63,139 nucleotides of DNA from Bacteroidia bacterium (GTDB lineage Bacteria > Bacteroidota > Bacteroidia > Bacteroidales > Paludibacteraceae). The notes under the pieces are model-generated. The model worked only from the letters and a program-made list of their open reading frames with translations. It was not told the origin of the DNA and did no database searches. Location of the stretch: contig SAAO01000028.1 in assembly GCA_009929375.1 (NCBI GenBank), forward strand, positions 1-63,139, in the 5' to 3' direction. The position numbers were made by a program, and so were the translations under genes. Shown here piece after piece: positions 1 through 63,139 of this stretch. Positions within the stretch are counted from its first letter, which is position 1; each line of letters starts with the position of its first letter.

Positions 1-201
1 ATTTTAGTTATTTATTTGTATTTCAACACTATAAATATAGTAATTATCTCTGAACTATGCTAACTTTCTAACCATTTTCTTATATCGAACTCACGTTAAA
101 TAAAATAATGACTTTCTAATGTTGGTAACGAGGTCTTTCCAACGCTGGTAACAAACTATTAACAACATTAGTAAAACAGGAAATAGCTCAGCACTATACT
201 T
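1..201. other. AT-rich stretch without a recognisable gene
   Basis: No reading frame with protein-like character and no clear hairpin was seen here. It may be the upstream region of a gene to the left of the window, but nothing in the bases supports a specific call. Confidence 0.4.
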
Positions 202-246
202 ATGCAAAACGCCCCTGTGGAAAATTTCCGCAGGGGCGTTTTGCAT
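202..246 (-). terminator. Hairpin terminator downstream of queA
   Basis: Perfect inverted repeat with 16-base arms (left 202-217, right 231-246; core CGCCCCTG/CAGGGGCG) and a further self-complementary loop GGAAAATTTCC. It starts 16 bases after the queA stop codon on the minus strand. The T-run is short, so termination may be partial or the hairpin may mainly protect the 3' end. Confidence 0.7.
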
Positions 247-261
247 TATGGTAAAAGCAAC

Positions 262-1311
262 CTATCGTATCAGCATGGCATCGCCATATACACCAAAACG
301 ATAACCTTCTTTGATGGCTACTTCGTAAGCATTCATTACCTGATCGTAATCGCCAAAGGCAGCTGTAAGCATCAGCAGCGTAGAGTAAGGCAAGTGAAAA
401 TTGGTAATCAGCGAATTGGCCACTGTAAAGTCGTATGGAGGAAAAATGAATTTATTGGTCCAGCCATCGTAAGCCTTTATTTTTCCTTCGGTGCCAACCA
501 CGGTTTCGAGGGCACGCATTACTGTCACGCCCACCGCACAGATATTGCGTTCTTCGTCGCGGGCTTTGTTTACAGTATCGGCTGTTTCTGCCGTTACACT
601 CATTTGCTCCGAATCCATTTTATGCTTAGTGAGGTCTTCCACATCAATCTCGCGGAAATTACCCAGACTCATGTGCGAAGTAATAAAAGCACTGTCAATT
701 CCTTTGATTTCCATACGTTTCAGCAACTCACGGCTAAAGTGCGTTCCGGCAGCAGGAGCTGATACTGCACCTTCGCTTTTGGCAAAAATTGTCTGAAAGC
801 GATCAGCATCGTCCGGCTCCACAGCACGAGTGATATTGCGTGGAAGCGGTGTTTCGCCAAGATTATACAAAGCTTTTTTAAACTCGTCGTGTGTTCCATC
901 GAACAGAAAACGCAGCGTGCGTCCACGTGAAGTAGTGTTATCAATTACTTCGGCAACAACTGAGTCGTCTTCGCCAAAATAAAGTTTGTTGCCAATGCGG
1001 ATTTTTCGGGCCGGTTCCACCAACACATCCCATAAACGCATTTCATGATTCAGTTCACGAAGCAGGAAAACTTCAATCTGAGCACCGGTTTTTTCCTTGT
1101 TTCCATAAAGTCGCGCAGGAAACACCTTGGTGTCGTTAAAGATAAACAAATCTTTTTCATTAAAATATTCCAATACCTCCTTAAAAACCCGGTGTTCAAT
1201 TGCTCCGGTTTTTCTGTCCATCACCATCAAACGCGATTCGTCGCGGTGATGTGCCGGATACTGAGCAATAAGCTCTTCCGGCAGTTTAAATTTAAATTTC
1301 GATAATTTCAT
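262..1311 (-). CDS. queA: S-adenosylmethionine:tRNA ribosyltransferase-isomerase QueA
   Basis: QueA transfers and isomerises the ribosyl part of S-adenosylmethionine onto preQ1 at position 34 of GUN-anticodon tRNAs, giving epoxyqueuosine. The 349 residues match the usual length. Family signatures are visible: [15 protein letters not shown] near the N-terminus, [23 protein letters not shown] in the middle and [14 protein letters not shown] near the C-terminus. It is the last gene of the minus-strand run after truB (74-base gap) and is followed by a strong hairpin. tRNA-Tyr and tRNA-Asp, both with GUN anticodons and hence possible queuosine substrates, are encoded in the same window. No oddities seen. 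Confidence 0.97.
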
Positions 1312-1384
1312 ACGAAAATTGTTGTATTATTGTAAGCATCGGTTTTGCTTCACGCATTCCCGAAACCTGTTCATTTCGATATTT

Positions 1385-2098
1385 TTAGTTCTGTTCTGAG
1401 GCCTGAGCCGACAGTATTTCTTTTTCAACATGATCCACAAGTGCATCTATTTCCCAGCAATCAGGCAGCTTAACTTCGCCAATGCGGGTTCGTTCAAGTG
1501 CGGTGAGATGTGCACCACTGCCCAGCGCCTGACCAATATCGCGTGCCAGCGCCCTGATATAAGTTCCTTTGCTGCAAACTACTCTTATTTTAAGTAAAGG
1601 CAGCGCAAAGTCGAGTACCTCAATCTCATCTATAACCAACAACTTTGGTTTTAGTTCAACCTCCTGTCCCTCACGGGCATAATCGTAAGCACGTTTACCA
1701 TCTACTTTTACAGCCGAATACACAGGTGGTACCTGCCAAATCTCACCCGTAAAACGGGGAATCACCTCATCCACCAGTTCGCGGGTAATATGCGCCGTTG
1801 GATAAGTAGCATCCACTTCGAGTTCAAGGTCGAATGAAGGCGTGGTAGCGCCCAGTGCGAGTGTAGCCACATATTCTTTAGTCTGATACTGAAAACTCTC
1901 AATCAGTCGGGTGGCTTTGCCTGTACAAAGTATCATAACTCCTGTAGCCAGCGGATCGAGCGTTCCTGCGTGACCCACTTTCAGGTGTTTCATTTTCAAA
2001 GTTTTCTGCAATTTCCAACGTAACTTATTCACTAAGTTGAACGAAGTCCAGTGCAAAGGCTTATTGACGTAAAGAACTTCTCCTTTTATAAAATCCAT
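1385..2098 (-). CDS. truB: tRNA pseudouridine synthase B TruB
   Basis: TruB makes pseudouridine 55 in the T-loop of nearly all tRNAs. The catalytic Asp is D48 in the signature VGHAGTLDPLATG. Downstream family motifs include QVPPVYSAVKVDGKRAYDYAR and CSKGTYIRALARDIG. The 237 residues correspond to the short form without a C-terminal PUA domain, common in Bacteroidota. It lies between uppP and queA on the minus strand, an order often conserved in this phylum with ftsX and the DUF3098 gene. The 130-base gap to uppP is filled by low-complexity repeats. Confidence 0.96.
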   Translation of the reverse strand: MDFIKGEVLYVNKPLHWTSFNLVNKLRWKLQKTLKMKHLKVGHAGTLDPLATGVMILCTGKATRLIESFQYQTKEYVATLALGATTPSFDLELEVDATYPTAHITRELVDEVIPRFTGEIWQVPPVYSAVKVDGKRAYDYAREGQEVELKPKLLVIDEIEVLDFALPLLKIRVVCSKGTYIRALARDIGQALGSGAHLTALERTRIGEVKLPDCWEIDALVDHVEKEILSAQASEQN

Positions 2099-2103
2099 TT
2101 TTA

Positions 2104-2224
2104 TAATGTGATAATGAGGTGATGTGATAATGTGTTGATGTGATAATGTGATGATTAAAGAGGGCTCACATTTCAGCTATCTACACAATTCTCAATTTTC
2201 AATTCTCAATTCTCAATTTTTAAT
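2104..2224. repeat. Low-complexity intergenic repeats: GTGATAATG words and CAATTCTCAATT words
   Basis: Two blocks of short near-repeats fill the truB-uppP gap. Bases 2104-2156 consist of variants of GTGATAATGTG/GTGATGTG; bases 2187-2224 repeat CAATTTTCAATTCT. The first family recurs at 8360-8462, 53391-53434 and 53568-53622. They lie only between genes and have no spacer structure, so they are not CRISPR. Confidence 0.8.
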
Positions 2225-2225
2225 T

Positions 2226-3020
2226 CTACATCACACTCAAATCCACTCCCATAGCCAACAGTACCAAAAGCAGTGCTCCTACCACAATCCGGTAATATCC
2301 GAAGGCTTTGAAACCATATTTTGTAAGGAATCCGATAAAGAACTTAATAGCAGCCATAGCCACCACAAATGCGACTGCATTACCGATAAGCAAAGTAGTC
2401 AGATTATCGGCCAGTAAAGCCTGTCCTTCGGGTTCGAGCAATAATTTCAGTAATTTGTATCCACCGGCAGCAGCCATTGTAGGCACAGCCAGAAAGAACG
2501 AAAATTCAGCAGCATTTTTACGCGAAAGTCCGGTAGTCATACCTCCCACAATGGTTGCCATTGACCGCGACACTCCCGGAATCATGGCAATACATTGAAA
2601 GAAACCCACTTTCAGTGCCCTTTTCCAATCCATTTCCTGACTTTCGGTAGGTTTATTAAACCATTTGTCCACACCAAGCATCAGCACACCGCCAAGCACA
2701 AGCATCAAGGCCACTACAAAAACACTTTCGAGCATGGCATCGATATAGTCGCTGGCCAGAAAGCCGATTATTCCTGCAGGAATAAATGCAATAAGCAACT
2801 TTATATAAAAATCTACTGTTTGAAAAAAACGTTTCCAGTAAAGTACAATCACCGACAGAATAGCTCCGAACTGAATATTGACCGTAAATGCTTTTACAAA
2901 TTCGGTACTTTCCATGCCCAGCAAACCCTGCGCAATAATCATGTGTCCGGTAGACGATACGGGCAAAAACTCTGTCAGCCCTTCGACAATGGCAATAATA
3001 ATTGCTTCCCAAATACCCAT
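2226..3020 (-). CDS. uppP: Undecaprenyl-diphosphatase UppP (BacA)
   Basis: Integral membrane enzyme that dephosphorylates undecaprenyl pyrophosphate so that the C55 lipid carrier can be reused for peptidoglycan and surface glycans. The 264 residues carry both BacA-family signatures: [14 protein letters not shown] at residues 13-26, with the Glu pair, and [10 protein letters not shown] near residue 147. Multiple hydrophobic segments are evident. The DUF3098 gene ends only 3 bases upstream, so the two are almost certainly co-transcribed, with ftsX further upstream. Confidence 0.96.
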
Positions 3021-3023
3021 TTC

Positions 3024-3254
3024 TTATTTATTAGCTTTGGGTTTAAACAGAATAGCAAAAATCATAAACAAAAAACCGAAAAATGAAACCATCGGACCCA
3101 CAGTGATGCGACGAGTACTGAAAATATCAGGGTTGAACTCCACTTCAGTTGACGAACCTGTCATCAGAACAAAGCCAAGCACAATAATACCGAAAGCTAC
3201 TGCAATCAGTATCAGATTCATTTTAGCAAGCGTAAATTTCTTATTTTCTTCCAT
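3024..3254 (-). CDS. DUF3098 family small membrane protein
   Basis: A 76-residue protein with two hydrophobic segments (about residues 13-33 and 53-70), a polar link containing EFNPDIFSTRRITVGP, and a lysine-rich end. This is the DUF3098 pattern, found in Bacteroidota between ftsX and uppP. The function is unknown; the constant placement beside a divisome gene and a lipid-carrier phosphatase suggests an envelope role, which is inference only. It is 3 bases from uppP and likely shares its transcript. Confidence 0.85.
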   Translation of the reverse strand: MEENKKFTLAKMNLILIAVAFGIIVLGFVLMTGSSTEVEFNPDIFSTRRITVGPMVSFFGFLFMIFAILFKPKANK

Positions 3255-3274
3255 GTTTTTTTATTATTTCGTGT

Positions 3275-3462
3275 TTCGCGTTAATTGGTTTCAGAGTTTC
3301 ATGTTTCAAAGTTTCATGTTTATCTCCCGCTGATCCATGACCGTAGGTTCGCGTTAATTGGTTGATTGGTAAATTAGTTATTATTTTCAGAGCCGATACT
3401 ATCAAATAGTAAATTGTAAATGAAAAAATAGTAACTGAATAATTATCAACTGTCAATTATCA
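3275..3462. repeat. Intergenic word repeats between ftsX and the DUF3098 gene
   Basis: The gap contains three word types in order: GTTTCAGAGTTTCATG variants (3288-3322), TTAATTGGTTGATTGGT (3353-3371) and AAATAGTAAATTGTAAATG (3403-3421), then AATTATCAACTGTCAATTATC. The same three types in the same order occur at 49694-49835 before the nitroreductase gene. No reading frame is supported. Confidence 0.75.
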
Positions 3463-3470
3463 ACTATCCA

Positions 3471-4346
3471 CTAAACAAAGTACATATCATTTCTACTCAT
3501 TTTCAGATAGCGACCTACAGCCATATACGACGAAAGTGCTGTGAGTAAAATTCCGGTCAGAATCACAATCAGCGACACATAAAATGCTGATACAGGATTT
3601 ACCGAATATATACTCAAGCCAAAATTCGACAAAATATAATAGACCATTACGCCCAGCATAATCAGGGATATAACAGCCGCAATTATACCGTTAATCACTC
3701 CACGGGCAATATAGGGTTTGCGAACAAACCATGAAGTAGCTCCCACAAGTTTCATCGTATTAATCAGGAAACGGTTGGCATAAATCGAAAGTCGCACAGT
3801 ATTATTAATCAGCGCCATCGACAGGATAAGCAATACGGCTGCAATGCCAAGCAACACCAGACTGATGCGTGTCACATTGTCGTTCACCAGATTTACCATA
3901 TCTTTCTGATAGGCCACACGGTTTATATCGTCAAATGTTTTCAGCTTTGATTCAATCACTTCCACACTATCGCTGTTTGCATATTCAGCTTTGAGTTTTA
4001 CCTCAAACGATGCTTTTAAAGGATTATAACCCAGAAAATCTTCGGGATTCTCACCCATCGATTCCACATGCTCTTTCAGTGCTTCTTCTTTCGACACAAA
4101 CACTACCGATTTGGTAAAGGGAGCTGCTTCGAAATACTTTTGAATCCGCTGACGATATGTATCGGTTATTTCATCCTCAAGCACTACCGAAAGGTTGATA
4201 TTTTCGCGCATCTGTACACCCAGATCGCGGGCCACAAACAGCAACAAACACACCATACCTACCAGAAAAAGCACCAGTGACATACTGAGCGTGGAGGTCA
4301 GGTGACTTGTACGAAATTTTCTTTTCTTACCTTGTTGTTTAGTCAT
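3471..4346 (-). CDS. ftsX: Cell division protein FtsX
   Basis: FtsX is the membrane half of the FtsEX ABC-like complex that activates peptidoglycan hydrolases at the division site. The 291 residues show the expected layout: a cytoplasmic basic N-terminus, a first membrane span near residues 20-40, an extracytoplasmic domain to about residue 155 with the conserved YNPLKASFEV stretch, then three more spans. The ATPase partner FtsE is not in this window, which is normal for Bacteroidota. It heads the minus run ftsX-DUF3098-uppP-truB-queA. Confidence 0.93.
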   Translation of the reverse strand: MTKQQGKKRKFRTSHLTSTLSMSLVLFLVGMVCLLLFVARDLGVQMRENINLSVVLEDEITDTYRQRIQKYFEAAPFTKSVVFVSKEEALKEHVESMGENPEDFLGYNPLKASFEVKLKAEYANSDSVEVIESKLKTFDDINRVAYQKDMVNLVNDNVTRISLVLLGIAAVLLILSMALINNTVRLSIYANRFLINTMKLVGATSWFVRKPYIARGVINGIIAAVISLIMLGVMVYYILSNFGLSIYSVNPVSAFYVSLIVILTGILLTALSSYMAVGRYLKMSRNDMYFV

Positions 4347-4365
4347 TTTTCTTGAAAATCTTTAT

Positions 4366-6858
4366 TTAGGATTTAGCTGTTTTTTTGAACTGGAAATACA
4401 CAAAAGCCAGCATAGCCAGAATAAATACAATTGACGATGTCAGCGCAATTGCATTACCTGTACTGTACGATTCTGGCTCAAAGCGGAATTCCACTTCGTA
4501 AGCTCCGGCATCCAGTTTCATGGCACGGAGCAAATAATTGGCACGAATGTAAGGTACTGATTGTCCGTTGATATAAGCATTCCAGCCCTTATCGTAGAAT
4601 ATTTCGCTGAATACAACCATTTGAGGAACCTTCGAGTTGAAAGTATAGACCAAATGGTTAGGTTCATACGATTTGAGTGCAATGCTTGCAGTCGAATCAG
4701 TCGGAAGTTGTGCGGGCACATACGATTCGAATTGCTTATCCACCACCACTTCGTGTTTGGTATCAATCTCACCTACCAGTCGCATTTCTTCGTCGGCATT
4801 GGCAGCTACATGTATTTTCTGTACAAACCAGGCGTTTCCGTTATGACGGTCGTTTACCAGCGGAGCAGCCTCTTTGTTGTAAATCACATACTTCATATTG
4901 AGCATGTTCAGTACGCCCAGTGAATCGAGCACAGGGTAAATTTCCTCGAATGTTTTGGCGCGTCCGAAAGCTCCGAACAACTGACCGATTTCAGGTTCAA
5001 TCTGCATATTAATCATTTCCTGATAACGACGCAGTTTTGCCGCATGATATCCGCCAATGGTTTTATGAAAATATGACGGAGCAGCAGAATTGAAGATGTT
5101 TTCAGTAGCGTCAAGCACTCTGTATTGCGATTTATCCTGAAGAATCATATTGTCGGCAGCAGTTGGCTGATGCAGATTCTCAATTTTACGTTTACGACCA
5201 AAATGATCGTCGTTCAGGTAACGTTTGGCTACAGGAAGAAGATCAACCAGCATCAAAATTCCGAAGAGCGAAATGGTGACAGTCGCTTTGACTTTATTCT
5301 TTGCATACAACCATATCAGCGCAGCAGCCAAAAGAATAAACACAGTTGAACGTATGGCATCCGATTGCAGCATGGCTTCGCGGTCGAGCGGTAAAGTTTC
5401 TCTCAGAAATGCATAATCACCACGGAACTGAGCATCGGCAGGATTGAAAGTTGAATCAGCCACGAAACTTCCGGCCAACGAAGGAACTAAAGCAAAAAGC
5501 AAAGCAACTCCGGCAGTAATTCCGGCACTGATAAATACAGGGCGAACAAGTGTTTTACGGTCGCGGGCAGAATCGAGCACTTCTTTCAGAGCAAGCATGG
5601 CCAGCAGCGTAATACCAAATCCGGTAGCAACCAGAGTCATAGATACCGTACGGAATTTATTGTACATGGGCACATAATCGATAAAGAAATCGGTAAGCCA
5701 CATAAAATTCCGTCCCCACGAAAGCATCATGGTAAGCACAATCACCGGCACAAGCCACCACAAATATCGTTTTTCAACCAAAAAGAATGAAAGCACAAAA
5801 AGAAAAATCACAATCGATCCAAGATAAACAGGACCCGAAGTACCGGGCTGAGTACCCCAGTAAAGTGGCAACTGCATATCTTTCATCATTTTATCCACAT
5901 TCGGAACACCCATTCCTTTCAGTCGTTTTCCGGTCTCACTGTCAGCATCGAGCGTTCCACCACTTGCTCCACCTTTAAAGTTAGGAATCAGCAAAGTCAT
6001 GGTTTCATCAATATCGTAACTCCATTGTGTGATATAATCCTTATTAAGACCCTGCTGTGAATTTTGCGTATCCACAGTAAGTCCGTTCGATTCGCCACGC
6101 ATGGTATAATGACTGTATTCGAGCGTAGTAAGCAGCGACGTGGCATTCATTCCCACCGACAATGCAGCTGCAACCAGCATCACAGCTGCCGATTGCAAGA
6201 ACGACTTTATTTGCTTTTCTTTCAGGCTGTAAATAAATTCAACCAAAGCAAAAGCAATCAGAACAATCAGTGTGTAATATATAATCTGTACGTGATTGGC
6301 TTTAATCGCAAGACTTGCAAACAGTGTGGTCAGGATTCCTCCGGCCAGTTTGTTCCGGCGGAATGCCACAAACACACTTCCGATAAGCGGAGCCATGTAA
6401 GCAATGGTAAAGGCTTTTGAGTTGTGTCCGGCAAAAATGATAATAAAATTATACGAAGCAAAGGTAAATGCAACAGCTCCCACAATGGCTAGCCATGGAT
6501 TAACCCTGAAGCACAAAAGAAGCACATAAAACCCAATCAGATAAAGCATTATCTGGTAAATAGGCAGAGGAAGCTTATTGAGCAACAATTCCACATATCC
6601 AACCAGATTATTGGGCTGGGTCATCGAAATCTGATAATTCGGCATGCCACCAAACATCGAGTTTGTCCACAAAGTAGGTTCGTCGTGCGAATTGTTGTAA
6701 TCAACTGTTTCTTTGGCTGCACCCATCCAGCTTTCAGTATCGTGCCCGAGCAATTGTTTGCCCTGCAACACAGGCTTAAAATAGAAGAATGAAATGACTA
6801 AAAACAGCAATAATGCAACAAGATGGGGAGTATATCCGGCCGGAACTTTTTTATTCAT
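4366..6858 (-). CDS. YfhO-family multispanning membrane protein
   Basis: An 830-residue protein with about a dozen hydrophobic spans, starting with LVALLLFLVISFFYFKP, a conserved segment near residue 65 (WTNSMFGGMPNYQI), and a long soluble C-terminal part before a last span at residues 800-822. This matches the YfhO family. Its Firmicutes relatives are linked to glycosylation of lipoteichoic acid; in Bacteroidota the role is unproven, but the GT-C-like architecture suggests lipid-linked sugar transfer. It lies 19 bases upstream of ftsX on the same strand. CAAAAGTA at 6904-6911 reads as TACTTTTG on the minus strand, a possible -7 element. Confidence 0.85.
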   Translation of the reverse strand: MNKKVPAGYTPHLVALLLFLVISFFYFKPVLQGKQLLGHDTESWMGAAKETVDYNNSHDEPTLWTNSMFGGMPNYQISMTQPNNLVGYVELLLNKLPLPIYQIMLYLIGFYVLLLCFRVNPWLAIVGAVAFTFASYNFIIIFAGHNSKAFTIAYMAPLIGSVFVAFRRNKLAGGILTTLFASLAIKANHVQIIYYTLIVLIAFALVEFIYSLKEKQIKSFLQSAAVMLVAAALSVGMNATSLLTTLEYSHYTMRGESNGLTVDTQNSQQGLNKDYITQWSYDIDETMTLLIPNFKGGASGGTLDADSETGKRLKGMGVPNVDKMMKDMQLPLYWGTQPGTSGPVYLGSIVIFLFVLSFFLVEKRYLWWLVPVIVLTMMLSWGRNFMWLTDFFIDYVPMYNKFRTVSMTLVATGFGITLLAMLALKEVLDSARDRKTLVRPVFISAGITAGVALLFALVPSLAGSFVADSTFNPADAQFRGDYAFLRETLPLDREAMLQSDAIRSTVFILLAAALIWLYAKNKVKATVTISLFGILMLVDLLPVAKRYLNDDHFGRKRKIENLHQPTAADNMILQDKSQYRVLDATENIFNSAAPSYFHKTIGGYHAAKLRRYQEMINMQIEPEIGQLFGAFGRAKTFEEIYPVLDSLGVLNMLNMKYVIYNKEAAPLVNDRHNGNAWFVQKIHVAANADEEMRLVGEIDTKHEVVVDKQFESYVPAQLPTDSTASIALKSYEPNHLVYTFNSKVPQMVVFSEIFYDKGWNAYINGQSVPYIRANYLLRAMKLDAGAYEVEFRFEPESYSTGNAIALTSSIVFILAMLAFVYFQFKKTAKS

Positions 6859-7050
6859 GAATGTTATTCGTTATGAAAAGTGCAGTTTTTGGGAAAAATC
6901 ACACAAAAGTACATAATAATTCGGCAACCTGCAGCCTTTAAGCGGTTAAAAATTGAAAAAAGAAGCACATAATGTCAATGGTTGCCTATTCTTTATTCAA
7001 AAAATGCAACATCTTAACTTTAAGATTCAGTCTCTCAATAATAAATTTCG

Positions 7051-7058
7051 TATTTTTG
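7051..7058 (+). promoter_or_regulatory. Promoter -7 element for sufS
   Basis: TATTTTTG matches the Bacteroidota TAnnTTTG element and lies 80 bases upstream of the chosen sufS start. No clear -33 TTTG is visible at the usual 19-21 base spacing. Confidence 0.55.
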
Positions 7059-7138
7059 CAAACAAAAATGCGCTGAAGTAGTTTCTATATAAAAAAGTGG
7101 CATTTCAGGCCACCATACTTTCAGGAAAACTAAACACA

Positions 7139-8362
7139 ATGAACGAACAACAAATCAACGATATACGCAAAGACTTCCCTATTCTTTCCGAAAAAATATA
7201 CAAAAAGGATTTGATATACTTCGACAATGGGGCTACCACCCAAAAGCCACGCGCTGTAGTCGAAAAAATTGAACAGGGATATTATCATACCAATGCAAAC
7301 ATTCACCGCGGAGTACATTATTTAAGTCAGAAAGCCACCGAAGCGCATGAAGAAGCCCGCGAAGTGGTAGCCGGATTCCTCGGAGCCGACAATAAAAAGG
7401 AGATTATTTTCACCCGTGGCACCACCGAAGCCATCAACCTGATTGCTTTTTCGTATGGCGAGGCTTTTTGTTCCGAAGGCGACGAAATAATTGTATCTGT
7501 CATGGAGCATCACTCCAACATCGTTCCATGGCAAATGCTTTGCGAACGAAAAAAAATGACTCTGCGTGTTATTCCGGCCAACGAAGCAGGAGAACTCGAC
7601 ATGAAGGTCTACAAAAGTCTGCTCAACGAGCGCACAAAGTTGGTTTCAGTCACTCATGTATCGAATGTGCTGGGCACTATAAATCCTGTTAAGGAAATTA
7701 TTACGCTTGCTCACGCCAACAATACACCCGTACTGATTGATGGTGCTCAGGCAGTGCCTCACATTGCAGTAAATGTAAAAGAACTCGATGCTGATTTCTA
7801 TGTTTTCTCTGGTCATAAAATTTATGCACCAACAGGAATTGGGGCTCTTTACGGCAAGGAAAAATGGCTCAATGCCATTCCTCCCTATCAGGGTGGTGGC
7901 GAAATGATAGCGACCGTAAGTTTCGAAAAAACCACTTACAACGAGCTTCCGTTTAAATTCGAAGCCGGAACTCCCGACTATATAGGCTCTACAGCTCTTG
8001 CCGCAGCTTTGAAATACGTTTCGAACATTGGCATTGATAGCATTGCTGATTACGAACACGAATTATTGCTGTATGCCACTGAAAAACTCAACGAAATTCA
8101 GGGAATGAGAATTATCGGTCAGGCACAAAACAAAAGTTCGGTCATATCATTTTTGGTAAACGACATTCACCCTTACGACATAGGCATGCTGCTCGACAAA
8201 CTCGGAATTGCTGTTCGCACAGGTCATCATTGCGCTCAACCGCTTATCGACTCACTTGGCATTCCCGGAACAGTCAGAGCGTCGTTTGCATTCTACAATA
8301 CAAAAGAAGAAATTGATATCTTTGTGGCTGCACTCAAAAAAGTGGTGGCAATGCTGAGGTGA
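7139..8362 (+). CDS. sufS: Cysteine desulfurase SufS
   Basis: PLP enzyme that takes sulfur from cysteine for Fe-S cluster assembly and passes it to SufE. The ATG at 7139 gives 407 residues, the usual SufS length; an in-frame GTG at 7097 would add 14 residues without family similarity. The PLP lysine is K227 in FSGHKIYAPTG, and the persulfide cysteine is C365 in RTGHHCAQPL, typical of group II desulfurases. The start FDNGATTQKP is also diagnostic. sufE follows after a repeat-filled gap of 143 bases. The sufBCD scaffold genes are not in the window. Confidence 0.96.
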   Translation: MNEQQINDIRKDFPILSEKIYKKDLIYFDNGATTQKPRAVVEKIEQGYYHTNANIHRGVHYLSQKATEAHEEAREVVAGFLGADNKKEIIFTRGTTEAINLIAFSYGEAFCSEGDEIIVSVMEHHSNIVPWQMLCERKKMTLRVIPANEAGELDMKVYKSLLNERTKLVSVTHVSNVLGTINPVKEIITLAHANNTPVLIDGAQAVPHIAVNVKELDADFYVFSGHKIYAPTGIGALYGKEKWLNAIPPYQGGGEMIATVSFEKTTYNELPFKFEAGTPDYIGSTALAAALKYVSNIGIDSIADYEHELLLYATEKLNEIQGMRIIGQAQNKSSVISFLVNDIHPYDIGMLLDKLGIAVRTGHHCAQPLIDSLGIPGTVRASFAFYNTKEEIDIFVAALKKVVAMLR

Positions 8363-8505
8363 TGTGATGATGTGATGATGTGGTGATGTGATGATGTGGT
8401 GATGTGATAATACGATGATGTAATGATACGATGATGTGATAATACGATGATGTGGTGATATAGAAAAAATTGTAAATTGTAAATGACTAAATTGTAAATA
8501 TAAAA
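8363..8505. repeat. GTGATG-type low-complexity repeats between sufS and sufE
   Basis: Bases 8360-8462 are near-tandem variants of GATGTGGTGATGTGATGAT and GATAATACGATGATG, with irregular 9-15 base spacing. They are followed by AAATTGTAAATGACTAAAT words (8468-8500) that run up to the sufE start. Both families recur elsewhere between genes. Confidence 0.8.
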
Positions 8506-8931
8506 ATGACTATCAACGAAATTCAGGACAATATTATTGAGGAATTCAGTCAGTTCGACGACTGGATGGACAAATACGCTCTGCTCATTGATTTGGGCAA
8601 CTCGCTCGAAGCTCTCGACGAAAAACACAAAACGCCTCAAAACATTATTACCGGTTGTCAGAGCCGGGTTTGGCTCAATGCCGAAATGAATGATGGTATT
8701 ATTACGTTTCAGGGCGAAAGCGATGCCATTCTGGTAAAAGGAATTGTGTCACTGCTGATACAGGTGCTTTCGGGACACACTCCCGACGAAATTATCAACA
8801 CCGAACTTTACTTTATCGACAAAATCGGACTAAAGGAACACCTTTCTCCCACCCGTTCGAACGGTTTGGTGGCCATGGTAAAGCAAATGAAAATGTACGC
8901 ACTCGCCTACAAAGCAAAAACGCACAACTGA
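8506..8931 (+). CDS. sufE: Sulfur acceptor protein SufE
   Basis: SufE accepts persulfide sulfur from SufS and carries it to the SufBCD scaffold. The 141 residues match the family length, and the acceptor cysteine is C51 in IITGCQSRVW, the conserved GCQS-V-W motif. LSPTRSNGL near residue 110 is the second family signature. The gene follows sufS on the same strand and ends before a strong hairpin terminator at 8982, so sufS-sufE looks like a two-gene unit despite the repeats between them. Confidence 0.95.
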   Translation: MTINEIQDNIIEEFSQFDDWMDKYALLIDLGNSLEALDEKHKTPQNIITGCQSRVWLNAEMNDGIITFQGESDAILVKGIVSLLIQVLSGHTPDEIINTELYFIDKIGLKEHLSPTRSNGLVAMVKQMKMYALAYKAKTHN

Positions 8932-8981
8932 TAATTATATCAACTTCCGCTTAAACACAACCGGACAGACCAAAAACAAAA

Positions 8982-9016
8982 AAACATTCCCCGAAAATTC
9001 AGGGAATGTTTTTTTA
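8982..9016 (+). terminator. Intrinsic terminator of sufS-sufE
   Basis: Arms AAACATTCCC (8982-8991) and GGGAATGTTT (9002-9011) with a 10-base loop, followed by a T-run to 9016. It lies 50 bases after the sufE stop. Confidence 0.85.
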
Positions 9017-9018
9017 TA

Positions 9019-9207
9019 AAGAAAAAACCGCATTGTATTTGTTGAGAAAACTCCTGTTGACAGGATTTGAGACACTGGTTTTCTTTGTAATCTGCCGTTT
9101 CGCCAGAGCGAAAACCCGAAGGTGCAGCCCGCCATTGAAAACCCGCATTACTCGTTAATTCATTAGTGTTGAGTTTTCCAATCTCAGACAATGCGGTTCG
9201 TTTCTTA
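9019..9207 (-). ncRNA. Structured noncoding RNA of about 190 nt, candidate 6S RNA
   Basis: A minus-strand transcript is suggested by TATATTTG at 9220-9213, a match to TAnnTTTG, and a closing stem followed by six T. The 11-base closing stem pairs 9188-9198 with 9026-9036 (AACCGCATTGT). Inside are a second stem, 9171-9178 with 9046-9053, and a 12-base helix, 9165-9169 plus 9137-9143 with 9072-9083, that carries a one-sided bulge of 21 bases. A terminal hairpin is TTTCGC/GCGAAA (9098-9113), and a small hairpin lies at 9053-9064. A long rod with internal bubbles and a closing stem is the plan of 6S RNA, which binds RNA polymerase; the Bacteroidota form is called 6S-Flavo. No SRP or tmRNA signature is visible. 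The 6S identity is inference. Confidence 0.55.
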
Positions 9208-9212
9208 TGCTG

Positions 9213-9220
9213 CAAATATA
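9213..9220 (-). promoter_or_regulatory. Promoter -7 element of the structured RNA
   Basis: Read on the minus strand this is TATATTTG, a full TAnnTTTG match, placed so that transcription would begin just outside the closing stem of the RNA. Confidence 0.6.
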
Positions 9221-9366
9221 ATACTTTTCGTTGTAATAATGTTCACTCAAAACGACATTTTAGAGCTAAAAACGAAAATAATTTCCACCTTTCGGAAAAA
9301 ACAAAAAAAGTAAAGGCATAATTTAAAAAAGGAAGCATAAAATTTCGGTATCTGAATAAAAAACCC

Positions 9367-9374
9367 TATTTTTG
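9367..9374 (+). promoter_or_regulatory. Promoter -7 element for the TPR protein gene
   Basis: TATTTTTG followed by C, 51 bases upstream of the start codon. The spacing leaves a short leader. Confidence 0.55.
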
Positions 9375-9424
9375 CCCACTGATTTTGCAAATTTAACAGA
9401 CAATAATCTTATTACTTTCATCTT

Positions 9425-10102
9425 ATGTCGAAAAAGGAAGAAAAAAAACACGATGAATTAGAAAATGTAGCGCATGCACTCACTGCATCGGAAGCATTTA
9501 TCGAAAAATACCAGAAACAACTTTTAATGGCCGTAGCCGCTGTGGTATTGGCAGTATTGGCAGTTTTAGCTGTCAAAAACTTCTATCTCGAACCACTCGA
9601 AATCGAAGCTGAAAACGAAATGGCTAAGGCTCAGACATATTTTGCAACCGACTCATTCAACGTTGCTCTTAACGGAAACGGAAACGATGTAATGGGATTT
9701 AAAGAAATTGCATCTGAATACAGCCTCACTTCTTCAGGTAATCTGGCCACTGCTTATGCAGGTATTTCATACTTCAAACTTGGTCAGTACGACAATGCTA
9801 TCAAATTCCTTTCGCAATTCGATGGTGAAGACAGCTATTTCAGCACTTCAGTAGTCGGACTTATTGGCGATGCTTACGTAGAACTTGGTCAGACCGAAAA
9901 AGGAATCAGCTATTTTGAAAAAGCAGCTTCTGCCGACAACAAAGTATTAAGCCCAATTTATCTGAAAAAAGCAGGTATCGCTTACGAAGCTTTGAAAAAA
10001 CCGGAAAAAGCACTTGAGAGCTACACAAAGGTAAAAGACAACTACCCACGTAGTCAGGAAGCCGCCGATATCGAAAAATACATTGCAAGGGTACAAAAAT
10101 AA
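9425..10102 (+). CDS. Membrane-anchored tetratricopeptide repeat protein upstream of ribH
   Basis: A 225-residue protein with a charged N-terminus (KKEEKKHDE), one membrane span at about residues 33-53, and TPR-like helical pairs after it (ISYFKLGQYDNAIKFL, GDAYVELGQTEKGISYF, GIAYEALKKPEKALESY). The layout resembles YfgM/TPR_21 inner-membrane proteins that hold their TPR domain outside the cytoplasm and assist envelope proteins. The exact role is not known. The gene is followed by a terminator and then by ribH, a neighbour pair often seen in Bacteroidota. Confidence 0.8.
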   Translation: MSKKEEKKHDELENVAHALTASEAFIEKYQKQLLMAVAAVVLAVLAVLAVKNFYLEPLEIEAENEMAKAQTYFATDSFNVALNGNGNDVMGFKEIASEYSLTSSGNLATAYAGISYFKLGQYDNAIKFLSQFDGEDSYFSTSVVGLIGDAYVELGQTEKGISYFEKAASADNKVLSPIYLKKAGIAYEALKKPEKALESYTKVKDNYPRSQEAADIEKYIARVQK

Positions 10103-10130
10103 ATCCCGGAAACTGCATAAAAGAAAATCA

Positions 10131-10162
10131 AAAAGCTACTTCCGGTCGAAGTAGCTTTTTTT
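10131..10162 (+). terminator. Intrinsic terminator after the TPR gene
   Basis: AAAAGCTACTTC (10131-10142) pairs with GAAGTAGCTTTT (10148-10159) around a 5-base loop, with the T-run continuing to 10162. It separates the TPR gene from ribH by transcription, although ribH starts only 35 bases later. Confidence 0.85.
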
Positions 10163-10196
10163 ATTATACAAACAATCACATTAAAAATTTACTGTA

Positions 10197-10721
10197 ATGG
10201 CTACTCAATATCAAAATCTGTCGGAATACGATGCTGACAAACTACCAGATGCCCTCACGTTATCAAAACAACAATATGCCATTGCGGTGGCCGACTGGAA
10301 TCCTCAGATTACCCACGAACTGCTCAAAGGAGCTTTTGATACGCTCGTAGCTCATGGTGTAAAACCGGGCAATATTAATGTAGTTCACGTACCCGGCACA
10401 TTTGAGTTGACTTTTGCAGCCAAAGAATTCAGCGACGACTATCTTTGCGAAATCGACAACAGAAAAGTACAAAAATACTCAGCAATCATTACTCTTGGTT
10501 GCGTAATTCAGGGCGAAACCCCCCATTTCGACTACGTTTGTCAGGGTGTGACATACGGAATCTCAAAACTTAATGCACGACAGGACCGCTGCCCGGTTAT
10601 CTTTGGAGTGCTAACTACAAGCACTTTACAACAGGCACTCGACAGAGCAGGCGGAATTCATGGAAATAAAGGCGTGGAAGCCGCAATTACTGCCATAAAA
10701 ATGGCAAATATTATTTGGTAG
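10197..10721 (+). CDS. ribH: 6,7-dimethyl-8-ribityllumazine synthase RibH
   Basis: RibH condenses 5-amino-6-ribitylaminouracil with dihydroxybutanone phosphate in riboflavin synthesis and forms hollow capsids or pentamers. The 174 residues show the family motifs VADWNPQIT, VVHVPGTFELTFAA, TLGCVIQGETPHFDYVCQGVTYG with the catalytic His, and CPVIFGVLTTSTLQQALDRAG. The N-terminal 25 residues are a modest extension. The tRNA-Tyr promoter overlaps the last codons. Flavin supply fits the ETF, acyl-CoA dehydrogenase and nitroreductase genes nearby, although no operon links them. Confidence 0.96.
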   Translation: MATQYQNLSEYDADKLPDALTLSKQQYAIAVADWNPQITHELLKGAFDTLVAHGVKPGNINVVHVPGTFELTFAAKEFSDDYLCEIDNRKVQKYSAIITLGCVIQGETPHFDYVCQGVTYGISKLNARQDRCPVIFGVLTTSTLQQALDRAGGIHGNKGVEAAITAIKMANIIW

Positions 10722-10745
10722 TTTCGGGACAAAAAACTATCTTTG
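10714..10745 (+). promoter_or_regulatory. Full Bacteroidota-type promoter for tRNA-Tyr
   Basis: TTTG at 10714-10717, a 20-base spacer, then TATCTTTG at 10738-10745: a near-perfect TTTG-N20-TAnnTTTG promoter. Its -33 part lies inside the end of ribH. The tRNA begins 16 bases after it. Confidence 0.85.
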
Positions 10746-10760
10746 CACCGCAAAACAAGG

Positions 10761-10846
10761 GGGCAGTTACCAAAGTGGCCAACTGGGGCTGACTGTAACT
10801 CAGCTGTCTTTCGACTTCGGAGGTTCGAATCCTTCACTGCCCACCA
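10761..10846 (+). tRNA. tRNA-Tyr (anticodon GTA)
   Basis: Acceptor arm GGGCAGT (10761-10767) pairs with ACTGCCC (10836-10842), followed by discriminator A and an encoded CCA (10844-10846). The anticodon stem GCTGA/TCAGC encloses loop CTGTAAC with GTA at 10795-10797. A long variable arm marks it as a class II tRNA, as expected for bacterial Tyr. The T-loop GGTTCGAATCC is normal. The GUN anticodon makes it a possible queuosine substrate. Confidence 0.95.
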
Positions 10847-10851
10847 AACAA

Positions 10852-10946
10852 ATTTGCCAATGAATTAATATGTCAATGTGCCAATATTAATTCCGCCAAC
10901 TCTTCAATTGGCATATTGGCATATTTTTAAATTGGCACATTAAAAT
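10852..10946. repeat. TTGCCAAT/ATTGGCA word repeats between two tRNA genes
   Basis: The spacer between tRNA-Tyr and tRNA-Gly is built from TTGCCAATG, TGTGCCAATATTAAT, CAATTGGCATATTGGCATA and AATTGGCACATTAAAA, so the two halves are partly complementary and can fold back. The same words occupy the etfB-etfA gap at 22891-22966. Confidence 0.75.
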
Positions 10947-10947
10947 T

Positions 10948-11020
10948 GCGGAAGTAGCTCAGTTGATAGAGCATTAGCCTTCCAAGCTGAGGGTCGCGGG
11001 TTTGAGCCCCGTCTTCCGCT
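10948..11020 (+). tRNA. tRNA-Gly (anticodon TCC)
   Basis: GCGGAAG (10948-10954) pairs with CTTCCGC (11013-11019), and the discriminator is T. The anticodon loop CTTCCAA carries TCC at 10981-10983, and the T-arm is GCGGG-TTTGAGC-CCCGT. CCA is not encoded, unlike the neighbouring tRNA-Tyr. It probably shares the tRNA-Tyr transcript and ends at the hairpin just downstream. Confidence 0.95.
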
Positions 11021-11024
11021 CTCG

Positions 11025-11062
11025 AAAAAAGAGATATGATTCATTTCATATCTCTTTTTTTT
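11025..11062 (+). terminator. Intrinsic terminator after the tRNA pair
   Basis: AAAAAAGAGATATGA (11025-11039) pairs with TCATATCTCTTTTTT (11046-11060), with a 6-base loop and T continuing to 11062. It begins 4 bases after tRNA-Gly. Confidence 0.9.
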
Positions 11063-11093
11063 ATTTTATCATTTTCAAACCAGCGCAATCTGC

Positions 11094-11101
11094 TATCTTT
11101 G
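11094..11101 (+). promoter_or_regulatory. Promoter -7 element directly at the start codon of the helicase gene
   Basis: TATCTTTG ends 5 bases before the ATG at 11107, so transcription would start at or next to the first codon. This implies a leaderless or nearly leaderless mRNA. The -33 region has only TTTTC at 11072-11076. Confidence 0.6.
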
Positions 11102-11106
11102 CAAAC

Positions 11107-12519
11107 ATGTTACACGACTACATTGCCACAGCCATCCGAAACGAACTTCCCTTCGAACCAACCGACCAACAGGCCATTTTGCTTAAATTGCTGGGAGAGT
11201 TTATGATGTCGCCCGAACCGGAAAAAATCTTCCTGTTGAAAGGTTATGCCGGAACGGGAAAAACATCGGTCATCAGTGCATTGGTCAGAGCACTGAACGG
11301 TCTGAAACAAAAATCAGTACTCCTCGCTCCTACCGGTCGTGCAGCTAAAGTAATCTCGGGCTACTCCGGATTTCCGGCTTTTACCATCCATAAGAAAATA
11401 TATCGTCAGAAATCCATCTCGGAGTTTCGCTTTCAGCTTTCCGATAATCTGCATACCGACACGCTTTTCATCGTCGATGAAGCTTCCATGATTTCAAACA
11501 CAGGCACCGACAGTGAATTTGGCTCAGGCCGACTGCTCGACGACCTCATTGAGTTTGTGTACAGCGGCGATGGCTGCACTTTATTACTTCTGGGCGACAC
11601 TGCACAGCTTCCGCCAGTAATGCAACCTCACAGCCCGGCCCTCGAAAAAGACAAACTTGCTGGTTACGGACTCCGGGTTCACGAATTCACCCTTACACAT
11701 GTGGTTCGTCAGGCACTCGAAAGTGGCATTTTGCACAATGCCACCAGAATACGTGAACTGATCAGCTCTGAAAACAGCATCAATGGTTTTCCGGTTTTTG
11801 AAACCAAACTGTTTAACGACATCAAACACATTAGTGGGATGGATTTAATCGACGAAATTCAGCGATCGTACAATGGAGTGGGTATGGAAGATACGATTGT
11901 GGTTACACGATCGAACAAAAGAGCAAATCTGTACAATAACGGCATCCGCAACCGGGTGCTAATGAAAGAGGATGAAATCGGAAACGGAGACCTGCTGATG
12001 GTCACCAAAAACAATTATTTCTGGAACAAACCCTACAAAGAAATTGATTTTATTGCCAATGGCGATATTCTGGAAGTGGTGAGAGTTCGCAAACATCACA
12101 AAATTTACGGATTCCGGTTCCTCGATGCAACTCTCCGTTCGCTCGACTACGAATGGGAAATTGATGCCCGACTATGGCTCGACATACTACAAAGCGAAAG
12201 TCCGGCTCAGGCAAACGAAATGTTTCAGAAACTTTTTGAGGCAGTGGCCGAAGATTATCCTGAAATTACAACAAAAAAAGAACTTGTAAAAAAAATCTAC
12301 GAAAACGAATACTTCAATTCATTACAGGTAAAATTTGCTTATGCCGTAACCTGTCACAAAGCTCAGGGCGGACAATGGAAGAAGGTATTTATTGATCCCG
12401 GCATGATAAATCAGGAACAGATTAACACAGATTTTTATCGTTGGCTTTATACCGCACTTACCCGTTCGTCAGAAACTGTATTTCTGATAAATTTCCCCGA
12501 CGAAAGCAAAGAAAAATAA
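11107..12519 (+). CDS. RecD-like/UvrD-family DNA helicase (AAA_30)
   Basis: A 470-residue superfamily 1 ATPase. The Walker A motif GYAGTGKT is at residues 46-53, Walker B is LFIVDEASMIS, and the C-terminal UvrD_C_2 part is seen in TCHKAQGGQWKKVFID and YTALTRSSETVFLI. This is the RecD2-like core without the N-terminal RecBC-binding or SH3 parts, a form common in Bacteroidota and presumed to act in DNA repair or replication. The ATG at 11107 was chosen because the frame upstream runs into tRNA-Gly. A TATCTTTG element sits just before this ATG. Confidence 0.9.
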   Translation: MLHDYIATAIRNELPFEPTDQQAILLKLLGEFMMSPEPEKIFLLKGYAGTGKTSVISALVRALNGLKQKSVLLAPTGRAAKVISGYSGFPAFTIHKKIYRQKSISEFRFQLSDNLHTDTLFIVDEASMISNTGTDSEFGSGRLLDDLIEFVYSGDGCTLLLLGDTAQLPPVMQPHSPALEKDKLAGYGLRVHEFTLTHVVRQALESGILHNATRIRELISSENSINGFPVFETKLFNDIKHISGMDLIDEIQRSYNGVGMEDTIVVTRSNKRANLYNNGIRNRVLMKEDEIGNGDLLMVTKNNYFWNKPYKEIDFIANGDILEVVRVRKHHKIYGFRFLDATLRSLDYEWEIDARLWLDILQSESPAQANEMFQKLFEAVAEDYPEITTKKELVKKIYENEYFNSLQVKFAYAVTCHKAQGGQWKKVFIDPGMINQEQINTDFYRWLYTALTRSSETVFLINFPDESKEK

Positions 12520-12652
12520 ACTGCAAACAACAAAACTGCATAATTTCCGCATACATATCACACTTTTCTCACTTTTGTGCAGAAAATATTAAATTCTATT
12601 AGTTGTTTTGACATTCAGATCAGAACTTTTTCTGTTTTTTAATGTTTTACTT

Positions 12653-12660
12653 TATATTTG
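12653..12660 (+). promoter_or_regulatory. Possible -7 element for the lipoprotein/OmpA pair
   Basis: TATATTTG followed by CG, 128 bases before the lipoprotein start. The rest of the 269-base gap (12520-12788) shows no gene or clear hairpin. Confidence 0.45.
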
Positions 12661-12788
12661 CGTATAATTTCAACAATTATTAAACAAACACCTACCAGAC
12701 TTTTAAAATACGCAAATTCGCAAAAAGTATAATCCGCAGTGGATGTGCCTCATCTGTTTACACCCGACTGCACAAAAAAAAATGTGTT

Positions 12789-14459
12789 ATGAAAAGAAAA
12801 ACTGTATTTAAGTATCTCAGCGGTTTCACGTTGGCTGCCTTCCTTTTCGGAGCTTGCACCACAGAAGTCGACTGGGAGAATCTGGGCGACAATCTGAAAA
12901 TTGACCAATCGCTTGTTCTTCCATTGGGCGAAGCCACCTTAACACTGGAAGACATTCTGAATCAGTTAGATTCTGTAGACTTTATAAATTCCGAAGGGTC
13001 GGACATTTTTGTAGAATATAGTGATACACTGTCGTGGGATATCAGAGAATACAAAATGAATCTGAATACTGTGCCTATCGAAAAAACGCTGCAACCCTCA
13101 CCCAACACCATTACTCCCCTTCCTGGGAATTTCACCATTTCATATACATTTGATGAAACTATGGAACTTGGACTCAACACCAATCCGCTCGACCAGAGAG
13201 TTGATTATGTAAGGGTAAATTCAGCAAAACTTAAAGTCACTCTCAACAAATCAAATCTGGACATTAATCCGGAAAATGTAAAAGTAACCCTCACGTTTCC
13301 TGACCAGAAAATTGTTTTCGATAATCCTTCCATTACCAGCATTGTACATACTCCAACAACTTTTGGAACTGAACACACAATAAATTTATCGCCATTTACG
13401 ATGCGTACATACAATGCAAGTTCAAGCATTCCGCTTCGCATTGTTCTCGATATAACTACCGGAAATTCACCCATTGTTGCTTCTCCCGCATCGACTGTAA
13501 ATTTCAAACTTGATATTTCTGACTTTGACATGAAAGTGGCTTATGGATTTTTTAAACCAACTGTTTCAGACGAAGCACAAATTGAATCCGTTGATCTGGG
13601 TGACTTTGCAAAAGATTTGCCCGAAGGTTTGTTTAAATTCTCAGATCCTGAATTGAAACTTACAGTTACAAACAATGTAGGGATAAGATTGGGCGTAAAC
13701 TTAGATTATCTGAAAGCTTACCGAAAAGATGAAGTCAACTACGATACCGTGTATGCGCAATTCAGAAACAATCTGCATTCCACAAAAATCATCATCAAGG
13801 CGGCTCCTGAATATGGCGCATCGGCCACTACAGTTTATACCATCGACAAAGATTCCGGACAAATACATCGCCTGTTCGACAATAAGTTATTACCAAACAA
13901 ATTAGACTATAAATTTAGACTTACCAGCGAAGCAAGAGAAGATCCGGATTTTATCATTCCGAAACCTAAAATCGATGCAAAATTTGAGGTAAAAGTTCCA
14001 CTTCGCTTTAGTGCAGGCAGCTACGTAGAATTTCAGGATACTATCCCTGATCTGAATCTCGATTCAATTCTGAATCAGGATTATATTGACAATGCGATAT
14101 TGGTACTAAAAGTTACTAATGGGCTACCTGTGGGCGTTGAGCTCAAACTCAAAATGATAGATGAAAATGGTATAAAAGTGAACACAACCATCGACAGCAC
14201 ATTTACAATAAATGCTCCGGTGATAAATGCAAACGGATTTGTTGACAGAACAAAACTTGTTGGCCAGGAAATCAGAATAGAAATTCAGAAAAGCCAGTTA
14301 GCTCAGTTGCGTAGTACACGACAGATTATTTATAACATCCGTGTGGATCGTAAGGATAATGAACCTATCAGATTTGAAAAATCGAACAGTTTTGCTGTTA
14401 AAGCAGGTATTTTCGTAAAAGGAGATGCAACATTGGATTTTAATAACGATAACGAATAA
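12789..14459 (+). CDS. Large lipoprotein of unknown function, paired with a DUF5723/OmpA protein
   Basis: A 556-residue protein with a lipoprotein signal peptide ending in the lipobox LFGAC (Cys23). The rest is polar and rich in beta-type alternation, with repeated TVTNNVGI/KVTNGLPVG-like stretches, suggesting several beta-sandwich modules. I do not recognise a named family. The gene ends 12 bases before the DUF5723-OmpA gene, so the two form one unit; the lipoprotein may be anchored in the outer membrane beside its partner. There is no catalytic motif I can identify. The role is probably structural or adhesive, which is inference from context. Confidence 0.75.
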   Translation: MKRKTVFKYLSGFTLAAFLFGACTTEVDWENLGDNLKIDQSLVLPLGEATLTLEDILNQLDSVDFINSEGSDIFVEYSDTLSWDIREYKMNLNTVPIEKTLQPSPNTITPLPGNFTISYTFDETMELGLNTNPLDQRVDYVRVNSAKLKVTLNKSNLDINPENVKVTLTFPDQKIVFDNPSITSIVHTPTTFGTEHTINLSPFTMRTYNASSSIPLRIVLDITTGNSPIVASPASTVNFKLDISDFDMKVAYGFFKPTVSDEAQIESVDLGDFAKDLPEGLFKFSDPELKLTVTNNVGIRLGVNLDYLKAYRKDEVNYDTVYAQFRNNLHSTKIIIKAAPEYGASATTVYTIDKDSGQIHRLFDNKLLPNKLDYKFRLTSEAREDPDFIIPKPKIDAKFEVKVPLRFSAGSYVEFQDTIPDLNLDSILNQDYIDNAILVLKVTNGLPVGVELKLKMIDENGIKVNTTIDSTFTINAPVINANGFVDRTKLVGQEIRIEIQKSQLAQLRSTRQIIYNIRVDRKDNEPIRFEKSNSFAVKAGIFVKGDATLDFNNDNE

Positions 14460-14471
14460 AAGATCTGCAAC

Positions 14472-17063
14472 ATGAAGAAGCAAATTAAATATATACTGGC
14501 AATACTGGCCGTCTGCATAAGTTCACTAAACTTAAACGCGCAGCAGGTCAACACAATGTATTTTCTCGAAAATGCGCCTGTACGACATTATCTGAATCCT
14601 GCATTTCAGCCCCTGAGTGGTTTTTATTTTGGAATACCGGTATTGGGCTATACGCAATTGGGCTTTGGTAACAACAGCTTTACGATTCACTCGCTCACAA
14701 TGTCGAAAGACAATATATTTCAGTCGATTAAGCCAACCACGCTATTCCGAACCGACTTACAGATAAATCTGCTTGATTTTGGTTTCAGAACAAAAAAAGC
14801 ATATTGGTCATTCGCACTTACTGAAAAAATTGATGCTCAGTTAGGGCTTCCCAAAGACCTCTTTAAGCTGGCACTTTACGGAACTCCGGAAATAGACAAT
14901 AACCGGTACAATTTAGCCTCGCTAAACTTTGGTGTAAATGCATACACCGAAGCTGCTCTCGGTTATTCGCGAATCATCAACGACCAATGGTCAGTAGGTT
15001 TGAAACTGAAAGGACTTTTGGGAACTGCGAATCTTTCGGCTAAGTTTGACGATTTTGAACTGAATGCAGGTATCGAAGAATGGACACTTAAAGCCGAAGG
15101 CAATATTAACGCCTCCTCACCTGCCAAAATACAGGTAAGCGACGATTTCAGCACTTTCAATGTAGACCTTGATCCAACCGATCCAATGGCATTCCTGAAA
15201 CCATCGGGACTGGGATTTGGAGTTGATCTGGGAGCAAGTTTCAAACCCATTGAGCCGCTGACCATTTCGGCCGCAATTACCGATCTGGGAACTATCCGCT
15301 GGAGAAGTAATGTAAAAAATGTGGAAATGGAAGCCGACTATAGCTTTGATGGAGCCGGAAGCTTCACTGCCTCAGATTTTGAAAACGATGACTTTATGGA
15401 TGCAACAGTAGACACACTGCTTCAGCGTCTTAAAGAATCGGCTTCATACGAAATTACCGAAACTTCCTACAGCACTTCGCTAAGTCCGAAACTGAATATC
15501 GGAGCCGAATATGCATTTTTCGATAACCGTTTGAGTGTGGGATTGCTATCGCGAACAATGTTTCAAAAAAAGGCTGTTTACGAGGAACTGACGGGCTCTG
15601 TAAACCTGCGTCCGATCAACTGGTTCAATATGGCACTGTCTTATTCCGTTCTTAATGGTCGTTTTAGCAATATAGGAGCAGGAATAGGCGTTCGTATCGG
15701 TTTTATCAATGCATTTTTCAATGCAGACTACATACCTTTGAATATTACAAAATTGCCTCTTTCGACCTTGGGAGCTGATCCTATTGACCTTTCAGAAATC
15801 CCGGTTTTATCTGCACTCGGAACGATTTCGGAAATTCCGCTGCCATACAAAACCGATCGCCTCAATTTAAATTTCGGAGTCAATATAGTGTTTGGCAATA
15901 AGCAGGATAAAGATAAGGATGGCGTGCGTAACCACCGTGATAAATGTCCCGACACGCCGCGTGGCGTAATGGTTGATAAAAGAGGCTGCCCGGTTGACTC
16001 TGATGGTGATGGAGTTCCTGATTATCTCGATCTTTGCCCTGACACCCCTGAAGCTGCCTATGGTAAAGTAGATGCCAATGGATGCCCGACCGACGAAGAT
16101 CGCGATGGAGTTTTCGATTATCTTGACGAGTGTCCGAATACGGTTATTGAGGCCAGAGGTCATGTGGACGAAAAAGGCTGTCCGAAAGACACAGACAAAG
16201 ATGGTGTGTTCGATTATGTTGATCGTTGTGCGAATACGCCCGACAGTGTAAAAGTAGATGAGTTTGGTTGTCCGATCGACACTGATGGCGATGGTGTAGC
16301 CGACTATCTCGACCTTTGTCCTGATACTCCGGCCGAAGCCAAAGGTATGGTAGACAAAAACGGTTGTCCGCTCGATACCGATGACGATGGTGTTTATGAC
16401 TATATGGATCTTTGCAACAACACTCCTGTTGAAGCGCGTGGATTTGTGGACAAAAATGGCTGTCCGCTCGACTCCGACGACGATGGCGTGGCAGATTATC
16501 TCGACAAATGCCCTGACACACCATTAGAAGCACGTGGTATGGTTGACGAAAAAGGTTGTCCACGCGACACCGATGCTGATGGAATTGCCGACTACCTTGA
16601 CAATTGTCCTAAAATAGCTGGTGTGGCTTCGAATCACGGTTGTCCGGAAGTGAAAAAAGAAGTACGTAAACTCTTCCAGAAAGCACTTCAGGGAATTCAG
16701 TTCGAATCGGGTAAAGATGTAATTAAGAAAACTTCGAACACCATTCTGAATCAGATTGCCAAAGTATTGATTGACAATCCGACTTATCTGATAGAAGTTC
16801 AGGGTCACACCGACAATGTAGGTAAACCTGAAATGAATCAGACATTATCAGAAAACAGAGCTACTGCAGTTCGTAATTACCTGATATCGAAAGGTGTTGA
16901 CGAAAAACGAATTACATCGAAAGGTTATGGCGACACCAAACCTGTTGCTCCTAATACGACCACTGCAGGCAGAGCCAAAAACCGCCGTGTGGAATTTGTA
17001 GTCACATTTGAAGAAGTCACATTCGAAGAAGTGAAGACTACAGAAGTAAAGACTACAGAATAG
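14472..17063 (+). CDS. Outer-membrane protein: DUF5723 beta-barrel, eight TSP3 repeats, OmpA domain
   Basis: An 863-residue protein. A signal peptide ends in LNLNAQQ, so the mature chain probably starts with Gln. Residues ~25-470 form a DUF5723-type beta-barrel (PVRHYLNPAFQPLSG near the start). Residues ~478-730 hold eight thrombospondin type 3-like calcium-binding repeats of about 32 residues each (DGDGVPDYLDLCPDTP). Residues ~736-850 are an OmpA domain that binds peptidoglycan (QGHTDNVGKPEMNQTLSENR). The C-terminus has two short tandem repeats, VTFEE and VKTTE. It likely links the outer membrane to the cell wall, together with the upstream lipoprotein. Confidence 0.88.
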   Translation: MKKQIKYILAILAVCISSLNLNAQQVNTMYFLENAPVRHYLNPAFQPLSGFYFGIPVLGYTQLGFGNNSFTIHSLTMSKDNIFQSIKPTTLFRTDLQINLLDFGFRTKKAYWSFALTEKIDAQLGLPKDLFKLALYGTPEIDNNRYNLASLNFGVNAYTEAALGYSRIINDQWSVGLKLKGLLGTANLSAKFDDFELNAGIEEWTLKAEGNINASSPAKIQVSDDFSTFNVDLDPTDPMAFLKPSGLGFGVDLGASFKPIEPLTISAAITDLGTIRWRSNVKNVEMEADYSFDGAGSFTASDFENDDFMDATVDTLLQRLKESASYEITETSYSTSLSPKLNIGAEYAFFDNRLSVGLLSRTMFQKKAVYEELTGSVNLRPINWFNMALSYSVLNGRFSNIGAGIGVRIGFINAFFNADYIPLNITKLPLSTLGADPIDLSEIPVLSALGTISEIPLPYKTDRLNLNFGVNIVFGNKQDKDKDGVRNHRDKCPDTPRGVMVDKRGCPVDSDGDGVPDYLDLCPDTPEAAYGKVDANGCPTDEDRDGVFDYLDECPNTVIEARGHVDEKGCPKDTDKDGVFDYVDRCANTPDSVKVDEFGCPIDTDGDGVADYLDLCPDTPAEAKGMVDKNGCPLDTDDDGVYDYMDLCNNTPVEARGFVDKNGCPLDSDDDGVADYLDKCPDTPLEARGMVDEKGCPRDTDADGIADYLDNCPKIAGVASNHGCPEVKKEVRKLFQKALQGIQFESGKDVIKKTSNTILNQIAKVLIDNPTYLIEVQGHTDNVGKPEMNQTLSENRATAVRNYLISKGVDEKRITSKGYGDTKPVAPNTTTAGRAKNRRVEFVVTFEEVTFEEVKTTEVKTTE

Positions 17064-17081
17064 AACATCTGACAAAATCAT

Positions 17082-17124
17082 AAAAAAGAAAGAGCGTAAA
17101 TCTCAACGGATTTACGCTCTTTCT
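17082..17124. terminator. Bidirectional terminator between the OmpA gene and proA
   Basis: AGAAAGAGCGTAAATC (17087-17102) pairs with GATTTACGCTCTTTCT (17109-17124). An A-run on the left gives a T-run for the minus strand; the plus side ends in TTTCTATAT. The genes on both sides converge here. Confidence 0.88.
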
Positions 17125-17142
17125 ATATATTTTGCATATCTG

Positions 17143-18393
17143 CTATGATCTTATCTGGCCATCGCCTTTCACAAGCCATTTGTATGAGCAAAGTTCTTCA
17201 AGTGCCATTGGACCACGGGCATGCAGTTTTTGCGTACTGATACCAATTTCGGCACCAAGGCCAAACTGCGCACCATCGGTAAAAGCTGTAGAGACATTGC
17301 TGTACACACAGGCTGCATCTACAGCTTTTGAAAAATACTGAAGCGCTTCAGCATCTTCACTGACAATGCATTCACTGTGTTTCGAACTGTATTCCGAAAT
17401 ATGCTGAATAGCATCATGAATATTAGCCACAGTTTTTATCGACATTTTATAACTCAGAAATTCAGTCCCGTAACTTTCGGCAGTTGCTTTCTGAAGTAAA
17501 TGTGCAGGATATTTCCCATTCAGGAAAGTAAATGATTTTATATCAGCATAAATAATCACGTCTTTCTGAGCCAGTTTTTCGCATAAAGCAGGTAGATCGG
17601 ACAAACGTTTTTCATGAATCACCAGGCAATCGAGTGCATTACACACACTTACACGCCTCGTTTTGGCATTAAACACGATGTCACGCCCTTTATTTAAATC
17701 GCCGTCCACATCAAAATAAGTATGACAAATACCTGCACCGGTTTCAATCACCGGAATACGCGAATTATCTCGCACCGATTCAATCAGACTTTTTCCGCCA
17801 CGCGGGATAATTACATCCACATAACCCACAGCATTCATAAGTTCGACTGCAGCTTCGCGTCCGGCAGGCAATAAAGTCACAATATTTTCGTCGAGACCGG
17901 CATTGCTCAACACTTCACGAATCACCTTTACAATAGCTTCATTCGAGTTATATGCATCCGAACCACCCTTTAGCACACATGCATTTCCTGATTTAAGACA
18001 AAGCGAAAAAACATCGAAACTTACATTCGGACGGGCTTCATAAATCACTCCCACCACACCAAAAGGCACCGACACTTTTTCAATTGTCATTCCATTAGGT
18101 CGGGTGGTTTCCATCAGTTTACGTCCAAGTGGCGAAGGCAGTGAAGCCACATTGCGGATATCTGCAGCAATACCTGCAATACGCTCTTCAGTTAATAAAA
18201 GCCTGTCGTACATTGGATTTGTTTTGTCCATTGCAGCCAGATCCTTTGCATTAGCTGCAAGTATTTGAGTAGCGTTGGCCTCGGCTGCATCAGCAAGTGC
18301 TGACAAAACCCGATCGATTAGTTTTATTTCGATTAAGTTCAGCGAACGTGAAGCCTGCAGAGCTGCTTTTTTCCAGTATTGCGTTGATTCCAT
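17143..18393 (-). CDS. proA: Glutamate-5-semialdehyde dehydrogenase (gamma-glutamyl phosphate reductase) ProA
   Basis: ProA reduces gamma-glutamyl phosphate to glutamate semialdehyde, the second step of proline synthesis. The 416 residues match the family, with [44 protein letters not shown], and the catalytic Cys in [17 protein letters not shown]. The C-terminal [17 protein letters not shown] is diagnostic. proB lies on the same strand with a lipoprotein gene between, so proB-lipoprotein-proA is probably one unit. A bidirectional terminator follows. Confidence 0.97.
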
Positions 18394-18420
18394 ATTTTTA
18401 ATCAGTTATTTATAAAACAA

Positions 18421-19095
18421 TTACAAACCTTCGATTATTCTGTCGATAAACTCAGCACTTTTCATTTCGAAATCGTATTTTAAACTCATCATATAATCTT
18501 CAACGTAATAATATCCCGTTACATCAGAACTTTTATATTGTTTCGGGAATGTATAAGTTAAGCTATCGCCACGCGTATTCCCAAGATCATCCGTAAAGGT
18601 ATAAGAGATATTAAAACTCTCGTTCTCGCGATATATCACTTCCTCAAAACTTGGTGTATATGACAAAACCCAAAACAACACCGTGCCAATATTAGAATAT
18701 TTAAATCGGTTTGGAACTTTCCCTATATTGATTTCAAGTTTATTATTACCGATAAACTTTTCCATATTATACTCCCTGAGTTTGTCTGCCAATACTTTCC
18801 GGAATATATCCAGCATATAATCGCTACTCAGTTCGCAAGCAAATTGATAATGCCAGGCCCATAAAAACACAGCTGGAATAAAATATGATTTTTCCTTTTT
18901 CACTGTCACCAGAGAATCTGTTTTGGCAAGCGAATCAGTTTTAATGGTTACAAACGAACTGAAATCATAATCAGATTGTTTAACAATGGGCATACGGTCA
19001 CGAATAACGTCTGCCATTTTCGTAGTACTTATACAACCACTTAAAGACACAACCGCAAAAAATAAAGCAAGAATTTTCAGATTTAATGATTTCAT
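18421..19095 (-). CDS. Hypothetical lipoprotein between proB and proA
   Basis: A 224-residue protein with a lipoprotein signal (AVVSLSGC, Cys21). After it come a polar domain with FANELSSDYMLDIFRKVLADKLREYN-like helices and beta strands including FNISYTFTDDLGNTRGDSLTYTF. I do not recognise a family. It sits 28 bases upstream of proA and 77 bases downstream of proB on the same strand. Nothing links it to proline synthesis; it may be an inserted gene that uses the operon transcript. Confidence 0.7.
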   Translation of the reverse strand: MKSLNLKILALFFAVVSLSGCISTTKMADVIRDRMPIVKQSDYDFSSFVTIKTDSLAKTDSLVTVKKEKSYFIPAVFLWAWHYQFACELSSDYMLDIFRKVLADKLREYNMEKFIGNNKLEINIGKVPNRFKYSNIGTVLFWVLSYTPSFEEVIYRENESFNISYTFTDDLGNTRGDSLTYTFPKQYKSSDVTGYYYVEDYMMSLKYDFEMKSAEFIDRIIEGL

Positions 19096-19171
19096 TTATC
19101 TACAGAATTTAAGCAGGACACAGAATTTCAGATAAAACTTATCAATAGCTTTACATGCGGGGTCCAATCAA

Positions 19172-20254
19172 TTATTCAAGATAAAGATAATCGCAATGAA
19201 TTAATGGTTTCTGATTTTTACGACCAAGCAACTCACGGGCTTTCTGACTATCGTACTGCACTTTGCCCACGCCAAGCGATTGTCCATCCTCTCCAATAAT
19301 TTTCACAATATCATCTTTTTCGAATTCTCCTTCGATACGTACAGCACCCACAGGTAACAGACTCACAGCCTTTTCACCACAAAGCGCTTTGGCTGCATTT
19401 TCGTTTACGTGAATTTCGCCTTTTGCAAAACCGTGACTGTGCGCGATCCACTTCTTCACACTCGAAACCCCTTCGCGTGATGCAACAAAATGTGTGCAAA
19501 TTATTTCATCTTTCTTGTCGAGCAAACCTAAAAGAATATTATCTTTTTTACCATTGGCTATATAAACTTCAATTCCTTCGTCTGCAATTTTTCGGGCAAT
19601 AGTGGTTTTGGTTGCCATTCCACCACGTCCGAACGACGACTTTGAACTCTGAATAAAATCGGACACATCCTGACCTTTATGAATTTCGCGGATAACTTTT
19701 GTGGTTGGATCGGCAGGTGAACCGTTGTAAATACCATCAATATTACTCAGAATAATCAATGCTTCCATGTCCATCATCGAAGCAATAAGCCCTGAAAGTT
19801 CGTCGTTATCGGTAAACATAAGTTCCGACACCGATACTGTGTCGTTTTCGTTTACCACCGGAATCACATGATTATCAAGCATTACCTGCATACAATTCCG
19901 CTGATTCAGGTAGTGACGCCGGCTTGAGAAGTTTTCCTTCATGGTGAGCACCTGTCCCACCGTAATGCCATGATCGCGGAACAAATCCCAATAATGATTA
20001 ATCAGTTTTGCTTGTCCCACAGCAGAAAACAATTGCCGCTGATCTACCACATCCATTTTTTTTGTAATGCCCAAAAGACTTCGTCCCGAAGCAACAGCTC
20101 CTGAGGAAATCAGCACTATTTCAACTCCCTTTTTGTGAAGGGCAGCGATTTGATCGACCAAAGCCGACATACGTGTGATATCGAGTGTTCCATCGGCACG
20201 GGTCAGCACATTGCTGCCGATTTTCACAGCAATTCTTTTAAATCGTAAAGACAT
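19172..20254 (-). CDS. proB: Glutamate 5-kinase ProB
   Basis: ProB phosphorylates glutamate at the gamma-carboxyl, the first and usually feedback-regulated step of proline synthesis. The 360 residues contain the amino acid kinase fold (KIGSNVLTRADG, LISSGAVASGRSLLG, VPVVNENDTVSV, FGRGGMATK) followed by a C-terminal PUA domain (about residues 275-355, ending in LIHCDYLYLE). It heads the proB-lipoprotein-proA unit. Proline inhibition is expected from the family, not from anything seen here. Confidence 0.96.
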   Translation of the reverse strand: MSLRFKRIAVKIGSNVLTRADGTLDITRMSALVDQIAALHKKGVEIVLISSGAVASGRSLLGITKKMDVVDQRQLFSAVGQAKLINHYWDLFRDHGITVGQVLTMKENFSSRRHYLNQRNCMQVMLDNHVIPVVNENDTVSVSELMFTDNDELSGLIASMMDMEALIILSNIDGIYNGSPADPTTKVIREIHKGQDVSDFIQSSKSSFGRGGMATKTTIARKIADEGIEVYIANGKKDNILLGLLDKKDEIICTHFVASREGVSSVKKWIAHSHGFAKGEIHVNENAAKALCGEKAVSLLPVGAVRIEGEFEKDDIVKIIGEDGQSLGVGKVQYDSQKARELLGRKNQKPLIHCDYLYLE

Positions 20255-20320
20255 TGAACTAATATTTTTTATGATCAGTAATCAGGAGGAGAAAGAGTAA
20301 TGCAAAATACATGTCGAAAG

Positions 20321-21292
20321 TTACTGAAACAAAACATGCATCAGCGTATTTCCAACCGCATTTAGTGTAGCTTTATCAATATTCTCCATAGTATCGTGGG
20401 TGGTATGCCAATACTGTCCGAAACCTTTGGCTGCAAATTTATCGTACTGAATAATATCAATACTCGGAATACCGGCGATACGATTTACATATAAATGGTC
20501 GTCGGTGATAGCCCCCATTTTTTCATTCAAAAAATACTGACCATATCCAAGGTTTTGTGCAATGTCCCATACTTTATTTACAACATGAGCAGCATAATAC
20601 ATCGAAATTTCTTCCTTATAAAAAGTAGCACCGGGTGCACCAACCATATCCAGCAAAATACCGTAATCGGCTTTATAACCATTTTTGTGTTGATTTTTTG
20701 ACCAATACTGCGATCCCAGGCACCAGGAATCTTCACTATTACCACTGAAAGTTTCGGGAGCACCGTAATCCTCTGCATCGAAGAAGATAATATCCACACC
20801 CACCTCAGGAGCATTTTGTCCCAGTTGGCGTGCAATTTCGAGCAACACACCTACTCCGCTTGCACCATCATTAGCTCCCAGAACAGGCGTATTATGATTG
20901 GCAGGATCCGGATCGTGATCGCTCCATGGTCTTGTGTCCCAATGAGCAAAAAGTAAAACACGTTTTTGCTTTTCCGGCTGAAAACTACCAATTATGTTTA
21001 CCGCTTTAAGCACAGTTCCGTTGAAAGCTTTCAAATCGGCTTTCTGTTCGGTAACCTCAGCACCAAACGATTTGAGCTTAGCCGACAAATAGGCTGCACA
21101 CTGCGCATGCGCATCGGTATTCGGCACGCGCGGACCAAAGTCAACCTGCGATTGAATAAACTGATAAGCCGAGTCGGCTACAAATACAGGTACTTTTATT
21201 TGTTCTGCAACTTTCTGATTGCTTGATTGAGAAGTTTGCTTACATCCTGAAAATATGAATATAAACAGGATAAAAATGTATATTTTCCTCAT
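20321..21292 (-). CDS. M28-type glutaminyl cyclase / aminopeptidase lipoprotein
   Basis: A 323-residue zinc metalloprotein with a lipoprotein signal (FIFSGCKQ). The M28 metal motifs are visible: AHWDTRPWSDHD, NDGASGVGVLLEIAR, FFDAEDYG and a late WHTTHDTMENID His. The exact set (DE pair, DDHLYVN, WHTTHDT) is that of animal-type glutaminyl-peptide cyclotransferases, the form found in Porphyromonas, which turn N-terminal Gln into pyroglutamate. Secreted proteins in this window have Gln after the predicted signal cleavage, which fits a role in capping them. It has its own promoter at 21311-21318. Aminopeptidase activity is the alternative. Confidence 0.87.
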   Translation of the reverse strand: MRKIYIFILFIFIFSGCKQTSQSSNQKVAEQIKVPVFVADSAYQFIQSQVDFGPRVPNTDAHAQCAAYLSAKLKSFGAEVTEQKADLKAFNGTVLKAVNIIGSFQPEKQKRVLLFAHWDTRPWSDHDPDPANHNTPVLGANDGASGVGVLLEIARQLGQNAPEVGVDIIFFDAEDYGAPETFSGNSEDSWCLGSQYWSKNQHKNGYKADYGILLDMVGAPGATFYKEEISMYYAAHVVNKVWDIAQNLGYGQYFLNEKMGAITDDHLYVNRIAGIPSIDIIQYDKFAAKGFGQYWHTTHDTMENIDKATLNAVGNTLMHVLFQ

Positions 21293-21310
21293 AATTAGTC
21301 AAATGAAGCA

Positions 21311-21318
21311 CAAAGATA
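21311..21318 (-). promoter_or_regulatory. Promoter -7 element of the glutaminyl cyclase gene
   Basis: On the minus strand this reads TATCTTTG, followed by TG, 19 bases before the start codon, giving a short leader. Confidence 0.65.
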
Positions 21319-21669
21319 TGAATAATAAACGAAATGAAAAGATAATGAAAGCCCCTCAACTGTATTTTTTTACAATAAAAGACATAGCGTAGCAATGAGC
21401 TGAAATAATATTCGTTAAGATTTTATATCTGCTTTTTTTCAAAAAAAAATCTGTTACATTTGTAAACACAAATGAGATTGTATGAAAAAATTTGTATTGT
21501 AAGAAGCCCCAAACAACAAAAAAGATGAAATTTAATATTTTTTTTGAGTCGGTACACAATAATTCATATCACATTTAAAATGTGACACTTACATACTAAT
21601 CTATCAGACCAAAACAACAATAAAAAGTCAAAAAACAGCAAAAACAGGTTGTAAAACATATTTTTGAAC
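21319..21669. other. Gene-free AT-rich stretch upstream of a candidate small RNA
   Basis: No protein-like frame was found. TACATTTG at 21455-21462 on the plus strand could be a -7 element; it precedes a 6-codon and a 17-codon ORF that lack any support. A minus-strand frame of 67 codons is AT-rich, hydrophobic by composition, and not convincing. Confidence 0.4.
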
Positions 21670-21700
21670 TTGTAGCAATCGAATTTTAGCTGTTTCTTTG
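21670..21700 (+). promoter_or_regulatory. Promoter of the candidate small RNA
   Basis: TTG at 21670-21672, a 20-base spacer, then TTTCTTTG at 21693-21700. One mismatch to TAnnTTTG. Confidence 0.5.
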
Positions 21701-21705
21701 CAACC

Positions 21706-21792
21706 GTTAACTAAACAACACAATCTTTTTTATACCTTAAAAAACTAATACCTATTGAAACGCGGGACTTTGTGAAAAGTCCCGCGTTTTTT
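21706..21792 (+). ncRNA. Candidate small RNA of about 87 nt
   Basis: A promoter-like pair lies just upstream, and the end is a strong intrinsic terminator: AAACGCGGGACTT (21758-21770) pairs with AAGTCCCGCGTTT (21777-21789), followed by a T-run to 21792. No ATG occurs between the expected start and the hairpin, and etfB has its own promoter further on, so this is not simply its leader. The 5' half is unstructured and A/U/C-rich, as in base-pairing regulators. The transcript itself is inferred. Confidence 0.5.
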
Positions 21793-21849
21793 GTATCCAT
21801 TTCAATAAATTAAATATGCACAAATTTCTCAGAATGTGCATAAAGCCTG

Positions 21850-21879
21850 TTGTCGGTTCAACAAAAACTGCTAAATTTG
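21850..21879 (+). promoter_or_regulatory. Full Bacteroidota-type promoter for etfB
   Basis: TTG at 21850-21852, a 19-base spacer, and TAAATTTG at 21872-21879. The leader to etfB is about 135 bases, with no clear hairpin seen. Confidence 0.75.
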
Positions 21880-22018
21880 CGCATTAATTTTTCATTAAGC
21901 TTTAAGCACCCTATCTGAAGTTTTTTGGACTTAACTTCCCATTAAACCTGTAAAATACGGTATTAAAACGAAGAATGAAAAAATCACCTGACGACTAATA
22001 ACCCAAAATAATACAAAC

Positions 22019-22891
22019 ATGAGTTTTAATATTGTAGTACTTGCCAAGCAGGTGCCCGATACGCGCAATGTGGGTAAAGATGCCATGAAGGCTGATGGAA
22101 CGGTGAACCGTGCCGCGCTTCCTGCTATTTATAACCCCGAAGACCTCAATGCGCTGGAACAGGCACTACGCTTAAAATCGAAAATTGAAGGTGCCACCGT
22201 ACATGTGCTGACTATGGGACCTGCCCGCGCAGCCGAAATTATCCGCGAAAGTATGTATCGTGGTGCTGACGGCGGTTATCTCCTGAGTGGACGTGAATTT
22301 GCCGGTTCGGATACACTCGCTACTTCCTATGCACTTTCGTGTGCTATCCGTAAAATCGGGAAAGTGGACATTATCGTTTGTGGTCGTCAGGCTATCGACG
22401 GTGACACCGCTCAGGTTGGACCACAGGTTGCCGAAAAACTGGGAATGCCACAGATCACTTACGCCGAAGAAATTCTGGATTGTACCGCAAACAGCATCAC
22501 TGTAAAACGTCGCCTCGAACGCGGAGTGGAAGTAGTAAAAGGATCACTTCCAATGCTGGTTACTGTGAATGGTTCGGCAGCAGCCTGTCGTCCACGTCAC
22601 GCCAAACTCACCCTGAAATACAAACATGCCGCCACTCCTACCGAAAGACAGGATTCAGGCTCCGATTACACCGATCTTTACAGCACACATCCTTATCTCA
22701 ACATCAACGAATGGGGTGTGAGCGATATTGAGCATGATATAAAATGGCTCGGACTGAGCGGTTCACCCACCAAGGTAAAACAAATCGAAAATGTGGTTTT
22801 CACAGCCAAGGAAAGTAAAAAACTTACCGCAGCCGACAACGAAATCGAAGATTTGATGAAAGAACTGATTGCCAATCATACAATAGGATAA
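22019..22891 (+). CDS. etfB: Electron transfer flavoprotein beta subunit EtfB
   Basis: EtfB forms with EtfA an FAD/AMP- or double-FAD-containing electron carrier for acyl-CoA dehydrogenases. The 290 residues contain VVLAKQVPDT at the N-terminus, CGRQAIDGDTAQVGPQVAEKLG, and the family signature around VKRRLERGVEVV. At 290 residues it is longer than mitochondrial-type EtfB (about 255). etfA follows after 78 bases of repeat words, then the acyl-CoA dehydrogenase. Whether this ETF bifurcates electrons cannot be decided from the motifs. Confidence 0.95.
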   Translation: MSFNIVVLAKQVPDTRNVGKDAMKADGTVNRAALPAIYNPEDLNALEQALRLKSKIEGATVHVLTMGPARAAEIIRESMYRGADGGYLLSGREFAGSDTLATSYALSCAIRKIGKVDIIVCGRQAIDGDTAQVGPQVAEKLGMPQITYAEEILDCTANSITVKRRLERGVEVVKGSLPMLVTVNGSAAACRPRHAKLTLKYKHAATPTERQDSGSDYTDLYSTHPYLNINEWGVSDIEHDIKWLGLSGSPTKVKQIENVVFTAKESKKLTAADNEIEDLMKELIANHTIG

Positions 22892-22966
22892 TATGCCAAT
22901 TTGCCAATAAGATAATTTACAATCAGCTCATCAGCACATTAGCATATTGGCACATTAAAACACAAA
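22892..22966. repeat. GCCAATTTGCCAAT/ATATTGGCACATT words between etfB and etfA
   Basis: ATGCCAATTTGCCAATAAG on the left and AGCATATTGGCACATTAAAA on the right are partly complementary and match the words in the spacer between the two tRNA genes at 10852-10946. Confidence 0.75.
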
Positions 22967-22969
22967 TTC

Positions 22970-23989
22970 ATGAACAACATAATAGTATATCTCGAAATAG
23001 AAGACGGCATCGTAGGCGATGTAAGTCTCGAGCTGCTCACCAAAGGTCGCACTTTGGCCGATCAGCTGAAATGCAAACTCGAAGCTGTAGCTGCGGGTCA
23101 TAAACTCGACGGTATCGGAGCTCAGGTTTTTCCTTACGGCGTTGACACCCTTTATGTGGCCGACGATGCACGACTCGCTCCTTACACCACACTTCCACAC
23201 ACTTCCTTACTTGTAAATCTTTTTAAAGAAGAAAAACCGCAAATTGCACTAATGGGAGCCACTTCCATTGGTCGCGACCTTGGACCACGTGTTTCTTCAG
23301 CATTGTTCAGCGGACTTACAGCCGACTGTACTTCACTTGAAGTCGGTACTTACGAAGACAAAAAAGCAGGTAAAGTGTACGACAATCTGCTTTATCAGAT
23401 TCGTCCGGCCTTTGGTGGAAACATTGTGGCAACCATTGTAAACCCTGATTGTCGTCCGCAAATGGCTACAGTACGCGAAGGCGTAATGAAAAAAGAAATT
23501 CGCGATGCCAAATATGCCGGCAAAACAAAAAAACTCGAAGTTTCGAAATACGTGCCTGATACCGACTTTGTAATCGAAGTAATTGAAAGACATATGGAGA
23601 AATCGAAAGTAAATCTGAAAGGCTCACCCATTGTAATTGCCGGAGGCTACGGAATGGGCAGCGCCGAAAACTTCAAAATGCTTTACGATCTTGCCGCAGT
23701 GCTTGGTGGCGAAGTAGGCGCTTCGCGTGCCGCTGTTGACTCAGGCATGTGCGAACACGAACGTCAGATTGGACAAACCGGAACCACAGTGCGTCCGAAA
23801 CTGTATATTGCCTGCGGAATTTCAGGACAAATACAGCACATTGCAGGTATGCAGGAAAGTGCCATGATTATCGCCATCAACAGCGATCCGCACGCTCCGA
23901 TCAACGCCATTGCCGATTATGTAATTACCGGCACAGTGGAAGAAGTGATTCCGAAAATGATTCAATACTATAAAAAGAACAGTAAGTAA
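22970..23989 (+). CDS. etfA: Electron transfer flavoprotein alpha subunit EtfA
   Basis: Partner of EtfB. The 339 residues show the EtfA N-terminal domain (ATSIGRDLGPRVSSAL, RPAFGGNIVATIV) and the FAD-binding C-terminal domain with GASRAAVDSG, QIGQTGTTVRPKLYIACGIS, IQHIAGMQES and INSDPHAPI. The gene lies in the run etfB-etfA-acyl-CoA dehydrogenase and probably shares their transcript. All FAD-domain landmarks are intact. Confidence 0.96.
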   Translation: MNNIIVYLEIEDGIVGDVSLELLTKGRTLADQLKCKLEAVAAGHKLDGIGAQVFPYGVDTLYVADDARLAPYTTLPHTSLLVNLFKEEKPQIALMGATSIGRDLGPRVSSALFSGLTADCTSLEVGTYEDKKAGKVYDNLLYQIRPAFGGNIVATIVNPDCRPQMATVREGVMKKEIRDAKYAGKTKKLEVSKYVPDTDFVIEVIERHMEKSKVNLKGSPIVIAGGYGMGSAENFKMLYDLAAVLGGEVGASRAAVDSGMCEHERQIGQTGTTVRPKLYIACGISGQIQHIAGMQESAMIIAINSDPHAPINAIADYVITGTVEEVIPKMIQYYKKNSK

Positions 23990-24063
23990 TTGACAGTTAA
24001 CAATTGATCATCATATCATTTGGATAATTGTAAATTATAACTGATTAAATCGTAAATGACTTT
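23990..24063. repeat. TAAATTGTAAATGAC-type words between etfA and the dehydrogenase gene
   Basis: The gap contains TTGACAGTTAACAATTGATC, then ATAATTGTAAATTATAACTG and TTAAATCGTAAATGACTTT. These are variants of the words seen at 3403-3421, 8468-8500, 39888-39920 and 49796-49835. Confidence 0.6.
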
Positions 24064-25776
24064 ATGAACTACTACAGCAACAATCCGGCATTAAAGTTCC
24101 AGTTGACGCATCCGTTGATGCAGAAAATTGTGACGCTCAAAGAGCAGAACTTTGCCGAAAAAGATAAATTTGATTATGCAGCGCGCGATTTCGAAGATGC
24201 TATCGACAACTACGAACGTGTGCTTGAAATCATCGGCGAAATTTGTGCAGACATTATTGCACCTAACGCTGAAAGTGTGGATCACGAAGGACCACGTGTA
24301 GAAAACAACCGCGTAATTTATGCCCGGGGTACACAGGAAAACCACGAAGCACTGGCACAGGCCGGACTTTACGGAATGACCTTACCACGTCAGTACGGCG
24401 GACTTAACTTTTCGATCATACCTTACATCATGGGTGGCGAAATGGTTTCACGTGCCGATGCTGGTTTTGCAAACATTTGGGGTTTGCAGGATTGTGCCGA
24501 AACAATTGCAGAATTTGCCGACGAAGATATTAAGGCTGAATTTCTGCCACGCGTTTGCGAAGGAGAAACCTGTTCGATGGACCTTACCGAGCCCGATGCC
24601 GGTTCCGACCTTCAGGCTGTGCAGCTAAAAGCGACTTACAACGAAGCCGATGGTGTTTGGTATCTGAATGGTGTAAAACGTTTTATTACCAATGGTGACG
24701 CACAGATTAAACTTGTGCTTGCCCGTTCAGAAGACGGTACCAACGACGGTCGTGGACTTTCGTACTTTGTGGCCGATAACAAACATGATCACACCATTAA
24801 AGTGCGCCGTATTGAAAACAAACTTGGCATCAAAGGCTCTCCAACCTGCGAACTTGTTTTCACCAATACACCTGCTAAACTGGTTGGTGCACGTCGCATG
24901 GGACTTATTAAATATGTAATGTCACTGATGAACGGCGCACGACTTGGAGTAGGTGGTCAATCGGTGGGCGTTTCACAAGCTGCATACGACGAAGCTGTGG
25001 CTTATGCCCGTGAACGTCAGCAGTTCGGCAAACCTATTATTGAATTTGCAGCCGTTTCGGAAATGATTTCAATGATGAAAGCCAAACTCGATGCCAGCCG
25101 TGCACTTTTGTACGAAACCTCACGCTTTGTGGATGTGTACAAAGCCTACGAAGGCATCGAAGCTACAAGAAAACTGACTCCTGAAGAAAAAGCCGACTAC
25201 AAGGAATATCAGAAGTTGGCGGACGCATTTACGCCTATTCTGAAAATGTTCTCGAGCGAATATGCCAATCAGAATGCTTACGATTCCATTCAGGTTCACG
25301 GTGGTTCAGGATTTATGAAAGATTATGCCTGCGAACGTATTTACCGCGACGCACGTATTCTGACCATATACGAGGGAACTTCACAGTTGCAGACTGTGGC
25401 AGCTATCCGCCACGTCACCACAGGAACATATCTGAAACAAATCCGTCATTACGAATCGCTGCCTATCAATCCGGAATTCGATTCGATACGCAAACGACTG
25501 ATTACCATGACCAATCTGCTAGAACATTCGGTTGAACGTGTGAACGAAGCAAAAAGTCAGGAATATATCGACTTCCATGCACGCAGACTTGTGGAAATGG
25601 CCGGACACATTATAATGAGCTATCTGCTGATTATTGATGCAACCCGCGACAAAGAAGACCTGTTCCGCAAATCAGCTTTTATTTACAATAAATTTGCCGA
25701 AGTGGAAGTGCGCAAACACGCCACATTCATCAAAACTTTCGATGTGGAAGGGGTCGATTTGTACAAAGTAAAATAA
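24064..25776 (+). CDS. Acyl-CoA dehydrogenase, long (570-residue) form
   Basis: FAD enzyme that oxidises an acyl-CoA to the enoyl-CoA and passes electrons to ETF, encoded just upstream. N-terminal, middle and C-terminal acyl-CoA dehydrogenase domains are recognisable: YGMTLPRQYGGL, MDLTEPDAGSDLQAV, NGVKRFITNGDAQ, GARLGVGGQSVGVSQAAYDE, RQQFGKPI and QVHGGSGFMKDYACERIYRD, with EGTS nearby. About 140 extra C-terminal residues extend it beyond the usual 380, as in the longer FadE/DmdC-like group. The substrate is not evident; short-chain or branched acyl-CoA are options. Confidence 0.92.
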   Translation: MNYYSNNPALKFQLTHPLMQKIVTLKEQNFAEKDKFDYAARDFEDAIDNYERVLEIIGEICADIIAPNAESVDHEGPRVENNRVIYARGTQENHEALAQAGLYGMTLPRQYGGLNFSIIPYIMGGEMVSRADAGFANIWGLQDCAETIAEFADEDIKAEFLPRVCEGETCSMDLTEPDAGSDLQAVQLKATYNEADGVWYLNGVKRFITNGDAQIKLVLARSEDGTNDGRGLSYFVADNKHDHTIKVRRIENKLGIKGSPTCELVFTNTPAKLVGARRMGLIKYVMSLMNGARLGVGGQSVGVSQAAYDEAVAYARERQQFGKPIIEFAAVSEMISMMKAKLDASRALLYETSRFVDVYKAYEGIEATRKLTPEEKADYKEYQKLADAFTPILKMFSSEYANQNAYDSIQVHGGSGFMKDYACERIYRDARILTIYEGTSQLQTVAAIRHVTTGTYLKQIRHYESLPINPEFDSIRKRLITMTNLLEHSVERVNEAKSQEYIDFHARRLVEMAGHIIMSYLLIIDATRDKEDLFRKSAFIYNKFAEVEVRKHATFIKTFDVEGVDLYKVK

Positions 25777-25808
25777 ATCATCACAAATAAAGAATTTACT
25801 TTTACAGT

Positions 25809-26024
25809 CACTACTGACCGACTAAGCACATGAGATCCTTCGCTACGCTCTGAATGACAACACTTTGTATTGATTATGGTTTGGAGGAGGTAGGTTGGCG
25901 GCTTCGCCGCCAACCTACCTCCTCCAAAAAACCTAACTTATTGATTGCCTGTCATTCCGAACGTAGTGAGGAATCTAATAAGCTAAAAAAACTAATTCAA
26001 ACTATTTTTTATTGGTCAGTAGTG
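25809..26024. mobile_element. Nested palindromic element (MITE-like) after the acyl-CoA dehydrogenase gene
   Basis: Three nested inverted repeats share one centre. The outer arms CACTACTGACC (25809-25819) and GGTCAGTAGTG (26014-26024) are perfect. The middle arms, 25833-25859 and 25950-25976, match in 22 of 27 positions and contain TGTCATTC and GTAGTGAGGAATCT. The core is a perfect 20-base hairpin, 25883-25902 with 25906-25925, extended by TTT/AAA. No gene lies inside. The architecture suggests a non-autonomous element, and the middle words resemble a repeat widespread in Bacteroidota. Confidence 0.7.
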
Positions 26025-26040
26025 TTTTGCAATAATAAAT

Positions 26041-26066
26041 CTGACAGGTATTTTTAAACCTGTCAG
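26041..26066. repeat. Small perfect hairpin
   Basis: CTGACAGGT (26041-26049) pairs with ACCTGTCAG (26058-26066) around an 8-base AT loop, just before the terminator. Its role is unknown. Confidence 0.6.
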
Positions 26067-26070
26067 GTAG

Positions 26071-26111
26071 AAAAAAAAGTTCCGGCTGAAATCTCAGCCG
26101 GAACTTTTTTT
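26071..26111. terminator. Bidirectional terminator
   Basis: AGTTCCGGCTGA (26078-26089) pairs with TCAGCCGGAACT (26094-26105), with A-run and T-run on the two sides. It can end transcripts from the dehydrogenase gene (plus) and from the lone LytTR gene (minus), whose stop is 17 bases away. Confidence 0.9.
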
Positions 26112-26127
26112 AAGTAACATCTTGCAT

Positions 26128-26469
26128 TTAGCAAAACTCATTCAACGCATTTAGCAAAAGCATTTTACGATCATTGTCAATTGGGAATCTGTAACTATTA
26201 TTGACAGAGACATATCCACTGATTTGATTGGACACTTTATCGAGATATCTCAAGTTGATAAGCAAGTCATCGTTAATCCGAAAGAATGTGCTAAACTTTC
26301 GTTCAAGTTCTTTCATCTCAAGTGAAATGTCGGTTTCGTCGCCATTCCGCAGAATTGCGCAACAGGAATTTGCTTTTGCAATAAAGAAGAGAATGGATTC
26401 CGGATCGACAAACAGCCAACCAGCTCTGGTTCGTATTTTGACCTTTCGGCGTGTTGTTATATTATTCAT
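26128..26469 (-). CDS. Stand-alone LytTR DNA-binding domain protein
   Basis: A 113-residue protein that is nothing but a LytTR-like domain: RTRAGWLFVDPESILFFIA, ELERKFSTFFRINDDLLIN, LRYLDKVSNQISGYVSVNN and a final PIDNDRKMLLLNAL. No receiver domain precedes it. The ATG at 26469 is chosen; a GTG at 26517 in frame would add 16 residues of low similarity. It lies 53 bases downstream of the T9SS surface protein on the same strand, with the LytTR kinase-regulator pair upstream of that. It may regulate the surface protein, but this is inference. Confidence 0.8.
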   Translation of the reverse strand: MNNITTRRKVKIRTRAGWLFVDPESILFFIAKANSCCAILRNGDETDISLEMKELERKFSTFFRINDDLLINLRYLDKVSNQISGYVSVNNSYRFPIDNDRKMLLLNALNEFC

Positions 26470-26521
26470 ATTTCCAAAGTTTAAATTTAAACTTATTGAA
26501 AAACAAACACAAGTCACATCG

Positions 26522-29503
26522 TCACTTTACAATCATACGGTTTGTGAGCACATTATCGTTCGTTCGCAGCTTATACATATACACTCCGCTTTGTAGCTTG
26601 GCAGCATTGAAAGTAAGCTCGTGCGTACCTGCGCATTTCTCTTCACTGATTAGTTTCTCCACAACTTTTCCATTCATGGTCATTATAGTCAATTCAACAA
26701 ATGAAGTATTATTCAGTGTAAAAACAATGTTTGTAAAACCCTTAAACGGATTTGGATAGTTTGTAAGCATTCTGTCTTTGATAAGTTCGAAGTTAGCTGT
26801 TGTAGAAGTTGAAACCCTTAGCGGAGTTGACTTGTCGCTTTCGTTTCCTCCAAAATCGACCGCTGTCACTTCATATACATATTCGGCTACATCCGATGTG
26901 AAATTATTATCGCTGTAATAATTATCCTTCGACGTTTTGTATTTCTGACCATTTCGGTAAATCACATAATACCTTACATCCGGATCGGGATTCATATCCC
27001 ACTCAAGGTCGTAGCGTGTCGATCCTGCAATTACACCCTGCAAGCCTGTGGGCGTGGAAGGAACAAGATTATCAACTGAGTATCCCGAATCGACAGGACA
27101 AGTATAGAACACAAGCGGATTTTCGGTATGTGTGGTTATATAGAATTTATTCCAGTAAATTCCCGTTTCTGTAGAATCGCGATAAGTATGCGCCAGAAAA
27201 GTATAATCAGCACTTTGAGTAGCGGGGACTACGCCAACGCCTACCCATTCGTCGTCCATCCATTCCCAAACGCCATATTGCGTGATATCGCCACCGGCAT
27301 CGAGCACATCGGCTTCGAAGTTGATAAACACCCAGCCACCCTGGTCGTCGGGCACATCGCTGATAGTAGTAATATTCAGTGCACCAAGCGTCATATCGCC
27401 TGCCACAAAACTATATTCTACTGAGCGAACCTCATTACTTTCGGCATCAACCTGATCGACAACGAGATAATAAGTCAACCCTTCGGTCAACCCGGTGAGC
27501 GTTACTGCATGTTCCGTTACCAATGTGGCAGGCTCGGCTACCGAAAGTGGATATACACCCGAATTATTTGTGGCAAAACGCACTTCACCGGCAGCAGCGA
27601 CCGAAGTTTTCCATCTGAGCAACATGGAAGTAGGACTGACATTCTTCATTTTCACGTCGCTTATTCCGAATGCAGGGGGAATTTCGCTTCCAACCAAAAT
27701 TGTCCTCGATTGCTGCGTTCCATCCACCACACACTGATACACACCAAAGTGTGTGGCATTAATACCGGTGCTAAAAACCAGTTGAGCATTTGTTGCCTCC
27801 GGAATATCCACGCCATTTTTTTTCCATTGATAATTTGCTCCTGTCAGCGTTGCGTTGAAAACCACTCTACCGGATATCGTTGCACTTTCATTCAATATCA
27901 GATTCTGATTTTCAGAGCCCAACAATACCGTTTCGTAATTCGACCAGCCTGTACCGTAATGAAAAAGGTTGTTCTCTGTTTCCAATGTCAAACTGCCTGC
28001 ACTCGGATGGTCGGCAATATTGCCCCTATTGGTAATATCTCCGTTAACTCTGACTACAGCTGAAGTATATGAATAGGGAAAGATATTACCAGAAATAGTA
28101 GTTTCACCTTTTAATACTGTATTGAATTTAAAATATGTGAGTTCAAAAACTGCATCCTTATAGCTTACATTGTTTTCAGTGCAATTAAAATTTATAGTTG
28201 CGAAATTCGCCTCAACATCTACATTTCTGATGATGTTGTACCACATATACAATGTCTTAAAACGTCCATATTCCGGTAAAATAAGCTTTCCACCATTCAT
28301 ATCCACTGTGACAGTTTTTCTGAAACATACACTCGAGTGCAGGTTAAGTACAGTATTAGCATTTGTGCCTAACCAATTTTTAAGAGCAAGTGTATCTCTT
28401 TGAGTGGAAAAATCACATTGGCCGGAGAATTTCATTCCTTCAATATTCAGAGAATCCTCTTTATTCACAAACGAGCTACCATCAGTCTGATAAAGCCATA
28501 AACCATAATTATCATCGGGCAATGAACTAATAATATCACCATTGTTTGTAAATGACCCATCAATTCTCACTCCCCTGTCGCCAGCCGACCAAATACTCGT
28601 GGAATACCAGTCTCTGAGCCTACCCTCGAGTGTGCAGTTTCCCTGAAGTACCACATACGATACATTGTTATCGCCACCCACCAAAAACATACCATCAAGT
28701 ACAGCATTGCGGATATATAAATGATCGTCGGGATTGTAGGTTTTTCCCAAACCCAGTTCTGTTGATCCATTAGTATAAATACGGTTATTATTGGCTTCAA
28801 TTTTACCATTCAATATACTACCTCCATCGAATATAAGCCTGTGTTCGAAACCCTCGTCGGGCGGAATAACTAAACGCGAACGATTTAAATGAAACGAAGG
28901 AGAATTGATAATGACTGTAGTATCGACCTGCAGAATACCCAAACTATCGCTCACGGTCACTTCTCCCAGAAAAATGGTGCTATCGTTCAGCGATTTCATT
29001 TTGTGTAAATGCGCAACTCCGCCGGGACCTTTAAACTGTGTATTTGTTACAGCCCTGAACGAACCGTTATTGGTCAGATCACCTCCCAGATAAAGATAAA
29101 ACTTGTCGGCAATGTAGTGTTTCGATATAGTTCCGTGATTCACAAAATCACCATTTACTGTCACATAGAAACCATCGTGGCTCGGACTAATTGTACCTTT
29201 GTTTATCAGATTATTTTTCACATACAGTGCCGAACCCATCCATGCACTTGTGTTATTATTCAAAAGAGCGCCAGGCTCTACTGTCAGATTATAACAATGT
29301 GTATTTTGATAAGGAGTAGCGGTAACAATCACATGGTGAGCAACAACTACACTTGTCATGGAATCGGGCACCGCCGTCGATTCAGGATTTGTGGACCATG
29401 TAAGCGGATCCATCCAGTTACCATCCTTTACCGAAGTAAATTGCGCAAACACACTGCCTGCAAATGTCGCAAGCAACGAAAGGAATAAAAATCTTGTTTT
29501 CAT
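26522..29503 (-). CDS. Large T9SS-secreted surface protein with Ig-like and fibronectin-type domains
   Basis: A 993-residue protein. The ATG at 29503 gives a clean signal peptide ending in GSVFAQ, so Gln is the likely first mature residue. Next come a segment with GNWMDPLTW and many short beta-strand turns (probably a beta-helix, residues ~20-550), an Ig-like module near NYQWKKNGVDIPEA, and two fibronectin type III-like modules. The last 75 residues are a type IX secretion sorting domain (NYPNPFKGFTNI, MNGKVVEKL, SGVYMYKL). The substrate or partner is unknown. It is flanked by LytTR regulators. Confidence 0.86.
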   Translation of the reverse strand: MKTRFLFLSLLATFAGSVFAQFTSVKDGNWMDPLTWSTNPESTAVPDSMTSVVVAHHVIVTATPYQNTHCYNLTVEPGALLNNNTSAWMGSALYVKNNLINKGTISPSHDGFYVTVNGDFVNHGTISKHYIADKFYLYLGGDLTNNGSFRAVTNTQFKGPGGVAHLHKMKSLNDSTIFLGEVTVSDSLGILQVDTTVIINSPSFHLNRSRLVIPPDEGFEHRLIFDGGSILNGKIEANNNRIYTNGSTELGLGKTYNPDDHLYIRNAVLDGMFLVGGDNNVSYVVLQGNCTLEGRLRDWYSTSIWSAGDRGVRIDGSFTNNGDIISSLPDDNYGLWLYQTDGSSFVNKEDSLNIEGMKFSGQCDFSTQRDTLALKNWLGTNANTVLNLHSSVCFRKTVTVDMNGGKLILPEYGRFKTLYMWYNIIRNVDVEANFATINFNCTENNVSYKDAVFELTYFKFNTVLKGETTISGNIFPYSYTSAVVRVNGDITNRGNIADHPSAGSLTLETENNLFHYGTGWSNYETVLLGSENQNLILNESATISGRVVFNATLTGANYQWKKNGVDIPEATNAQLVFSTGINATHFGVYQCVVDGTQQSRTILVGSEIPPAFGISDVKMKNVSPTSMLLRWKTSVAAAGEVRFATNNSGVYPLSVAEPATLVTEHAVTLTGLTEGLTYYLVVDQVDAESNEVRSVEYSFVAGDMTLGALNITTISDVPDDQGGWVFINFEADVLDAGGDITQYGVWEWMDDEWVGVGVVPATQSADYTFLAHTYRDSTETGIYWNKFYITTHTENPLVFYTCPVDSGYSVDNLVPSTPTGLQGVIAGSTRYDLEWDMNPDPDVRYYVIYRNGQKYKTSKDNYYSDNNFTSDVAEYVYEVTAVDFGGNESDKSTPLRVSTSTTANFELIKDRMLTNYPNPFKGFTNIVFTLNNTSFVELTIMTMNGKVVEKLISEEKCAGTHELTFNAAKLQSGVYMYKLRTNDNVLTNRMIVK

Positions 29504-29607
29504 GATGGTTGATTTTAATGTTTGTGACGCAAGATACAACCAACCATTTATATATCTCAGACAAATGAATATTCGGGCGTGTTCATTGTCTGTTCGGTAA
29601 GCATAAT

Positions 29608-30360
29608 TTATATCTGATTAAACAGTTCGAGCAATTCCTCACGTTTACGTTTCGACACAGGCACCTGACTACCATCGACCATACGAAGATATCCACCATC
29701 GTTCTTTTCGAAACTTACAATATGATTGATATTAATAAGATGCGACTGATGTGTACGAAAAAAGAAAAAATCGGAAAGCATTTCCTCATAATCTTTAAGC
29801 GTTTTCGACACGAGCACTTTTTTGCCATTTAGCAGATAAAATGTACTATAATTATGATCGGCTTCGCAACGGATAATATCCACCACTTTCACAATAAAGA
29901 TGCTTTCAGCAGTTTTCAGCACTATCTTTTTATCCTCGGGATGACTGTTTAAATTATCGAAAAAGTTTTTCAGCTTTGCATTCAGTGCCTGTTGCTCCGA
30001 TTTTCCGGCAGCTTTCCGGATGGCGGCCACAAGTTCGTCGATATTTACAGGTTTCATTATATAATCCACAGCTGAAAATTTAAACGCACTGACTGCATAT
30101 TTTTCGTAGGCCGTAATAAAAATAATGGCGAAATTAACCGGATCAATCTTTGACAATAAATCGAAGGCTGTTCCATCACCCAGATTGACATCGAGCAGCA
30201 CAATGTCTGGTTTAAGTAGCCGTATTGCATCCAAAGCACTCTGTACACCATCGGCCACTCCCACTATTTCGGCCGATTTGCAGAAATTCTCAATCACTCC
30301 AGTTATCAATTCTCTGACAGGAGCTTCATCATCCACAATAAGAATTCTTTGTTTTGTCAT
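29608..30360 (-). CDS. LytTR-family response regulator
   Basis: A 250-residue regulator. The receiver domain has the acidic pair D10/D11, the phospho-acceptor D57 in IVLLDVNLGDG, T83 and K103 in MKPVNID. A linker of about 25 residues leads to a LytTR DNA-binding domain (residues ~145-248: ADHNYSTFYLLNGKKVLVSKTL, FFRTHQSHLININHI). It overlaps the kinase gene by 4 bases, the normal arrangement for a co-translated pair. The adjacent T9SS surface protein is the best candidate target. Confidence 0.95.
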   Translation of the reverse strand: MTKQRILIVDDEAPVRELITGVIENFCKSAEIVGVADGVQSALDAIRLLKPDIVLLDVNLGDGTAFDLLSKIDPVNFAIIFITAYEKYAVSAFKFSAVDYIMKPVNIDELVAAIRKAAGKSEQQALNAKLKNFFDNLNSHPEDKKIVLKTAESIFIVKVVDIIRCEADHNYSTFYLLNGKKVLVSKTLKDYEEMLSDFFFFRTHQSHLININHIVSFEKNDGGYLRMVDGSQVPVSKRKREELLELFNQI

Positions 30361-32273
30361 ACTTCACTATTTTTTTTCAGCGGCATGGTAATTTTCACCA
30401 GAGTACCTGTTTTCACATCGTCTGATATATCAACAATACTTACACTTACTTTTAACCGGTATTTTCTTCGTAAAATATCAATTCGCTGTCCCGTAATATC
30501 AATGCCATACGAATGATGTTCAGGACTCTTCATTTTCACACATTTAAGATAACCAATTCCGTTATCTTCCACTTCGCAATGCAGCAAATCATTTTCGAGT
30601 CGATAACTGATTCTTAAAACGCCTTCGTAATTAATTACCGCAAATCCGTGATCGATGGCATTTTCGACAAAAGGTTGCACAAGCATAGGCGGAATCAATA
30701 TGTTTTCTGCATCGATATTTTCATCTATCACTATATTATAACGAAACTGATCTGAAAAGCGTTGTTGTTGGAGCACAAGATAAAGTTCAAGCGATTGAAT
30801 CTCCTTCGTAAACGAAATAAACTCATTAGCGCTGTTTTCAAGCGTTAGTCGCATCAATGAGGCCAGCGACGAAATAAGATTTACACCCTCGCGCACTGTT
30901 TTCTGAAGAATATTTCGCTGAATAGCAGTAAGCGTATTAAAAATAAAATGCGGATTCATTTGGCTTCGCAGCAATTTTTGCTCAAGTTCCACAGCGCGCA
31001 GTTTATCAAGTGAGCGTCGTCGTTCAAGCAAAAGCCAGATACTTATCAAAACCATCAGACTGAGGATAGCAATCATCGACAACATCGAGCGTTGCTGACG
31101 AATAATAATCGAATTTTTCGAGTTGGCAGTTTTGAGGTTCGAATTTTCAAGAATGTGCCTTTCAGTTTCATAACGGGTTTTCAATTCCTCAATCTGCTGA
31201 TTTTTCTGAATATTAAATATCGAATCGCTAAGAAGCTTCCACCGTTTTAAGGACGTAAAGGCACTCTTATAATCTCCTTCAACATCAGATACATCAGATT
31301 TCTGAATTAAAGAATTTATCAACACTTCGTTGGCTTGTGCAATTTCGGCCAGCATTATAGCTTCATCAAAATACCTGATAGCACTCTCGGGTTGATTGAG
31401 CTGACGATAAACAAGCCCCAGATTATAGTTGGTTAGCGCCATACCATTTTTATCACCTGCATCCTTTTGAATATCCAAAGCATTTCTGAAATTGCGAATT
31501 GCCTTTTGAGGCTTTTTTCTATTTAACCATATTTTGCCAATACTATTCAGATTATTGGCCTCGAAAACACGATGTGTCTGCTTATGGTTAAGCCTTAACG
31601 AGCGTTCGAAGTATTGTAATGCCTTTTCATCATCTCCTTTAATCAGATATACTTCGCCAAAATTTGCATAAATAATCCCCAACTCCTCTTCCATATTGTT
31701 TTTTTGGAAATAATCCACAGCTTTCGAATGGTAAAATAAACTCTCGTCGGCTTTCCCAAGCTTCCAATAAAGGGTTCCAATATTATTCAGAGAGTAAGCA
31801 ATTCCTTTTGCATCTTTAATTTTTTCACGAATGGTTAGAGCACGTTGATAATGCGTTAGCGCCTTATCGTAAATACCCTGACTTAAAAAAAGATAGCCAA
31901 TATCGCTAATTGCTTCTGCCATTTTTACCGAATCGGAAAGTGAAATATAGTATCTGAGACCATCGTCCATATCGCGCATCGACTCACCCAAATTACCGGC
32001 ATAGCCATTGGCATAGCCACGAATTTTCAATGCTTTAAATTTCAGACTGTCATTACTAAAATATTCGGCAAGTTGCATAGCTTCAGTGGCATATTTCACC
32101 GCATCTACAGGCACATCATAAGTTAGGTGATCAGAAAGAAGCAGGAGAGTTTGCAGGCGCTCGTTGTCCGATTGGGAAGAAAGCAGGTTTTCGAGACTAT
32201 CGCGCACATTATTAATGGCTAAAGTATTCAGCCATAAGCTCAATGAAAATAATATGCTACACACATACTTCAT
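30357..32273 (-). CDS. TPR-containing sensor histidine kinase (LytS/His_kinase type)
   Basis: A 638-residue kinase. A signal peptide (LFSLSLWLNTLA) is followed by about seven tetratricopeptide repeats (residues ~60-340) outside the cytoplasm, a membrane span near residue 400, and a His_kinase domain with SQMNPHFIFNTL (His near residue 440). The ATPase domain has LVQPFVENAIDHGF and EDNGIGY. Such TPR kinases sense unknown envelope signals and pair with LytTR regulators, as here. TATTTTTG on the minus strand at 32338-32331 is a plausible -7 element. Confidence 0.92.
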   Translation of the reverse strand: MKYVCSILFSLSLWLNTLAINNVRDSLENLLSSQSDNERLQTLLLLSDHLTYDVPVDAVKYATEAMQLAEYFSNDSLKFKALKIRGYANGYAGNLGESMRDMDDGLRYYISLSDSVKMAEAISDIGYLFLSQGIYDKALTHYQRALTIREKIKDAKGIAYSLNNIGTLYWKLGKADESLFYHSKAVDYFQKNNMEEELGIIYANFGEVYLIKGDDEKALQYFERSLRLNHKQTHRVFEANNLNSIGKIWLNRKKPQKAIRNFRNALDIQKDAGDKNGMALTNYNLGLVYRQLNQPESAIRYFDEAIMLAEIAQANEVLINSLIQKSDVSDVEGDYKSAFTSLKRWKLLSDSIFNIQKNQQIEELKTRYETERHILENSNLKTANSKNSIIIRQQRSMLSMIAILSLMVLISIWLLLERRRSLDKLRAVELEQKLLRSQMNPHFIFNTLTAIQRNILQKTVREGVNLISSLASLMRLTLENSANEFISFTKEIQSLELYLVLQQQRFSDQFRYNIVIDENIDAENILIPPMLVQPFVENAIDHGFAVINYEGVLRISYRLENDLLHCEVEDNGIGYLKCVKMKSPEHHSYGIDITGQRIDILRRKYRLKVSVSIVDISDDVKTGTLVKITMPLKKNSEV

Positions 32274-32330
32274 GCTGGAATTATGCAGGACAAAACAGTA
32301 TTTAACAACTTAAACACATAGAATCGTTTG

Positions 32331-32338
32331 CAAAAATA
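32331..32338 (-). promoter_or_regulatory. Promoter -7 element of the histidine kinase gene
   Basis: Reads TATTTTTG on the minus strand, followed by C, 58 bases before the start codon. No good -33 match was seen. Confidence 0.5.
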
Positions 32339-32396
32339 GCTCAAATAAATGTAAAATTTGTAATCTAAGATTAATAATTCTGATTTCAGAGCAAAA

Positions 32397-32759
32397 TTAT
32401 TCCAGGTTGCCGTTTCGCATTTGCCACTTGCGACGCATAAAAGCATCAAGGCCAATGAGCAGAAGCACAAGGGCTGCGATATAAAAACTAAACATAAGAA
32501 TCGACAACGATGATGAAGTCAAGTGAATCTCGGGTAAAGTAAAGCTAAAGGCAAAATATACCTTCAAAATATAAACGCAGGCTGCCACCAACAAAAGCGA
32601 CACTAACGAAATTCCCACCAGATTGAGGAAATAAGCTCTTTTGCGTTTCTTTTCGGCCAGCAAAAACACCTTTTGCATGGTTTTGTACTGAAAATCGCCC
32701 GACACCGGAGGCCATTGTGTCGATTTGAGGGTCTGTTTTATTAATTTATCTTTCTCCAT
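32397..32759 (-). CDS. Two-span membrane protein downstream of an ECF sigma factor
   Basis: A 120-residue protein with a cytoplasmic N-terminal part (about 42 residues, containing TQWPPVSGDFQYKTMQKV) and two hydrophobic segments, LVGISLVSLLLVAACVYIL and LSILMFSFYIAALVLLLIG. It overlaps the sigma factor gene by 14 bases and is surely co-translated. Position and topology fit an anti-sigma factor or sigma partner, but it has no zinc-binding HxxxCxxC motif, so the role is inferred. Confidence 0.75.
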   Translation of the reverse strand: MEKDKLIKQTLKSTQWPPVSGDFQYKTMQKVFLLAEKKRKRAYFLNLVGISLVSLLLVAACVYILKVYFAFSFTLPEIHLTSSSLSILMFSFYIAALVLLLIGLDAFMRRKWQMRNGNLE

Positions 32760-33306
32760 CCTGCATCTTTATTAAAACAAATAACTTTTTTCTTGTCCGG
32801 TGAAGTTTCACCCTTACATTTTCGGTTGTAAGCCCGAACACCATTGCCAACTCATTTACCGGCTTCGATTCCAGATAAAACAGTGTGATCAAAGCTTTTT
32901 CTTCAGCATTAAGCTGCGCAATAGCAATTTCGAGTTGCTGAAGCCTGCGTTCATTTTCATCTTCGTCGAAAAAAGTGCCCACTGCTTCATCGGAAACTGT
33001 TTCGATAAGACTTTCGTCGATAGCAGGCAAAATTACTTTTTTCTTACGGACAAACGAAATGGCAGTATTGTAAGCAATCCGAAAAAGCCAGGTAGAAAAC
33101 GAACAATCACCCTTGAAAGTTTCGAGTTTGCTGAACGCTTTCAGAAAAGCATCCTGCGATAACTCTTCCGCATCCTCGCGCGACTGTACAATACGAACAA
33201 TCATTGAATAAACCGAATGGCTGTATTGCTCCACGAAATGAGAAAACATTGCAGTCTCTCCTTCGAGTATTCGTTTTATAATAATTTGTTCGTCTTTGTT
33301 TTCCAT
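32746..33306 (-). CDS. ECF-type RNA polymerase sigma factor
   Basis: A 186-residue sigma-70 family protein. Region 2 is seen in YSMIVRIVQSREDAEELSQDAFLKAF and FSTWLFRIAYNTAISFVRKKK, and region 4 in EKALITLFYLESKPVNELAMVFGL followed by VRVKLHRTRKKLF. The acidic linker contains FFDEDENERR. It directs polymerase to its own promoter set, likely in response to an envelope signal passed by the overlapping downstream membrane protein. The divergent gene at 33705 encodes another small membrane protein and could be a target. Confidence 0.93.
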   Translation of the reverse strand: MENKDEQIIIKRILEGETAMFSHFVEQYSHSVYSMIVRIVQSREDAEELSQDAFLKAFSKLETFKGDCSFSTWLFRIAYNTAISFVRKKKVILPAIDESLIETVSDEAVGTFFDEDENERRLQQLEIAIAQLNAEEKALITLFYLESKPVNELAMVFGLTTENVRVKLHRTRKKLFVLIKMQDGER

Positions 33307-33704
33307 ATTTCGTATATGACATCTGACGCAGCGAAGCCAAAATTGTTACAACATAAAAACAAATTTTTCATAAGAATTAAACCAAATAAGAACACTAAAG
33401 CGATTATTGATATCTTTCTTTATCCCGGAGGGATAACATATTTATTGAACAAAAATTGTAGAATACACATTCGACCCCGTCGGGGTCGTATGTATTGTAT
33501 CAAAATAATATCTATACACATTTGAATCCTACGGATTCGAAATATATCCATTAAATACTATTCGTTACTTAAGAACACAAAAGGCAACAAAAGTAAGGAT
33601 TCAAAAAAATGTTCAAAATTTCAAATCCGGTAACTGTAACATTTTTCAGCAAGCAACGTCAAACATTACAAAGAACGAAATTATTTATTTTAAAACAAAA
33701 AATT
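33307..33704. other. Divergent intergenic region with a triple-hairpin repeat
   Basis: About 400 bases separate the sigma factor gene and the DUF6249-like gene. The region holds the palindromic unit at 33420-33541 and otherwise AT-rich sequence with no convincing gene. A short frame reading through 33609-33704 precedes the chosen ATG but looks non-coding. Confidence 0.5.
33420..33541. repeat. REP-like unit of three short perfect hairpins
   Basis: TTATCCC-GGA-GGGATAA (33420-33436), CGACCCC-GTC-GGGGTCG (33472-33488, flanked by ATACA and TGTAT) and GAATCC-TAC-GGATTC (33524-33538), each with a 3-base loop, spaced by AT-rich stretches of about 35 bases. Such units occur in many Bacteroidota between genes; no transposase lies nearby. 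Confidence 0.75.
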
Positions 33705-34112
33705 ATGTTAGATTTCATTAGTATTCCGCTTATAGTGGGTATTGTAACCCTGGGCATTTATAAATTATTCGAGTTGTTTGCCCGCAAAAAAGAACGCATG
33801 GCGCTCATTGAAAAACTCGGGGATAAACTCAATCCGGAAATTCTCGACACCAAAATTTCATTTCCGCTAAAATTCACCGGCGACAAAGCCTTTGGTACTC
33901 TGAAAGTTGGATCGTTACTTTTGGGTGTGGGACTTGGTTTGCTGATCGGATTTTTTATCAGCTACTTTTATTATGGCAATGCCAACATCAACGATTATTA
34001 CATTCGCGAAATGGTCGGCGTAATTTATGGAGCCTCTGTGTTGCTCTTTGGCGGACTCGGACTTGTGGTATCGTTTATCATCGAATTAAAACTTTCGAAG
34101 AAAAAAGACTAA
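33705..34112 (+). CDS. Small membrane protein, DUF6249-like
   Basis: A 135-residue protein starting at the ATG at 33705, chosen because it begins directly with the first hydrophobic segment (MLDFISIPLIVGIVTLGIYK). A charged central part (RKKERMALIEKLGDKL) is followed by two more spans, VGSLLLGVGLGLLIGFFISY and GVIYGASVLLFGGLGLVVSF. This is the DUF6249 pattern. In Bacteroidota such proteins often neighbour ECF sigma factors; here the sigma gene is divergent, 400 bases away. Function unknown. Confidence 0.75.
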   Translation: MLDFISIPLIVGIVTLGIYKLFELFARKKERMALIEKLGDKLNPEILDTKISFPLKFTGDKAFGTLKVGSLLLGVGLGLLIGFFISYFYYGNANINDYYIREMVGVIYGASVLLFGGLGLVVSFIIELKLSKKKD

Positions 34113-34215
34113 GGATTATAACGAAAAACGCAAATTACGCAAACCTCCATAAATCAAAGAGCCAAACTCTTTATTTGTGAGATTTGCGTAATTTGCATTC
34201 TATAAAAACCCTGAA

Positions 34216-36117
34216 TTAAATATCGCTTAGTTCTAACCAGCGCATCGATTTTTCGTCGATCAGTTCAATCAATTGTGCATGACGCTGCGAATCGGTAATA
34301 ATTTCGTCGGCAGTCAATTGACCCGAAGCCAAACGGTCTTCAATATCAACTTTTTCCTGTTCAAGCTCAGGAATTTCCACATCAAGGGCTTCCAGTTCCT
34401 TTTGTTCTTTGTACGAAAGTTTCCTTTTTTCAGGTTTTGCATTCGCACCTTCAACATTACTCTCCGGATCTTTGTTCTTTGATCTTTGCTCTTTGCCCTT
34501 CTGCTCTGTCTTTGAATTCTGAGCCTCCGTTTCATTCTCAATTTCAGTCCATTCCCTGTAATCGGTATAATTCCCGGGAAAATCTTTCAGCTCCGCATCA
34601 CCTTTAAAAACAAGTAAATGATCGACCACTTTATCCATAAAGTAGCGGTCGTGACTTACCACAATCACACAACCTTTGAACGATTGCAGATAATCTTCCA
34701 GAATATTGAGTGTCACAATATCAAGGTCGTTGGTAGGTTCGTCGAGCACCAGAAAATTCGGGTTTCGCATCAACACTGTACACAGGTGCAAACGACGTTT
34801 TTCGCCTCCGCTAAGCTTGTACACATAGTTGTGCTGCGTTTCGGGCGTGAACAGGAAGTGCTGAAGAAACTGCGAAGCCGACATTTTTTTTCCATTGCCC
34901 AAATGCACTTCTTCGGCAATATCGCGCACCACATCAATCACCTTTATCTGCTCATCAAAAGCCAGTCCGTCCTGACTGTAATAACCAAAAACCACTGTTT
35001 CACCAATATCAAACGAACCACTGTCAGGCTTCACCTCGCCCAGCAACATTTTAAGAAAAGTGGATTTTCCCGTTCCGTTTTTCCCCACAATTCCCATTTT
35101 CTCGTAACGGGCAAAATTATAGTAGAAATTATCCAGAATTTTCAGATCGCCATAAGCTTTTGAGATATATTTGGCTTCGAAAATTTTCGAACCCAGATAA
35201 CTCGCTTTTACATCAAGCTGCACTTTATCATTGTTACGACGCTGTTTGGCACGTTCTTCAATTTCGTAAAAACGCTCGATACGCGATTTCGATTTGTGCG
35301 AACGGGCCTGTGGCTGACGACGCATCCAGTCGAGTTCGGTTTTGTAAATATTGATAGTTCGCTCCGATTCCGTATTGAAATTTTCAATTCTTTCCTGACG
35401 TTTTTCAAGATAATAGCTGTAATTTCCCTGATACTGATAAAGTGCCTGATGATCAATTTCGAGAATCACATTACACACGCGATCGAGAAAATATCGGTCG
35501 TGCGTCACCATAAGCAGTGCCATCGGAGAGCGACGCAGGAATTCTTCGAGCCATTCCACCATTTCAAGATCGAGGTGATTGGTAGGTTCATCGAGAATCA
35601 GCAGTTCCGGCTCTGAAATCAGCACATTAGCCAGCGCCACACGCTTAAGCTGTCCGCCCGAAAGTTCCGAAATCCTCTGTTCAAAATTACTAATTTTCAA
35701 CTTCCCGAGAATTTGCTTGATGCGCGTTTCGTAATCCCACGCTTTGTGCAAATCCATCAGCGCAATCAGCTCATCGAGTTTCTCGTGATTAGCGCTGGCC
35801 ATACAATGCTCATAAGCTGCAATGGTGCGTACCACATCATTATCCGATTGGAGACAGGCATCAATCACCGAAAGATCTTTGGGAAAATCGGGGTTCTGAT
35901 TGAGATAACCCACACGCAAATCGCGACGAAAAGAGATCGTGCCTTCCTGATAATCTTCGGTTCCGGCAATAATATTAAGCAATGTGGTTTTCCCTGTACC
36001 ATTTTTAGCTATCAGCGCCACACGCTGATTATCGGAAATACCGAAAGATATTTTTTCGAAAAGCAAATTGTCGCCAAACGATTTGGTAAGATTTTCGACC
36101 TGAAGATAACTGACCAT
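34216..36117 (-). CDS. ABC-F family ATPase (Uup-like)
   Basis: A 633-residue soluble ABC-F protein with two ATPase domains: Walker A AKNGTGKTTLLNI with signature LSGGQLKRVAL, and Walker A GKNGTGKSTFLKM with signature LSGGEKRRLHL; the Walker B motifs are LLILDEPTNHLD and FLVLDEPTNDLD. The linker is the charged P-site tRNA interaction region (YKTELDWMRRQPQARSHKSK). The last 90 residues are a charged coiled coil typical of Uup. It acts on ribosomes or in DNA maintenance, not transport. A minus-strand TATCTTTG is at 36161-36154. Confidence 0.93.
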   Translation of the reverse strand: MVSYLQVENLTKSFGDNLLFEKISFGISDNQRVALIAKNGTGKTTLLNIIAGTEDYQEGTISFRRDLRVGYLNQNPDFPKDLSVIDACLQSDNDVVRTIAAYEHCMASANHEKLDELIALMDLHKAWDYETRIKQILGKLKISNFEQRISELSGGQLKRVALANVLISEPELLILDEPTNHLDLEMVEWLEEFLRRSPMALLMVTHDRYFLDRVCNVILEIDHQALYQYQGNYSYYLEKRQERIENFNTESERTINIYKTELDWMRRQPQARSHKSKSRIERFYEIEERAKQRRNNDKVQLDVKASYLGSKIFEAKYISKAYGDLKILDNFYYNFARYEKMGIVGKNGTGKSTFLKMLLGEVKPDSGSFDIGETVVFGYYSQDGLAFDEQIKVIDVVRDIAEEVHLGNGKKMSASQFLQHFLFTPETQHNYVYKLSGGEKRRLHLCTVLMRNPNFLVLDEPTNDLDIVTLNILEDYLQSFKGCVIVVSHDRYFMDKVVDHLLVFKGDAELKDFPGNYTDYREWTEIENETEAQNSKTEQKGKEQRSKNKDPESNVEGANAKPEKRKLSYKEQKELEALDVEIPELEQEKVDIEDRLASGQLTADEIITDSQRHAQLIELIDEKSMRWLELSDI

Positions 36118-36153
36118 AAGGATAATTACGAATTAAGAATGTAGAATGGATTG

Positions 36154-36161
36154 CAAAGATA
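36154..36161 (-). promoter_or_regulatory. Promoter -7 element of the ABC-F gene
   Basis: TATCTTTG on the minus strand, followed by CA, 37 bases before the start codon. Confidence 0.65.
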
Positions 36162-36269
36162 CAAAATTCAGGCTGAAAACGCCTGCATAGTCCATCTCAA
36201 CAGTTTGCTAAAGCATCTTTTTGTCAATAAAAAATTTGAAATTGTTACAAATATCCGAAAAGTAATTTA

Positions 36270-36277
36270 TATCTTTG
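36270..36277 (+). promoter_or_regulatory. Promoter -7 element of the rubrerythrin gene
   Basis: TATCTTTG, 56 bases upstream of the start codon. Confidence 0.65.
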
Positions 36278-36333
36278 TTCGGTCAAAAGTGACGTATTAA
36301 ATGAAATAGATATTCATCAATAAAAAACACATC

Positions 36334-36909
36334 ATGAAAAGTCTTAAAGGAACACAGACAGAAAAAAATCTGTTGATTTCGTTTGCGGGTGAAAGTCAGG
36401 CCCGTATGCGTTACACTATGTTTGCCAGCAAAGCAAAAAAGGAAGGTTTTGAGCAGATTGCTGCTATTTTCCTTGAAACTGCCGAACAGGAAAAAGAACA
36501 TGCCAAAAAATTCTTCAGCTATCTTGAAGGAGGAATGGTTGAAATTACCGCATCGTATCCTGCTGGTGAAGTAGGCACCACTGCCGAAAACCTGAAAGCT
36601 GCTGCAGCTGGCGAAAACGAAGAATGGACTGAAGCTTATCCACACTTTGCGGATATAGCTGAAGCCGAAGGATTTGCTAACATTGCAGCTACTTTCCGCA
36701 AAATTGCAGCAGTAGAAGCCGAACACGAAAAACGTTATCTCCGTCTGCTCGAAAAAGTAGAAGCCGGACAGGTTTACGAACGCGAAGAAGAAATCAGCTG
36801 GCAATGCCGCAACTGCGGACACGTACATGTAGGCAAAAATGCGCCTAAAGCATGTCCGGTTTGCGCTCATCCACAAGCTTACTTCGAAGAAGAAAAACAG
36901 AATTATTGA
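36334..36909 (+). CDS. Rubrerythrin
   Basis: Rubrerythrin reduces hydrogen peroxide in anaerobes. The 191 residues show the di-iron four-helix domain with the ligands in GESQARMRY, ETAEQEKEHAKKF, ADIAEAEGFANIA and AAVEAEHEKRY, then a C-terminal rubredoxin domain with CRNCGHVHVG and CPVCAHPQAYF (C-x2-C twice). The length and order are canonical. It stands alone with its own promoter and terminator, in keeping with a stress-controlled gene. It points to an anaerobic or microaerophilic lifestyle. Confidence 0.97.
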   Translation: MKSLKGTQTEKNLLISFAGESQARMRYTMFASKAKKEGFEQIAAIFLETAEQEKEHAKKFFSYLEGGMVEITASYPAGEVGTTAENLKAAAAGENEEWTEAYPHFADIAEAEGFANIAATFRKIAAVEAEHEKRYLRLLEKVEAGQVYEREEEISWQCRNCGHVHVGKNAPKACPVCAHPQAYFEEEKQNY

Positions 36910-36973
36910 TTTGAAAAATTTGAAGATCCGCCACGGCGGACAAGTATTGAAGATTTGAAGATTCAAGAAACAG
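36910..36973. repeat. TTTGAAGATTTGAA words around a small GC hairpin
   Basis: TTTGAAAAATTTGAAGAT is followed by the perfect mini-palindrome TCCGCC-AC-GGCGGA (36927-36940) and then TTGAAGATTTGAAGATT. The AT words recur at 39835-39875 and 53430-53475. Confidence 0.7.
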
Positions 36974-37010
36974 CAACCGCAGTTCAGTATTTTGAGCTGC
37001 GGTTGTTTTT
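36974..37010 (+). terminator. Intrinsic terminator of the rubrerythrin gene
   Basis: CAACCGCAG (36974-36982) pairs with CTGCGGTTG (36997-37005) and is followed by T to 37010. Confidence 0.85.
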
Positions 37011-37038
37011 GTTTAATTTTGTGCTAACGAAAATAACT

Positions 37039-37199
37039 GTAACTACTTAGCACTTCAAGAAGTACTTTATTTTTCATTAAAAAAAATATCAGAGTGAGAA
37101 ATTGGAATTTTCACAAAAGAACAGGAAAATTTAATCTTACAAATGTTGAATGTTGCTCTACAACTCCCCCTTTAGGGGGTTGGGGGGCTGAGTAGTAAC
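37039..37199. mobile_element. MITE-like element, copy 1 (161 bp)
   Basis: Terminal inverted repeats GTAACTACTTAGC (37039-37051) and GCTGAGTAGTAAC (37187-37199) bound an AT-rich interior that ends in CTCTACAACTCCCCCTTTAG followed by a G-rich run. The same order, with similar sequence throughout, is found in copy 2 at 38438-38601. It encodes nothing. The right end lies 11 bases before the mnmD start, so the element forms the upstream region of that gene. Confidence 0.72.
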
Positions 37200-37210
37200 A
37201 AACAAATCCA

Positions 37211-37915
37211 ATGAATTCAGGCGAACAACCCAGACATACAGACCTTTCGCATGCCGATAAATCAGTCATACTCACTTCCGATGGCTCGCACACGCTTTAT
37301 GTACCCGAAATAGACGAGTGCTATCACTCCACGCACGGTGCAATTCAGGAGTCGCAGCATATTTTTATTGAAACAGCATTAAAACATTGTAAAAAACCGG
37401 AAATCCGGATTCTGGAAATTGGCTTTGGCACCGGACTCAATGCATTGCTGACCTTTGCCGAAGCGGAAAAATCCGGAAAAAAGATCTTTTATCACAGTCT
37501 GGAAAAATATCCTGTATCCACCGAAAAAGCCCTGCAACTCAATTACAGCGCATTATGCGGAATGAATGACAATCATATTTTCGAAGCAATACACAAAGCA
37601 GACTGGAACTGCGCCGTAAACATTTCTGAAAATTTCACGCTCGAAAAAACCGAATGTGATTTTACAGAATATGACCTGCCTTACAGCTACGATGTAATTT
37701 ATTTCGATGCCTTTTCTCCTGAGAAACAACCCGAAATGTGGAGCGAAGATCAGTTTGCCAAAGTATTTGCTGCCTCAGAAAATGCTGCAATACTTTCCAC
37801 ATATTGTGCAAAAGGTTGGGTGCGTCGTGCCATGCAGACAGCTGGCTTCAAAGTGAAGCGTTTACCCGGACCTCCGGGAAAAAGGGAAATTCTGAGAGCT
37901 ACAAAAGAAGTTTAG
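37211..37915 (+). CDS. mnmD: tRNA (mnm5U34) methyltransferase MnmD
   Basis: SAM-dependent methyltransferase that finishes 5-methylaminomethyl-uridine at the wobble position; it corresponds to one half of the bifunctional E. coli MnmC. The 234 residues contain LTSDGSHTLYVPEIDECYHS, the SAM motif LEIGFGTGLNALLT, VIYFDAFSPEKQPEMW and the late KRLPGPPGKREILRA. The FAD oxidase half is absent, as is usual for MnmD. A MITE-like element ends just upstream of its ribosome-binding region. Confidence 0.9.
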   Translation: MNSGEQPRHTDLSHADKSVILTSDGSHTLYVPEIDECYHSTHGAIQESQHIFIETALKHCKKPEIRILEIGFGTGLNALLTFAEAEKSGKKIFYHSLEKYPVSTEKALQLNYSALCGMNDNHIFEAIHKADWNCAVNISENFTLEKTECDFTEYDLPYSYDVIYFDAFSPEKQPEMWSEDQFAKVFAASENAAILSTYCAKGWVRRAMQTAGFKVKRLPGPPGKREILRATKEV

Positions 37916-37980
37916 TCTGAGATTTCACACTGAAAACTAATAATTTTCAGCTCCGGCATGGTTTTTCCGAAAAGATTACT

Positions 37981-37988
37981 TATCTTTG
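37981..37988 (+). promoter_or_regulatory. Promoter -7 element of rpsO
   Basis: TATCTTTG, 84 bases upstream of the rpsO start codon. Confidence 0.65.
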
Positions 37989-38072
37989 TAAGCTCAAAAT
38001 CAGGTATGTAGTTATGTGATGTGTGCATTGCTAAGCCTGTATTTATTAAAAACTCTATATCAAACAATTATC

Positions 38073-38342
38073 ATGTATTTAACAGCTGAAAAGAAGCAGG
38101 AAATCTTTGGTAAATACGGAAAGTCTAACACTGACACAGGCTCTGCAGAAGGCCAGATTGCATTGTTTTCGTATCGTATCAACCATTTGACTGAGCACCT
38201 CAAGTCAAACAAAAAAGATTATAGTACAGAACGCGCTCTTGTAATGTTGGTAGGTAAACGTCGTCGTTTGCTCGATTATCTGAAAGCAAAAGATATTGAA
38301 CGTTATCGTGCAATTATCAAAGAGTTGGGTATCAGAAAATAA
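38073..38342 (+). CDS. rpsO: 30S ribosomal protein S15
   Basis: S15 binds 16S rRNA early in 30S assembly. The ATG at 38073 gives 89 residues, the exact usual length, starting MYLTAEKKQEIFGKYG; an upstream in-frame start would add an unrelated stretch. The signature GSAEGQIALFSYRINHLTEHL and the ending LVMLVGKRRRLLDYLKAKD are conserved. The gene has its own promoter and terminator. In many bacteria S15 represses its own mRNA; nothing in this leader proves that here. Confidence 0.97.
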   Translation: MYLTAEKKQEIFGKYGKSNTDTGSAEGQIALFSYRINHLTEHLKSNKKDYSTERALVMLVGKRRRLLDYLKAKDIERYRAIIKELGIRK

Positions 38343-38363
38343 TTCTGCAAAACAAAACCCATT

Positions 38364-38404
38364 AAAAGGCGTTTCAAATCAGTATTTGAAATGCCTTTTT
38401 TCTT
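38364..38404 (+). terminator. Intrinsic terminator of rpsO
   Basis: AAAAGGCGTTTCAAAT (38364-38379) pairs, with one G-T wobble, with ATTTGAAATGCCTTTT (38384-38399) around CAGT, followed by T. Confidence 0.9.
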
Positions 38405-38437
38405 TTCAAATTATTTACGACTAAATTAAAAATCATC

Positions 38438-38601
38438 GTAACTACTCAGCACTTCAAGATGTACTTCATTTGACGTTTTTAGAAAAATATTAGAGTATTA
38501 AATTGTAATTTTTCACAAAAAAACAGCCAAATTTAAGCGTACAAATATTGAATATTGCTCTACAACTCCCCCTTTAGGGGGTTGGGGGGCTGAGTAATTA
38601 C
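38438..38601. mobile_element. MITE-like element, copy 2 (164 bp)
   Basis: Terminal inverted repeats GTAACTACTCAGC (38438-38450) and GCTGAGTAATTAC (38589-38601) differ at one position when aligned. The interior is colinear with copy 1, including AGCACTTCAAGA near the left and TTGCTCTACAACTCCCCC near the right. It ends 15 bases before the waaA start. Confidence 0.75.
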
Positions 38602-38616
38602 AAATCACCCGATATT

Positions 38617-39831
38617 ATGAGAACACTTTATTCGATAGCCATCAGCATATACAGTTTTTTACTTCCACTGGCAGGACTATTCAACCGCCGCGCACGGCAG
38701 CTTTCGAAGGGACAGCGTAAAGCATTGAAAAAAATCAGCAAAAAAGCTGACGATAAAGGTGGTTATGTGTGGTTTCATGCGGCTTCGCTTGGCGAATTCG
38801 AACAAGGTCGTCCGCTCATGGAAAAACTCAAACGCGAAAAGCCCGAAACAAAAATTATACTTACTTTTTACTCGCCTTCGGGCTACGAAGTGCGCAAAAA
38901 CTACAAAGGAGCCGACATCGTGGCATACCTTCCGGCTGACACACCTGCCAATGCACGACGTTTTATGAAAATCGTAAAACCGAGCCGCGCTGTGTTTATC
39001 AAATACGAATTCTGGCCGAACTACCTGACTGAACTCAGCAAAGCCGGCGTGCCCGTAATTTCTGTATCGGCCATTTTCCGCAAAGAACAACTGTTCTTTA
39101 ACCCGCGCGCTAAATGGTATTTGTCGCTACTTTCGGGCTTTTCGCATATTTTTGTACAGGACGAAAATTCACTCAAACTCCTGCAGCAACATCACATCAC
39201 AAACGCTTCGGTGTGTGGCGACACCCGTTTCGACCGTGTGGTAGAAGCCCGGGAACATGCCATGAAACCGGAACTGATTGAGAAATTTGTGGGTACCGAC
39301 AAAGTTATCGTTGCCGGAAGCACATGGCCTGCCGACGAGGAATTACTGGTTCGCTACAGCGACGAACATCCTGAAATAAAAATGATTATTGTGCCTCACG
39401 AAGTTCACAAAACGCATTTGTACGATGTTTTCAAACTGCTGCAGGGAAATTTCGTTCGCTACTCCGAAGCAACCGACACAAACATACACACTTCGAACCG
39501 AATGGTTATTGATGCCATCGGACTGCTTTCGTCGATATATCAGTATGCCAATGTGGCTTATATTGGTGGTGGGTTTGGCGTGGGCATTCACAACACACTC
39601 GAAGCTGCAGTATTTGATGTTCCTGTGGTTTTCGGTCCAAACTGGCAAAAATTCCGCGAAGCTCAGGGGCTGATCGAATGCGGAGGTGCTACTTCCATAC
39701 AAAATTACGAAGAACTGAAAGCCGCTTTCGACAAACTTATTGATAACGATCAGGCTGCAAAAGCGGCAGGCGATTACGTTCGTCAGAACACCGGAGCAAC
39801 TGATATGGTGCTGAAAGCGCTGGATAAATAA
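38617..39831 (+). CDS. waaA: 3-deoxy-D-manno-octulosonic acid (KDO) transferase WaaA
   Basis: WaaA adds KDO from CMP-KDO to lipid A precursors at the inner membrane. The 404 residues start with a membrane anchor (LYSIAISIYSFLLPLAGLF) and contain FHAASLGEFEQGRPL with the catalytic Glu, TFYSPSGYEVRKNY, FIKYEFWPNYL and the nucleotide-sugar site YIGGGFGVGIHNTLEAAVF. Its presence shows a lipopolysaccharide-type outer membrane. A MITE-like element precedes it; the hisS promoter follows after AT-rich word repeats. Confidence 0.95.
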   Translation: MRTLYSIAISIYSFLLPLAGLFNRRARQLSKGQRKALKKISKKADDKGGYVWFHAASLGEFEQGRPLMEKLKREKPETKIILTFYSPSGYEVRKNYKGADIVAYLPADTPANARRFMKIVKPSRAVFIKYEFWPNYLTELSKAGVPVISVSAIFRKEQLFFNPRAKWYLSLLSGFSHIFVQDENSLKLLQQHHITNASVCGDTRFDRVVEAREHAMKPELIEKFVGTDKVIVAGSTWPADEELLVRYSDEHPEIKMIIVPHEVHKTHLYDVFKLLQGNFVRYSEATDTNIHTSNRMVIDAIGLLSSIYQYANVAYIGGGFGVGIHNTLEAAVFDVPVVFGPNWQKFREAQGLIECGGATSIQNYEELKAAFDKLIDNDQAAKAAGDYVRQNTGATDMVLKALDK

Positions 39832-39942
39832 TTTTAGAATTTTCAAAATTTGAAGATTTGAAAATTAGGATTTAGAAGACTATTCTATTTAAATGGCAAA
39901 TAGCTAAATTGTAAATTCAAAAATCCTTTCACCAATTTTTCT
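39832..39942. repeat. Word repeats between waaA and hisS
   Basis: TTTTCAAAATTTGAAGATTT and GAAAATTAGGATTTAGAAG (39838-39877) are followed by AAATGGCAAATAGCTAAATT and GTAAATTCAAAAATCC. They belong to the TTTGAAGATTTG and AAATTGTAAATG word families. Confidence 0.65.
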
Positions 39943-39950
39943 TATCTTTG
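39943..39950 (+). promoter_or_regulatory. Promoter -7 element of hisS
   Basis: TATCTTTG followed by CA, 67 bases before the start codon and 16 bases before a terminator-like hairpin. Confidence 0.7.
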
Positions 39951-39966
39951 CACTCCGTTTTACAAT

Positions 39967-39987
39967 GCCGGATTTGTCCGGCTTTTT
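39967..39987 (+). terminator. Terminator-shaped hairpin inside the hisS leader
   Basis: GCCGGA (39967-39972) pairs with TCCGGC (39977-39982) around TTTG and is followed by five T. It lies between the promoter and the start codon, so it could stop transcription early. Neither a competing antiterminator nor a His-rich leader peptide was found. Confidence 0.55.
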
Positions 39988-40017
39988 GTTTAATAAATTA
40001 AGATTTCAACACGCAAT

Positions 40018-41382
40018 ATGTCACAAAAACCTTCCATTCCGAAAGGAACACGCGATTTTACGCCACAGGAAATGGCCAACCGCAACTACATTTTCAACAC
40101 AATAAAAGATGTTTTCCGCCTTTACGGTTTTCAGCAAATCGAAACTCCGGCCATGGAAAATCTTTCTACTCTTATGGGTAAATATGGTGAGGAAGGTGAC
40201 AAACTGCTTTTTAAAGTACTGAATTCCGGCGATTTTGCAGCACAACTTACCGACGATGAATTGCTCGGACGTAATGCCGTAAAACTCACCAACCGCATTT
40301 CGGAAAAAGGTCTTCGTTACGACCTGACAGTGCCATTTGCACGCTTCGTAGTCCAGAACCGCGACAAGATATCATTTCCTTTCAAACGTTACCAGATTCA
40401 ACCCGTATGGCGTGCCGACCGTCCGCAAAAAGGGCGTTACCGCGAGTTTTACCAGTGCGATGTGGATGTGGTGGGAAGCGACTCACTGCTCAACGAACTG
40501 GAACTGATTCAGATTGTGGACGAAGTATATCGTCGTTTGAAAATCAATGTGGTGATCAAAATCAACAACCGCAAAATTCTTTCGGGAATAGCCGAAATTA
40601 TTGGCGAAGCTGAAAAAATTACCGACATTACGGTTGCTATCGACAAAATGGATAAAATTGGCCTCGAAAAAGTAAACGAAGAAATTGCCTCGAAAGGTAT
40701 TTCGGCCGAAGCCATTGAAAAACTGCAACCCATTCTGAAACTCAGCGGCTCGAATGCCGAAAAACTTGAACAACTTAAAGTTGTACTGGCAGCTTCTGAA
40801 GTTGGATTGAAAGGTGTGGCCGAACTTGAAACCATTTTCGGACTGTGTGAAGCCATGAAAGTGGAGACTAAAATTGAACTCGACCTGACACTTGCACGCG
40901 GACTAAACTACTACACAGGAGCGATTTTCGAAGTAAAAGCACTTGATGTTCAAATCGGCAGCATTACCGGAGGCGGTCGCTACGACAATCTCACCGGCGT
41001 ATTTGGCATGGAAGGCGTTTCCGGCGTTGGTATTTCGTTTGGCGCCGATCGTATTTATGATGTGCTCAATCAGCTGAACCTCTATCCAGAAACTTCGCAG
41101 GAACAAACCCGTGTACTTTTCGTAAGCTTTGGCGACGCTGAACTGCGTTACTGCCTTTCGTGGGCAAACGCATTGCGCAAACAGGGCATTAATATCGAAA
41201 TCTACCCTGAGCCTGCCAAAATGAAAAAACAAATGAGCTATGCCGACAATAAAAACATACCGTTTGTAGCCATTGTGGGCGAAACTGAAATGCAGGAAAA
41301 CAAAGTGATGCTCAAAAACATGAAAACGGGTGAACAGAAATTAGTTAGTCTGACTGAATTAGAGCATGTAATTCTGGATTAA
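40018..41382 (+). CDS. hisS: Histidine-tRNA ligase HisS
   Basis: Class II synthetase that charges tRNA-His. The 454 residues contain [12 protein letters not shown], motif 2 region [12 protein letters not shown] and [19 protein letters not shown], the histidine-binding [15 protein letters not shown] and [13 protein letters not shown], motif 3 near [13 protein letters not shown], and the C-terminal anticodon-binding domain (residues ~360-450). The leader carries a terminator-shaped hairpin that may modulate expression. The gene converges with the S9D peptidase gene across a shared terminator. Confidence 0.97.
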
Positions 41383-41422
41383 GCAGCACATTTCCAAAAT
41401 CAATTATTTCACATAAAACAAA

Positions 41423-41449
41423 GAAGCCGGATTGAAATGATCCGGCTTC
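41423..41449. terminator. Bidirectional terminator between hisS and the S9D peptidase gene
   Basis: GAAGCCGGAT (41423-41432) pairs with ATCCGGCTTC (41440-41449), with an outer ACAA/TTGT extension. T-rich sequence follows on the plus side. Confidence 0.8.
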
Positions 41450-41472
41450 CTTGTTTAGAATATATTCTCTGA

Positions 41473-43887
41473 TTACTTCAGATATTTTTCAAGGAACTGA
41501 TCCTGCTCCCAAAGCAGGTGCAGAATGTTCTCACGCGCTACGTAGCTATGCATTTCCTTGGGCAGAATAACCAAACGGGCAGGGCCGCCAAGACCTTTCA
41601 GAGCCTGAAAATAACGTTCGGTCTGAAGTGTAAATGTGCCGGGGTTGTTATCGGCCTCGCCATGCACAAGCAACATCGGCGTTTTCATTTTATCGGCATG
41701 CATAAAAGGCGACATCGCATTATACACATCCTGAGCTTCCCAATAATTGCGTTGTTCGCTCTGAAAACCAAAAGGAGTCAGCGTACGGTTGTAAGCACCA
41801 CTACGCGCAATTCCGCAAGCAAATAAATCGGAATGTGTAAGCAAATTGGCCGTCATAAATGCACCATACGAGTGTCCACCCACTCCCACTTTTTTTCTAT
41901 CGATAAAGCCAAGCGCATCTACTGCATCAATCGCTGCTTTGGCATTGGCCACAAGTTGTTCCACAAAATTGTCGTTTGGCTCAGTATCGCCTTCGCCCAC
42001 AATAGGGAAAGCTGCATCGTCGAGCACCGCATAACCACGCGTTACCCAATACACAAACGAACCATAATACGGAAATGTAAACTCATTGGGATTGGCTGAA
42101 CTTTGCCCTGCGCTGTTTTTATCCTTGTATTCGGCAGGATAAGCCCAGATAAGCAAAGGTAGTTTCTCGGTTTTTGCATTGCGGTCGTAACCTGCGGGCA
42201 AATACAAAGTTCCCGAAAGTTCCACACCATCAGCACGTTTGTATTTAATAACTTCTTTGTAAACCTTTTCTATACTTGCAAACGGATTGGCAAAGTTTGT
42301 CAGTTTTACCGGAGCAATACGCTTTTTCAGCTGACGAATGTAATAATTTGGATATTCGTTTTTCGACTGAATTCGCACCAGCACTTCACCCTTTTTTACA
42401 TCGGTAATATCAAAAATTTCTTCCATTTTGTCGGTGTAAGCTGACTGATAAAGACGTTTTGTTTTCAGCGTTTTCATATCGAGCGCATCGATAAACGGAA
42501 ACTGACCTTTCGGAGTATGACCGTCGCCAATAAGGAACAGATTGTTTTTATCGATGGTGAGCACATATTTCCCATACTGGTTTTTCGAAGTTTCGAAACC
42601 TCCCGGATCGGAGTAAATATCCTGAAAGTTGCGTTCGTGTACCAGTTTCGACGCACCACCCGTTTTCGACGGATTGATAAGCGAAGTGCGAAGCATGCGT
42701 GTATCGTACCATTCCTCGTGTAAAATAGCTGTAGTGGCATTTCCCCAAACCATATTCGAGAATCGCAGGGTTGTTTTGGCCAATAAAGCTGGTTTTTCGT
42801 TGAAAGGTGCTTTCCACAAATAAAGTGCGTCGCGTTCTTTTACTTCTTTTTTCGGGTCGCCTTCGTCGAGAGCTTCTACATAAAACAAAGTAGCAGGTTC
42901 ATCGGCACGCCAGTTGAGCGCACGTTTTCCTTTGCGCACAGCCATAAAACCTTTGGGCAGCACTTCGGTAAGCGGAACTTCGCTCACAGTTTTTACCAAA
43001 TTCCCATTTAAATCGTACACCACATTCAACTGTGGGAAACGGCTCAAAGGCACTATATACGAAAATGGTTTGCGTATGGTAGTAACGAGCAGATAATTTC
43101 CATCAGGTGAAAAATTTTCTCCGGCATAAATATCGGCTGCTTTAAACAACGATTTACTGCCATCGAGCTGTACACGATAAAGTTCTGAATTGGTAAGCGT
43201 TACAAAATTAGCTTCATCGGTTGGATTTTTCAACAAATCCTGATAAGTGCGGTTTTGTGCTTTCGAACCATCACTTATCGAAATAATGGGTCCGGCAGGA
43301 AGCGATTTTTTCGGGTCGCTGAGTTCAGTTCGATTGGCAGGCAACATACGCACCAACAACGATTTACTATCGCGAAACCAGTTGATCGGGTTGCCAAGAT
43401 TAGCATTCAGCACCGCATCGGTCAGCTTTGTAGCCTGCGCTGTGGCAAAATCCATTACCCAAAGTTCAACGCCAGTGGCAGAGGTATGTGTAAAAGCCAC
43501 TTTCGATTCGTCGGGCGACCAGGTCAGAAAAGTGATGCGCGGATTTTCAGGCAAACCTTTTACCTGTACAGGCTCATCACCACTCACTTTGCGCACTTTC
43601 AGATTGCTGATATAGCTCATCGACGAGCTGATATTGGTTACAGGATTCACACGCAAACCTGCAAGTCCGATTTCCTGTTGATTGAGGTCGTCGAGCGATT
43701 TGTAAGTCGGACGATAACTGAGAAGCATATATTCTCTGCGGCTATCTATGGCCACCTGAGGTGCCCGTTCAAAGTCGGCCAGTTTCAGAATACTTTCGGG
43801 CGGAAGCTGATAGCTCAGATTTTCCTGAGCTGCAGTATCGGTCATTGTCATAAGAATACAAATTGTAAATAGAATTAATTTTCTCAT
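41473..43887 (-). CDS. S9D-type (glutamyl endopeptidase-like) secreted serine peptidase
   Basis: An 804-residue prolyl oligopeptidase-fold enzyme. A signal peptide is followed by QENLSYQLPPESI, so Gln is the likely mature start. Residues ~25-560 form a beta-propeller with SMSYISNLKVR and LTWSPDESKVAF. The catalytic triad is S673 in GGHSYGAFMTA, D746 in HGEADNNPG and H780 in PKEMHSY. The SYGAFMTANLLTHS and LPPESI segments match chloroplast glutamyl endopeptidase (S9D). It likely degrades peptides in the periplasm. Substrate specificity is inferred from the subfamily. Confidence 0.9.
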   Translation of the reverse strand: MRKLILFTICILMTMTDTAAQENLSYQLPPESILKLADFERAPQVAIDSRREYMLLSYRPTYKSLDDLNQQEIGLAGLRVNPVTNISSSMSYISNLKVRKVSGDEPVQVKGLPENPRITFLTWSPDESKVAFTHTSATGVELWVMDFATAQATKLTDAVLNANLGNPINWFRDSKSLLVRMLPANRTELSDPKKSLPAGPIISISDGSKAQNRTYQDLLKNPTDEANFVTLTNSELYRVQLDGSKSLFKAADIYAGENFSPDGNYLLVTTIRKPFSYIVPLSRFPQLNVVYDLNGNLVKTVSEVPLTEVLPKGFMAVRKGKRALNWRADEPATLFYVEALDEGDPKKEVKERDALYLWKAPFNEKPALLAKTTLRFSNMVWGNATTAILHEEWYDTRMLRTSLINPSKTGGASKLVHERNFQDIYSDPGGFETSKNQYGKYVLTIDKNNLFLIGDGHTPKGQFPFIDALDMKTLKTKRLYQSAYTDKMEEIFDITDVKKGEVLVRIQSKNEYPNYYIRQLKKRIAPVKLTNFANPFASIEKVYKEVIKYKRADGVELSGTLYLPAGYDRNAKTEKLPLLIWAYPAEYKDKNSAGQSSANPNEFTFPYYGSFVYWVTRGYAVLDDAAFPIVGEGDTEPNDNFVEQLVANAKAAIDAVDALGFIDRKKVGVGGHSYGAFMTANLLTHSDLFACGIARSGAYNRTLTPFGFQSEQRNYWEAQDVYNAMSPFMHADKMKTPMLLVHGEADNNPGTFTLQTERYFQALKGLGGPARLVILPKEMHSYVARENILHLLWEQDQFLEKYLK

Positions 43888-44016
43888 ATTTATGAAATTT
43901 TATTTTGCTGTATTTTAAATACATTAAAATGCAAAAGTAAGATTTTTTGTTCGGAATAACGACATTTCAGGTAACAGGAATACGATTACAACATTATTTT
44001 CTTCATGTAACTTGTG

Positions 44017-44024
44017 TATCTTTG
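44017..44024 (+). promoter_or_regulatory. Promoter -7 element of the GH30 gene
   Basis: TATCTTTG followed by CA, 70 bases before the start codon. Confidence 0.65.
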
Positions 44025-44094
44025 CAGGATAAAAGAATTCTCAATTTAATGAGTTGGTGAATGATTTCCCTCACCATTCAAAAAAAGCTTTTTG

Positions 44095-45897
44095 ATGAAA
44101 CGAAAACATATTCTCCTTTTGGCAATTGCCTCATTTTTCAGCAATAACAATTTGTGGTCTCAAACAAATGTAATCATCAATCCGACTGTCACTTATCAGA
44201 CTATTCATGGTTTTGGTGCGTCGGATGCGTGGAATGCTGATTTTGTGGGAAAATACTGGAACAACAGCGTGAAAAGTGACATTGCCAAAAAACTTTTCTC
44301 AAAAAACTTTTTAGGCAACGGAAATCCCGAAGGAATAGGGCTTTCGCGCTGGCGGTTCAATATTGGAGCCGGAAGTGCTGAACAGGGAACTGCATCGAAT
44401 ATTGAAATGGCCGAAAGAAGAGCCGAGTGTTTTCTGAACGAAGACGGCTCTTACAACTGGAACAAACAGTCGGGTCAGCAATGGTTTCTGACACAAGCGA
44501 AAACCTACGGCGTGGAAAATCTGGTGGCATTCGTAAACAGTCCTCCCCGCTTTTTTACCAAAAACGGACGGGCCAACAGCGACAATACAAACCGATACGG
44601 CAATACCAATCTGAAAGATGACGCTTACGACGAATATGCAAAGTTTCTGGCAGCTGTTCTGAATAATTTCAAGCGCAAAGGAATTCCTTTTTCGCAAATA
44701 AGTCCCATAAACGAACCTCAGTACGAATGGAATGAAGGCCAGGAAGGTTGCCCATGGTTGAATACCGAAATAAGCCGGCTTGCCAAAGAACTGAGCAAAA
44801 CGCTTGTGGACAGTGGACTCGACACGAAAATTCTACTTTCGGAAGCAGCCAGTTTTAAAGATTTATATTCCGATAACGGAAATGCCGACAAAGCCAATCA
44901 GATTTGGAAATTCTTCTCATCCTCGCGCACTGAATACATTGGCAATCTGTCGAATATGCTTTACGGACTCGGCGGTCATTCGTACTGGACCGATGGCGAC
45001 GATGCCACTATTCGCTCGGTAAGACAGGATTTGTACAACAAAAGTGTGCAATACGGAAAAATTGAACTTTATCAAACAGAGTACAATCTTTTATCGAAAA
45101 GTTTTTCCGATTATTTGACCAATGCAGTGTTTCTGGCCAAAATAATGTATGCCGATCTGGCTATTGCCAATGTGTCGGTGTGGGATTACTGGACAGCTAT
45201 GGAACGTGAGCGCTGGAGTCAGCTAAACCGCTTTTATTTGATTCGGTTAAGGCCTTCGGGTGGCGATTATGCCGATCTGACAACCGGTGGCACTGTGGCG
45301 CACAATAAAAACTTGTGGGCATTGGGCAATTACAGCCTTTTTATCCGACCCGGCTACAAACGCATTATGACTTCAGGTGCCGATAATCTGGCCGGACTTA
45401 TGTGTTCGTCGTATATTTCGCCCGACTCGTTGCGCATTGTTTCGGTATACGTGAATATAAGCAACGAGGATATTGCTGTAAATCATAAGTTTGAAAATAT
45501 TTTTCATGAACTGGAGCTAAACAAGATAACTCCTTACATTACCAACAGCACCAACAATCTGACTGTAAAATCAGCTATTCCAACGAATTCTGCTTATACA
45601 ATTCCCGCCATGTCAGTAGTCACATTAGTGGCTGATTTTCAAAAGAAAAACACGGACATTGATCAAAACCAACTCGACAATTTAAAGGTTTACCCGAATC
45701 CGACAACCGGCATTGTGAATATACAGCTTAACGCAAGTCAGTTACCTGCCGAATTAATTTTAATGGATGTAAGTGGCAAAAAAGTGATTCAAACCATTGT
45801 TAATACTGAAAATCACATTCTCGATATTAGCAGTAAACCAGCCGGCATTTACTTCCTGCATTTAAACAACGAAAAAATTAAAATCGTAAAACAATAA
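44095..45897 (+). CDS. Secreted GH30-family glycoside hydrolase with T9SS sorting domain
   Basis: A 600-residue enzyme from the ATG at 44095. The signal peptide ends in NNLWSQ, giving Gln as the likely mature start. The TIM-barrel shows GFGASDAWN near residue 40, LSRWRFNIGAG, the acid/base E207 in SPINEPQYEW and the nucleophile E329 in LYQTEYNLL. This resembles the endo-beta-1,6-galactanase and related GH30 subfamilies. A beta domain follows, then a sorting tail (KVYPNPTTGIVNI, SSKPAGIYFLHL). No sus-type transport genes are nearby, so the polysaccharide target is open. Confidence 0.88.
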   Translation: MKRKHILLLAIASFFSNNNLWSQTNVIINPTVTYQTIHGFGASDAWNADFVGKYWNNSVKSDIAKKLFSKNFLGNGNPEGIGLSRWRFNIGAGSAEQGTASNIEMAERRAECFLNEDGSYNWNKQSGQQWFLTQAKTYGVENLVAFVNSPPRFFTKNGRANSDNTNRYGNTNLKDDAYDEYAKFLAAVLNNFKRKGIPFSQISPINEPQYEWNEGQEGCPWLNTEISRLAKELSKTLVDSGLDTKILLSEAASFKDLYSDNGNADKANQIWKFFSSSRTEYIGNLSNMLYGLGGHSYWTDGDDATIRSVRQDLYNKSVQYGKIELYQTEYNLLSKSFSDYLTNAVFLAKIMYADLAIANVSVWDYWTAMERERWSQLNRFYLIRLRPSGGDYADLTTGGTVAHNKNLWALGNYSLFIRPGYKRIMTSGADNLAGLMCSSYISPDSLRIVSVYVNISNEDIAVNHKFENIFHELELNKITPYITNSTNNLTVKSAIPTNSAYTIPAMSVVTLVADFQKKNTDIDQNQLDNLKVYPNPTTGIVNIQLNASQLPAELILMDVSGKKVIQTIVNTENHILDISSKPAGIYFLHLNNEKIKIVKQ

Positions 45898-46083
45898 GCC
45901 ATCAACAGACAATTCACCGCAAATTATGCGGTGATTAAGCCATTTATTCACCGCATCCATAGTTGAAACACTGAAATTAGGTTTTGTATTTTCTATCAAA
46001 ATAAAAACAGCCGAACATTCAGTAATCTTTCATTGTTTATTGTAACTGTTACAAATAAAGAAAACAAAGGAAAGAATATCATC

Positions 46084-47109
46084 ATGTTAGCAAATAAAGT
46101 TGATCGTAAAATTTTAAAAGAAAACCTCCACAAAGAAACCTTTAAACGCCGCACTATATCGTTTTACAAATACTTCGAAATTGAAAATCCACAACAATTC
46201 CGCGACGATATTTACCGCAGCTGGGACGAACTGAACTGTTTTGGACGCATTTACGTTGCCCGTGAAGGGATTAATGCGCAAATGAGCGTGCCCGAACATA
46301 ATCTTGATGAATTTCTGACAAGGCTATACGCCATTCCTCAACTCAACAACACTCCGATTAAATATGCCCTTGAAGATGATGGAAAATCGTTTTACAAACT
46401 TACCATCAAAGTGCGTCCCAAAATTGTGGCCGATGGGCTGGAGCATGGCACTTACGACCTTTCTCGCGTAGGGAAACACCTTACTGCACTCGAATTTCAT
46501 GAAGCTATAGACCAACCCGACACCATAGTGATAGATATGCGCAACCATTACGAAAGTGAAATCGGACATTTTAAAAATGCTTATTGCCCTGATGCCGATA
46601 CTTTCAGAGAAGAAATTCTGATGGTAATGGAGAAGTTCAAAGATGAAAAAGATAAGAATTTCCTGCTTTACTGCACGGGCGGTGTTCGTTGCGAAAAGGC
46701 CAGTGCTTATATGATTAACAACGGATTTGGAAAAGTTTCGCAACTTTATGGTGGTATTATTGAATACGCTCAGCAAATAAAACAGCTCAATATTGAATCG
46801 AAATTTTTCGGTAAAAACTTTGTTTTCGATGAACGTTTGGGCGAGTCGGTCGACGGACAAATTATTGCCCGCTGCCATCAATGTGGAAAGCCTGCCGACA
46901 CGCATACCAACTGTGCCAACAACGACTGTCACCTGTTATTTATTCAATGTGCTGAATGTCGTGAGAAATACGACGGTTGCTGCAGCGACGAATGTAAACA
47001 CATTTTTCAGTTACCTGAAGATGAGCGCATCAAACTCCGAGCTTCCAATGCTGAACGTTATGCCGATAGCAAAATTTTCAAAAGTCGCCTGCGTCCAAGG
47101 CTGAAGTAA
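46084..47109 (+). CDS. trhO: tRNA uridine(34) hydroxylase TrhO (rhodanese-like, YceA family)
   Basis: Oxygen-dependent enzyme that makes 5-hydroxyuridine at tRNA position 34. The ATG at 46084 gives 341 residues, close to E. coli TrhO (350). An N-terminal acylphosphatase-like domain (YVAREGINAQMSVP) is followed by a rhodanese domain with the active Cys C197 in LLYCTGGVRCEKAS and by a C-terminal cysteine-rich, zinc-finger-like region (RCHQCGKPADTH, CAECREKYDGCC) before RSRLRPRL-type basic residues. It is monocistronic and converges with the AAA ATPase gene. Confidence 0.93.
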   Translation: MLANKVDRKILKENLHKETFKRRTISFYKYFEIENPQQFRDDIYRSWDELNCFGRIYVAREGINAQMSVPEHNLDEFLTRLYAIPQLNNTPIKYALEDDGKSFYKLTIKVRPKIVADGLEHGTYDLSRVGKHLTALEFHEAIDQPDTIVIDMRNHYESEIGHFKNAYCPDADTFREEILMVMEKFKDEKDKNFLLYCTGGVRCEKASAYMINNGFGKVSQLYGGIIEYAQQIKQLNIESKFFGKNFVFDERLGESVDGQIIARCHQCGKPADTHTNCANNDCHLLFIQCAECREKYDGCCSDECKHIFQLPEDERIKLRASNAERYADSKIFKSRLRPRLK

Positions 47110-47168
47110 TGTTTTCTTTCAAAAGATCAACAAAACAGCAGAATAAATGCAAGTTTCCTGTTATACAG

Positions 47169-48338
47169 TTAATAAGTCAATCCAAAGTGCCACAAAGGTA
47201 TAACATTATTAAATCCAAATTCAATATCATCTTTTACAACAAATGCGTTTGGTATATCAATTATTTGCTTTTGTTTTTTATTTTTTCCTCCAATTTCAAA
47301 AACAAAATCCTGAACCTTAAAATCGCCAGTCGCAGGAGTGAACACTTTGTGTTTTACACGCATTTGATTTAAGAAAAATGTTTCGCGCACATTTCCGGTA
47401 TTTGCATTATCAGAAGCTAGTGCATACACCAGATTAGGATTTTCGAGATAAATTTTATCTACTTTTCCTAATCCCCTCAGTCCGCCTGTGTCACTGTGGA
47501 CCTGAATTATCATCCCTGCATCTTCAATAAAATCACAATAATCAGCGATATTATTTCTACTGGCAACCAATGCTGTGGCAATCGACGAGAAATTTGGTTT
47601 AAATGGTACACTTTTAGCAATTATAGCCAGTAATTGTTTTAATTTTCGGGCTGTTGAAATATTCATACCGGCATAAAACGGAATGTCGTTTTCGAGTGTC
47701 TGATTTACAATTTGTTGTAAGCGTATTTCAAAATTATTATCGTTTGCAAATGGGTAGTAGCCATTTTTCAGGTACATATTGTAATAAACCAATGGAAGTT
47801 TAAGCTCTGAATCAGGCACTTTGTGCGAAACAATTTCGTCAACACTATAAATACGCATCTTTATTGAATGAAAAAGATCAAGGTACTCGCGAAATGACAA
47901 ACCCTGCATGTGATACATCACAGCCCGTCGGCTTAAATCAGATGCTCCCTTTTTTATATCGAGTACCGACGATCCTGTAAAAACAAGTTTAAGTTCGCTA
48001 AAATAATCATAGATCAGCTTTAATTCTTTTGACCACTCAGCATATTTATGTATCTCATCAATATATAAATATTTACCACCACGCTTCACAAAATTTTCGG
48101 CAAGATCGAGAAGTTTGTGATCAGAAAAATAAAAATCCTCAGCATTCACATAGAGCGTCTTATCCTTTTCAGCATGGTTCTGAATATGCTGGAGTAACAT
48201 GGTCGTTTTACCTACACCACGCGGTCCGGTTAAACCTATTAATCGACTATCCCAATCAATTTCAGAATATATGTAGCGTACGAATTCCGGTGTTGACCCA
48301 TTAATCAATTTGTAAAAATATTCGTATAACTTATCCAT
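47169..48338 (-). CDS. AAA ATPase with C-terminal DUF4143 domain
   Basis: A 389-residue ATPase from the ATG at 48338. Walker A is GPRGVGKTTMLLQHI and Walker B is KYLYIDEIHKYAEWS, followed by sensor VFTGSSVLDI, then the DUF4143 region (LSFREYLDLFH, YFLKNGYYPFA-like). These AAA_14/DUF4143 proteins are common, often multicopy and mobile in Bacteroidota, with unknown role, possibly toxin-antitoxin-like or phage defence. A longer start at 48395 lies inside the operator region and is unlikely. The base composition is richer in AT than that of its neighbours, consistent with transfer. Confidence 0.87.
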   Translation of the reverse strand: MDKLYEYFYKLINGSTPEFVRYIYSEIDWDSRLIGLTGPRGVGKTTMLLQHIQNHAEKDKTLYVNAEDFYFSDHKLLDLAENFVKRGGKYLYIDEIHKYAEWSKELKLIYDYFSELKLVFTGSSVLDIKKGASDLSRRAVMYHMQGLSFREYLDLFHSIKMRIYSVDEIVSHKVPDSELKLPLVYYNMYLKNGYYPFANDNNFEIRLQQIVNQTLENDIPFYAGMNISTARKLKQLLAIIAKSVPFKPNFSSIATALVASRNNIADYCDFIEDAGMIIQVHSDTGGLRGLGKVDKIYLENPNLVYALASDNANTGNVRETFFLNQMRVKHKVFTPATGDFKVQDFVFEIGGKNKKQKQIIDIPNAFVVKDDIEFGFNNVIPLWHFGLTY

Positions 48339-48356
48339 AGCAATATAATTTTGCAG

Positions 48357-48419
48357 CAAATATACATATTTTGCACCATAACAGTGCAAATACATTGCCT
48401 TTTCGCACTATAATAGTGC
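48357..48419 (-). promoter_or_regulatory. Promoter and paired palindromic operators of the AAA ATPase gene
   Basis: The -7 element is TATATTTG on the minus strand (48364-48357). Upstream are two 15-base palindromes: 48373-48387 (GCACTGTTATGGTGC on the minus strand, two mismatches) and 48405-48419 (GCACTATTATAGTGC, perfect arms). They start 32 bases apart, three helical turns, and the proximal one fills the spacer between -33 and -7. This is the layout of a repressor site. Confidence 0.7.
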
Positions 48420-48481
48420 ATTTTTTCAAATAAAAAAACACAATTTCTTCTAAACAATAATGCAGATAAGTCTTAATCAAT

Positions 48482-48514
48482 AAAAAAAACGCAGCTGATG
48501 TATATCAACTGCGT
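48482..48514 (-). terminator. Intrinsic terminator of ppa
   Basis: ACGCAGCTGAT (48489-48499) pairs with ATCAACTGCGT (48504-48514), one mismatch, with an A-run at 48482-48488 that gives a T-run on the minus strand. Confidence 0.8.
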
Positions 48515-48558
48515 CCTTCTATAGGAAATTTCAATTCAGCGAAATAAAGTTTCTTTAC

Positions 48559-49122
48559 TTATCCGAAGAACCATTTATGCAGTTCGCCATAATGTTTTTT
48601 ATACATTACATAACTATCTTCAAGGATTTTAAGGGCGGTTTTCTTATCAAAAAACTTCTCTACAACTACGGTTTTGTTCTCGAGTTTGGTGTAATCTTCG
48701 AAAAAACTCATGATTTCGGTAGTCATGTGTTGGGGCAATTCCGATATATCATTGAAGTGATTTACGCTGGGATCGCCAGCTGCCACAGCAATAATTTTAT
48801 CGTCAGCCTCACCATTGTCGAGCATTCGCATTACACCAATCACTTTTGCTTCCACAATGCAAAGCGGAACCACTTCAATTTGCGATAAAATGAGAATATC
48901 GAGCGGGTCACGGTCGTCGCAATAGCTTTGCGGAATAAATCCATAATTATGAGGATAATACATTGAAGAAAAGAGCACTCTGTCGAGTTTCAACAAACCA
49001 CTATCCTTATCGAGTTCGTATTTTGCCCGGTTGCCTTTTGGAATTTCGATAATTCCTTTTACCACATCAGCTCTATCGGTTTGTGGCGTTACCTGATGCC
49101 ACGGATTGAAATTGTTTCGCAT
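48559..49122 (-). CDS. ppa: Inorganic pyrophosphatase (family I)
   Basis: Soluble Mg-dependent enzyme that hydrolyses pyrophosphate. The 187 residues hold [45 protein letters not shown] with the signature DRDPLDI, and [17 protein letters not shown], all with the metal-binding Asp residues. Length is normal for the bacterial family. It lies 28 bases downstream of bcp on the same strand, so the two are probably co-transcribed. Confidence 0.96.
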
Positions 49123-49150
49123 TAATATTATTTATCTGATTAGTTGATTT

Positions 49151-49603
49151 TCAGAGAATCTGATCTGCATGTGCTTTTGTATTCACTTCTTTGGGGTCGA
49201 TGACACGCTCAATAATGCCATTCTCGTCGATAATAAAAGTCGTACGGAACATTCCCATATATTTTCGTCCGTACATCGATTTTTCGCCCCAGGTACCAAA
49301 TTGCTCTGCGAGTTTCGTGTCGGTATCAGCAATGAGTTGAAACGGCAGGTTTTGTTTGGCAATAAATTTTTGATGTGAGCTGGCATTGTCGGCACTTACA
49401 CCCAACACTTCGTAACCTGCTTTACGCAAATCGTCGTAACCGTCGCGCAAACTGCAAGCCTGAGCCGTACAACCCGGCGTATTATCTTTGGGATAAAAAT
49501 AAAGAACAAGTTTTTTACCAGCAAAATCTGAAAGACGGATTTCTTTTCCATCCTGATTTACACCTAAAACTTCCGGTGCTTTGTCGCCTGCTTTTAGTGC
49601 CAT
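49151..49603 (-). CDS. bcp: Thioredoxin-dependent thiol peroxidase (Bcp/PrxQ)
   Basis: Peroxiredoxin of the Bcp/PrxQ type. The 150 residues show the peroxidatic C45 and resolving C50 in DNTPGCTAQACSL, the five-residue spacing typical of PrxQ with an intrahelix disulfide, and GRKYMGMFRTTFIID later. It complements rubrerythrin in peroxide defence. A minus-strand TAACTTTG at 49634-49627 is a possible -7 element 24 bases before the start. Confidence 0.95.
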   Translation of the reverse strand: MALKAGDKAPEVLGVNQDGKEIRLSDFAGKKLVLYFYPKDNTPGCTAQACSLRDGYDDLRKAGYEVLGVSADNASSHQKFIAKQNLPFQLIADTDTKLAEQFGTWGEKSMYGRKYMGMFRTTFIIDENGIIERVIDPKEVNTKAHADQIL

Positions 49604-49689
49604 AATACTTAGTTTTTTTGTTATTGCAAAGTTATTGAATAAAAAATGAATTTTACTTTATATAAACAATAAATTTTGATGAATGTTTT

Positions 49690-49840
49690 TACTTGGGGTT
49701 TCAGAGTTTAAGGTTTCAGAGTTTTGGGTTGATTGGTTGATTGATTAGTTGGGTAATCGGTTAATCGGTTAATTAGTTTTATGAGTAGATACTATTAAAT
49801 AGTAAATGGTAAATGCAAAAATGGTAAATGACTAAATCTT
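49690..49840. repeat. Ordered word repeats before the nitroreductase gene
   Basis: GGGTTTCAGAGTTTAAGG (49696-49713), TTGATTGGTTGATTGATTAG (49728-49747), GGTTAATCGGTTAATTAG and AAATAGTAAATGGTAAATG follow one another. The same word types in the same order occur at 3288-3421, in a different gene setting. Confidence 0.75.
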
Positions 49841-49844
49841 TCTA

Positions 49845-49852
49845 TATCTTTG
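49845..49852 (+). promoter_or_regulatory. Promoter -7 element of the nitroreductase-cidAB unit
   Basis: TATCTTTG followed by CA, 24 bases before the start codon. Confidence 0.7.
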
Positions 49853-49876
49853 CATAAAATTTAAACACCACACAAA

Positions 49877-50620
49877 ATGCTTGATTTTTTGAAACAACGC
49901 CGGACTATTCGTCAATACATTGAAAAAGCCATTCCGGAAGAACTTATGACCGAATTACTGAATGCTGCAGCGCAAAGTTCGAACACAGGCAATATGCAGG
50001 CTTACAGTGTGGTTGTAACAACCAACGACGAAATCAAAGCACAGCTGGCTCCTGCACATTTCAATCAACCCATGGTGACAAAAGCGCCGGCTGTACTGAC
50101 TTTTTGCGCAGATTTCAACCGTTTCAGCAAATGGTGCGAACAAAGAAATGCTGTGCCGGGTTATGACAATTTTCAATCGTTTATGGCTACAGCTATCGAT
50201 GCAATTATTTTTGCACAGACTTTTGCGGTTGCAGCCGAAAGTGCCGGACTCGGCATTTGTTATCTCGGAACTACGACTTACAATGCCGGTGAAATTATCG
50301 AAGCACTTAATTTACCAAAACTGGTAGTGCCCATCACTACCATTACCGTAGGTTATCCCGAAAAAATGCCGGAACTGACTGATCGTCTGCCGCTCGAAGC
50401 TGTGGTTCATTACGAAAAATACGCTGATTTCAGCAGCGAAAAAATTGATCTGCTTTATTCCGAAAAGGAAAACAGCGACTTTTATAAGAACTTTGTAGCC
50501 GAAAATAATAAGGAAACACTTGCTCAGGTTTTTACAGATATCCGTTATTCAAAAGCAAACAATGAGTTTTTCAGCGATAAATTTCTGAAAGTACTCAAAC
50601 AACAGGGCTTTCTTGACTAA
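49877..50620 (+). CDS. Nitroreductase family protein (NfsA-like)
   Basis: FMN-dependent NAD(P)H oxidoreductase of 247 residues. The N-terminal RRTIRQYIEKAIPEEL and AAAQSSNTGNMQAYSVVV contact FMN in the family, and ESAGLGICYLGTTTYN and PITTITVGYP are typical of the NfsA/FRP group. The natural substrate is uncertain (quinones, flavins or nitro compounds). It lies 15 bases before cidA and probably shares its transcript, an unusual partner for a holin-like pair. Confidence 0.9.
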   Translation: MLDFLKQRRTIRQYIEKAIPEELMTELLNAAAQSSNTGNMQAYSVVVTTNDEIKAQLAPAHFNQPMVTKAPAVLTFCADFNRFSKWCEQRNAVPGYDNFQSFMATAIDAIIFAQTFAVAAESAGLGICYLGTTTYNAGEIIEALNLPKLVVPITTITVGYPEKMPELTDRLPLEAVVHYEKYADFSSEKIDLLYSEKENSDFYKNFVAENNKETLAQVFTDIRYSKANNEFFSDKFLKVLKQQGFLD

Positions 50621-50635
50621 AATTAAATTCAAAAC

Positions 50636-50998
50636 ATGATCAGAGGTTCATTTTACATATTGCTTTTTTACTTTTTAGGTGAAATGCTCAGTAAGCTTAT
50701 CGGAGGATTTGTTCCGGGCAGCGTACTCGGCATGGTTCTTCTTTTTCTGGCCTTGTACTTCAAAGTAATAAAACCTGAAAGCGTAAAAGATGTAGCTACT
50801 TCCATTACTAAAAATATGGCTGTATTCTTTGTGCCTGCAGGTGTCGGATTAATGGTTTATGCTGAACTGGTATCGAAATCGCTGGCTGCCATACTCGTAG
50901 CCATTGCCGGAAGTACGATACTGACCATCATAACAGTTGCACTTGTGCAGGAAAATTTTGAAAAACGCCGTGCTAAAAATAAGGAGCTACAAAAATGA
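50636..50998 (+). CDS. CidA/LrgA-family holin-like membrane protein
   Basis: A 120-residue protein with four hydrophobic segments and the CidA/LrgA core FVPGSVLGMVLLFLALYFKV and VFFVPAGVGLMVY. In staphylococci these proteins modulate murein hydrolases and cell death; in other bacteria they are linked to pyruvate or by-product transport. The next gene, cidB/lrgB, overlaps by 4 bases (ATGA), so the two are co-translated. Which of the two paralogues (Cid or Lrg) it corresponds to cannot be told. Confidence 0.9.
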   Translation: MIRGSFYILLFYFLGEMLSKLIGGFVPGSVLGMVLLFLALYFKVIKPESVKDVATSITKNMAVFFVPAGVGLMVYAELVSKSLAAILVAIAGSTILTIITVALVQENFEKRRAKNKELQK

Positions 50999-51705
50999 AT
51001 GACTTTTTAAACACTGTAAGGCCATATCTGAGCACCGAAATATTTCTGTTGGCGCTTGTGCTCGGAGTTTTTTATCTGGGAATAATCATTTATCAGAAAA
51101 CAAAAATCACCCTGCTGCAACCACTGCTTACTGCCATGGTGATAATAATTCCGTTTCTGATCTTCACAGGCATCGATTATCAAACATTTTATCAGAACAC
51201 CCGCATACTGAATTTCATGCTCGGTCCCAGTGTGGTAGCACTGGGTTATGTACTTTACGAGCAAATTGGTCACATAAAAGGAAATGTAATTTCAATTCTC
51301 ACTGCTGTGTTTACCGGAAGTGTGGTAGGTATAGTGAGTGTGGTATTATTGGCTAAACTGTTTGGAGCTGATAAAATTCTGATGGCTTCGCTTGCACCAA
51401 AATCGGTAACAACTCCTATTGCCATCAGTCTGGCTGAGAAAACAGGCGGTGTGCCTGCGCTTGCAGCAGCTTTTGTGGTACTTTGTGGTATTTTCGGAGG
51501 TTTGGTGGGACCAATTGTACTGAGACGTATCGGCGTAAAAAGTAAAATTGCAAAAGGTCTGGCCATGGGCTCCGCATCTCATGCGCTTGGCACTGCCCGT
51601 GCAATGGAAATGGGTGCACTCGAAGGAGCTATCAGCGGCCTGGCCATTGGCATTATGGGAATTATGACTGCTCTACTGATTCCGTTTGCCGAAAATCTGT
51701 TTTAA
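50995..51705 (+). CDS. CidB/LrgB-family membrane protein
   Basis: A 236-residue multispanning protein. Family signatures are MLGPSVVALGYVLYEQIGHI, SLAPKSVTTPIAISLAEKTG and GSASHALGTARAMEMGALEGA. It is the partner of the overlapping CidA/LrgA gene, as in most genomes. Its last 4 bases overlap the end of the convergent marR gene, so transcripts from the two sides run into each other; no terminator lies between. Confidence 0.93.
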   Translation: MNDFLNTVRPYLSTEIFLLALVLGVFYLGIIIYQKTKITLLQPLLTAMVIIIPFLIFTGIDYQTFYQNTRILNFMLGPSVVALGYVLYEQIGHIKGNVISILTAVFTGSVVGIVSVVLLAKLFGADKILMASLAPKSVTTPIAISLAEKTGGVPALAAAFVVLCGIFGGLVGPIVLRRIGVKSKIAKGLAMGSASHALGTARAMEMGALEGAISGLAIGIMGIMTALLIPFAENLF

Positions 51706-52358
51706 ATAAGCTCCTCGAGTTCCGATTCCTTTTTATTCATGAAAATATCATTGTGATAATGTTCGAGTTTTCGTAACATATAGGCCATTGTATTTTTTTC
51801 TGTTTCGTTCAGATTGCCGGTTACGATTTTCGAAACTTTCTGCATTTCGGGGAGAATTTTTATAATTTCCATACGGCCGGCAGGAGTCATTTTCACCCTT
51901 ACACTTCGTTTATCGGTTTCGTCGTTGAACGATTCAATCAGACCCATTTTAATCATTCGGTTGATGATTTCTGTTCCGGACGTTTTTTCCATCACCTGTT
52001 TCTGAATCAGTTCACTTTTCGAAAGGCTTTCGTAAGTCATCAATGTCATTAAAAATGAAAATTCATCGGCCGTTTTTATTGCACTATCGCGCAAAGCCTT
52101 CTTTATATATCCTTTCGCATAACGAAACATAAGGACTATAAGTATGGAAATATCGGTAACAGGACCATCCGTTTCTTCATATTTATATCCCGCATAATCT
52201 CCCTTCAGCTGTTTTGTTTTTATGTTTTCATATCTGTTTTTGCTGTTTAAAAAACCCAGAAAATCAGACATATTCATTTCCTGACCCACCACTTCTCTCT
52301 CCGATTCAAATTCGTCGAGAAGTTCAATCAATTCAATAAGTATTTTTTTTGTTTTCAT
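51702..52358 (-). CDS. MarR-family transcriptional regulator
   Basis: A 218-residue regulator with a winged-helix core near residues 85-185: DEFSFLMTLMTYESLSKSEL, MEKTSGTEIINRMIKMGLIE and DKRSVRVKMTPAGR, the last being the MarR wing. The N-terminal ~70 residues are longer than in typical MarR proteins (about 145 residues) and probably add dimer contacts. It is divergent from the carotenoid gene crtB, with a palindrome in between. MarR genes beside carotenoid genes are common in Bacteroidota, so control of the cluster is likely. Confidence 0.88.
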   Translation of the reverse strand: MKTKKILIELIELLDEFESEREVVGQEMNMSDFLGFLNSKNRYENIKTKQLKGDYAGYKYEETDGPVTDISILIVLMFRYAKGYIKKALRDSAIKTADEFSFLMTLMTYESLSKSELIQKQVMEKTSGTEIINRMIKMGLIESFNDETDKRSVRVKMTPAGRMEIIKILPEMQKVSKIVTGNLNETEKNTMAYMLRKLEHYHNDIFMNKKESELEELI

Positions 52359-52495
52359 TATTTAAATCTGTTCACATTCAAATTCCAACAAAATTATAAA
52401 AAAATAATTTTTACACGATCAGTTTGATAATCAAAGCCCAAAAAGAAAATTATGGATAAAAACCACAAATATACAGTTCGGCTTTGAACTTTTTT

Positions 52496-52530
52496 GTACC
52501 ATATTTGTATTATTAAATACAATTATGTAC
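52496..52530. promoter_or_regulatory. Palindromic candidate operator between marR and crtB
   Basis: TTGTATT-ATTA-AATACAA (52505-52522) has perfect 7-base arms and lies within a wider imperfect palindrome bounded by GTAC at 52496-52499 and 52527-52530. Placement between the divergent genes fits a MarR site. Confidence 0.5.
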
Positions 52531-52558
52531 TATTTTGTTCATTTCAAAATAAAATTTT

Positions 52559-53395
52559 ATGGAACTTTTCCATTTTACCTCTCACAAAGTATCGTCGATA
52601 GTGACCAGGAACTACAGTAGTTCCTTTTATCTGTCAACTACATTGCTTGAGCCGGAAATACGCACAGCCATACATGGGATTTATGGATTTGTACGTTACG
52701 CCGACGAAATTGTGGACACTTTTCACGATTTCGACAAAGTAGTACTTATCAATGAATTCGAGAAAGAGATGCAACTCGCTATTGAACGTGGAATAAGTCT
52801 CAATCCGGTGCTCGATGCTTTTCAGATTGCGGTAAACAGGTATAAAATACCTTACGCTTATATCGATGCATTTATGAAAAGCATGAAAATGGATATTTCG
52901 AAAAAAGAATATCTGAATGCTGCTGAAACTGAAGAATACATTTACGGATCGGCCAATGTGGTGGGCTTAATGTGTCTGAAAGTTTTCTGTCACCACGATC
53001 AGAAATTATTCGAAGAACTGGTGCATCCGGCAGAAATGCTTGGTTCTGCATTTCAGAAGGTAAACTTTCTGCGCGATCTGAAAGCCGACGTGGAAGGTTT
53101 GGAGCGAAGTTATTTTGCAGGATTCGACAAAAACAATTTTGATGAAAAAGCCAAAATTGCTTTGATAAAGGATATTGAAAAAGAATTTGATATTGCTCTC
53201 ACTGGCCTGCGCCGTTTGCCCGGACGTTCGCGGTTTGCAGTACTCACAGCATATACATATTACAGAACATTACTAAATAAAATAAAACGCACCGAGGCAG
53301 GCCTTATTCTGCAAAAACGAATCAGAATATCAAACACGCGAAAACTCACGCTGATGGCTAAAGCTGCTATTGAATATAAGTTGAATTTGATATGA
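52559..53395 (+). CDS. crtB: Phytoene/squalene synthase family protein (CrtB-like)
   Basis: Condenses two prenyl diphosphates head-to-head, most likely geranylgeranyl diphosphate to phytoene. The 278 residues contain the first Asp-rich motif at D49-D53 (RYADEIVDTF), YIYGSANVVGLMCL, and the second motif in VNFLRDLKADVEGLERSYF. The NFLRDL-AD-R-YF form is typical of Bacteroidota phytoene synthases rather than squalene synthases. It heads the cluster crtB-idi-cruF-acyltransferase-glycosyltransferase. No desaturase (crtI) is found in the window. Confidence 0.88.
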   Translation: MELFHFTSHKVSSIVTRNYSSSFYLSTTLLEPEIRTAIHGIYGFVRYADEIVDTFHDFDKVVLINEFEKEMQLAIERGISLNPVLDAFQIAVNRYKIPYAYIDAFMKSMKMDISKKEYLNAAETEEYIYGSANVVGLMCLKVFCHHDQKLFEELVHPAEMLGSAFQKVNFLRDLKADVEGLERSYFAGFDKNNFDEKAKIALIKDIEKEFDIALTGLRRLPGRSRFAVLTAYTYYRTLLNKIKRTEAGLILQKRIRISNTRKLTLMAKAAIEYKLNLI

Positions 53396-53636
53396 TGATG
53401 TGGTGATGTGGTGATGTGGTGATGTGGTGATTTTTTAATTTGAAAATTTGAAATTTGAAGATTTGAAGATTTGACAAAGTAACTCTTAGTAAATCAATTC
53501 AAAGTAAATATTATATACAATTGCACACTGTTACAACTCCCCTTTAGGGGGTTGGGGGCAGTGAGAATGTGGTGATGTGGTGATGTGGTGATGTGATAAT
53601 GTGATGATTTGATGATTAATTCATGATTTAAAAAAT
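53396..53636. repeat. Mosaic of intergenic repeats between crtB and idi
   Basis: Four repeat types follow one another. GATGTGGT words are at 53391-53434 and again at 53568-53622. TTTGAAAATTTGAAATTTGA words are at 53438-53475. A shortened, degenerate copy of the MITE-like element (GTAACTCTTAG start, AACTCCCCTTTAGGGGGTTG near the end) is at 53479-53565. The degenerate copy is inserted inside the GATGTGGT block, which resumes directly after it. Confidence 0.75.
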
Positions 53637-54146
53637 ATGATAGATAACGACGTAATACTGGTCGATGAATTTGACCAGCCTATTGGAACAATGGAAAAAA
53701 TGGAGGCGCATGTAAAAGCTGCGCTTCATCGTGCTATATCTGTATTTATCTTCAATAGCAAAGGCGAATGGCTACTTCAGCGACGGGCAATTGAAAAGTA
53801 TCACTCACGCGGACTCTGGACGAACACAAGTTGTACGCACCCGGCTCCCGGCGAAACTTCGCTCGAAGCTGCACACCGTCGGCTTCATGAAGAAATGGGT
53901 CTGAAAGCTGAACTTCGTGAAGTTTTCAGCTTTAAATATATTCAGGAACTTGAAAACAATCTTACCGAGCACGAATACGACCATGTATTTGTAGGGTATT
54001 CGGACGAATTACCGGTTCCAAACCCCGACGAAGTAATGGATTATAAATACATTTCGTATCAGGATTTGTTGCAGGAGGTGGCCGAAAGCCCCGAAAAATT
54101 CACCGCATGGTTTAAAATGATTTACGAAAGAGTTGGAAATCTGTAA
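53637..54146 (+). CDS. idi: Isopentenyl-diphosphate delta-isomerase, type I
   Basis: Interconverts isopentenyl and dimethylallyl diphosphate, supplying the carotenoid pathway. The 169 residues show the Nudix fold with the catalytic Cys in WTNTSCTHPAPGE, the Nudix helix LEAAHRRLHEEMG and the second catalytic Glu in TEHEYDHVFVG. Type I enzymes need divalent metal and no flavin. It lies in the carotenoid cluster 26 bases before the cruF-like gene. The 241 bases upstream are filled by repeats. Confidence 0.95.
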   Translation: MIDNDVILVDEFDQPIGTMEKMEAHVKAALHRAISVFIFNSKGEWLLQRRAIEKYHSRGLWTNTSCTHPAPGETSLEAAHRRLHEEMGLKAELREVFSFKYIQELENNLTEHEYDHVFVGYSDELPVPNPDEVMDYKYISYQDLLQEVAESPEKFTAWFKMIYERVGNL

Positions 54147-54171
54147 GTGCTTTGAAATAAATTCATACTGA

Positions 54172-54837
54172 ATGTCAGAAAAATACAAAAATATCATACA
54201 ATTACTGCGGGAACATCCATTGTACATTAAGGTAGCTCTTATTATTTTCTACGTGGTAGGAATCGTAGCCATTTATATTCCCTTCACATCAGATTTTTTC
54301 ATTTCACTGACTCCGCTGGCTTTACTGTTGAGTTTTGGCCAGCTTATGCTTTTCCACCGCGATTTCAGCATAAAAACGATGCTGATTTTTGCCCTGATAT
54401 TTGCAGCGGGATTTCTGGTGGAAATGGCAGGTACCAATACAGGAATTATTTTCGGAGAATATAGCTACGGCCCTACCCTTGGTCCGAAAATTGGCCAGAC
54501 ACCGGTTTTAATGGGTCTGAACTGGATAATGATGATATATCTGACCGCAGCTCCTGTACGCAAACTCAAAACACATCCTCTGGTTAAAGTGCTTTTGTCT
54601 TCGTCGCTAATGGTGACCTACGATTTGGTGCTCGAGCAGGTGGCTCCGGCCATAAAAATGTGGTCGTGGTCGGGAGAAACCATTCCCCTGCAAAATTACG
54701 CCGCATGGTTTATACTCTCAGTCATTTTCCACACACTGTTTGTGTCAGCAAAGGTAAAAGTCAAAAATGAGCTGGCACTTGTACTGTTGCTTACGCAGTT
54801 CTTTTTCTTTGTATTTTTACTGCCATTTTCACGATAA
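54172..54837 (+). CDS. Carotenoid biosynthesis membrane protein (CruF-like, DUF422)
   Basis: A 221-residue integral membrane protein with about seven hydrophobic segments. The family core is FLVEMAGTNTGIIFGEYSYG, TPVLMGLNWIMMIY, and MVTYDLVLEQVAP with conserved Glu, Asn and Asp. CruF is the 1',2'-hydratase that adds a tertiary hydroxyl to the end of gamma-carotene or lycopene, the site later glycosylated. The downstream acyltransferase and glycosyltransferase fit that pathway. The exact substrate is inferred. Confidence 0.85.
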   Translation: MSEKYKNIIQLLREHPLYIKVALIIFYVVGIVAIYIPFTSDFFISLTPLALLLSFGQLMLFHRDFSIKTMLIFALIFAAGFLVEMAGTNTGIIFGEYSYGPTLGPKIGQTPVLMGLNWIMMIYLTAAPVRKLKTHPLVKVLLSSSLMVTYDLVLEQVAPAIKMWSWSGETIPLQNYAAWFILSVIFHTLFVSAKVKVKNELALVLLLTQFFFFVFLLPFSR

Positions 54838-54857
54838 ACGACTGACACATCCATTCC

Positions 54858-55472
54858 ATGATAAAAGCTAAGCAACATCCGCTTGTAAACCTGTTTTTCA
54901 AAGTTTACGTACATCTGCAAATGAAACGTCATTTCAATTCAGTGAAAGCAGATGTCAATGTTCAGGTCAAAGACAGTCCGGTTTTACTTATAGCCAACCA
55001 CATCAGTTGGTGGGATGGATTCTGGGTTTTATATCTTTGTCAGCACTTTCTGCACAAAAAGTTTCACTTTATGATGCTCGAAAAGGAACTACGCAAACGT
55101 ATTCTTTTCAGTTATTCAGGAGGTTTTTCAATTGCTCCGGGCTCCCGCGAAACCATTGAAAGTCTCGAATATGCAGCCGGTCTGCTTTCAAACAAAGACA
55201 ATCTGGTGCTTATGTTTCCGCAGGGCAAACTGCATTCGATTTACCACGATCAGTTTATTTTTCAGAAAGGAGTTGAAAAAATAATCAGACAGGCTCCCGG
55301 AGCAAAAATTGTATTTATGGCCAGCCTGATCGACTATTTCGAACATCCGAAACCTGATTTATATTTTTATCTGCAAAATTACGATGGCCCGGCCAACAGC
55401 ACAGCCATCGAAAGTGCATATCGCGAATTTTTCAGAAAACACACCCAACATCACAAAGAAATGGTATTATGA
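54858..55472 (+). CDS. PlsC-like acyltransferase in the carotenoid cluster
   Basis: A 204-residue protein with the lysophosphatidic acyltransferase core: LIANHISWWDGFWVLYL (the His and Asp are spaced H-x4-D), FSIAPGSRETIESLEY and LVLMFPQGKLHSIYHDQ. It lies 20 bases downstream of the cruF-like gene and overlaps the glycosyltransferase gene by 4 bases. In green sulfur bacteria CruD acylates glycosyl carotenoids; by position this enzyme could do the same. A role in phospholipid synthesis is the alternative. Confidence 0.83.
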   Translation: MIKAKQHPLVNLFFKVYVHLQMKRHFNSVKADVNVQVKDSPVLLIANHISWWDGFWVLYLCQHFLHKKFHFMMLEKELRKRILFSYSGGFSIAPGSRETIESLEYAAGLLSNKDNLVLMFPQGKLHSIYHDQFIFQKGVEKIIRQAPGAKIVFMASLIDYFEHPKPDLYFYLQNYDGPANSTAIESAYREFFRKHTQHHKEMVL

Positions 55473-56560
55473 TATATATCGCCCTTTTTGTTTTAGCGTT
55501 TACTGCCATTCAGTTATTAGTGGCGCTCAGTAACCTGATTTTTCGTCCGAAGCTGAACACGCCATACAGCAGAACTGATGAACTCGTATCGGTTATGATT
55601 CCTGCGCGGAATGAGGAAACCAATATTCTGAAAATACTCACCGACCTGCAACATCAGTCACATTCGGCACTCGAAATTCTGGTTTACGACGATCAATCCA
55701 CCGATCGTACAGCCAGCCTTGTAAGCGAAATGGCGAATTATGACAAACGCATAAAACTTATTTCGTCGCAGGGACTTCCCGAAGGATGGCTGGGAAAAAA
55801 TCATGCTTGCTATCAAATGTCGCAACAGGCTACGGGAAAATACTTTCTGTTTGTGGATGCCGATGTCAGACTGGGTGGAAATGCCATTAGCACCACACTG
55901 CAACAACTCAACAAATCGAAATCGGTTTTATTATCATCCTTTCCGCGTCAGATCATGCAAACACCGGGCGAACGCGTGGTGGTTCCGATAATGAATTACA
56001 TACTGATGACTTTGCTTCCACTCACACTTGTACGTCATTCACGGTTTCCATCGCTGGCTGCTGCCAACGGACAATTCATGTTGTTCGACGCAGACACCTA
56101 TCGCAATCAGCAGCCACATTTACAAATGAAAGCCGAAAAAGTGGAAGATATCCGTATTGCCCGCTGGTTCAAGAAAAAACGCCTTCGGGTTTCCTGCATT
56201 CCCGGCACCAAAGAAATTAACTGTCGCATGTACTCAAATTACAACGAAGCCATGAATGGATTTTCAAAAAACATTGTGATGTTCTTCGGCAATTCGTACG
56301 TACTTGCATTAATGTTCTGGCTTGTTACTACTTTTGGATTTATATTTTTAATCGCAACAATGCCTCTTTTATATTTCATAATTTATGTTCTTGCTTTAAT
56401 TTTTATCAGAATAGCCGTTTCGCTTGCGAGCAGACAATCTGTTTTCAACAATATAGCCGGTATCATTCCGCAACATTACAACATGGGCCGACTACTTTTT
56501 TTGTCGCTGAAGTATAAAAATCAGGGTGCGTATGAATGGAAAGGACGCAAAATTAAGTAA
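55469..56560 (+). CDS. Family 2 glycosyltransferase in the carotenoid cluster (CruG-like)
   Basis: A 363-residue membrane glycosyltransferase. One N-terminal span is followed by a GT-A domain with VMIPARNEETNILKIL, DDQSTDRTASLV, FVDADVRLGG and a later RIARWFKKKRL, then three C-terminal hydrophobic segments. It closes the cluster and overlaps the acyltransferase by 4 bases. CruG in cyanobacteria and Deinococcus glycosylates the hydroxyl made by CruF, so sugar transfer to a hydroxylated carotenoid is likely. No terminator was seen downstream. Confidence 0.85.
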   Translation: MIYIALFVLAFTAIQLLVALSNLIFRPKLNTPYSRTDELVSVMIPARNEETNILKILTDLQHQSHSALEILVYDDQSTDRTASLVSEMANYDKRIKLISSQGLPEGWLGKNHACYQMSQQATGKYFLFVDADVRLGGNAISTTLQQLNKSKSVLLSSFPRQIMQTPGERVVVPIMNYILMTLLPLTLVRHSRFPSLAAANGQFMLFDADTYRNQQPHLQMKAEKVEDIRIARWFKKKRLRVSCIPGTKEINCRMYSNYNEAMNGFSKNIVMFFGNSYVLALMFWLVTTFGFIFLIATMPLLYFIIYVLALIFIRIAVSLASRQSVFNNIAGIIPQHYNMGRLLFLSLKYKNQGAYEWKGRKIK

Positions 56561-56726
56561 TCAAAAGGGCTTCGAAGACCGACAAACAGGCATTTCATAT
56601 ATTTTTTTCAAAGCAAATAAAAAATTTTCATCTCACTGTATTTTTATACAGGTCTGAAATTCATAGATTTGTCCGGAAAGCACAAAAAATATCGGTAATT
56701 ATACAAAAATATTTTTCGAACAGCTA

Positions 56727-56757
56727 TTGCAGAAATCAAATTTACGCCTTATCTTTG
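56727..56757 (+). promoter_or_regulatory. Full Bacteroidota-type promoter for tRNA-Asp
   Basis: TTG at 56727-56729, a 20-base spacer and TATCTTTG at 56750-56757. It closely resembles the tRNA-Tyr promoter, including CACCGC after the -7 element. Confidence 0.85.
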
Positions 56758-56799
56758 CACCGCAATTGAGAACAACGGTTCACAATAAAAAACAAACCT

Positions 56800-56876
56800 G
56801 GTGTGGTAGTTCAGCTGGTTAGAATACCTGCCTGTCACGCAGGGGGTCGCGGGTTCGAGTCCCGTCCATACCGCCA
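56800..56876 (+). tRNA. tRNA-Asp (anticodon GTC)
   Basis: Acceptor GGTGTGG (56800-56806) pairs with CCATACC (56866-56872), one G-T, then discriminator G and an encoded CCA (56874-56876). The anticodon stem CCTGC/GCAGG holds loop CTGTCAC with GTC at 56834-56836. The T-arm is GCGGG-TTCGAGT-CCCGT. The gene-poor stretch that follows raised the question of an integration site, but no 3'-end duplicate or integrase is seen. Confidence 0.96.
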
Positions 56877-57181
56877 GAGTTTAAAGAGCAATTCAGAAAT
56901 GAGTTGCTCTTTTTTTTATAAGTTCGTTGATATATTTAATAATATATCTCTAACACAATAGAACACATAGAAATGATTGAGGAAAAAGACTTAGTTCACA
57001 TAGCAAAAGTATCTGAAGATACTTTTATTGCTCTGAAATTATCCCGAATATCGGGATAATCATATGGGTTCTTAGTCTTTTCTTTTGTTTTCAAAACTAC
57101 TGTGGACTATGTGGTGAAAACATATCAATAATACTTATCGATTACTTATCAGCACACACTCCAAAAGACATTTTGTAGCAC
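56877..57181. other. Gene-poor stretch with two tight palindromes after tRNA-Asp
   Basis: Two perfect palindromes occur: AAAAGTATCT-GA-AGATACTTTT (57005-57026) and ATTATCCCGA-ATA-TCGGGATAAT (57038-57060). A short frame at 56973-57059 would encode 28 residues starting MIEEKDLVHIAKVS and covers both palindromes. It may be a gene remnant; there is no homology I can name. The T-run at 56909-56917 may end the tRNA transcript. Confidence 0.45.
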
Positions 57182-57789
57182 GGTAAAACATCCGATTGCG
57201 GTTATCAAACATCCGCTCGTTTGTATTTAAGAGACGCGCTTTCTTATTTTAGAGGCAGTTATTTACGTGGCAGATTCGTTAGCTTATAATTTTAGCCCGG
57301 AAACAGCCTTTTCGGGAAACAATTTATCAAAATTCACAAATAAATTTATCGGTTTTGTAAACAAACCTGCATTTTACAGAAACCGACGGTTATAAAATTA
57401 AGGATGGCCATTATTTTATACAGGCTGACGACTATTTTTTAAGCTTAATCGAAGCTCTGACACAAACGGGCGTCAATCCGGAGCGATCAGTTTCCACTAT
57501 AACACAAACATGCGGTTGTTTTTACAAATCAATTTCTATAACGACCCAAACGAATTCTATTCATACCCAAACAAGTTCTGTCTTGACAAGAAATAACGGT
57601 TCTCAGAGCTTTTCCCGCGGTAGTTTTACATCTGCGACATCTGTCGAAACCCAAACGAATGCCACTCCAACCCAAACGAATTCTGTTTTGATACGAACGT
57701 TTTCTGCAAAAACACAAACAAACTATTCATCGACACAAGTACCGGATACGATTTTATACAAACACAACAGAAAAGTGTGTCGATTTTGA
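57182..57789 (+). pseudogene. Decayed ORF with 21-bp/heptapeptide tandem repeats
   Basis: From 57460 to 57753 there are 14 units of exactly 21 bases, many starting ACCCAAACGAATTCT or ACACAAAC. The plus frame is open from 57361 to the TGA at 57787 and reads as heptads such as TQTNSVL, TQTNATP, TQTSSVL and TQTNYSS. No ATG occurs in this frame; it begins after a TAA. A related block at 57182-57286 gives heptads such as YQTSARL in another frame and ends in TAA, and between the blocks protein-like stretches lie in different frames (GFVNKPAFYRN, then YKIKDGHYFIQADDYF). This pattern suggests a frameshifted repeat-protein gene. The protein is not recognised; a non-coding 21-bp array is the alternative. 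Confidence 0.5.
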
Positions 57790-57890
57790 CAAATTATTTA
57801 TTCATCAACCTTATTTCTTTATCATAAAATTATTGCTATATTTCGGCAACTTTTAAATACTAACACAAACATTACAAGAAAAGAAATCAC

Positions 57891-58133
57891 ATGAAACCAA
57901 AAATTGCAAAAAGAGGACCTTATGCGGTCGACCTGGAAGCAGGCAAACATTATCACTGGTGCGCATGCGGACGAAGCGCTTCACAACCATTCTGCGATGG
58001 ATCGCACAGGGGAACAGAGTTTATTCCGCTTGCATTCACAGCCGAAGAAAGCAAAAAAGCTTATCTCTGTGGCTGCAAACAATCGCAAAATCCCCCGTTC
58101 TGCGATGGCACACATGCAAAACTGCCTGAATAA
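57891..58133 (+). CDS. CDGSH iron-sulfur domain protein with two clusters
   Basis: An 80-residue protein with two CDGSH-type motifs, WCACGRSASQPFCDGSHRGT and YLCGCKQSQNPPFCDGTH; each holds a 2Fe-2S cluster through three Cys and one His. This is the tandem bacterial/MINER-like form. Such proteins handle electrons or clusters in redox balance; the partner is unknown. It has its own bidirectional terminator. A second frame over the same bases is a shadow. Confidence 0.93.
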   Translation: MKPKIAKRGPYAVDLEAGKHYHWCACGRSASQPFCDGSHRGTEFIPLAFTAEESKKAYLCGCKQSQNPPFCDGTHAKLPE

Positions 58134-58151
58134 CCGGATATTCTGACAGCA

Positions 58152-58193
58152 AAAAATCCGTTGATATCATAAATTGAATATCAACGGATTTTT
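58152..58193. terminator. Bidirectional terminator between the CDGSH and acyltransferase genes
   Basis: AAAAATCCGTTGATAT (58152-58167) pairs with ATATCAACGGATTTTT (58178-58193) around a 10-base loop, with T following on both strands. The two genes converge here. Confidence 0.92.
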
Positions 58194-58212
58194 TTATTTT
58201 AAAATAAGCAGA

Positions 58213-59031
58213 TTATTTCATACTGTAAACTGTTTGTTTCACCCATTCAGCCCATTCAGCATGCGATTTCGATTTATCGAAAGTCTGCCAGGGTATAGGT
58301 TTACCAAATTTCAACACAAAATGTTTTCCTTTCTGTTTAAACATTTCATCGGCCAGAAACATCATTTCGACATTAAATTTAATGCCCAGAAACTTACGAA
58401 GATTGGCCAGATTATAAAAAAACTGTGAGTTGCGTCCTTCGAAATACACAGGAACCACATCGCGTTTGTATTGTACTGCTTTAGTAATAAAATTCTTTTT
58501 CCACTCAAGGTCACAAATCTGACCTTTTTGCTTACGCGAACAAATGCCTGCCGGATAAGTTACCAAATGATTTTCCGACTCGTAAAGTTGCTGCATCATT
58601 TCGGCATGTCCTTTTCCCTGCCCACCAAACTTATTTACAGGTACAAACATATCCTTCATCGGTGTCAGAAACATGAGTAAATCGTTCGAGAAGAAACGCA
58701 CTTTGCCATCGTAATGCTTACCCACCACATAACCCGTGGCTATACCATCGAGTCCACCAAGTGGATGATTACTTGCAAAAATATATTTTCCATCCTTTGG
58801 AGGAAGGTTTTCTTCGCCTTCAATAACCAGGTTAATATCCATAAACTTAAAGGCAGCCTCAATAAAGGCAATATTTTTAAGATCGGGATTTTCACGAAAA
58901 AACTTATTAAACTCATCTTCGTGCACAATACGACGAAGATAATTGACTACAAACTTTGGAACTTTGGTTTTTGGAGCACGTGCTTTCAACACGCCGGCCA
59001 CATCAATTTTTATAATGTTATTTTCGCTCAT
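58213..59031 (-). CDS. PlsC-like 1-acylglycerol-3-phosphate acyltransferase family protein
   Basis: A 272-residue protein from the ATG at 59031. The acyltransferase core has FASNHPLGGLDGIATGYVVG (H-x4-D variant with GGLD), FVPVNKFGGQGKGHAEMMQQ and LVTYPAGICSRKQKGQICDL. The SNHPLGGLDG form is typical of a Bacteroidota group related to ornithine-lipid or hemolysin acyltransferases (OlsA/PlsC-like). A membrane-lipid role is likely; the acceptor is not known. A good promoter lies at 59063-59093. Confidence 0.85.
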   Translation of the reverse strand: MSENNIIKIDVAGVLKARAPKTKVPKFVVNYLRRIVHEDEFNKFFRENPDLKNIAFIEAAFKFMDINLVIEGEENLPPKDGKYIFASNHPLGGLDGIATGYVVGKHYDGKVRFFSNDLLMFLTPMKDMFVPVNKFGGQGKGHAEMMQQLYESENHLVTYPAGICSRKQKGQICDLEWKKNFITKAVQYKRDVVPVYFEGRNSQFFYNLANLRKFLGIKFNVEMMFLADEMFKQKGKHFVLKFGKPIPWQTFDKSKSHAEWAEWVKQTVYSMK

Positions 59032-59062
59032 TATGGCATTTTTTAGGTTTAAAGAACGGCTG

Positions 59063-59093
59063 CAAATGTACAAAAAATCCGTTTGTTACAAAA
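59063..59093 (-). promoter_or_regulatory. Full promoter of the acyltransferase gene
   Basis: On the minus strand: TTTTG at 59093-59089, an 18-base spacer, then TACATTTG at 59070-59063, 32 bases before the start codon. Confidence 0.7.
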
Positions 59094-59137
59094 TAGTAAT
59101 TAAACCCGTTCAGATTAATACACTAACCACATAAAAA

Positions 59138-59171
59138 AAGAACAATTTCCGCGTTTACAGAAATTGTTCTT
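59138..59171 (-). terminator. Intrinsic terminator of the BFD-like gene
   Basis: AAGAACAATTTC (59138-59149) pairs with GAAATTGTTCTT (59160-59171); on the minus strand the hairpin is followed by a run of T. Confidence 0.88.
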
Positions 59172-59198
59172 GTATTTTAAATCAGTATTTTTTAGCTA

Positions 59199-59378
59199 TC
59201 AGGCGTTTTCTTCATCAAGAATTTCCTGAATATCATCGTGACAGCTGCCACAAACGGCACCAGCCTCAATAGCATCGCCTACTTCTTCAATTGTTTTAAG
59301 TTTTTGTTCTCTTACTGCTGCCACTATCTCGCTTTTACACATATCGAGACAGGTACAAATTACGGGATCTTCTGCCAT
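59199..59378 (-). CDS. BFD-like [2Fe-2S] binding protein
   Basis: A short gene of 59 codons, starting ATG at 59378 and ending TGA at 59199-59201. The protein begins MAEDPVICTCLDMCKSEI and later has AGAVCGSCHDDIQEIL; the pattern C-x-C, then C-x2-C about 32 residues on, with acidic helices, is that of the BFD/Fer2_BFD fold seen in bacterioferritin-associated ferredoxin and in NirB/NifU-type proteins. It has a C-terminal acidic tail (LDEENA). A terminator follows 28 bases later. It may release iron from ferritin or shuttle electrons; no ferritin gene is in the window. Confidence 0.88.
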   Translation of the reverse strand: MAEDPVICTCLDMCKSEIVAAVREQKLKTIEEVGDAIEAGAVCGSCHDDIQEILDEENA

Positions 59379-59519
59379 ATCGTTGAATATTTATATTTGT
59401 TATTTGGTTTGTAATACGAAAAAGATAACAACAAAAGTTAGTAAAAGGTTTTATGACAGAAAACATCATATTGAAATTTCCGTACCAAAGCCACAGCCAG
59501 GTTCTTCTAATTCAGCACT

Positions 59520-60797
59520 TTATTTCCGCTTAAAGAAATCCTCGTCCTTTAGCTCCTGAATTCTGTTTTTTACAGCAGAATAATACGAACCTTTTATTTC
59601 TTCTTCGAAATTTGCCTTCCCGGTTTCGGTTTCTTTTGGAAACATTGACAAAAACTGATTATAGTACAACAAAGCCTGCTTGTGGTTTTTAAGTGCATAG
59701 TCCGCAAGTGTGGCCATTTTATACACAGTGAGTTTGCTTTCGGGTATAATTTTCAACGATTTGGCATAATATTCCATTGCCAGAGTGGGTTTTTCCCAGC
59801 GCGAATATCCGGTGGCCAGATTCTGATAATAATTGTAAAGCACCGTATCCTTAGGCGTCATCAATTGCAGGCCACGCTCGAGCACAGCTGTACCTTTTGC
59901 AAACCGACCTGTAAAAATAGCCGAACGCCCGAGATAATAAATCAGATTCAGATTTGTCGAATCCCTTTCGTAAGCCTCGGTCAAATGATCGTAAGCCTCG
60001 TAATAATCCTGTCGGCCATAGTAACTTGAACCGAGAAAAAAGGTGGTGGTAAATGTTTTGTCACCAGAATTGTATATTCTTTTAAGCTGATAAATAGCAC
60101 TATCGTATTGCTGAAGATAGCAGTGCCCGATACCATTGTACTGATTTACCGATTTGTTGGTTGAATCAATGCGGATATAGGCGTTTGTGCAACTTGTGAG
60201 GGCTTCATATTTTTGTGTTTGCAAATAAATACGGGCAAGCTTTACAGTGGTATTGTAGTCGTCGGGCGCTTTGCTCAATGTTTTTTGATAATAATGTACC
60301 GCAGAATCATTGTTATCGAGTTGCCAGAAACAATCTCCGGCCATGGACAATAACTGCGGAAGCGAATCTGTTTTCAAATTCTTTCGCAGCTCAGTAAGCG
60401 CTTGCTCCCAGTCTTTCATTTTATACAAATTACCTGTTAGAGCCAATGAGAAATATCTGTTGTCGGGTTGTAGCTGCAACAAATTCCGATAAATGCGATC
60501 GGACTTGTAAAATCGTCCGGTGATTTGATACAAGTCGGCAAGTCCGTTTAGCAACTTAGAATTTAACGAATCGGTTTGCAACAAATGCTCATAAATAAGA
60601 ATAGCTTTGTCGTATTCCATCAGATTTTTATAGCATTGCGCTTTTAGCATATCTGTGTTAGCCGACGGTTTTTCTTTTGCCAAAAGCTGCAAAGCTGCGT
60701 GATAATCGAAGCGGGCCATGGCGCGGTTAATGGCATTATCCTGTGCCGAAAGAAATTGTGAGCATAGAAGCAGAATGAACAGAAACAACTTTTTCAT
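59520..60797 (-). CDS. Secreted tetratricopeptide repeat protein
   Basis: A 425-residue protein from the ATG at 60797. The signal peptide LFLFILLLCSQFLSAQ leaves Gln as the likely mature start. The rest consists of about ten TPR units, for example YDKAILIYEHLLQTDSLNSK, NGLADLYQITGRFYKSDRIY and GHCYLQQYDSAIYQLKR, up to a lysine-rich end. Such proteins scaffold periplasmic complexes; the partner is unknown. It follows blaR1 on the same strand, separated by a 15-base-arm hairpin. Confidence 0.85.
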   Translation of the reverse strand: MKKLFLFILLLCSQFLSAQDNAINRAMARFDYHAALQLLAKEKPSANTDMLKAQCYKNLMEYDKAILIYEHLLQTDSLNSKLLNGLADLYQITGRFYKSDRIYRNLLQLQPDNRYFSLALTGNLYKMKDWEQALTELRKNLKTDSLPQLLSMAGDCFWQLDNNDSAVHYYQKTLSKAPDDYNTTVKLARIYLQTQKYEALTSCTNAYIRIDSTNKSVNQYNGIGHCYLQQYDSAIYQLKRIYNSGDKTFTTTFFLGSSYYGRQDYYEAYDHLTEAYERDSTNLNLIYYLGRSAIFTGRFAKGTAVLERGLQLMTPKDTVLYNYYQNLATGYSRWEKPTLAMEYYAKSLKIIPESKLTVYKMATLADYALKNHKQALLYYNQFLSMFPKETETGKANFEEEIKGSYYSAVKNRIQELKDEDFFKRK

Positions 60798-60830
60798 AAG
60801 CAAACGATTTTGAAATTAAGGATTTACATC

Positions 60831-60872
60831 AATCAGGAGTGTCTGAAAAAACACAAACAGACACTCCTGATT
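60831..60872 (-). terminator. Long perfect hairpin after blaR1
   Basis: AATCAGGAGTGTCTG (60831-60845) pairs with CAGACACTCCTGATT (60858-60872) around a 12-base A-rich loop. It begins 4 bases after the blaR1 stop on the minus strand. It is followed by little T, so it may be a weak terminator or an mRNA-stabilising end. Confidence 0.7.
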
Positions 60873-60876
60873 TCTC

Positions 60877-62481
60877 TTAGCGTTTTGTGATAATAAGAAT
60901 TACACCATTTTTAGCCTGCTCGCCGTATTTTTTTATTAAATCGGCTTTATGTGCTTCATCCAAAGGTTTTACTACATCTACACGCTCGATAGCATCTGCT
61001 TTTATTATATCAAGGTTGAATGTTTTAGGCATCACAGTACCATCTATGGCAATTACCGGAGCATTCTGAGAGTCAATTTCAGGTATAGTAGTATTTTTGT
61101 CTTTCGGACCACCATCTAATCTAAAATTAAGTGGCAAGGTATATTTAACCCTTACGGCTTTGCCTTTTTGCATACCAGGAATCCATTTAGGCATTCCATT
61201 GATTACCCTGATTGCTTCTGCATCTAAATCGGGATCGACACTGCGTACTACTTCAGCATCCTGCACCGAACCATCCGTATTTACAACAAATTGACACATG
61301 ACACGACCCTGAATACCATTTTTCTGGGCATTAACCGGATATTTCACATTATTGGATAAGTATTTAAATAACTCCTGATCACCTCCCGGATATTTCGGCA
61401 TATTTTCAACCACCATAAATATCTGATTGTCGTCATCGATTTCTTTAGTAGTTTTTGACTCAACAAGTTCCTTTTGTTCTTTTGTTTTCGCAACGCCATA
61501 ACCAACAACTTGTACTTCGCTCATAGCCTTTGGCTTTTGCTGTTCACTAACCTTATTCGCTTTATCAGGTACAGGCATAATTTCGGTTTGCAGGAACTCA
61601 CTTGCTTTTCCGGCCAGTGATTCGGCATTGCTAATTACAACCAATGAAAAGGTTAATGGTGCAATCAACAGATATTTCAGCGCTGTCGATTTGCTCGATT
61701 TTTTTTGATTCATCATGATAATACGTTTTTTAAGGGGTAAAATATTAAATTTATTTGAAAGTTTATAATCGGGAGTCTGGTACGATAGCTGTAAAAGATG
61801 ATACTGATAAGTTTTGGTATCGAAGCCTGAACTGATCACTTTGTCGTCGGCAAGGAATTCGAGATTCTGACGAATTTCGCGTTTCAACAGCCATGCAGCA
61901 GGATTAATCCAAAAAGCAATACACAGAAATTCGCTGAACATTACATCCAACGAATGCCACTGACGGACATGCGTAAGTTCGTGCGTGAGAATCTGGGCTG
62001 TTTCGGCTTCGGTGTGCAAAGCCGGATTGATATAAATGGTCGCGAAAAACGAGAATGGCGCAATTTCCTTCTCAACCACAAGTACACGAACATTCTGAAT
62101 GATTTCGTAATGTCCGGAATGCTTAATTCTGAGGATAGAAACCAGTTGGAGCAGCAGCCTAACCGACAATACCGCCATTATCAGCACATAAGCTGAGGCT
62201 AGCAGATTATTCAGCGTAAAAAAAGTTGTCTGTTCTGCAGCACCCACAGTAAACTCGGGCAACACAGCATAATTCATTACAAATTCTTTTACAGTTTCCT
62301 GTTGTTGCAGCCAGCCTTCGATGGAGAAAAACGGATATGCAAACGACAACAATATGGCCGAAAGCATGTATATACGCCGCGCACGCCACAAAGTATCACC
62401 GGCAAAAAACAATTTGTAAAACATGTAAAACAAAGCTATCGCAAGGTTTACTTTCAGTAAATACACAACAAACTCGTTCAT
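60877..62481 (-). CDS. BlaR1-type M56 metallopeptidase with TonB-C domain and plug-like tail
   Basis: A 534-residue membrane protein. Four hydrophobic segments in the first 300 residues surround a cytoplasmic M56 peptidase domain with zinc motif HELTH at residues 167-171 and NLEFLADDKVI. Residues ~375-455 form a TonB C-terminal domain (IQGRVMCQFVVNTDGSVQDA). The last 60 residues, ending GVILIITKR, resemble the plug segment of TonB-dependent receptors. It overlaps blaI by 4 bases. In BlaR1/MecR1 systems the peptidase destroys the BlaI repressor after a wall signal; no beta-lactamase gene is nearby. Confidence 0.88.
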   Translation of the reverse strand: MNEFVVYLLKVNLAIALFYMFYKLFFAGDTLWRARRIYMLSAILLSFAYPFFSIEGWLQQQETVKEFVMNYAVLPEFTVGAAEQTTFFTLNNLLASAYVLIMAVLSVRLLLQLVSILRIKHSGHYEIIQNVRVLVVEKEIAPFSFFATIYINPALHTEAETAQILTHELTHVRQWHSLDVMFSEFLCIAFWINPAAWLLKREIRQNLEFLADDKVISSGFDTKTYQYHLLQLSYQTPDYKLSNKFNILPLKKRIIMMNQKKSSKSTALKYLLIAPLTFSLVVISNAESLAGKASEFLQTEIMPVPDKANKVSEQQKPKAMSEVQVVGYGVAKTKEQKELVESKTTKEIDDDNQIFMVVENMPKYPGGDQELFKYLSNNVKYPVNAQKNGIQGRVMCQFVVNTDGSVQDAEVVRSVDPDLDAEAIRVINGMPKWIPGMQKGKAVRVKYTLPLNFRLDGGPKDKNTTIPEIDSQNAPVIAIDGTVMPKTFNLDIIKADAIERVDVVKPLDEAHKADLIKKYGEQAKNGVILIITKR

Positions 62482-62834
62482 TTTTTCTCGATTAGTTTAA
62501 TGATTTCCTGCAATTCCTCAGCTGTAATTTTCTGTTTCTCGGCAAAGAAACTTACCATTTCCTTGTAAGAATTTTCAAAATAGTTTTTCACCACACCCGA
62601 CATAAATTTCGACTTAAATTCCTGTTCGTCCATGGTGGGTGCATATTCGTATACATTGCCATAACGGGTGGCTTTTACATAGCCTTTGCGCTCCAGATTT
62701 TTCACAACCGAAGCCACAGTAGTGTAAGGCGGACGTGGTTCATCCATTTTTTCGAGAAAATCCCGGATAAATCCACGCTTTTGCTGAAAAATAACGAGCA
62801 AAACCTCTTCTTCCTGATGTGTCAGCTTTTCCAT
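62478..62834 (-). CDS. BlaI/MecI-family repressor
   Basis: A winged-helix repressor of 118 residues from the ATG at 62834, the usual BlaI length; an in-frame ATG at 62867 would add 11 residues. The N-terminal domain has LTHQEEEVLLVIFQ, RPPYTTVASVVKNLERKGYV (recognition helix) and the wing; the C-terminal helices FKSKFMSGVVKNYFENSYKE mediate dimers. Its stop overlaps the blaR1 start (ATGA). A perfect palindrome that encloses its promoter -7 element lies upstream, so autorepression is likely. Confidence 0.93.
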   Translation of the reverse strand: MEKLTHQEEEVLLVIFQQKRGFIRDFLEKMDEPRPPYTTVASVVKNLERKGYVKATRYGNVYEYAPTMDEQEFKSKFMSGVVKNYFENSYKEMVSFFAEKQKITAEELQEIIKLIEKK

Positions 62835-62874
62835 TTCAATTTGCTTTTTATGTATAACGTTCGACAATTCATTT

Positions 62875-62914
62875 TATTACGAAAACTTCGCAAATCTACG
62901 AAGTTTTCGTAATA
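62875..62914 (-). promoter_or_regulatory. BlaI operator overlapping the promoter
   Basis: Perfect inverted repeat with 16-base arms: TATTACGAAAACTTCG (62875-62890) and CGAAGTTTTCGTAATA (62899-62914). The 8-base spacer, 62891-62898, reads TAGATTTG on the minus strand, a full -7 element. Binding of a dimer on both arms would cover it. Confidence 0.82.
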
Positions 62915-62986
62915 ACAATTCAACTACCATATTAATTTAATATTTTTTAAACTTTTAATCTTCTCAAACTGTTTTTGAAAAATTAG

Positions 62987-62994
62987 TACCTTTG
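62987..62994 (+). promoter_or_regulatory. Possible promoter at the right end of the window
   Basis: TACCTTTG followed by CA, the form seen before other genes here. A 25-codon frame starts 26 bases later. Confidence 0.5.
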
Positions 62995-63019
62995 CATTTA
63001 CCTGGAAAAAACAAATCCT

Positions 63020-63097
63020 ATGAGACAATATATACTTATTTTACTCAACTTTCGCAAGTATAATAACTTGCTGATTTATATAAAAATAGCAGCATAG
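63020..63097 (+). CDS. Short ORF of 25 codons, uncertain
   Basis: ATG at 63020 to TAG at 63095-63097, encoding a hydrophobic and basic peptide starting MRQYILILLNFRKYNN. It follows a -7 element, which is its only support. It could be a small membrane peptide, a leader for a gene beyond the window, or chance. No family is recognised. Confidence 0.25.
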   Translation: MRQYILILLNFRKYNNLLIYIKIAA

Positions 63098-63139
63098 AAT
63101 TTTGGTAAAGTCGCTGAATTTCAGTAACTTTATGTCGCC

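What the first reader, a model, noticed from the sequence alone, without database searches (positions are those of the whole stretch)
57182..57789. Strict 21-bp periodic array encoding TQTNSxx heptads in a decayed ORF
Fourteen consecutive 21-base units (57460-57753) keep exact phase even where the letters have drifted, which normally means selection on a reading frame. The plus frame is open for over 140 codons but has no ATG, and a related five-unit block upstream is in a different frame and stopped. This looks like a dying gene for an unknown heptapeptide-repeat protein. As 21 bp is also two DNA turns, with CAAAC on one face of the helix in each unit, a DNA-level array that binds a protein is a real alternative.
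Basis: partly seen in the sequence, partly recalled or inferred. Interest (0 to 1): 0.72.

Follow-up and report, generated by a model that had tools for sequence, protein, structure and literature searches.

The report
Decayed 21-bp intergenic repeat array
A stretch of DNA between genes repeats every 21 letters; it looks like an old, drifted member of a family of non-coding tandem repeats seen in several relatives of this bacterium, rather than a dying gene.

Summary
The 21-bp periodicity is real: clear at 57460-57753, in phase back to about 57313, weaker to 57180. The 142-codon open frame has no ATG, no significant homologue in the searches made, and intergenic-like codon usage. Its coding-like signal (z 4.7) is rivalled by sister arrays with in-frame stops (z 4.4, 5.4).

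The main evidence is comparative. The genome is a Paludibacter. Evenly spaced stretches (2.06 Mb, five genomes, window included) hold 38 non-CRISPR intergenic arrays of period 10-60: 16 at 20-22, 5 at 42-44, 11 at 11 (9 in one species), 6 others. Units mostly differ. Two related 22-bp arrays are indel-free, which no reading frame explains; 25 of 40 query-found matches hold in-frame stops; 9 rlmN and 2 btuF-like orthologues lack the array. E. coli (200 kb) had none at 20-22 or 41-44; one congener sample had no arrays.

Best reading: an old non-coding minisatellite of a class with periods near whole helical turns. What sets the period is inferred. The gene reading is unlikely, not excluded; the lack of indels in so diverged an array is unexplained.

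The parts
57460..57753 (.). core of the 21-bp array: 14 units, consensus ACACAAACAAATTCTACTTTG, no indels
57313..57459 (.). seven weaker units in the same phase as the core
   Evidence: column correlation with the core best at zero shift, P .002 for shift 0 alone, P .042 over all shifts, one of seven blocks tried
57180..57312 (.). weak 21-bp periodicity, phase relation to the core not established
   Evidence: lag-21 match .417 over 57180-57380; best offset 1 nt, P .06-.14
57361..57786 (+). 142-codon stop-free frame without ATG, probably incidental

Best explanation
It is an old, strongly diverged member of a class of non-coding intergenic tandem arrays found in several Paludibacter genomes. 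Most arrays repeat a unit of their own of 20-22 bp (or 42-44 bp); period rather than sequence is what they share. Shown: the period excess in the stretches sampled, the variety of units, independence from a reading frame in sister arrays, and absence at the two orthologous sites tested. Inferred: such arrays arise locally by slippage or unequal exchange, turn over fast and then drift, as this one has; the unit length sits near two helical turns because copies form or persist best in helical register. The open frame is then a by-product of the unit's letters.
For: Evenly spaced stretches: 38 merged intergenic arrays of period 10-60, CRISPR removed, in 2.06 Mb from five genomes (the flagged array is one of the 38); 32 of 38 at helical-turn multiples (16 of 51 possible periods; P 2e-11 against a flat spectrum) and 21 of 38 at 20-22 or 42-44 (loci). 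Two related 22-bp arrays, L102 (18.5 copies) and L142 (8.6 copies), have 0% indels. A heptad query hit 12 of 48 genus genomes; 25 of 40 listed matches hold in-frame stops, and all 15 loci kept have a TRF row of period 21 or 42. Coding calibration on 16 sister arrays: L099 z 5.4 with 12 stops, L089 z 4.4 with 8 stops. No 7-bp or 10-11-bp sub-period on average in 16 of the 38 and 14 query-found arrays. No array within 700 bases downstream of rlmN in 9 orthologues (76-84% identity) or of the btuF-like gene in 2 (79%). E. coli, 200 kb: one intergenic array of period 10 or more, at 49.
Against: This array is more diverged than the 16 sisters tested (mean pair identity .43 against .58-.91), yet shows no indel in 14 units. 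At the ratio measured for TRF rows of period 20-22 (about 48 indel bases to 575 mismatches; 17 of 36 rows have indels) some 10 indel bases would be expected for 122 mismatches; this is rough, but hints at constraint on phase. The frame is stop-free with the best amino-acid similarity of six. One related array, L073, lies inside a 209-aa frame with ATG, and L072 and L074 have minus-strand ATG frames of 93 and 92 aa, so sisters too can be open. The own genome's 400-kb sample has arrays at 11, 11, 42 and 43 but none at 21. G001 (200 kb) has none; 17 Paludibacter-like flanks (290 kb) have one at 21 among four of period 10 or more, the others 11, 26 and 31. At the lower first threshold periods scatter widely.
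Confidence: 0.72

Rival explanations
1. A decayed gene: 57361-57786 is the remnant of a protein with TQTNSxx heptads that lost its start and upstream part.
For: No stops in 142 codons; amino-acid similarity between units z 4.4-4.7 over column shuffles, highest of six frames; 0 stops against about 3 expected, P .013 for this frame. The 33 codons before the core score gene-like, +.14. No indels despite strong drift.
Against: No significant relative in 60 genomes, viral contigs, phages, plasmids, Pfam, PHROGs or PDB. Of 11 other-genome hits at E <= .01 in 393 genomes of the order, L072, L073 and L074 proved to be 21-bp arrays, L074 with in-frame stops. Array codon usage lies below the 5th percentile of genes. 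No third-position excess of variation. Sisters with stops reach similar z.
Confidence: 0.15
2. A functional DNA array: protein sites spaced two helical turns apart on one face of the helix, phase kept by selection.
For: No indel in the diverged core; class period near two turns, including 22 bp. Dyad symmetry with P < .05 in 11 of 30 rows tested, which cover 28 arrays. Three of 23 arrays are more curved than permuted units by over 2 SD.
Against: I see no motif common to the units (by eye). No symmetry in the window array (P .77). Over 23 arrays curvature is not clearly above permuted units (mean z -.55 +/- .31). Absent from the orthologous sites tested. Flanking genes: 17 tandem, 6 divergent, 5 convergent, 1 open, of 29 rows, one locus listed twice.
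Confidence: 0.1
3. A derivative of the 7-bp word arrays that are common in these genomes (21 = 3 x 7).
For: 7-bp arrays are frequent in the same samples, 16 of 31 TRF rows of period 10-19 are of period 14, and some short TRF rows of period 21 look heptamer-like.
Against: Lags 7 and 14 are among the lowest in the window array (.192 and .200) and not raised on average in 30 arrays. 22-bp arrays exist.
Confidence: 0.03

Closest known systems
Bacterial intergenic minisatellites (VNTR-type tandem repeats; general knowledge)
   Same: Head-to-tail non-coding copies, largely species-specific, arbitrary unit sequence, position not conserved where tested.
   Different: In the stretches sampled the period is narrowly distributed (20-22 and 42-44, with 11 in one species). 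Copy-number variation within a species was not tested.
A-tract periodicity of about 10-11 bp in prokaryotic genomes (PMC3940949 and PMC4060949, passages seen; PMC516772, title and start of abstract in a listing)
   Same: Relation to the helical turn; for E. coli described as concentrated in intergenic regions (title of PMC516772).
   Different: That is a weak genome-wide A/T signal; these are tandem repeats of whole units, without a 10-11-bp sub-period on average.

Membership tests
Protein-coding heptapeptide-repeat gene | open frame with start codon | tested here: not met
   frame open for 142 codons, no ATG; one TTG inside the array at 57583
Protein-coding heptapeptide-repeat gene | coding signature (codon usage, third-position variation) | tested here: not met
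   the amino-acid similarity z of 4.7 is not specific; 33 codons outside the core score gene-like
Protein-coding heptapeptide-repeat gene | homologous protein elsewhere | tested here: not met
   of the weak hits the three that are periodic on inspection are 21-bp arrays
Paludibacter intergenic two-turn array class (defined here) | intergenic, period 20-22 or 42-44, several units | tested here: met
   score 7.3 at period 21, tally
Paludibacter intergenic two-turn array class (defined here) | absence of the array at orthologous positions | tested here: inconclusive
   no array near 19 CDGSH relatives within 1.5-kb flanks, but neighbouring genes were not found beside the acyltransferase in 21 relatives, so no true orthologous gap was available
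CRISPR array | near-identical repeats separated by unique spacers, unit about 60-80 bp | tested here: not met
   21-bp unit, no conserved repeat/spacer split; a CRISPR-like array of period 77 lies elsewhere in this genome
Known RNA family | Rfam match above its gathering score | tested here: not met
   only the tRNA in 56500-58300

The most novel reading that the evidence does not exclude
Some Paludibacter lineages carry a helix-locked satellite process: a mutational or enzymatic mechanism makes intergenic tandem arrays of arbitrary sequence whose unit is one, two or four helical turns (11, 21-22, 42-44 bp), sometimes with half-unit segments inverted, and the dominant period differs between species (11 in G005; 21-22 in P. 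propionicigenes and G066). The window array is an old product of it.
Probability: 0.3. Interest if true: 0.7.

Novelty: new variant of a known kind. Interest (0 to 1): 0.42.

Why it matters
Strict phase with drifting letters is usually read as a reading frame; here sister arrays keep phase in DNA that cannot be read, including 22-bp units. If the period is set by the helix, these genomes hold a natural record of how tandem duplications form on supercoiled DNA, testable by period alone. I saw no description of it, but the search was weak: of eight literature searches four returned no paper, and from the others I saw listings and passages of three papers.

Tried and rejected
Rfam over 56500-58300: only the tRNA above its gathering score. 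Rfam over seven sister stretches: only tRNAs and one tmRNA, no array. Pfam, PHROGs and PDB for the frames: no significant match. Viral, phage and plasmid searches: none. Column-shuffle coding test: looked strong, then was not specific on sister arrays. Dyad symmetry: in 11 of 30 rows, not in the window. The idea that the array belongs to the ~230-bp dispersed repeat beside it: rejected, as no other DNA copy of the array region was found in the genome (best other match E .2). Similarity of L072, L073 and L074 to the heptad: the query selected for it, so it says little. Papers: PMC3072083, PMC4060949 and PMC3940949 seen by passages only.

Limits: the intergenic mask is an ORF rule (120 aa with ATG from then on; an ATG was not required and the window array was then masked as ORF), not annotation. 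The score threshold of 6.5 was set after a first scan at 4.2, where weak hits scatter over many periods. The 2.06 Mb come from five genomes: G015 800 kb, G000 400 kb plus the window's 63 kb, G066 400 kb, G001 200 kb, G005 200 kb. Stretches were evenly spaced, but G015 and G066 are genomes that had hits, and contigs of G000, G066, G001 and G005 were ones named by earlier hits. Arrays within 450 bp were merged, the CRISPR region of L133 dropped and periods below 10 not counted. The flat-spectrum P is only a yardstick. L072-L074 and L083-L097 were found with a periodic query and are not in the tally (L083 and L101 are one locus; L101 is counted from the sample). Some units are shared by eye: L102/L142, L101/L157/L117, L084/L087, L086/L095. 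Of the 11 order hits outside the own genome (L072-L082), DNA rows were printed for L072-L075, L078 and L082; L076, L077 and L079-L081 were not checked for arrays. In one search, 10 rlmN loci (one is WB4's own) and 4 btuF-like loci were examined; rlmN paralogues at 61% identity or less and L292 were not. tRNA scanning covered 12 of 19 CDGSH loci.

Full report
The window is from a Paludibacter genome (Bacteroidales). A scan with the acyltransferase beside the array found an unnamed Bacteroidales MAG (83%) and then mostly Paludibacter MAGs as nearest relatives. The congener G015, one contig of 3,685,504 bp, has exactly the published length of P. propionicigenes WB4 (PMC3072083, passages seen).

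The observation. Lags 21, 42, 63, 84 and 105 stand out in 57460-57753. The core is 14 units with no indel and mean unit-to-consensus identity .585. The periodicity is longer than reported: in phase back to about 57313, with a 21-bp signal to 57180. The stop-free plus frame and its heptads are there, without ATG. The related five-unit block in another frame is only weakly supported.

Is it a gene? For: the frame is the best of six by amino-acid similarity, has no stops, and the 33 codons before the core look gene-like. Against: array codon usage is intergenic-like, third positions are not more variable, and no significant homologue was found in 60 relatives, viral contigs, phages, plasmids, Pfam, PHROGs or PDB. 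When the same test was run on 16 sister arrays, L099 reached z 5.4 with 12 stops in frame and L089 z 4.4 with 8, so the signal is not specific for coding; shared descent of units probably produces it.

What it resembles. The order-wide search (393 genomes) gave 12 genomes with weak hits, own included; among the other eleven, L072, L073 and L074 proved to be 21-bp arrays, L074 with in-frame stops. L073 lies inside a 209-aa ATG frame, and L072 and L074 have minus-strand ATG frames of 93 and 92 aa, so open frames over such arrays are common and not in themselves telling. Searching the genus with the L072 heptads hit 12 of 48 genomes; 25 of 40 listed matches contain stops, and all 15 kept loci have a TRF row of period 21 or 42, with mostly different units. 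Because that query is itself periodic, I took evenly spaced stretches. In 2.06 Mb, 38 merged non-CRISPR intergenic arrays of period 10-60 fall as follows: period 11, 11 arrays; 20-22, 16; 42-44, 5; others 6 (loci). By genome: window 21; G000 11, 11, 42, 43; G015 sixteen arrays, thirteen of them at 20-22 or 42; G066 four at 21; G005 thirteen, nine at 11 and one at 44; G001 none. Outside the tally: 17 Paludibacter-like flanks (290 kb) hold arrays of period 11, 21, 26 and 31; 63 other Bacteroidota flanks (1.04 Mb, all around one gene) hold none at 20-22; 200 kb of E. coli hold one at 49.

Properties of the class. Indel-free 22-bp arrays exist (L102, L142, related to each other), which no reading frame could keep. 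Phase is not always strict: 17 of 36 TRF rows of period 20-22 have indels. There is no 7-bp or 10-11-bp sub-period on average. Some units look partly inverted relative to sister units: L101 against L157, the flips in L147, and L117 (by eye); 11 of 30 rows have dyad symmetry at P < .05, the window has none. The flanking genes scanned are ordinary or without a Pfam match (10 proteins) and orientation shows no preference. Positions turn over at the two sites tested: none of 9 rlmN orthologues and neither of 2 btuF-like orthologues has an array where WB4 has one. At the window locus, neighbouring genes were not found beside the acyltransferase in 21 relatives, and 19 CDGSH relatives lack an array within 1.5 kb.

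Reading. Best supported: an old non-coding minisatellite. Shown: periodicity, the period excess in the sample, frame independence of sisters, turnover at two loci. Inferred: local amplification followed by drift, and a helical reason for the preferred unit length. The absence of indels in so diverged an array is not explained and leaves room for constraint on phase. The gene reading keeps about 15%.

Score. The array itself is ordinary; the narrow period of its class is the unusual part and is why I do not score it lower.

Noticed in passing
window 56917-57148: A ~230-bp dispersed repeat between tRNA-Asp and the array: at least 40 places in the own genome, own copy included, some partial, 78-94% identity (one search scored 40 of 87 candidates), relatives in G015, G022 and G027, stem-loops and imperfect terminal inverted repeats seen by eye in 11 aligned copies, no Rfam match. 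Looks like a MITE or a structured RNA element.
   Followed up: partly
G000:C56:52-3557 (L133): CRISPR-like array, about 45 copies of a 77-bp unit with a conserved repeat of about 47 bp.
   Followed up: no
L117:11533-12204 and L157:12599-13270 (P. propionicigenes): Two paralogous 223-aa proteins (58% identical, no Pfam match at E .001) each have an array 146-164 bp upstream, with units that look related by eye.
   Followed up: partly
G005:C77 (L303-L312): A congener whose intergenic arrays of period 10 or more are mostly 11 bp (9 of 13 in 45 kb of non-coding DNA), none at 21.
   Followed up: partly
window 2103-2155, 8360-8459, 53388-53431, 53567-53616: Recurrent 8-bp TGATGTGA-type intergenic arrays, the first three followed within about 40 bp by 7-, 8- or 15-bp AATTTGA- or AATTCT-type arrays.
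   Followed up: no
L147:2072-2260 (P. propionicigenes): 21-bp array in which the near-palindrome GCAAAACTTTGC appears in both orientations at the same phase; strongest dyad signal and most curved of 23 by the model.
   Followed up: partly
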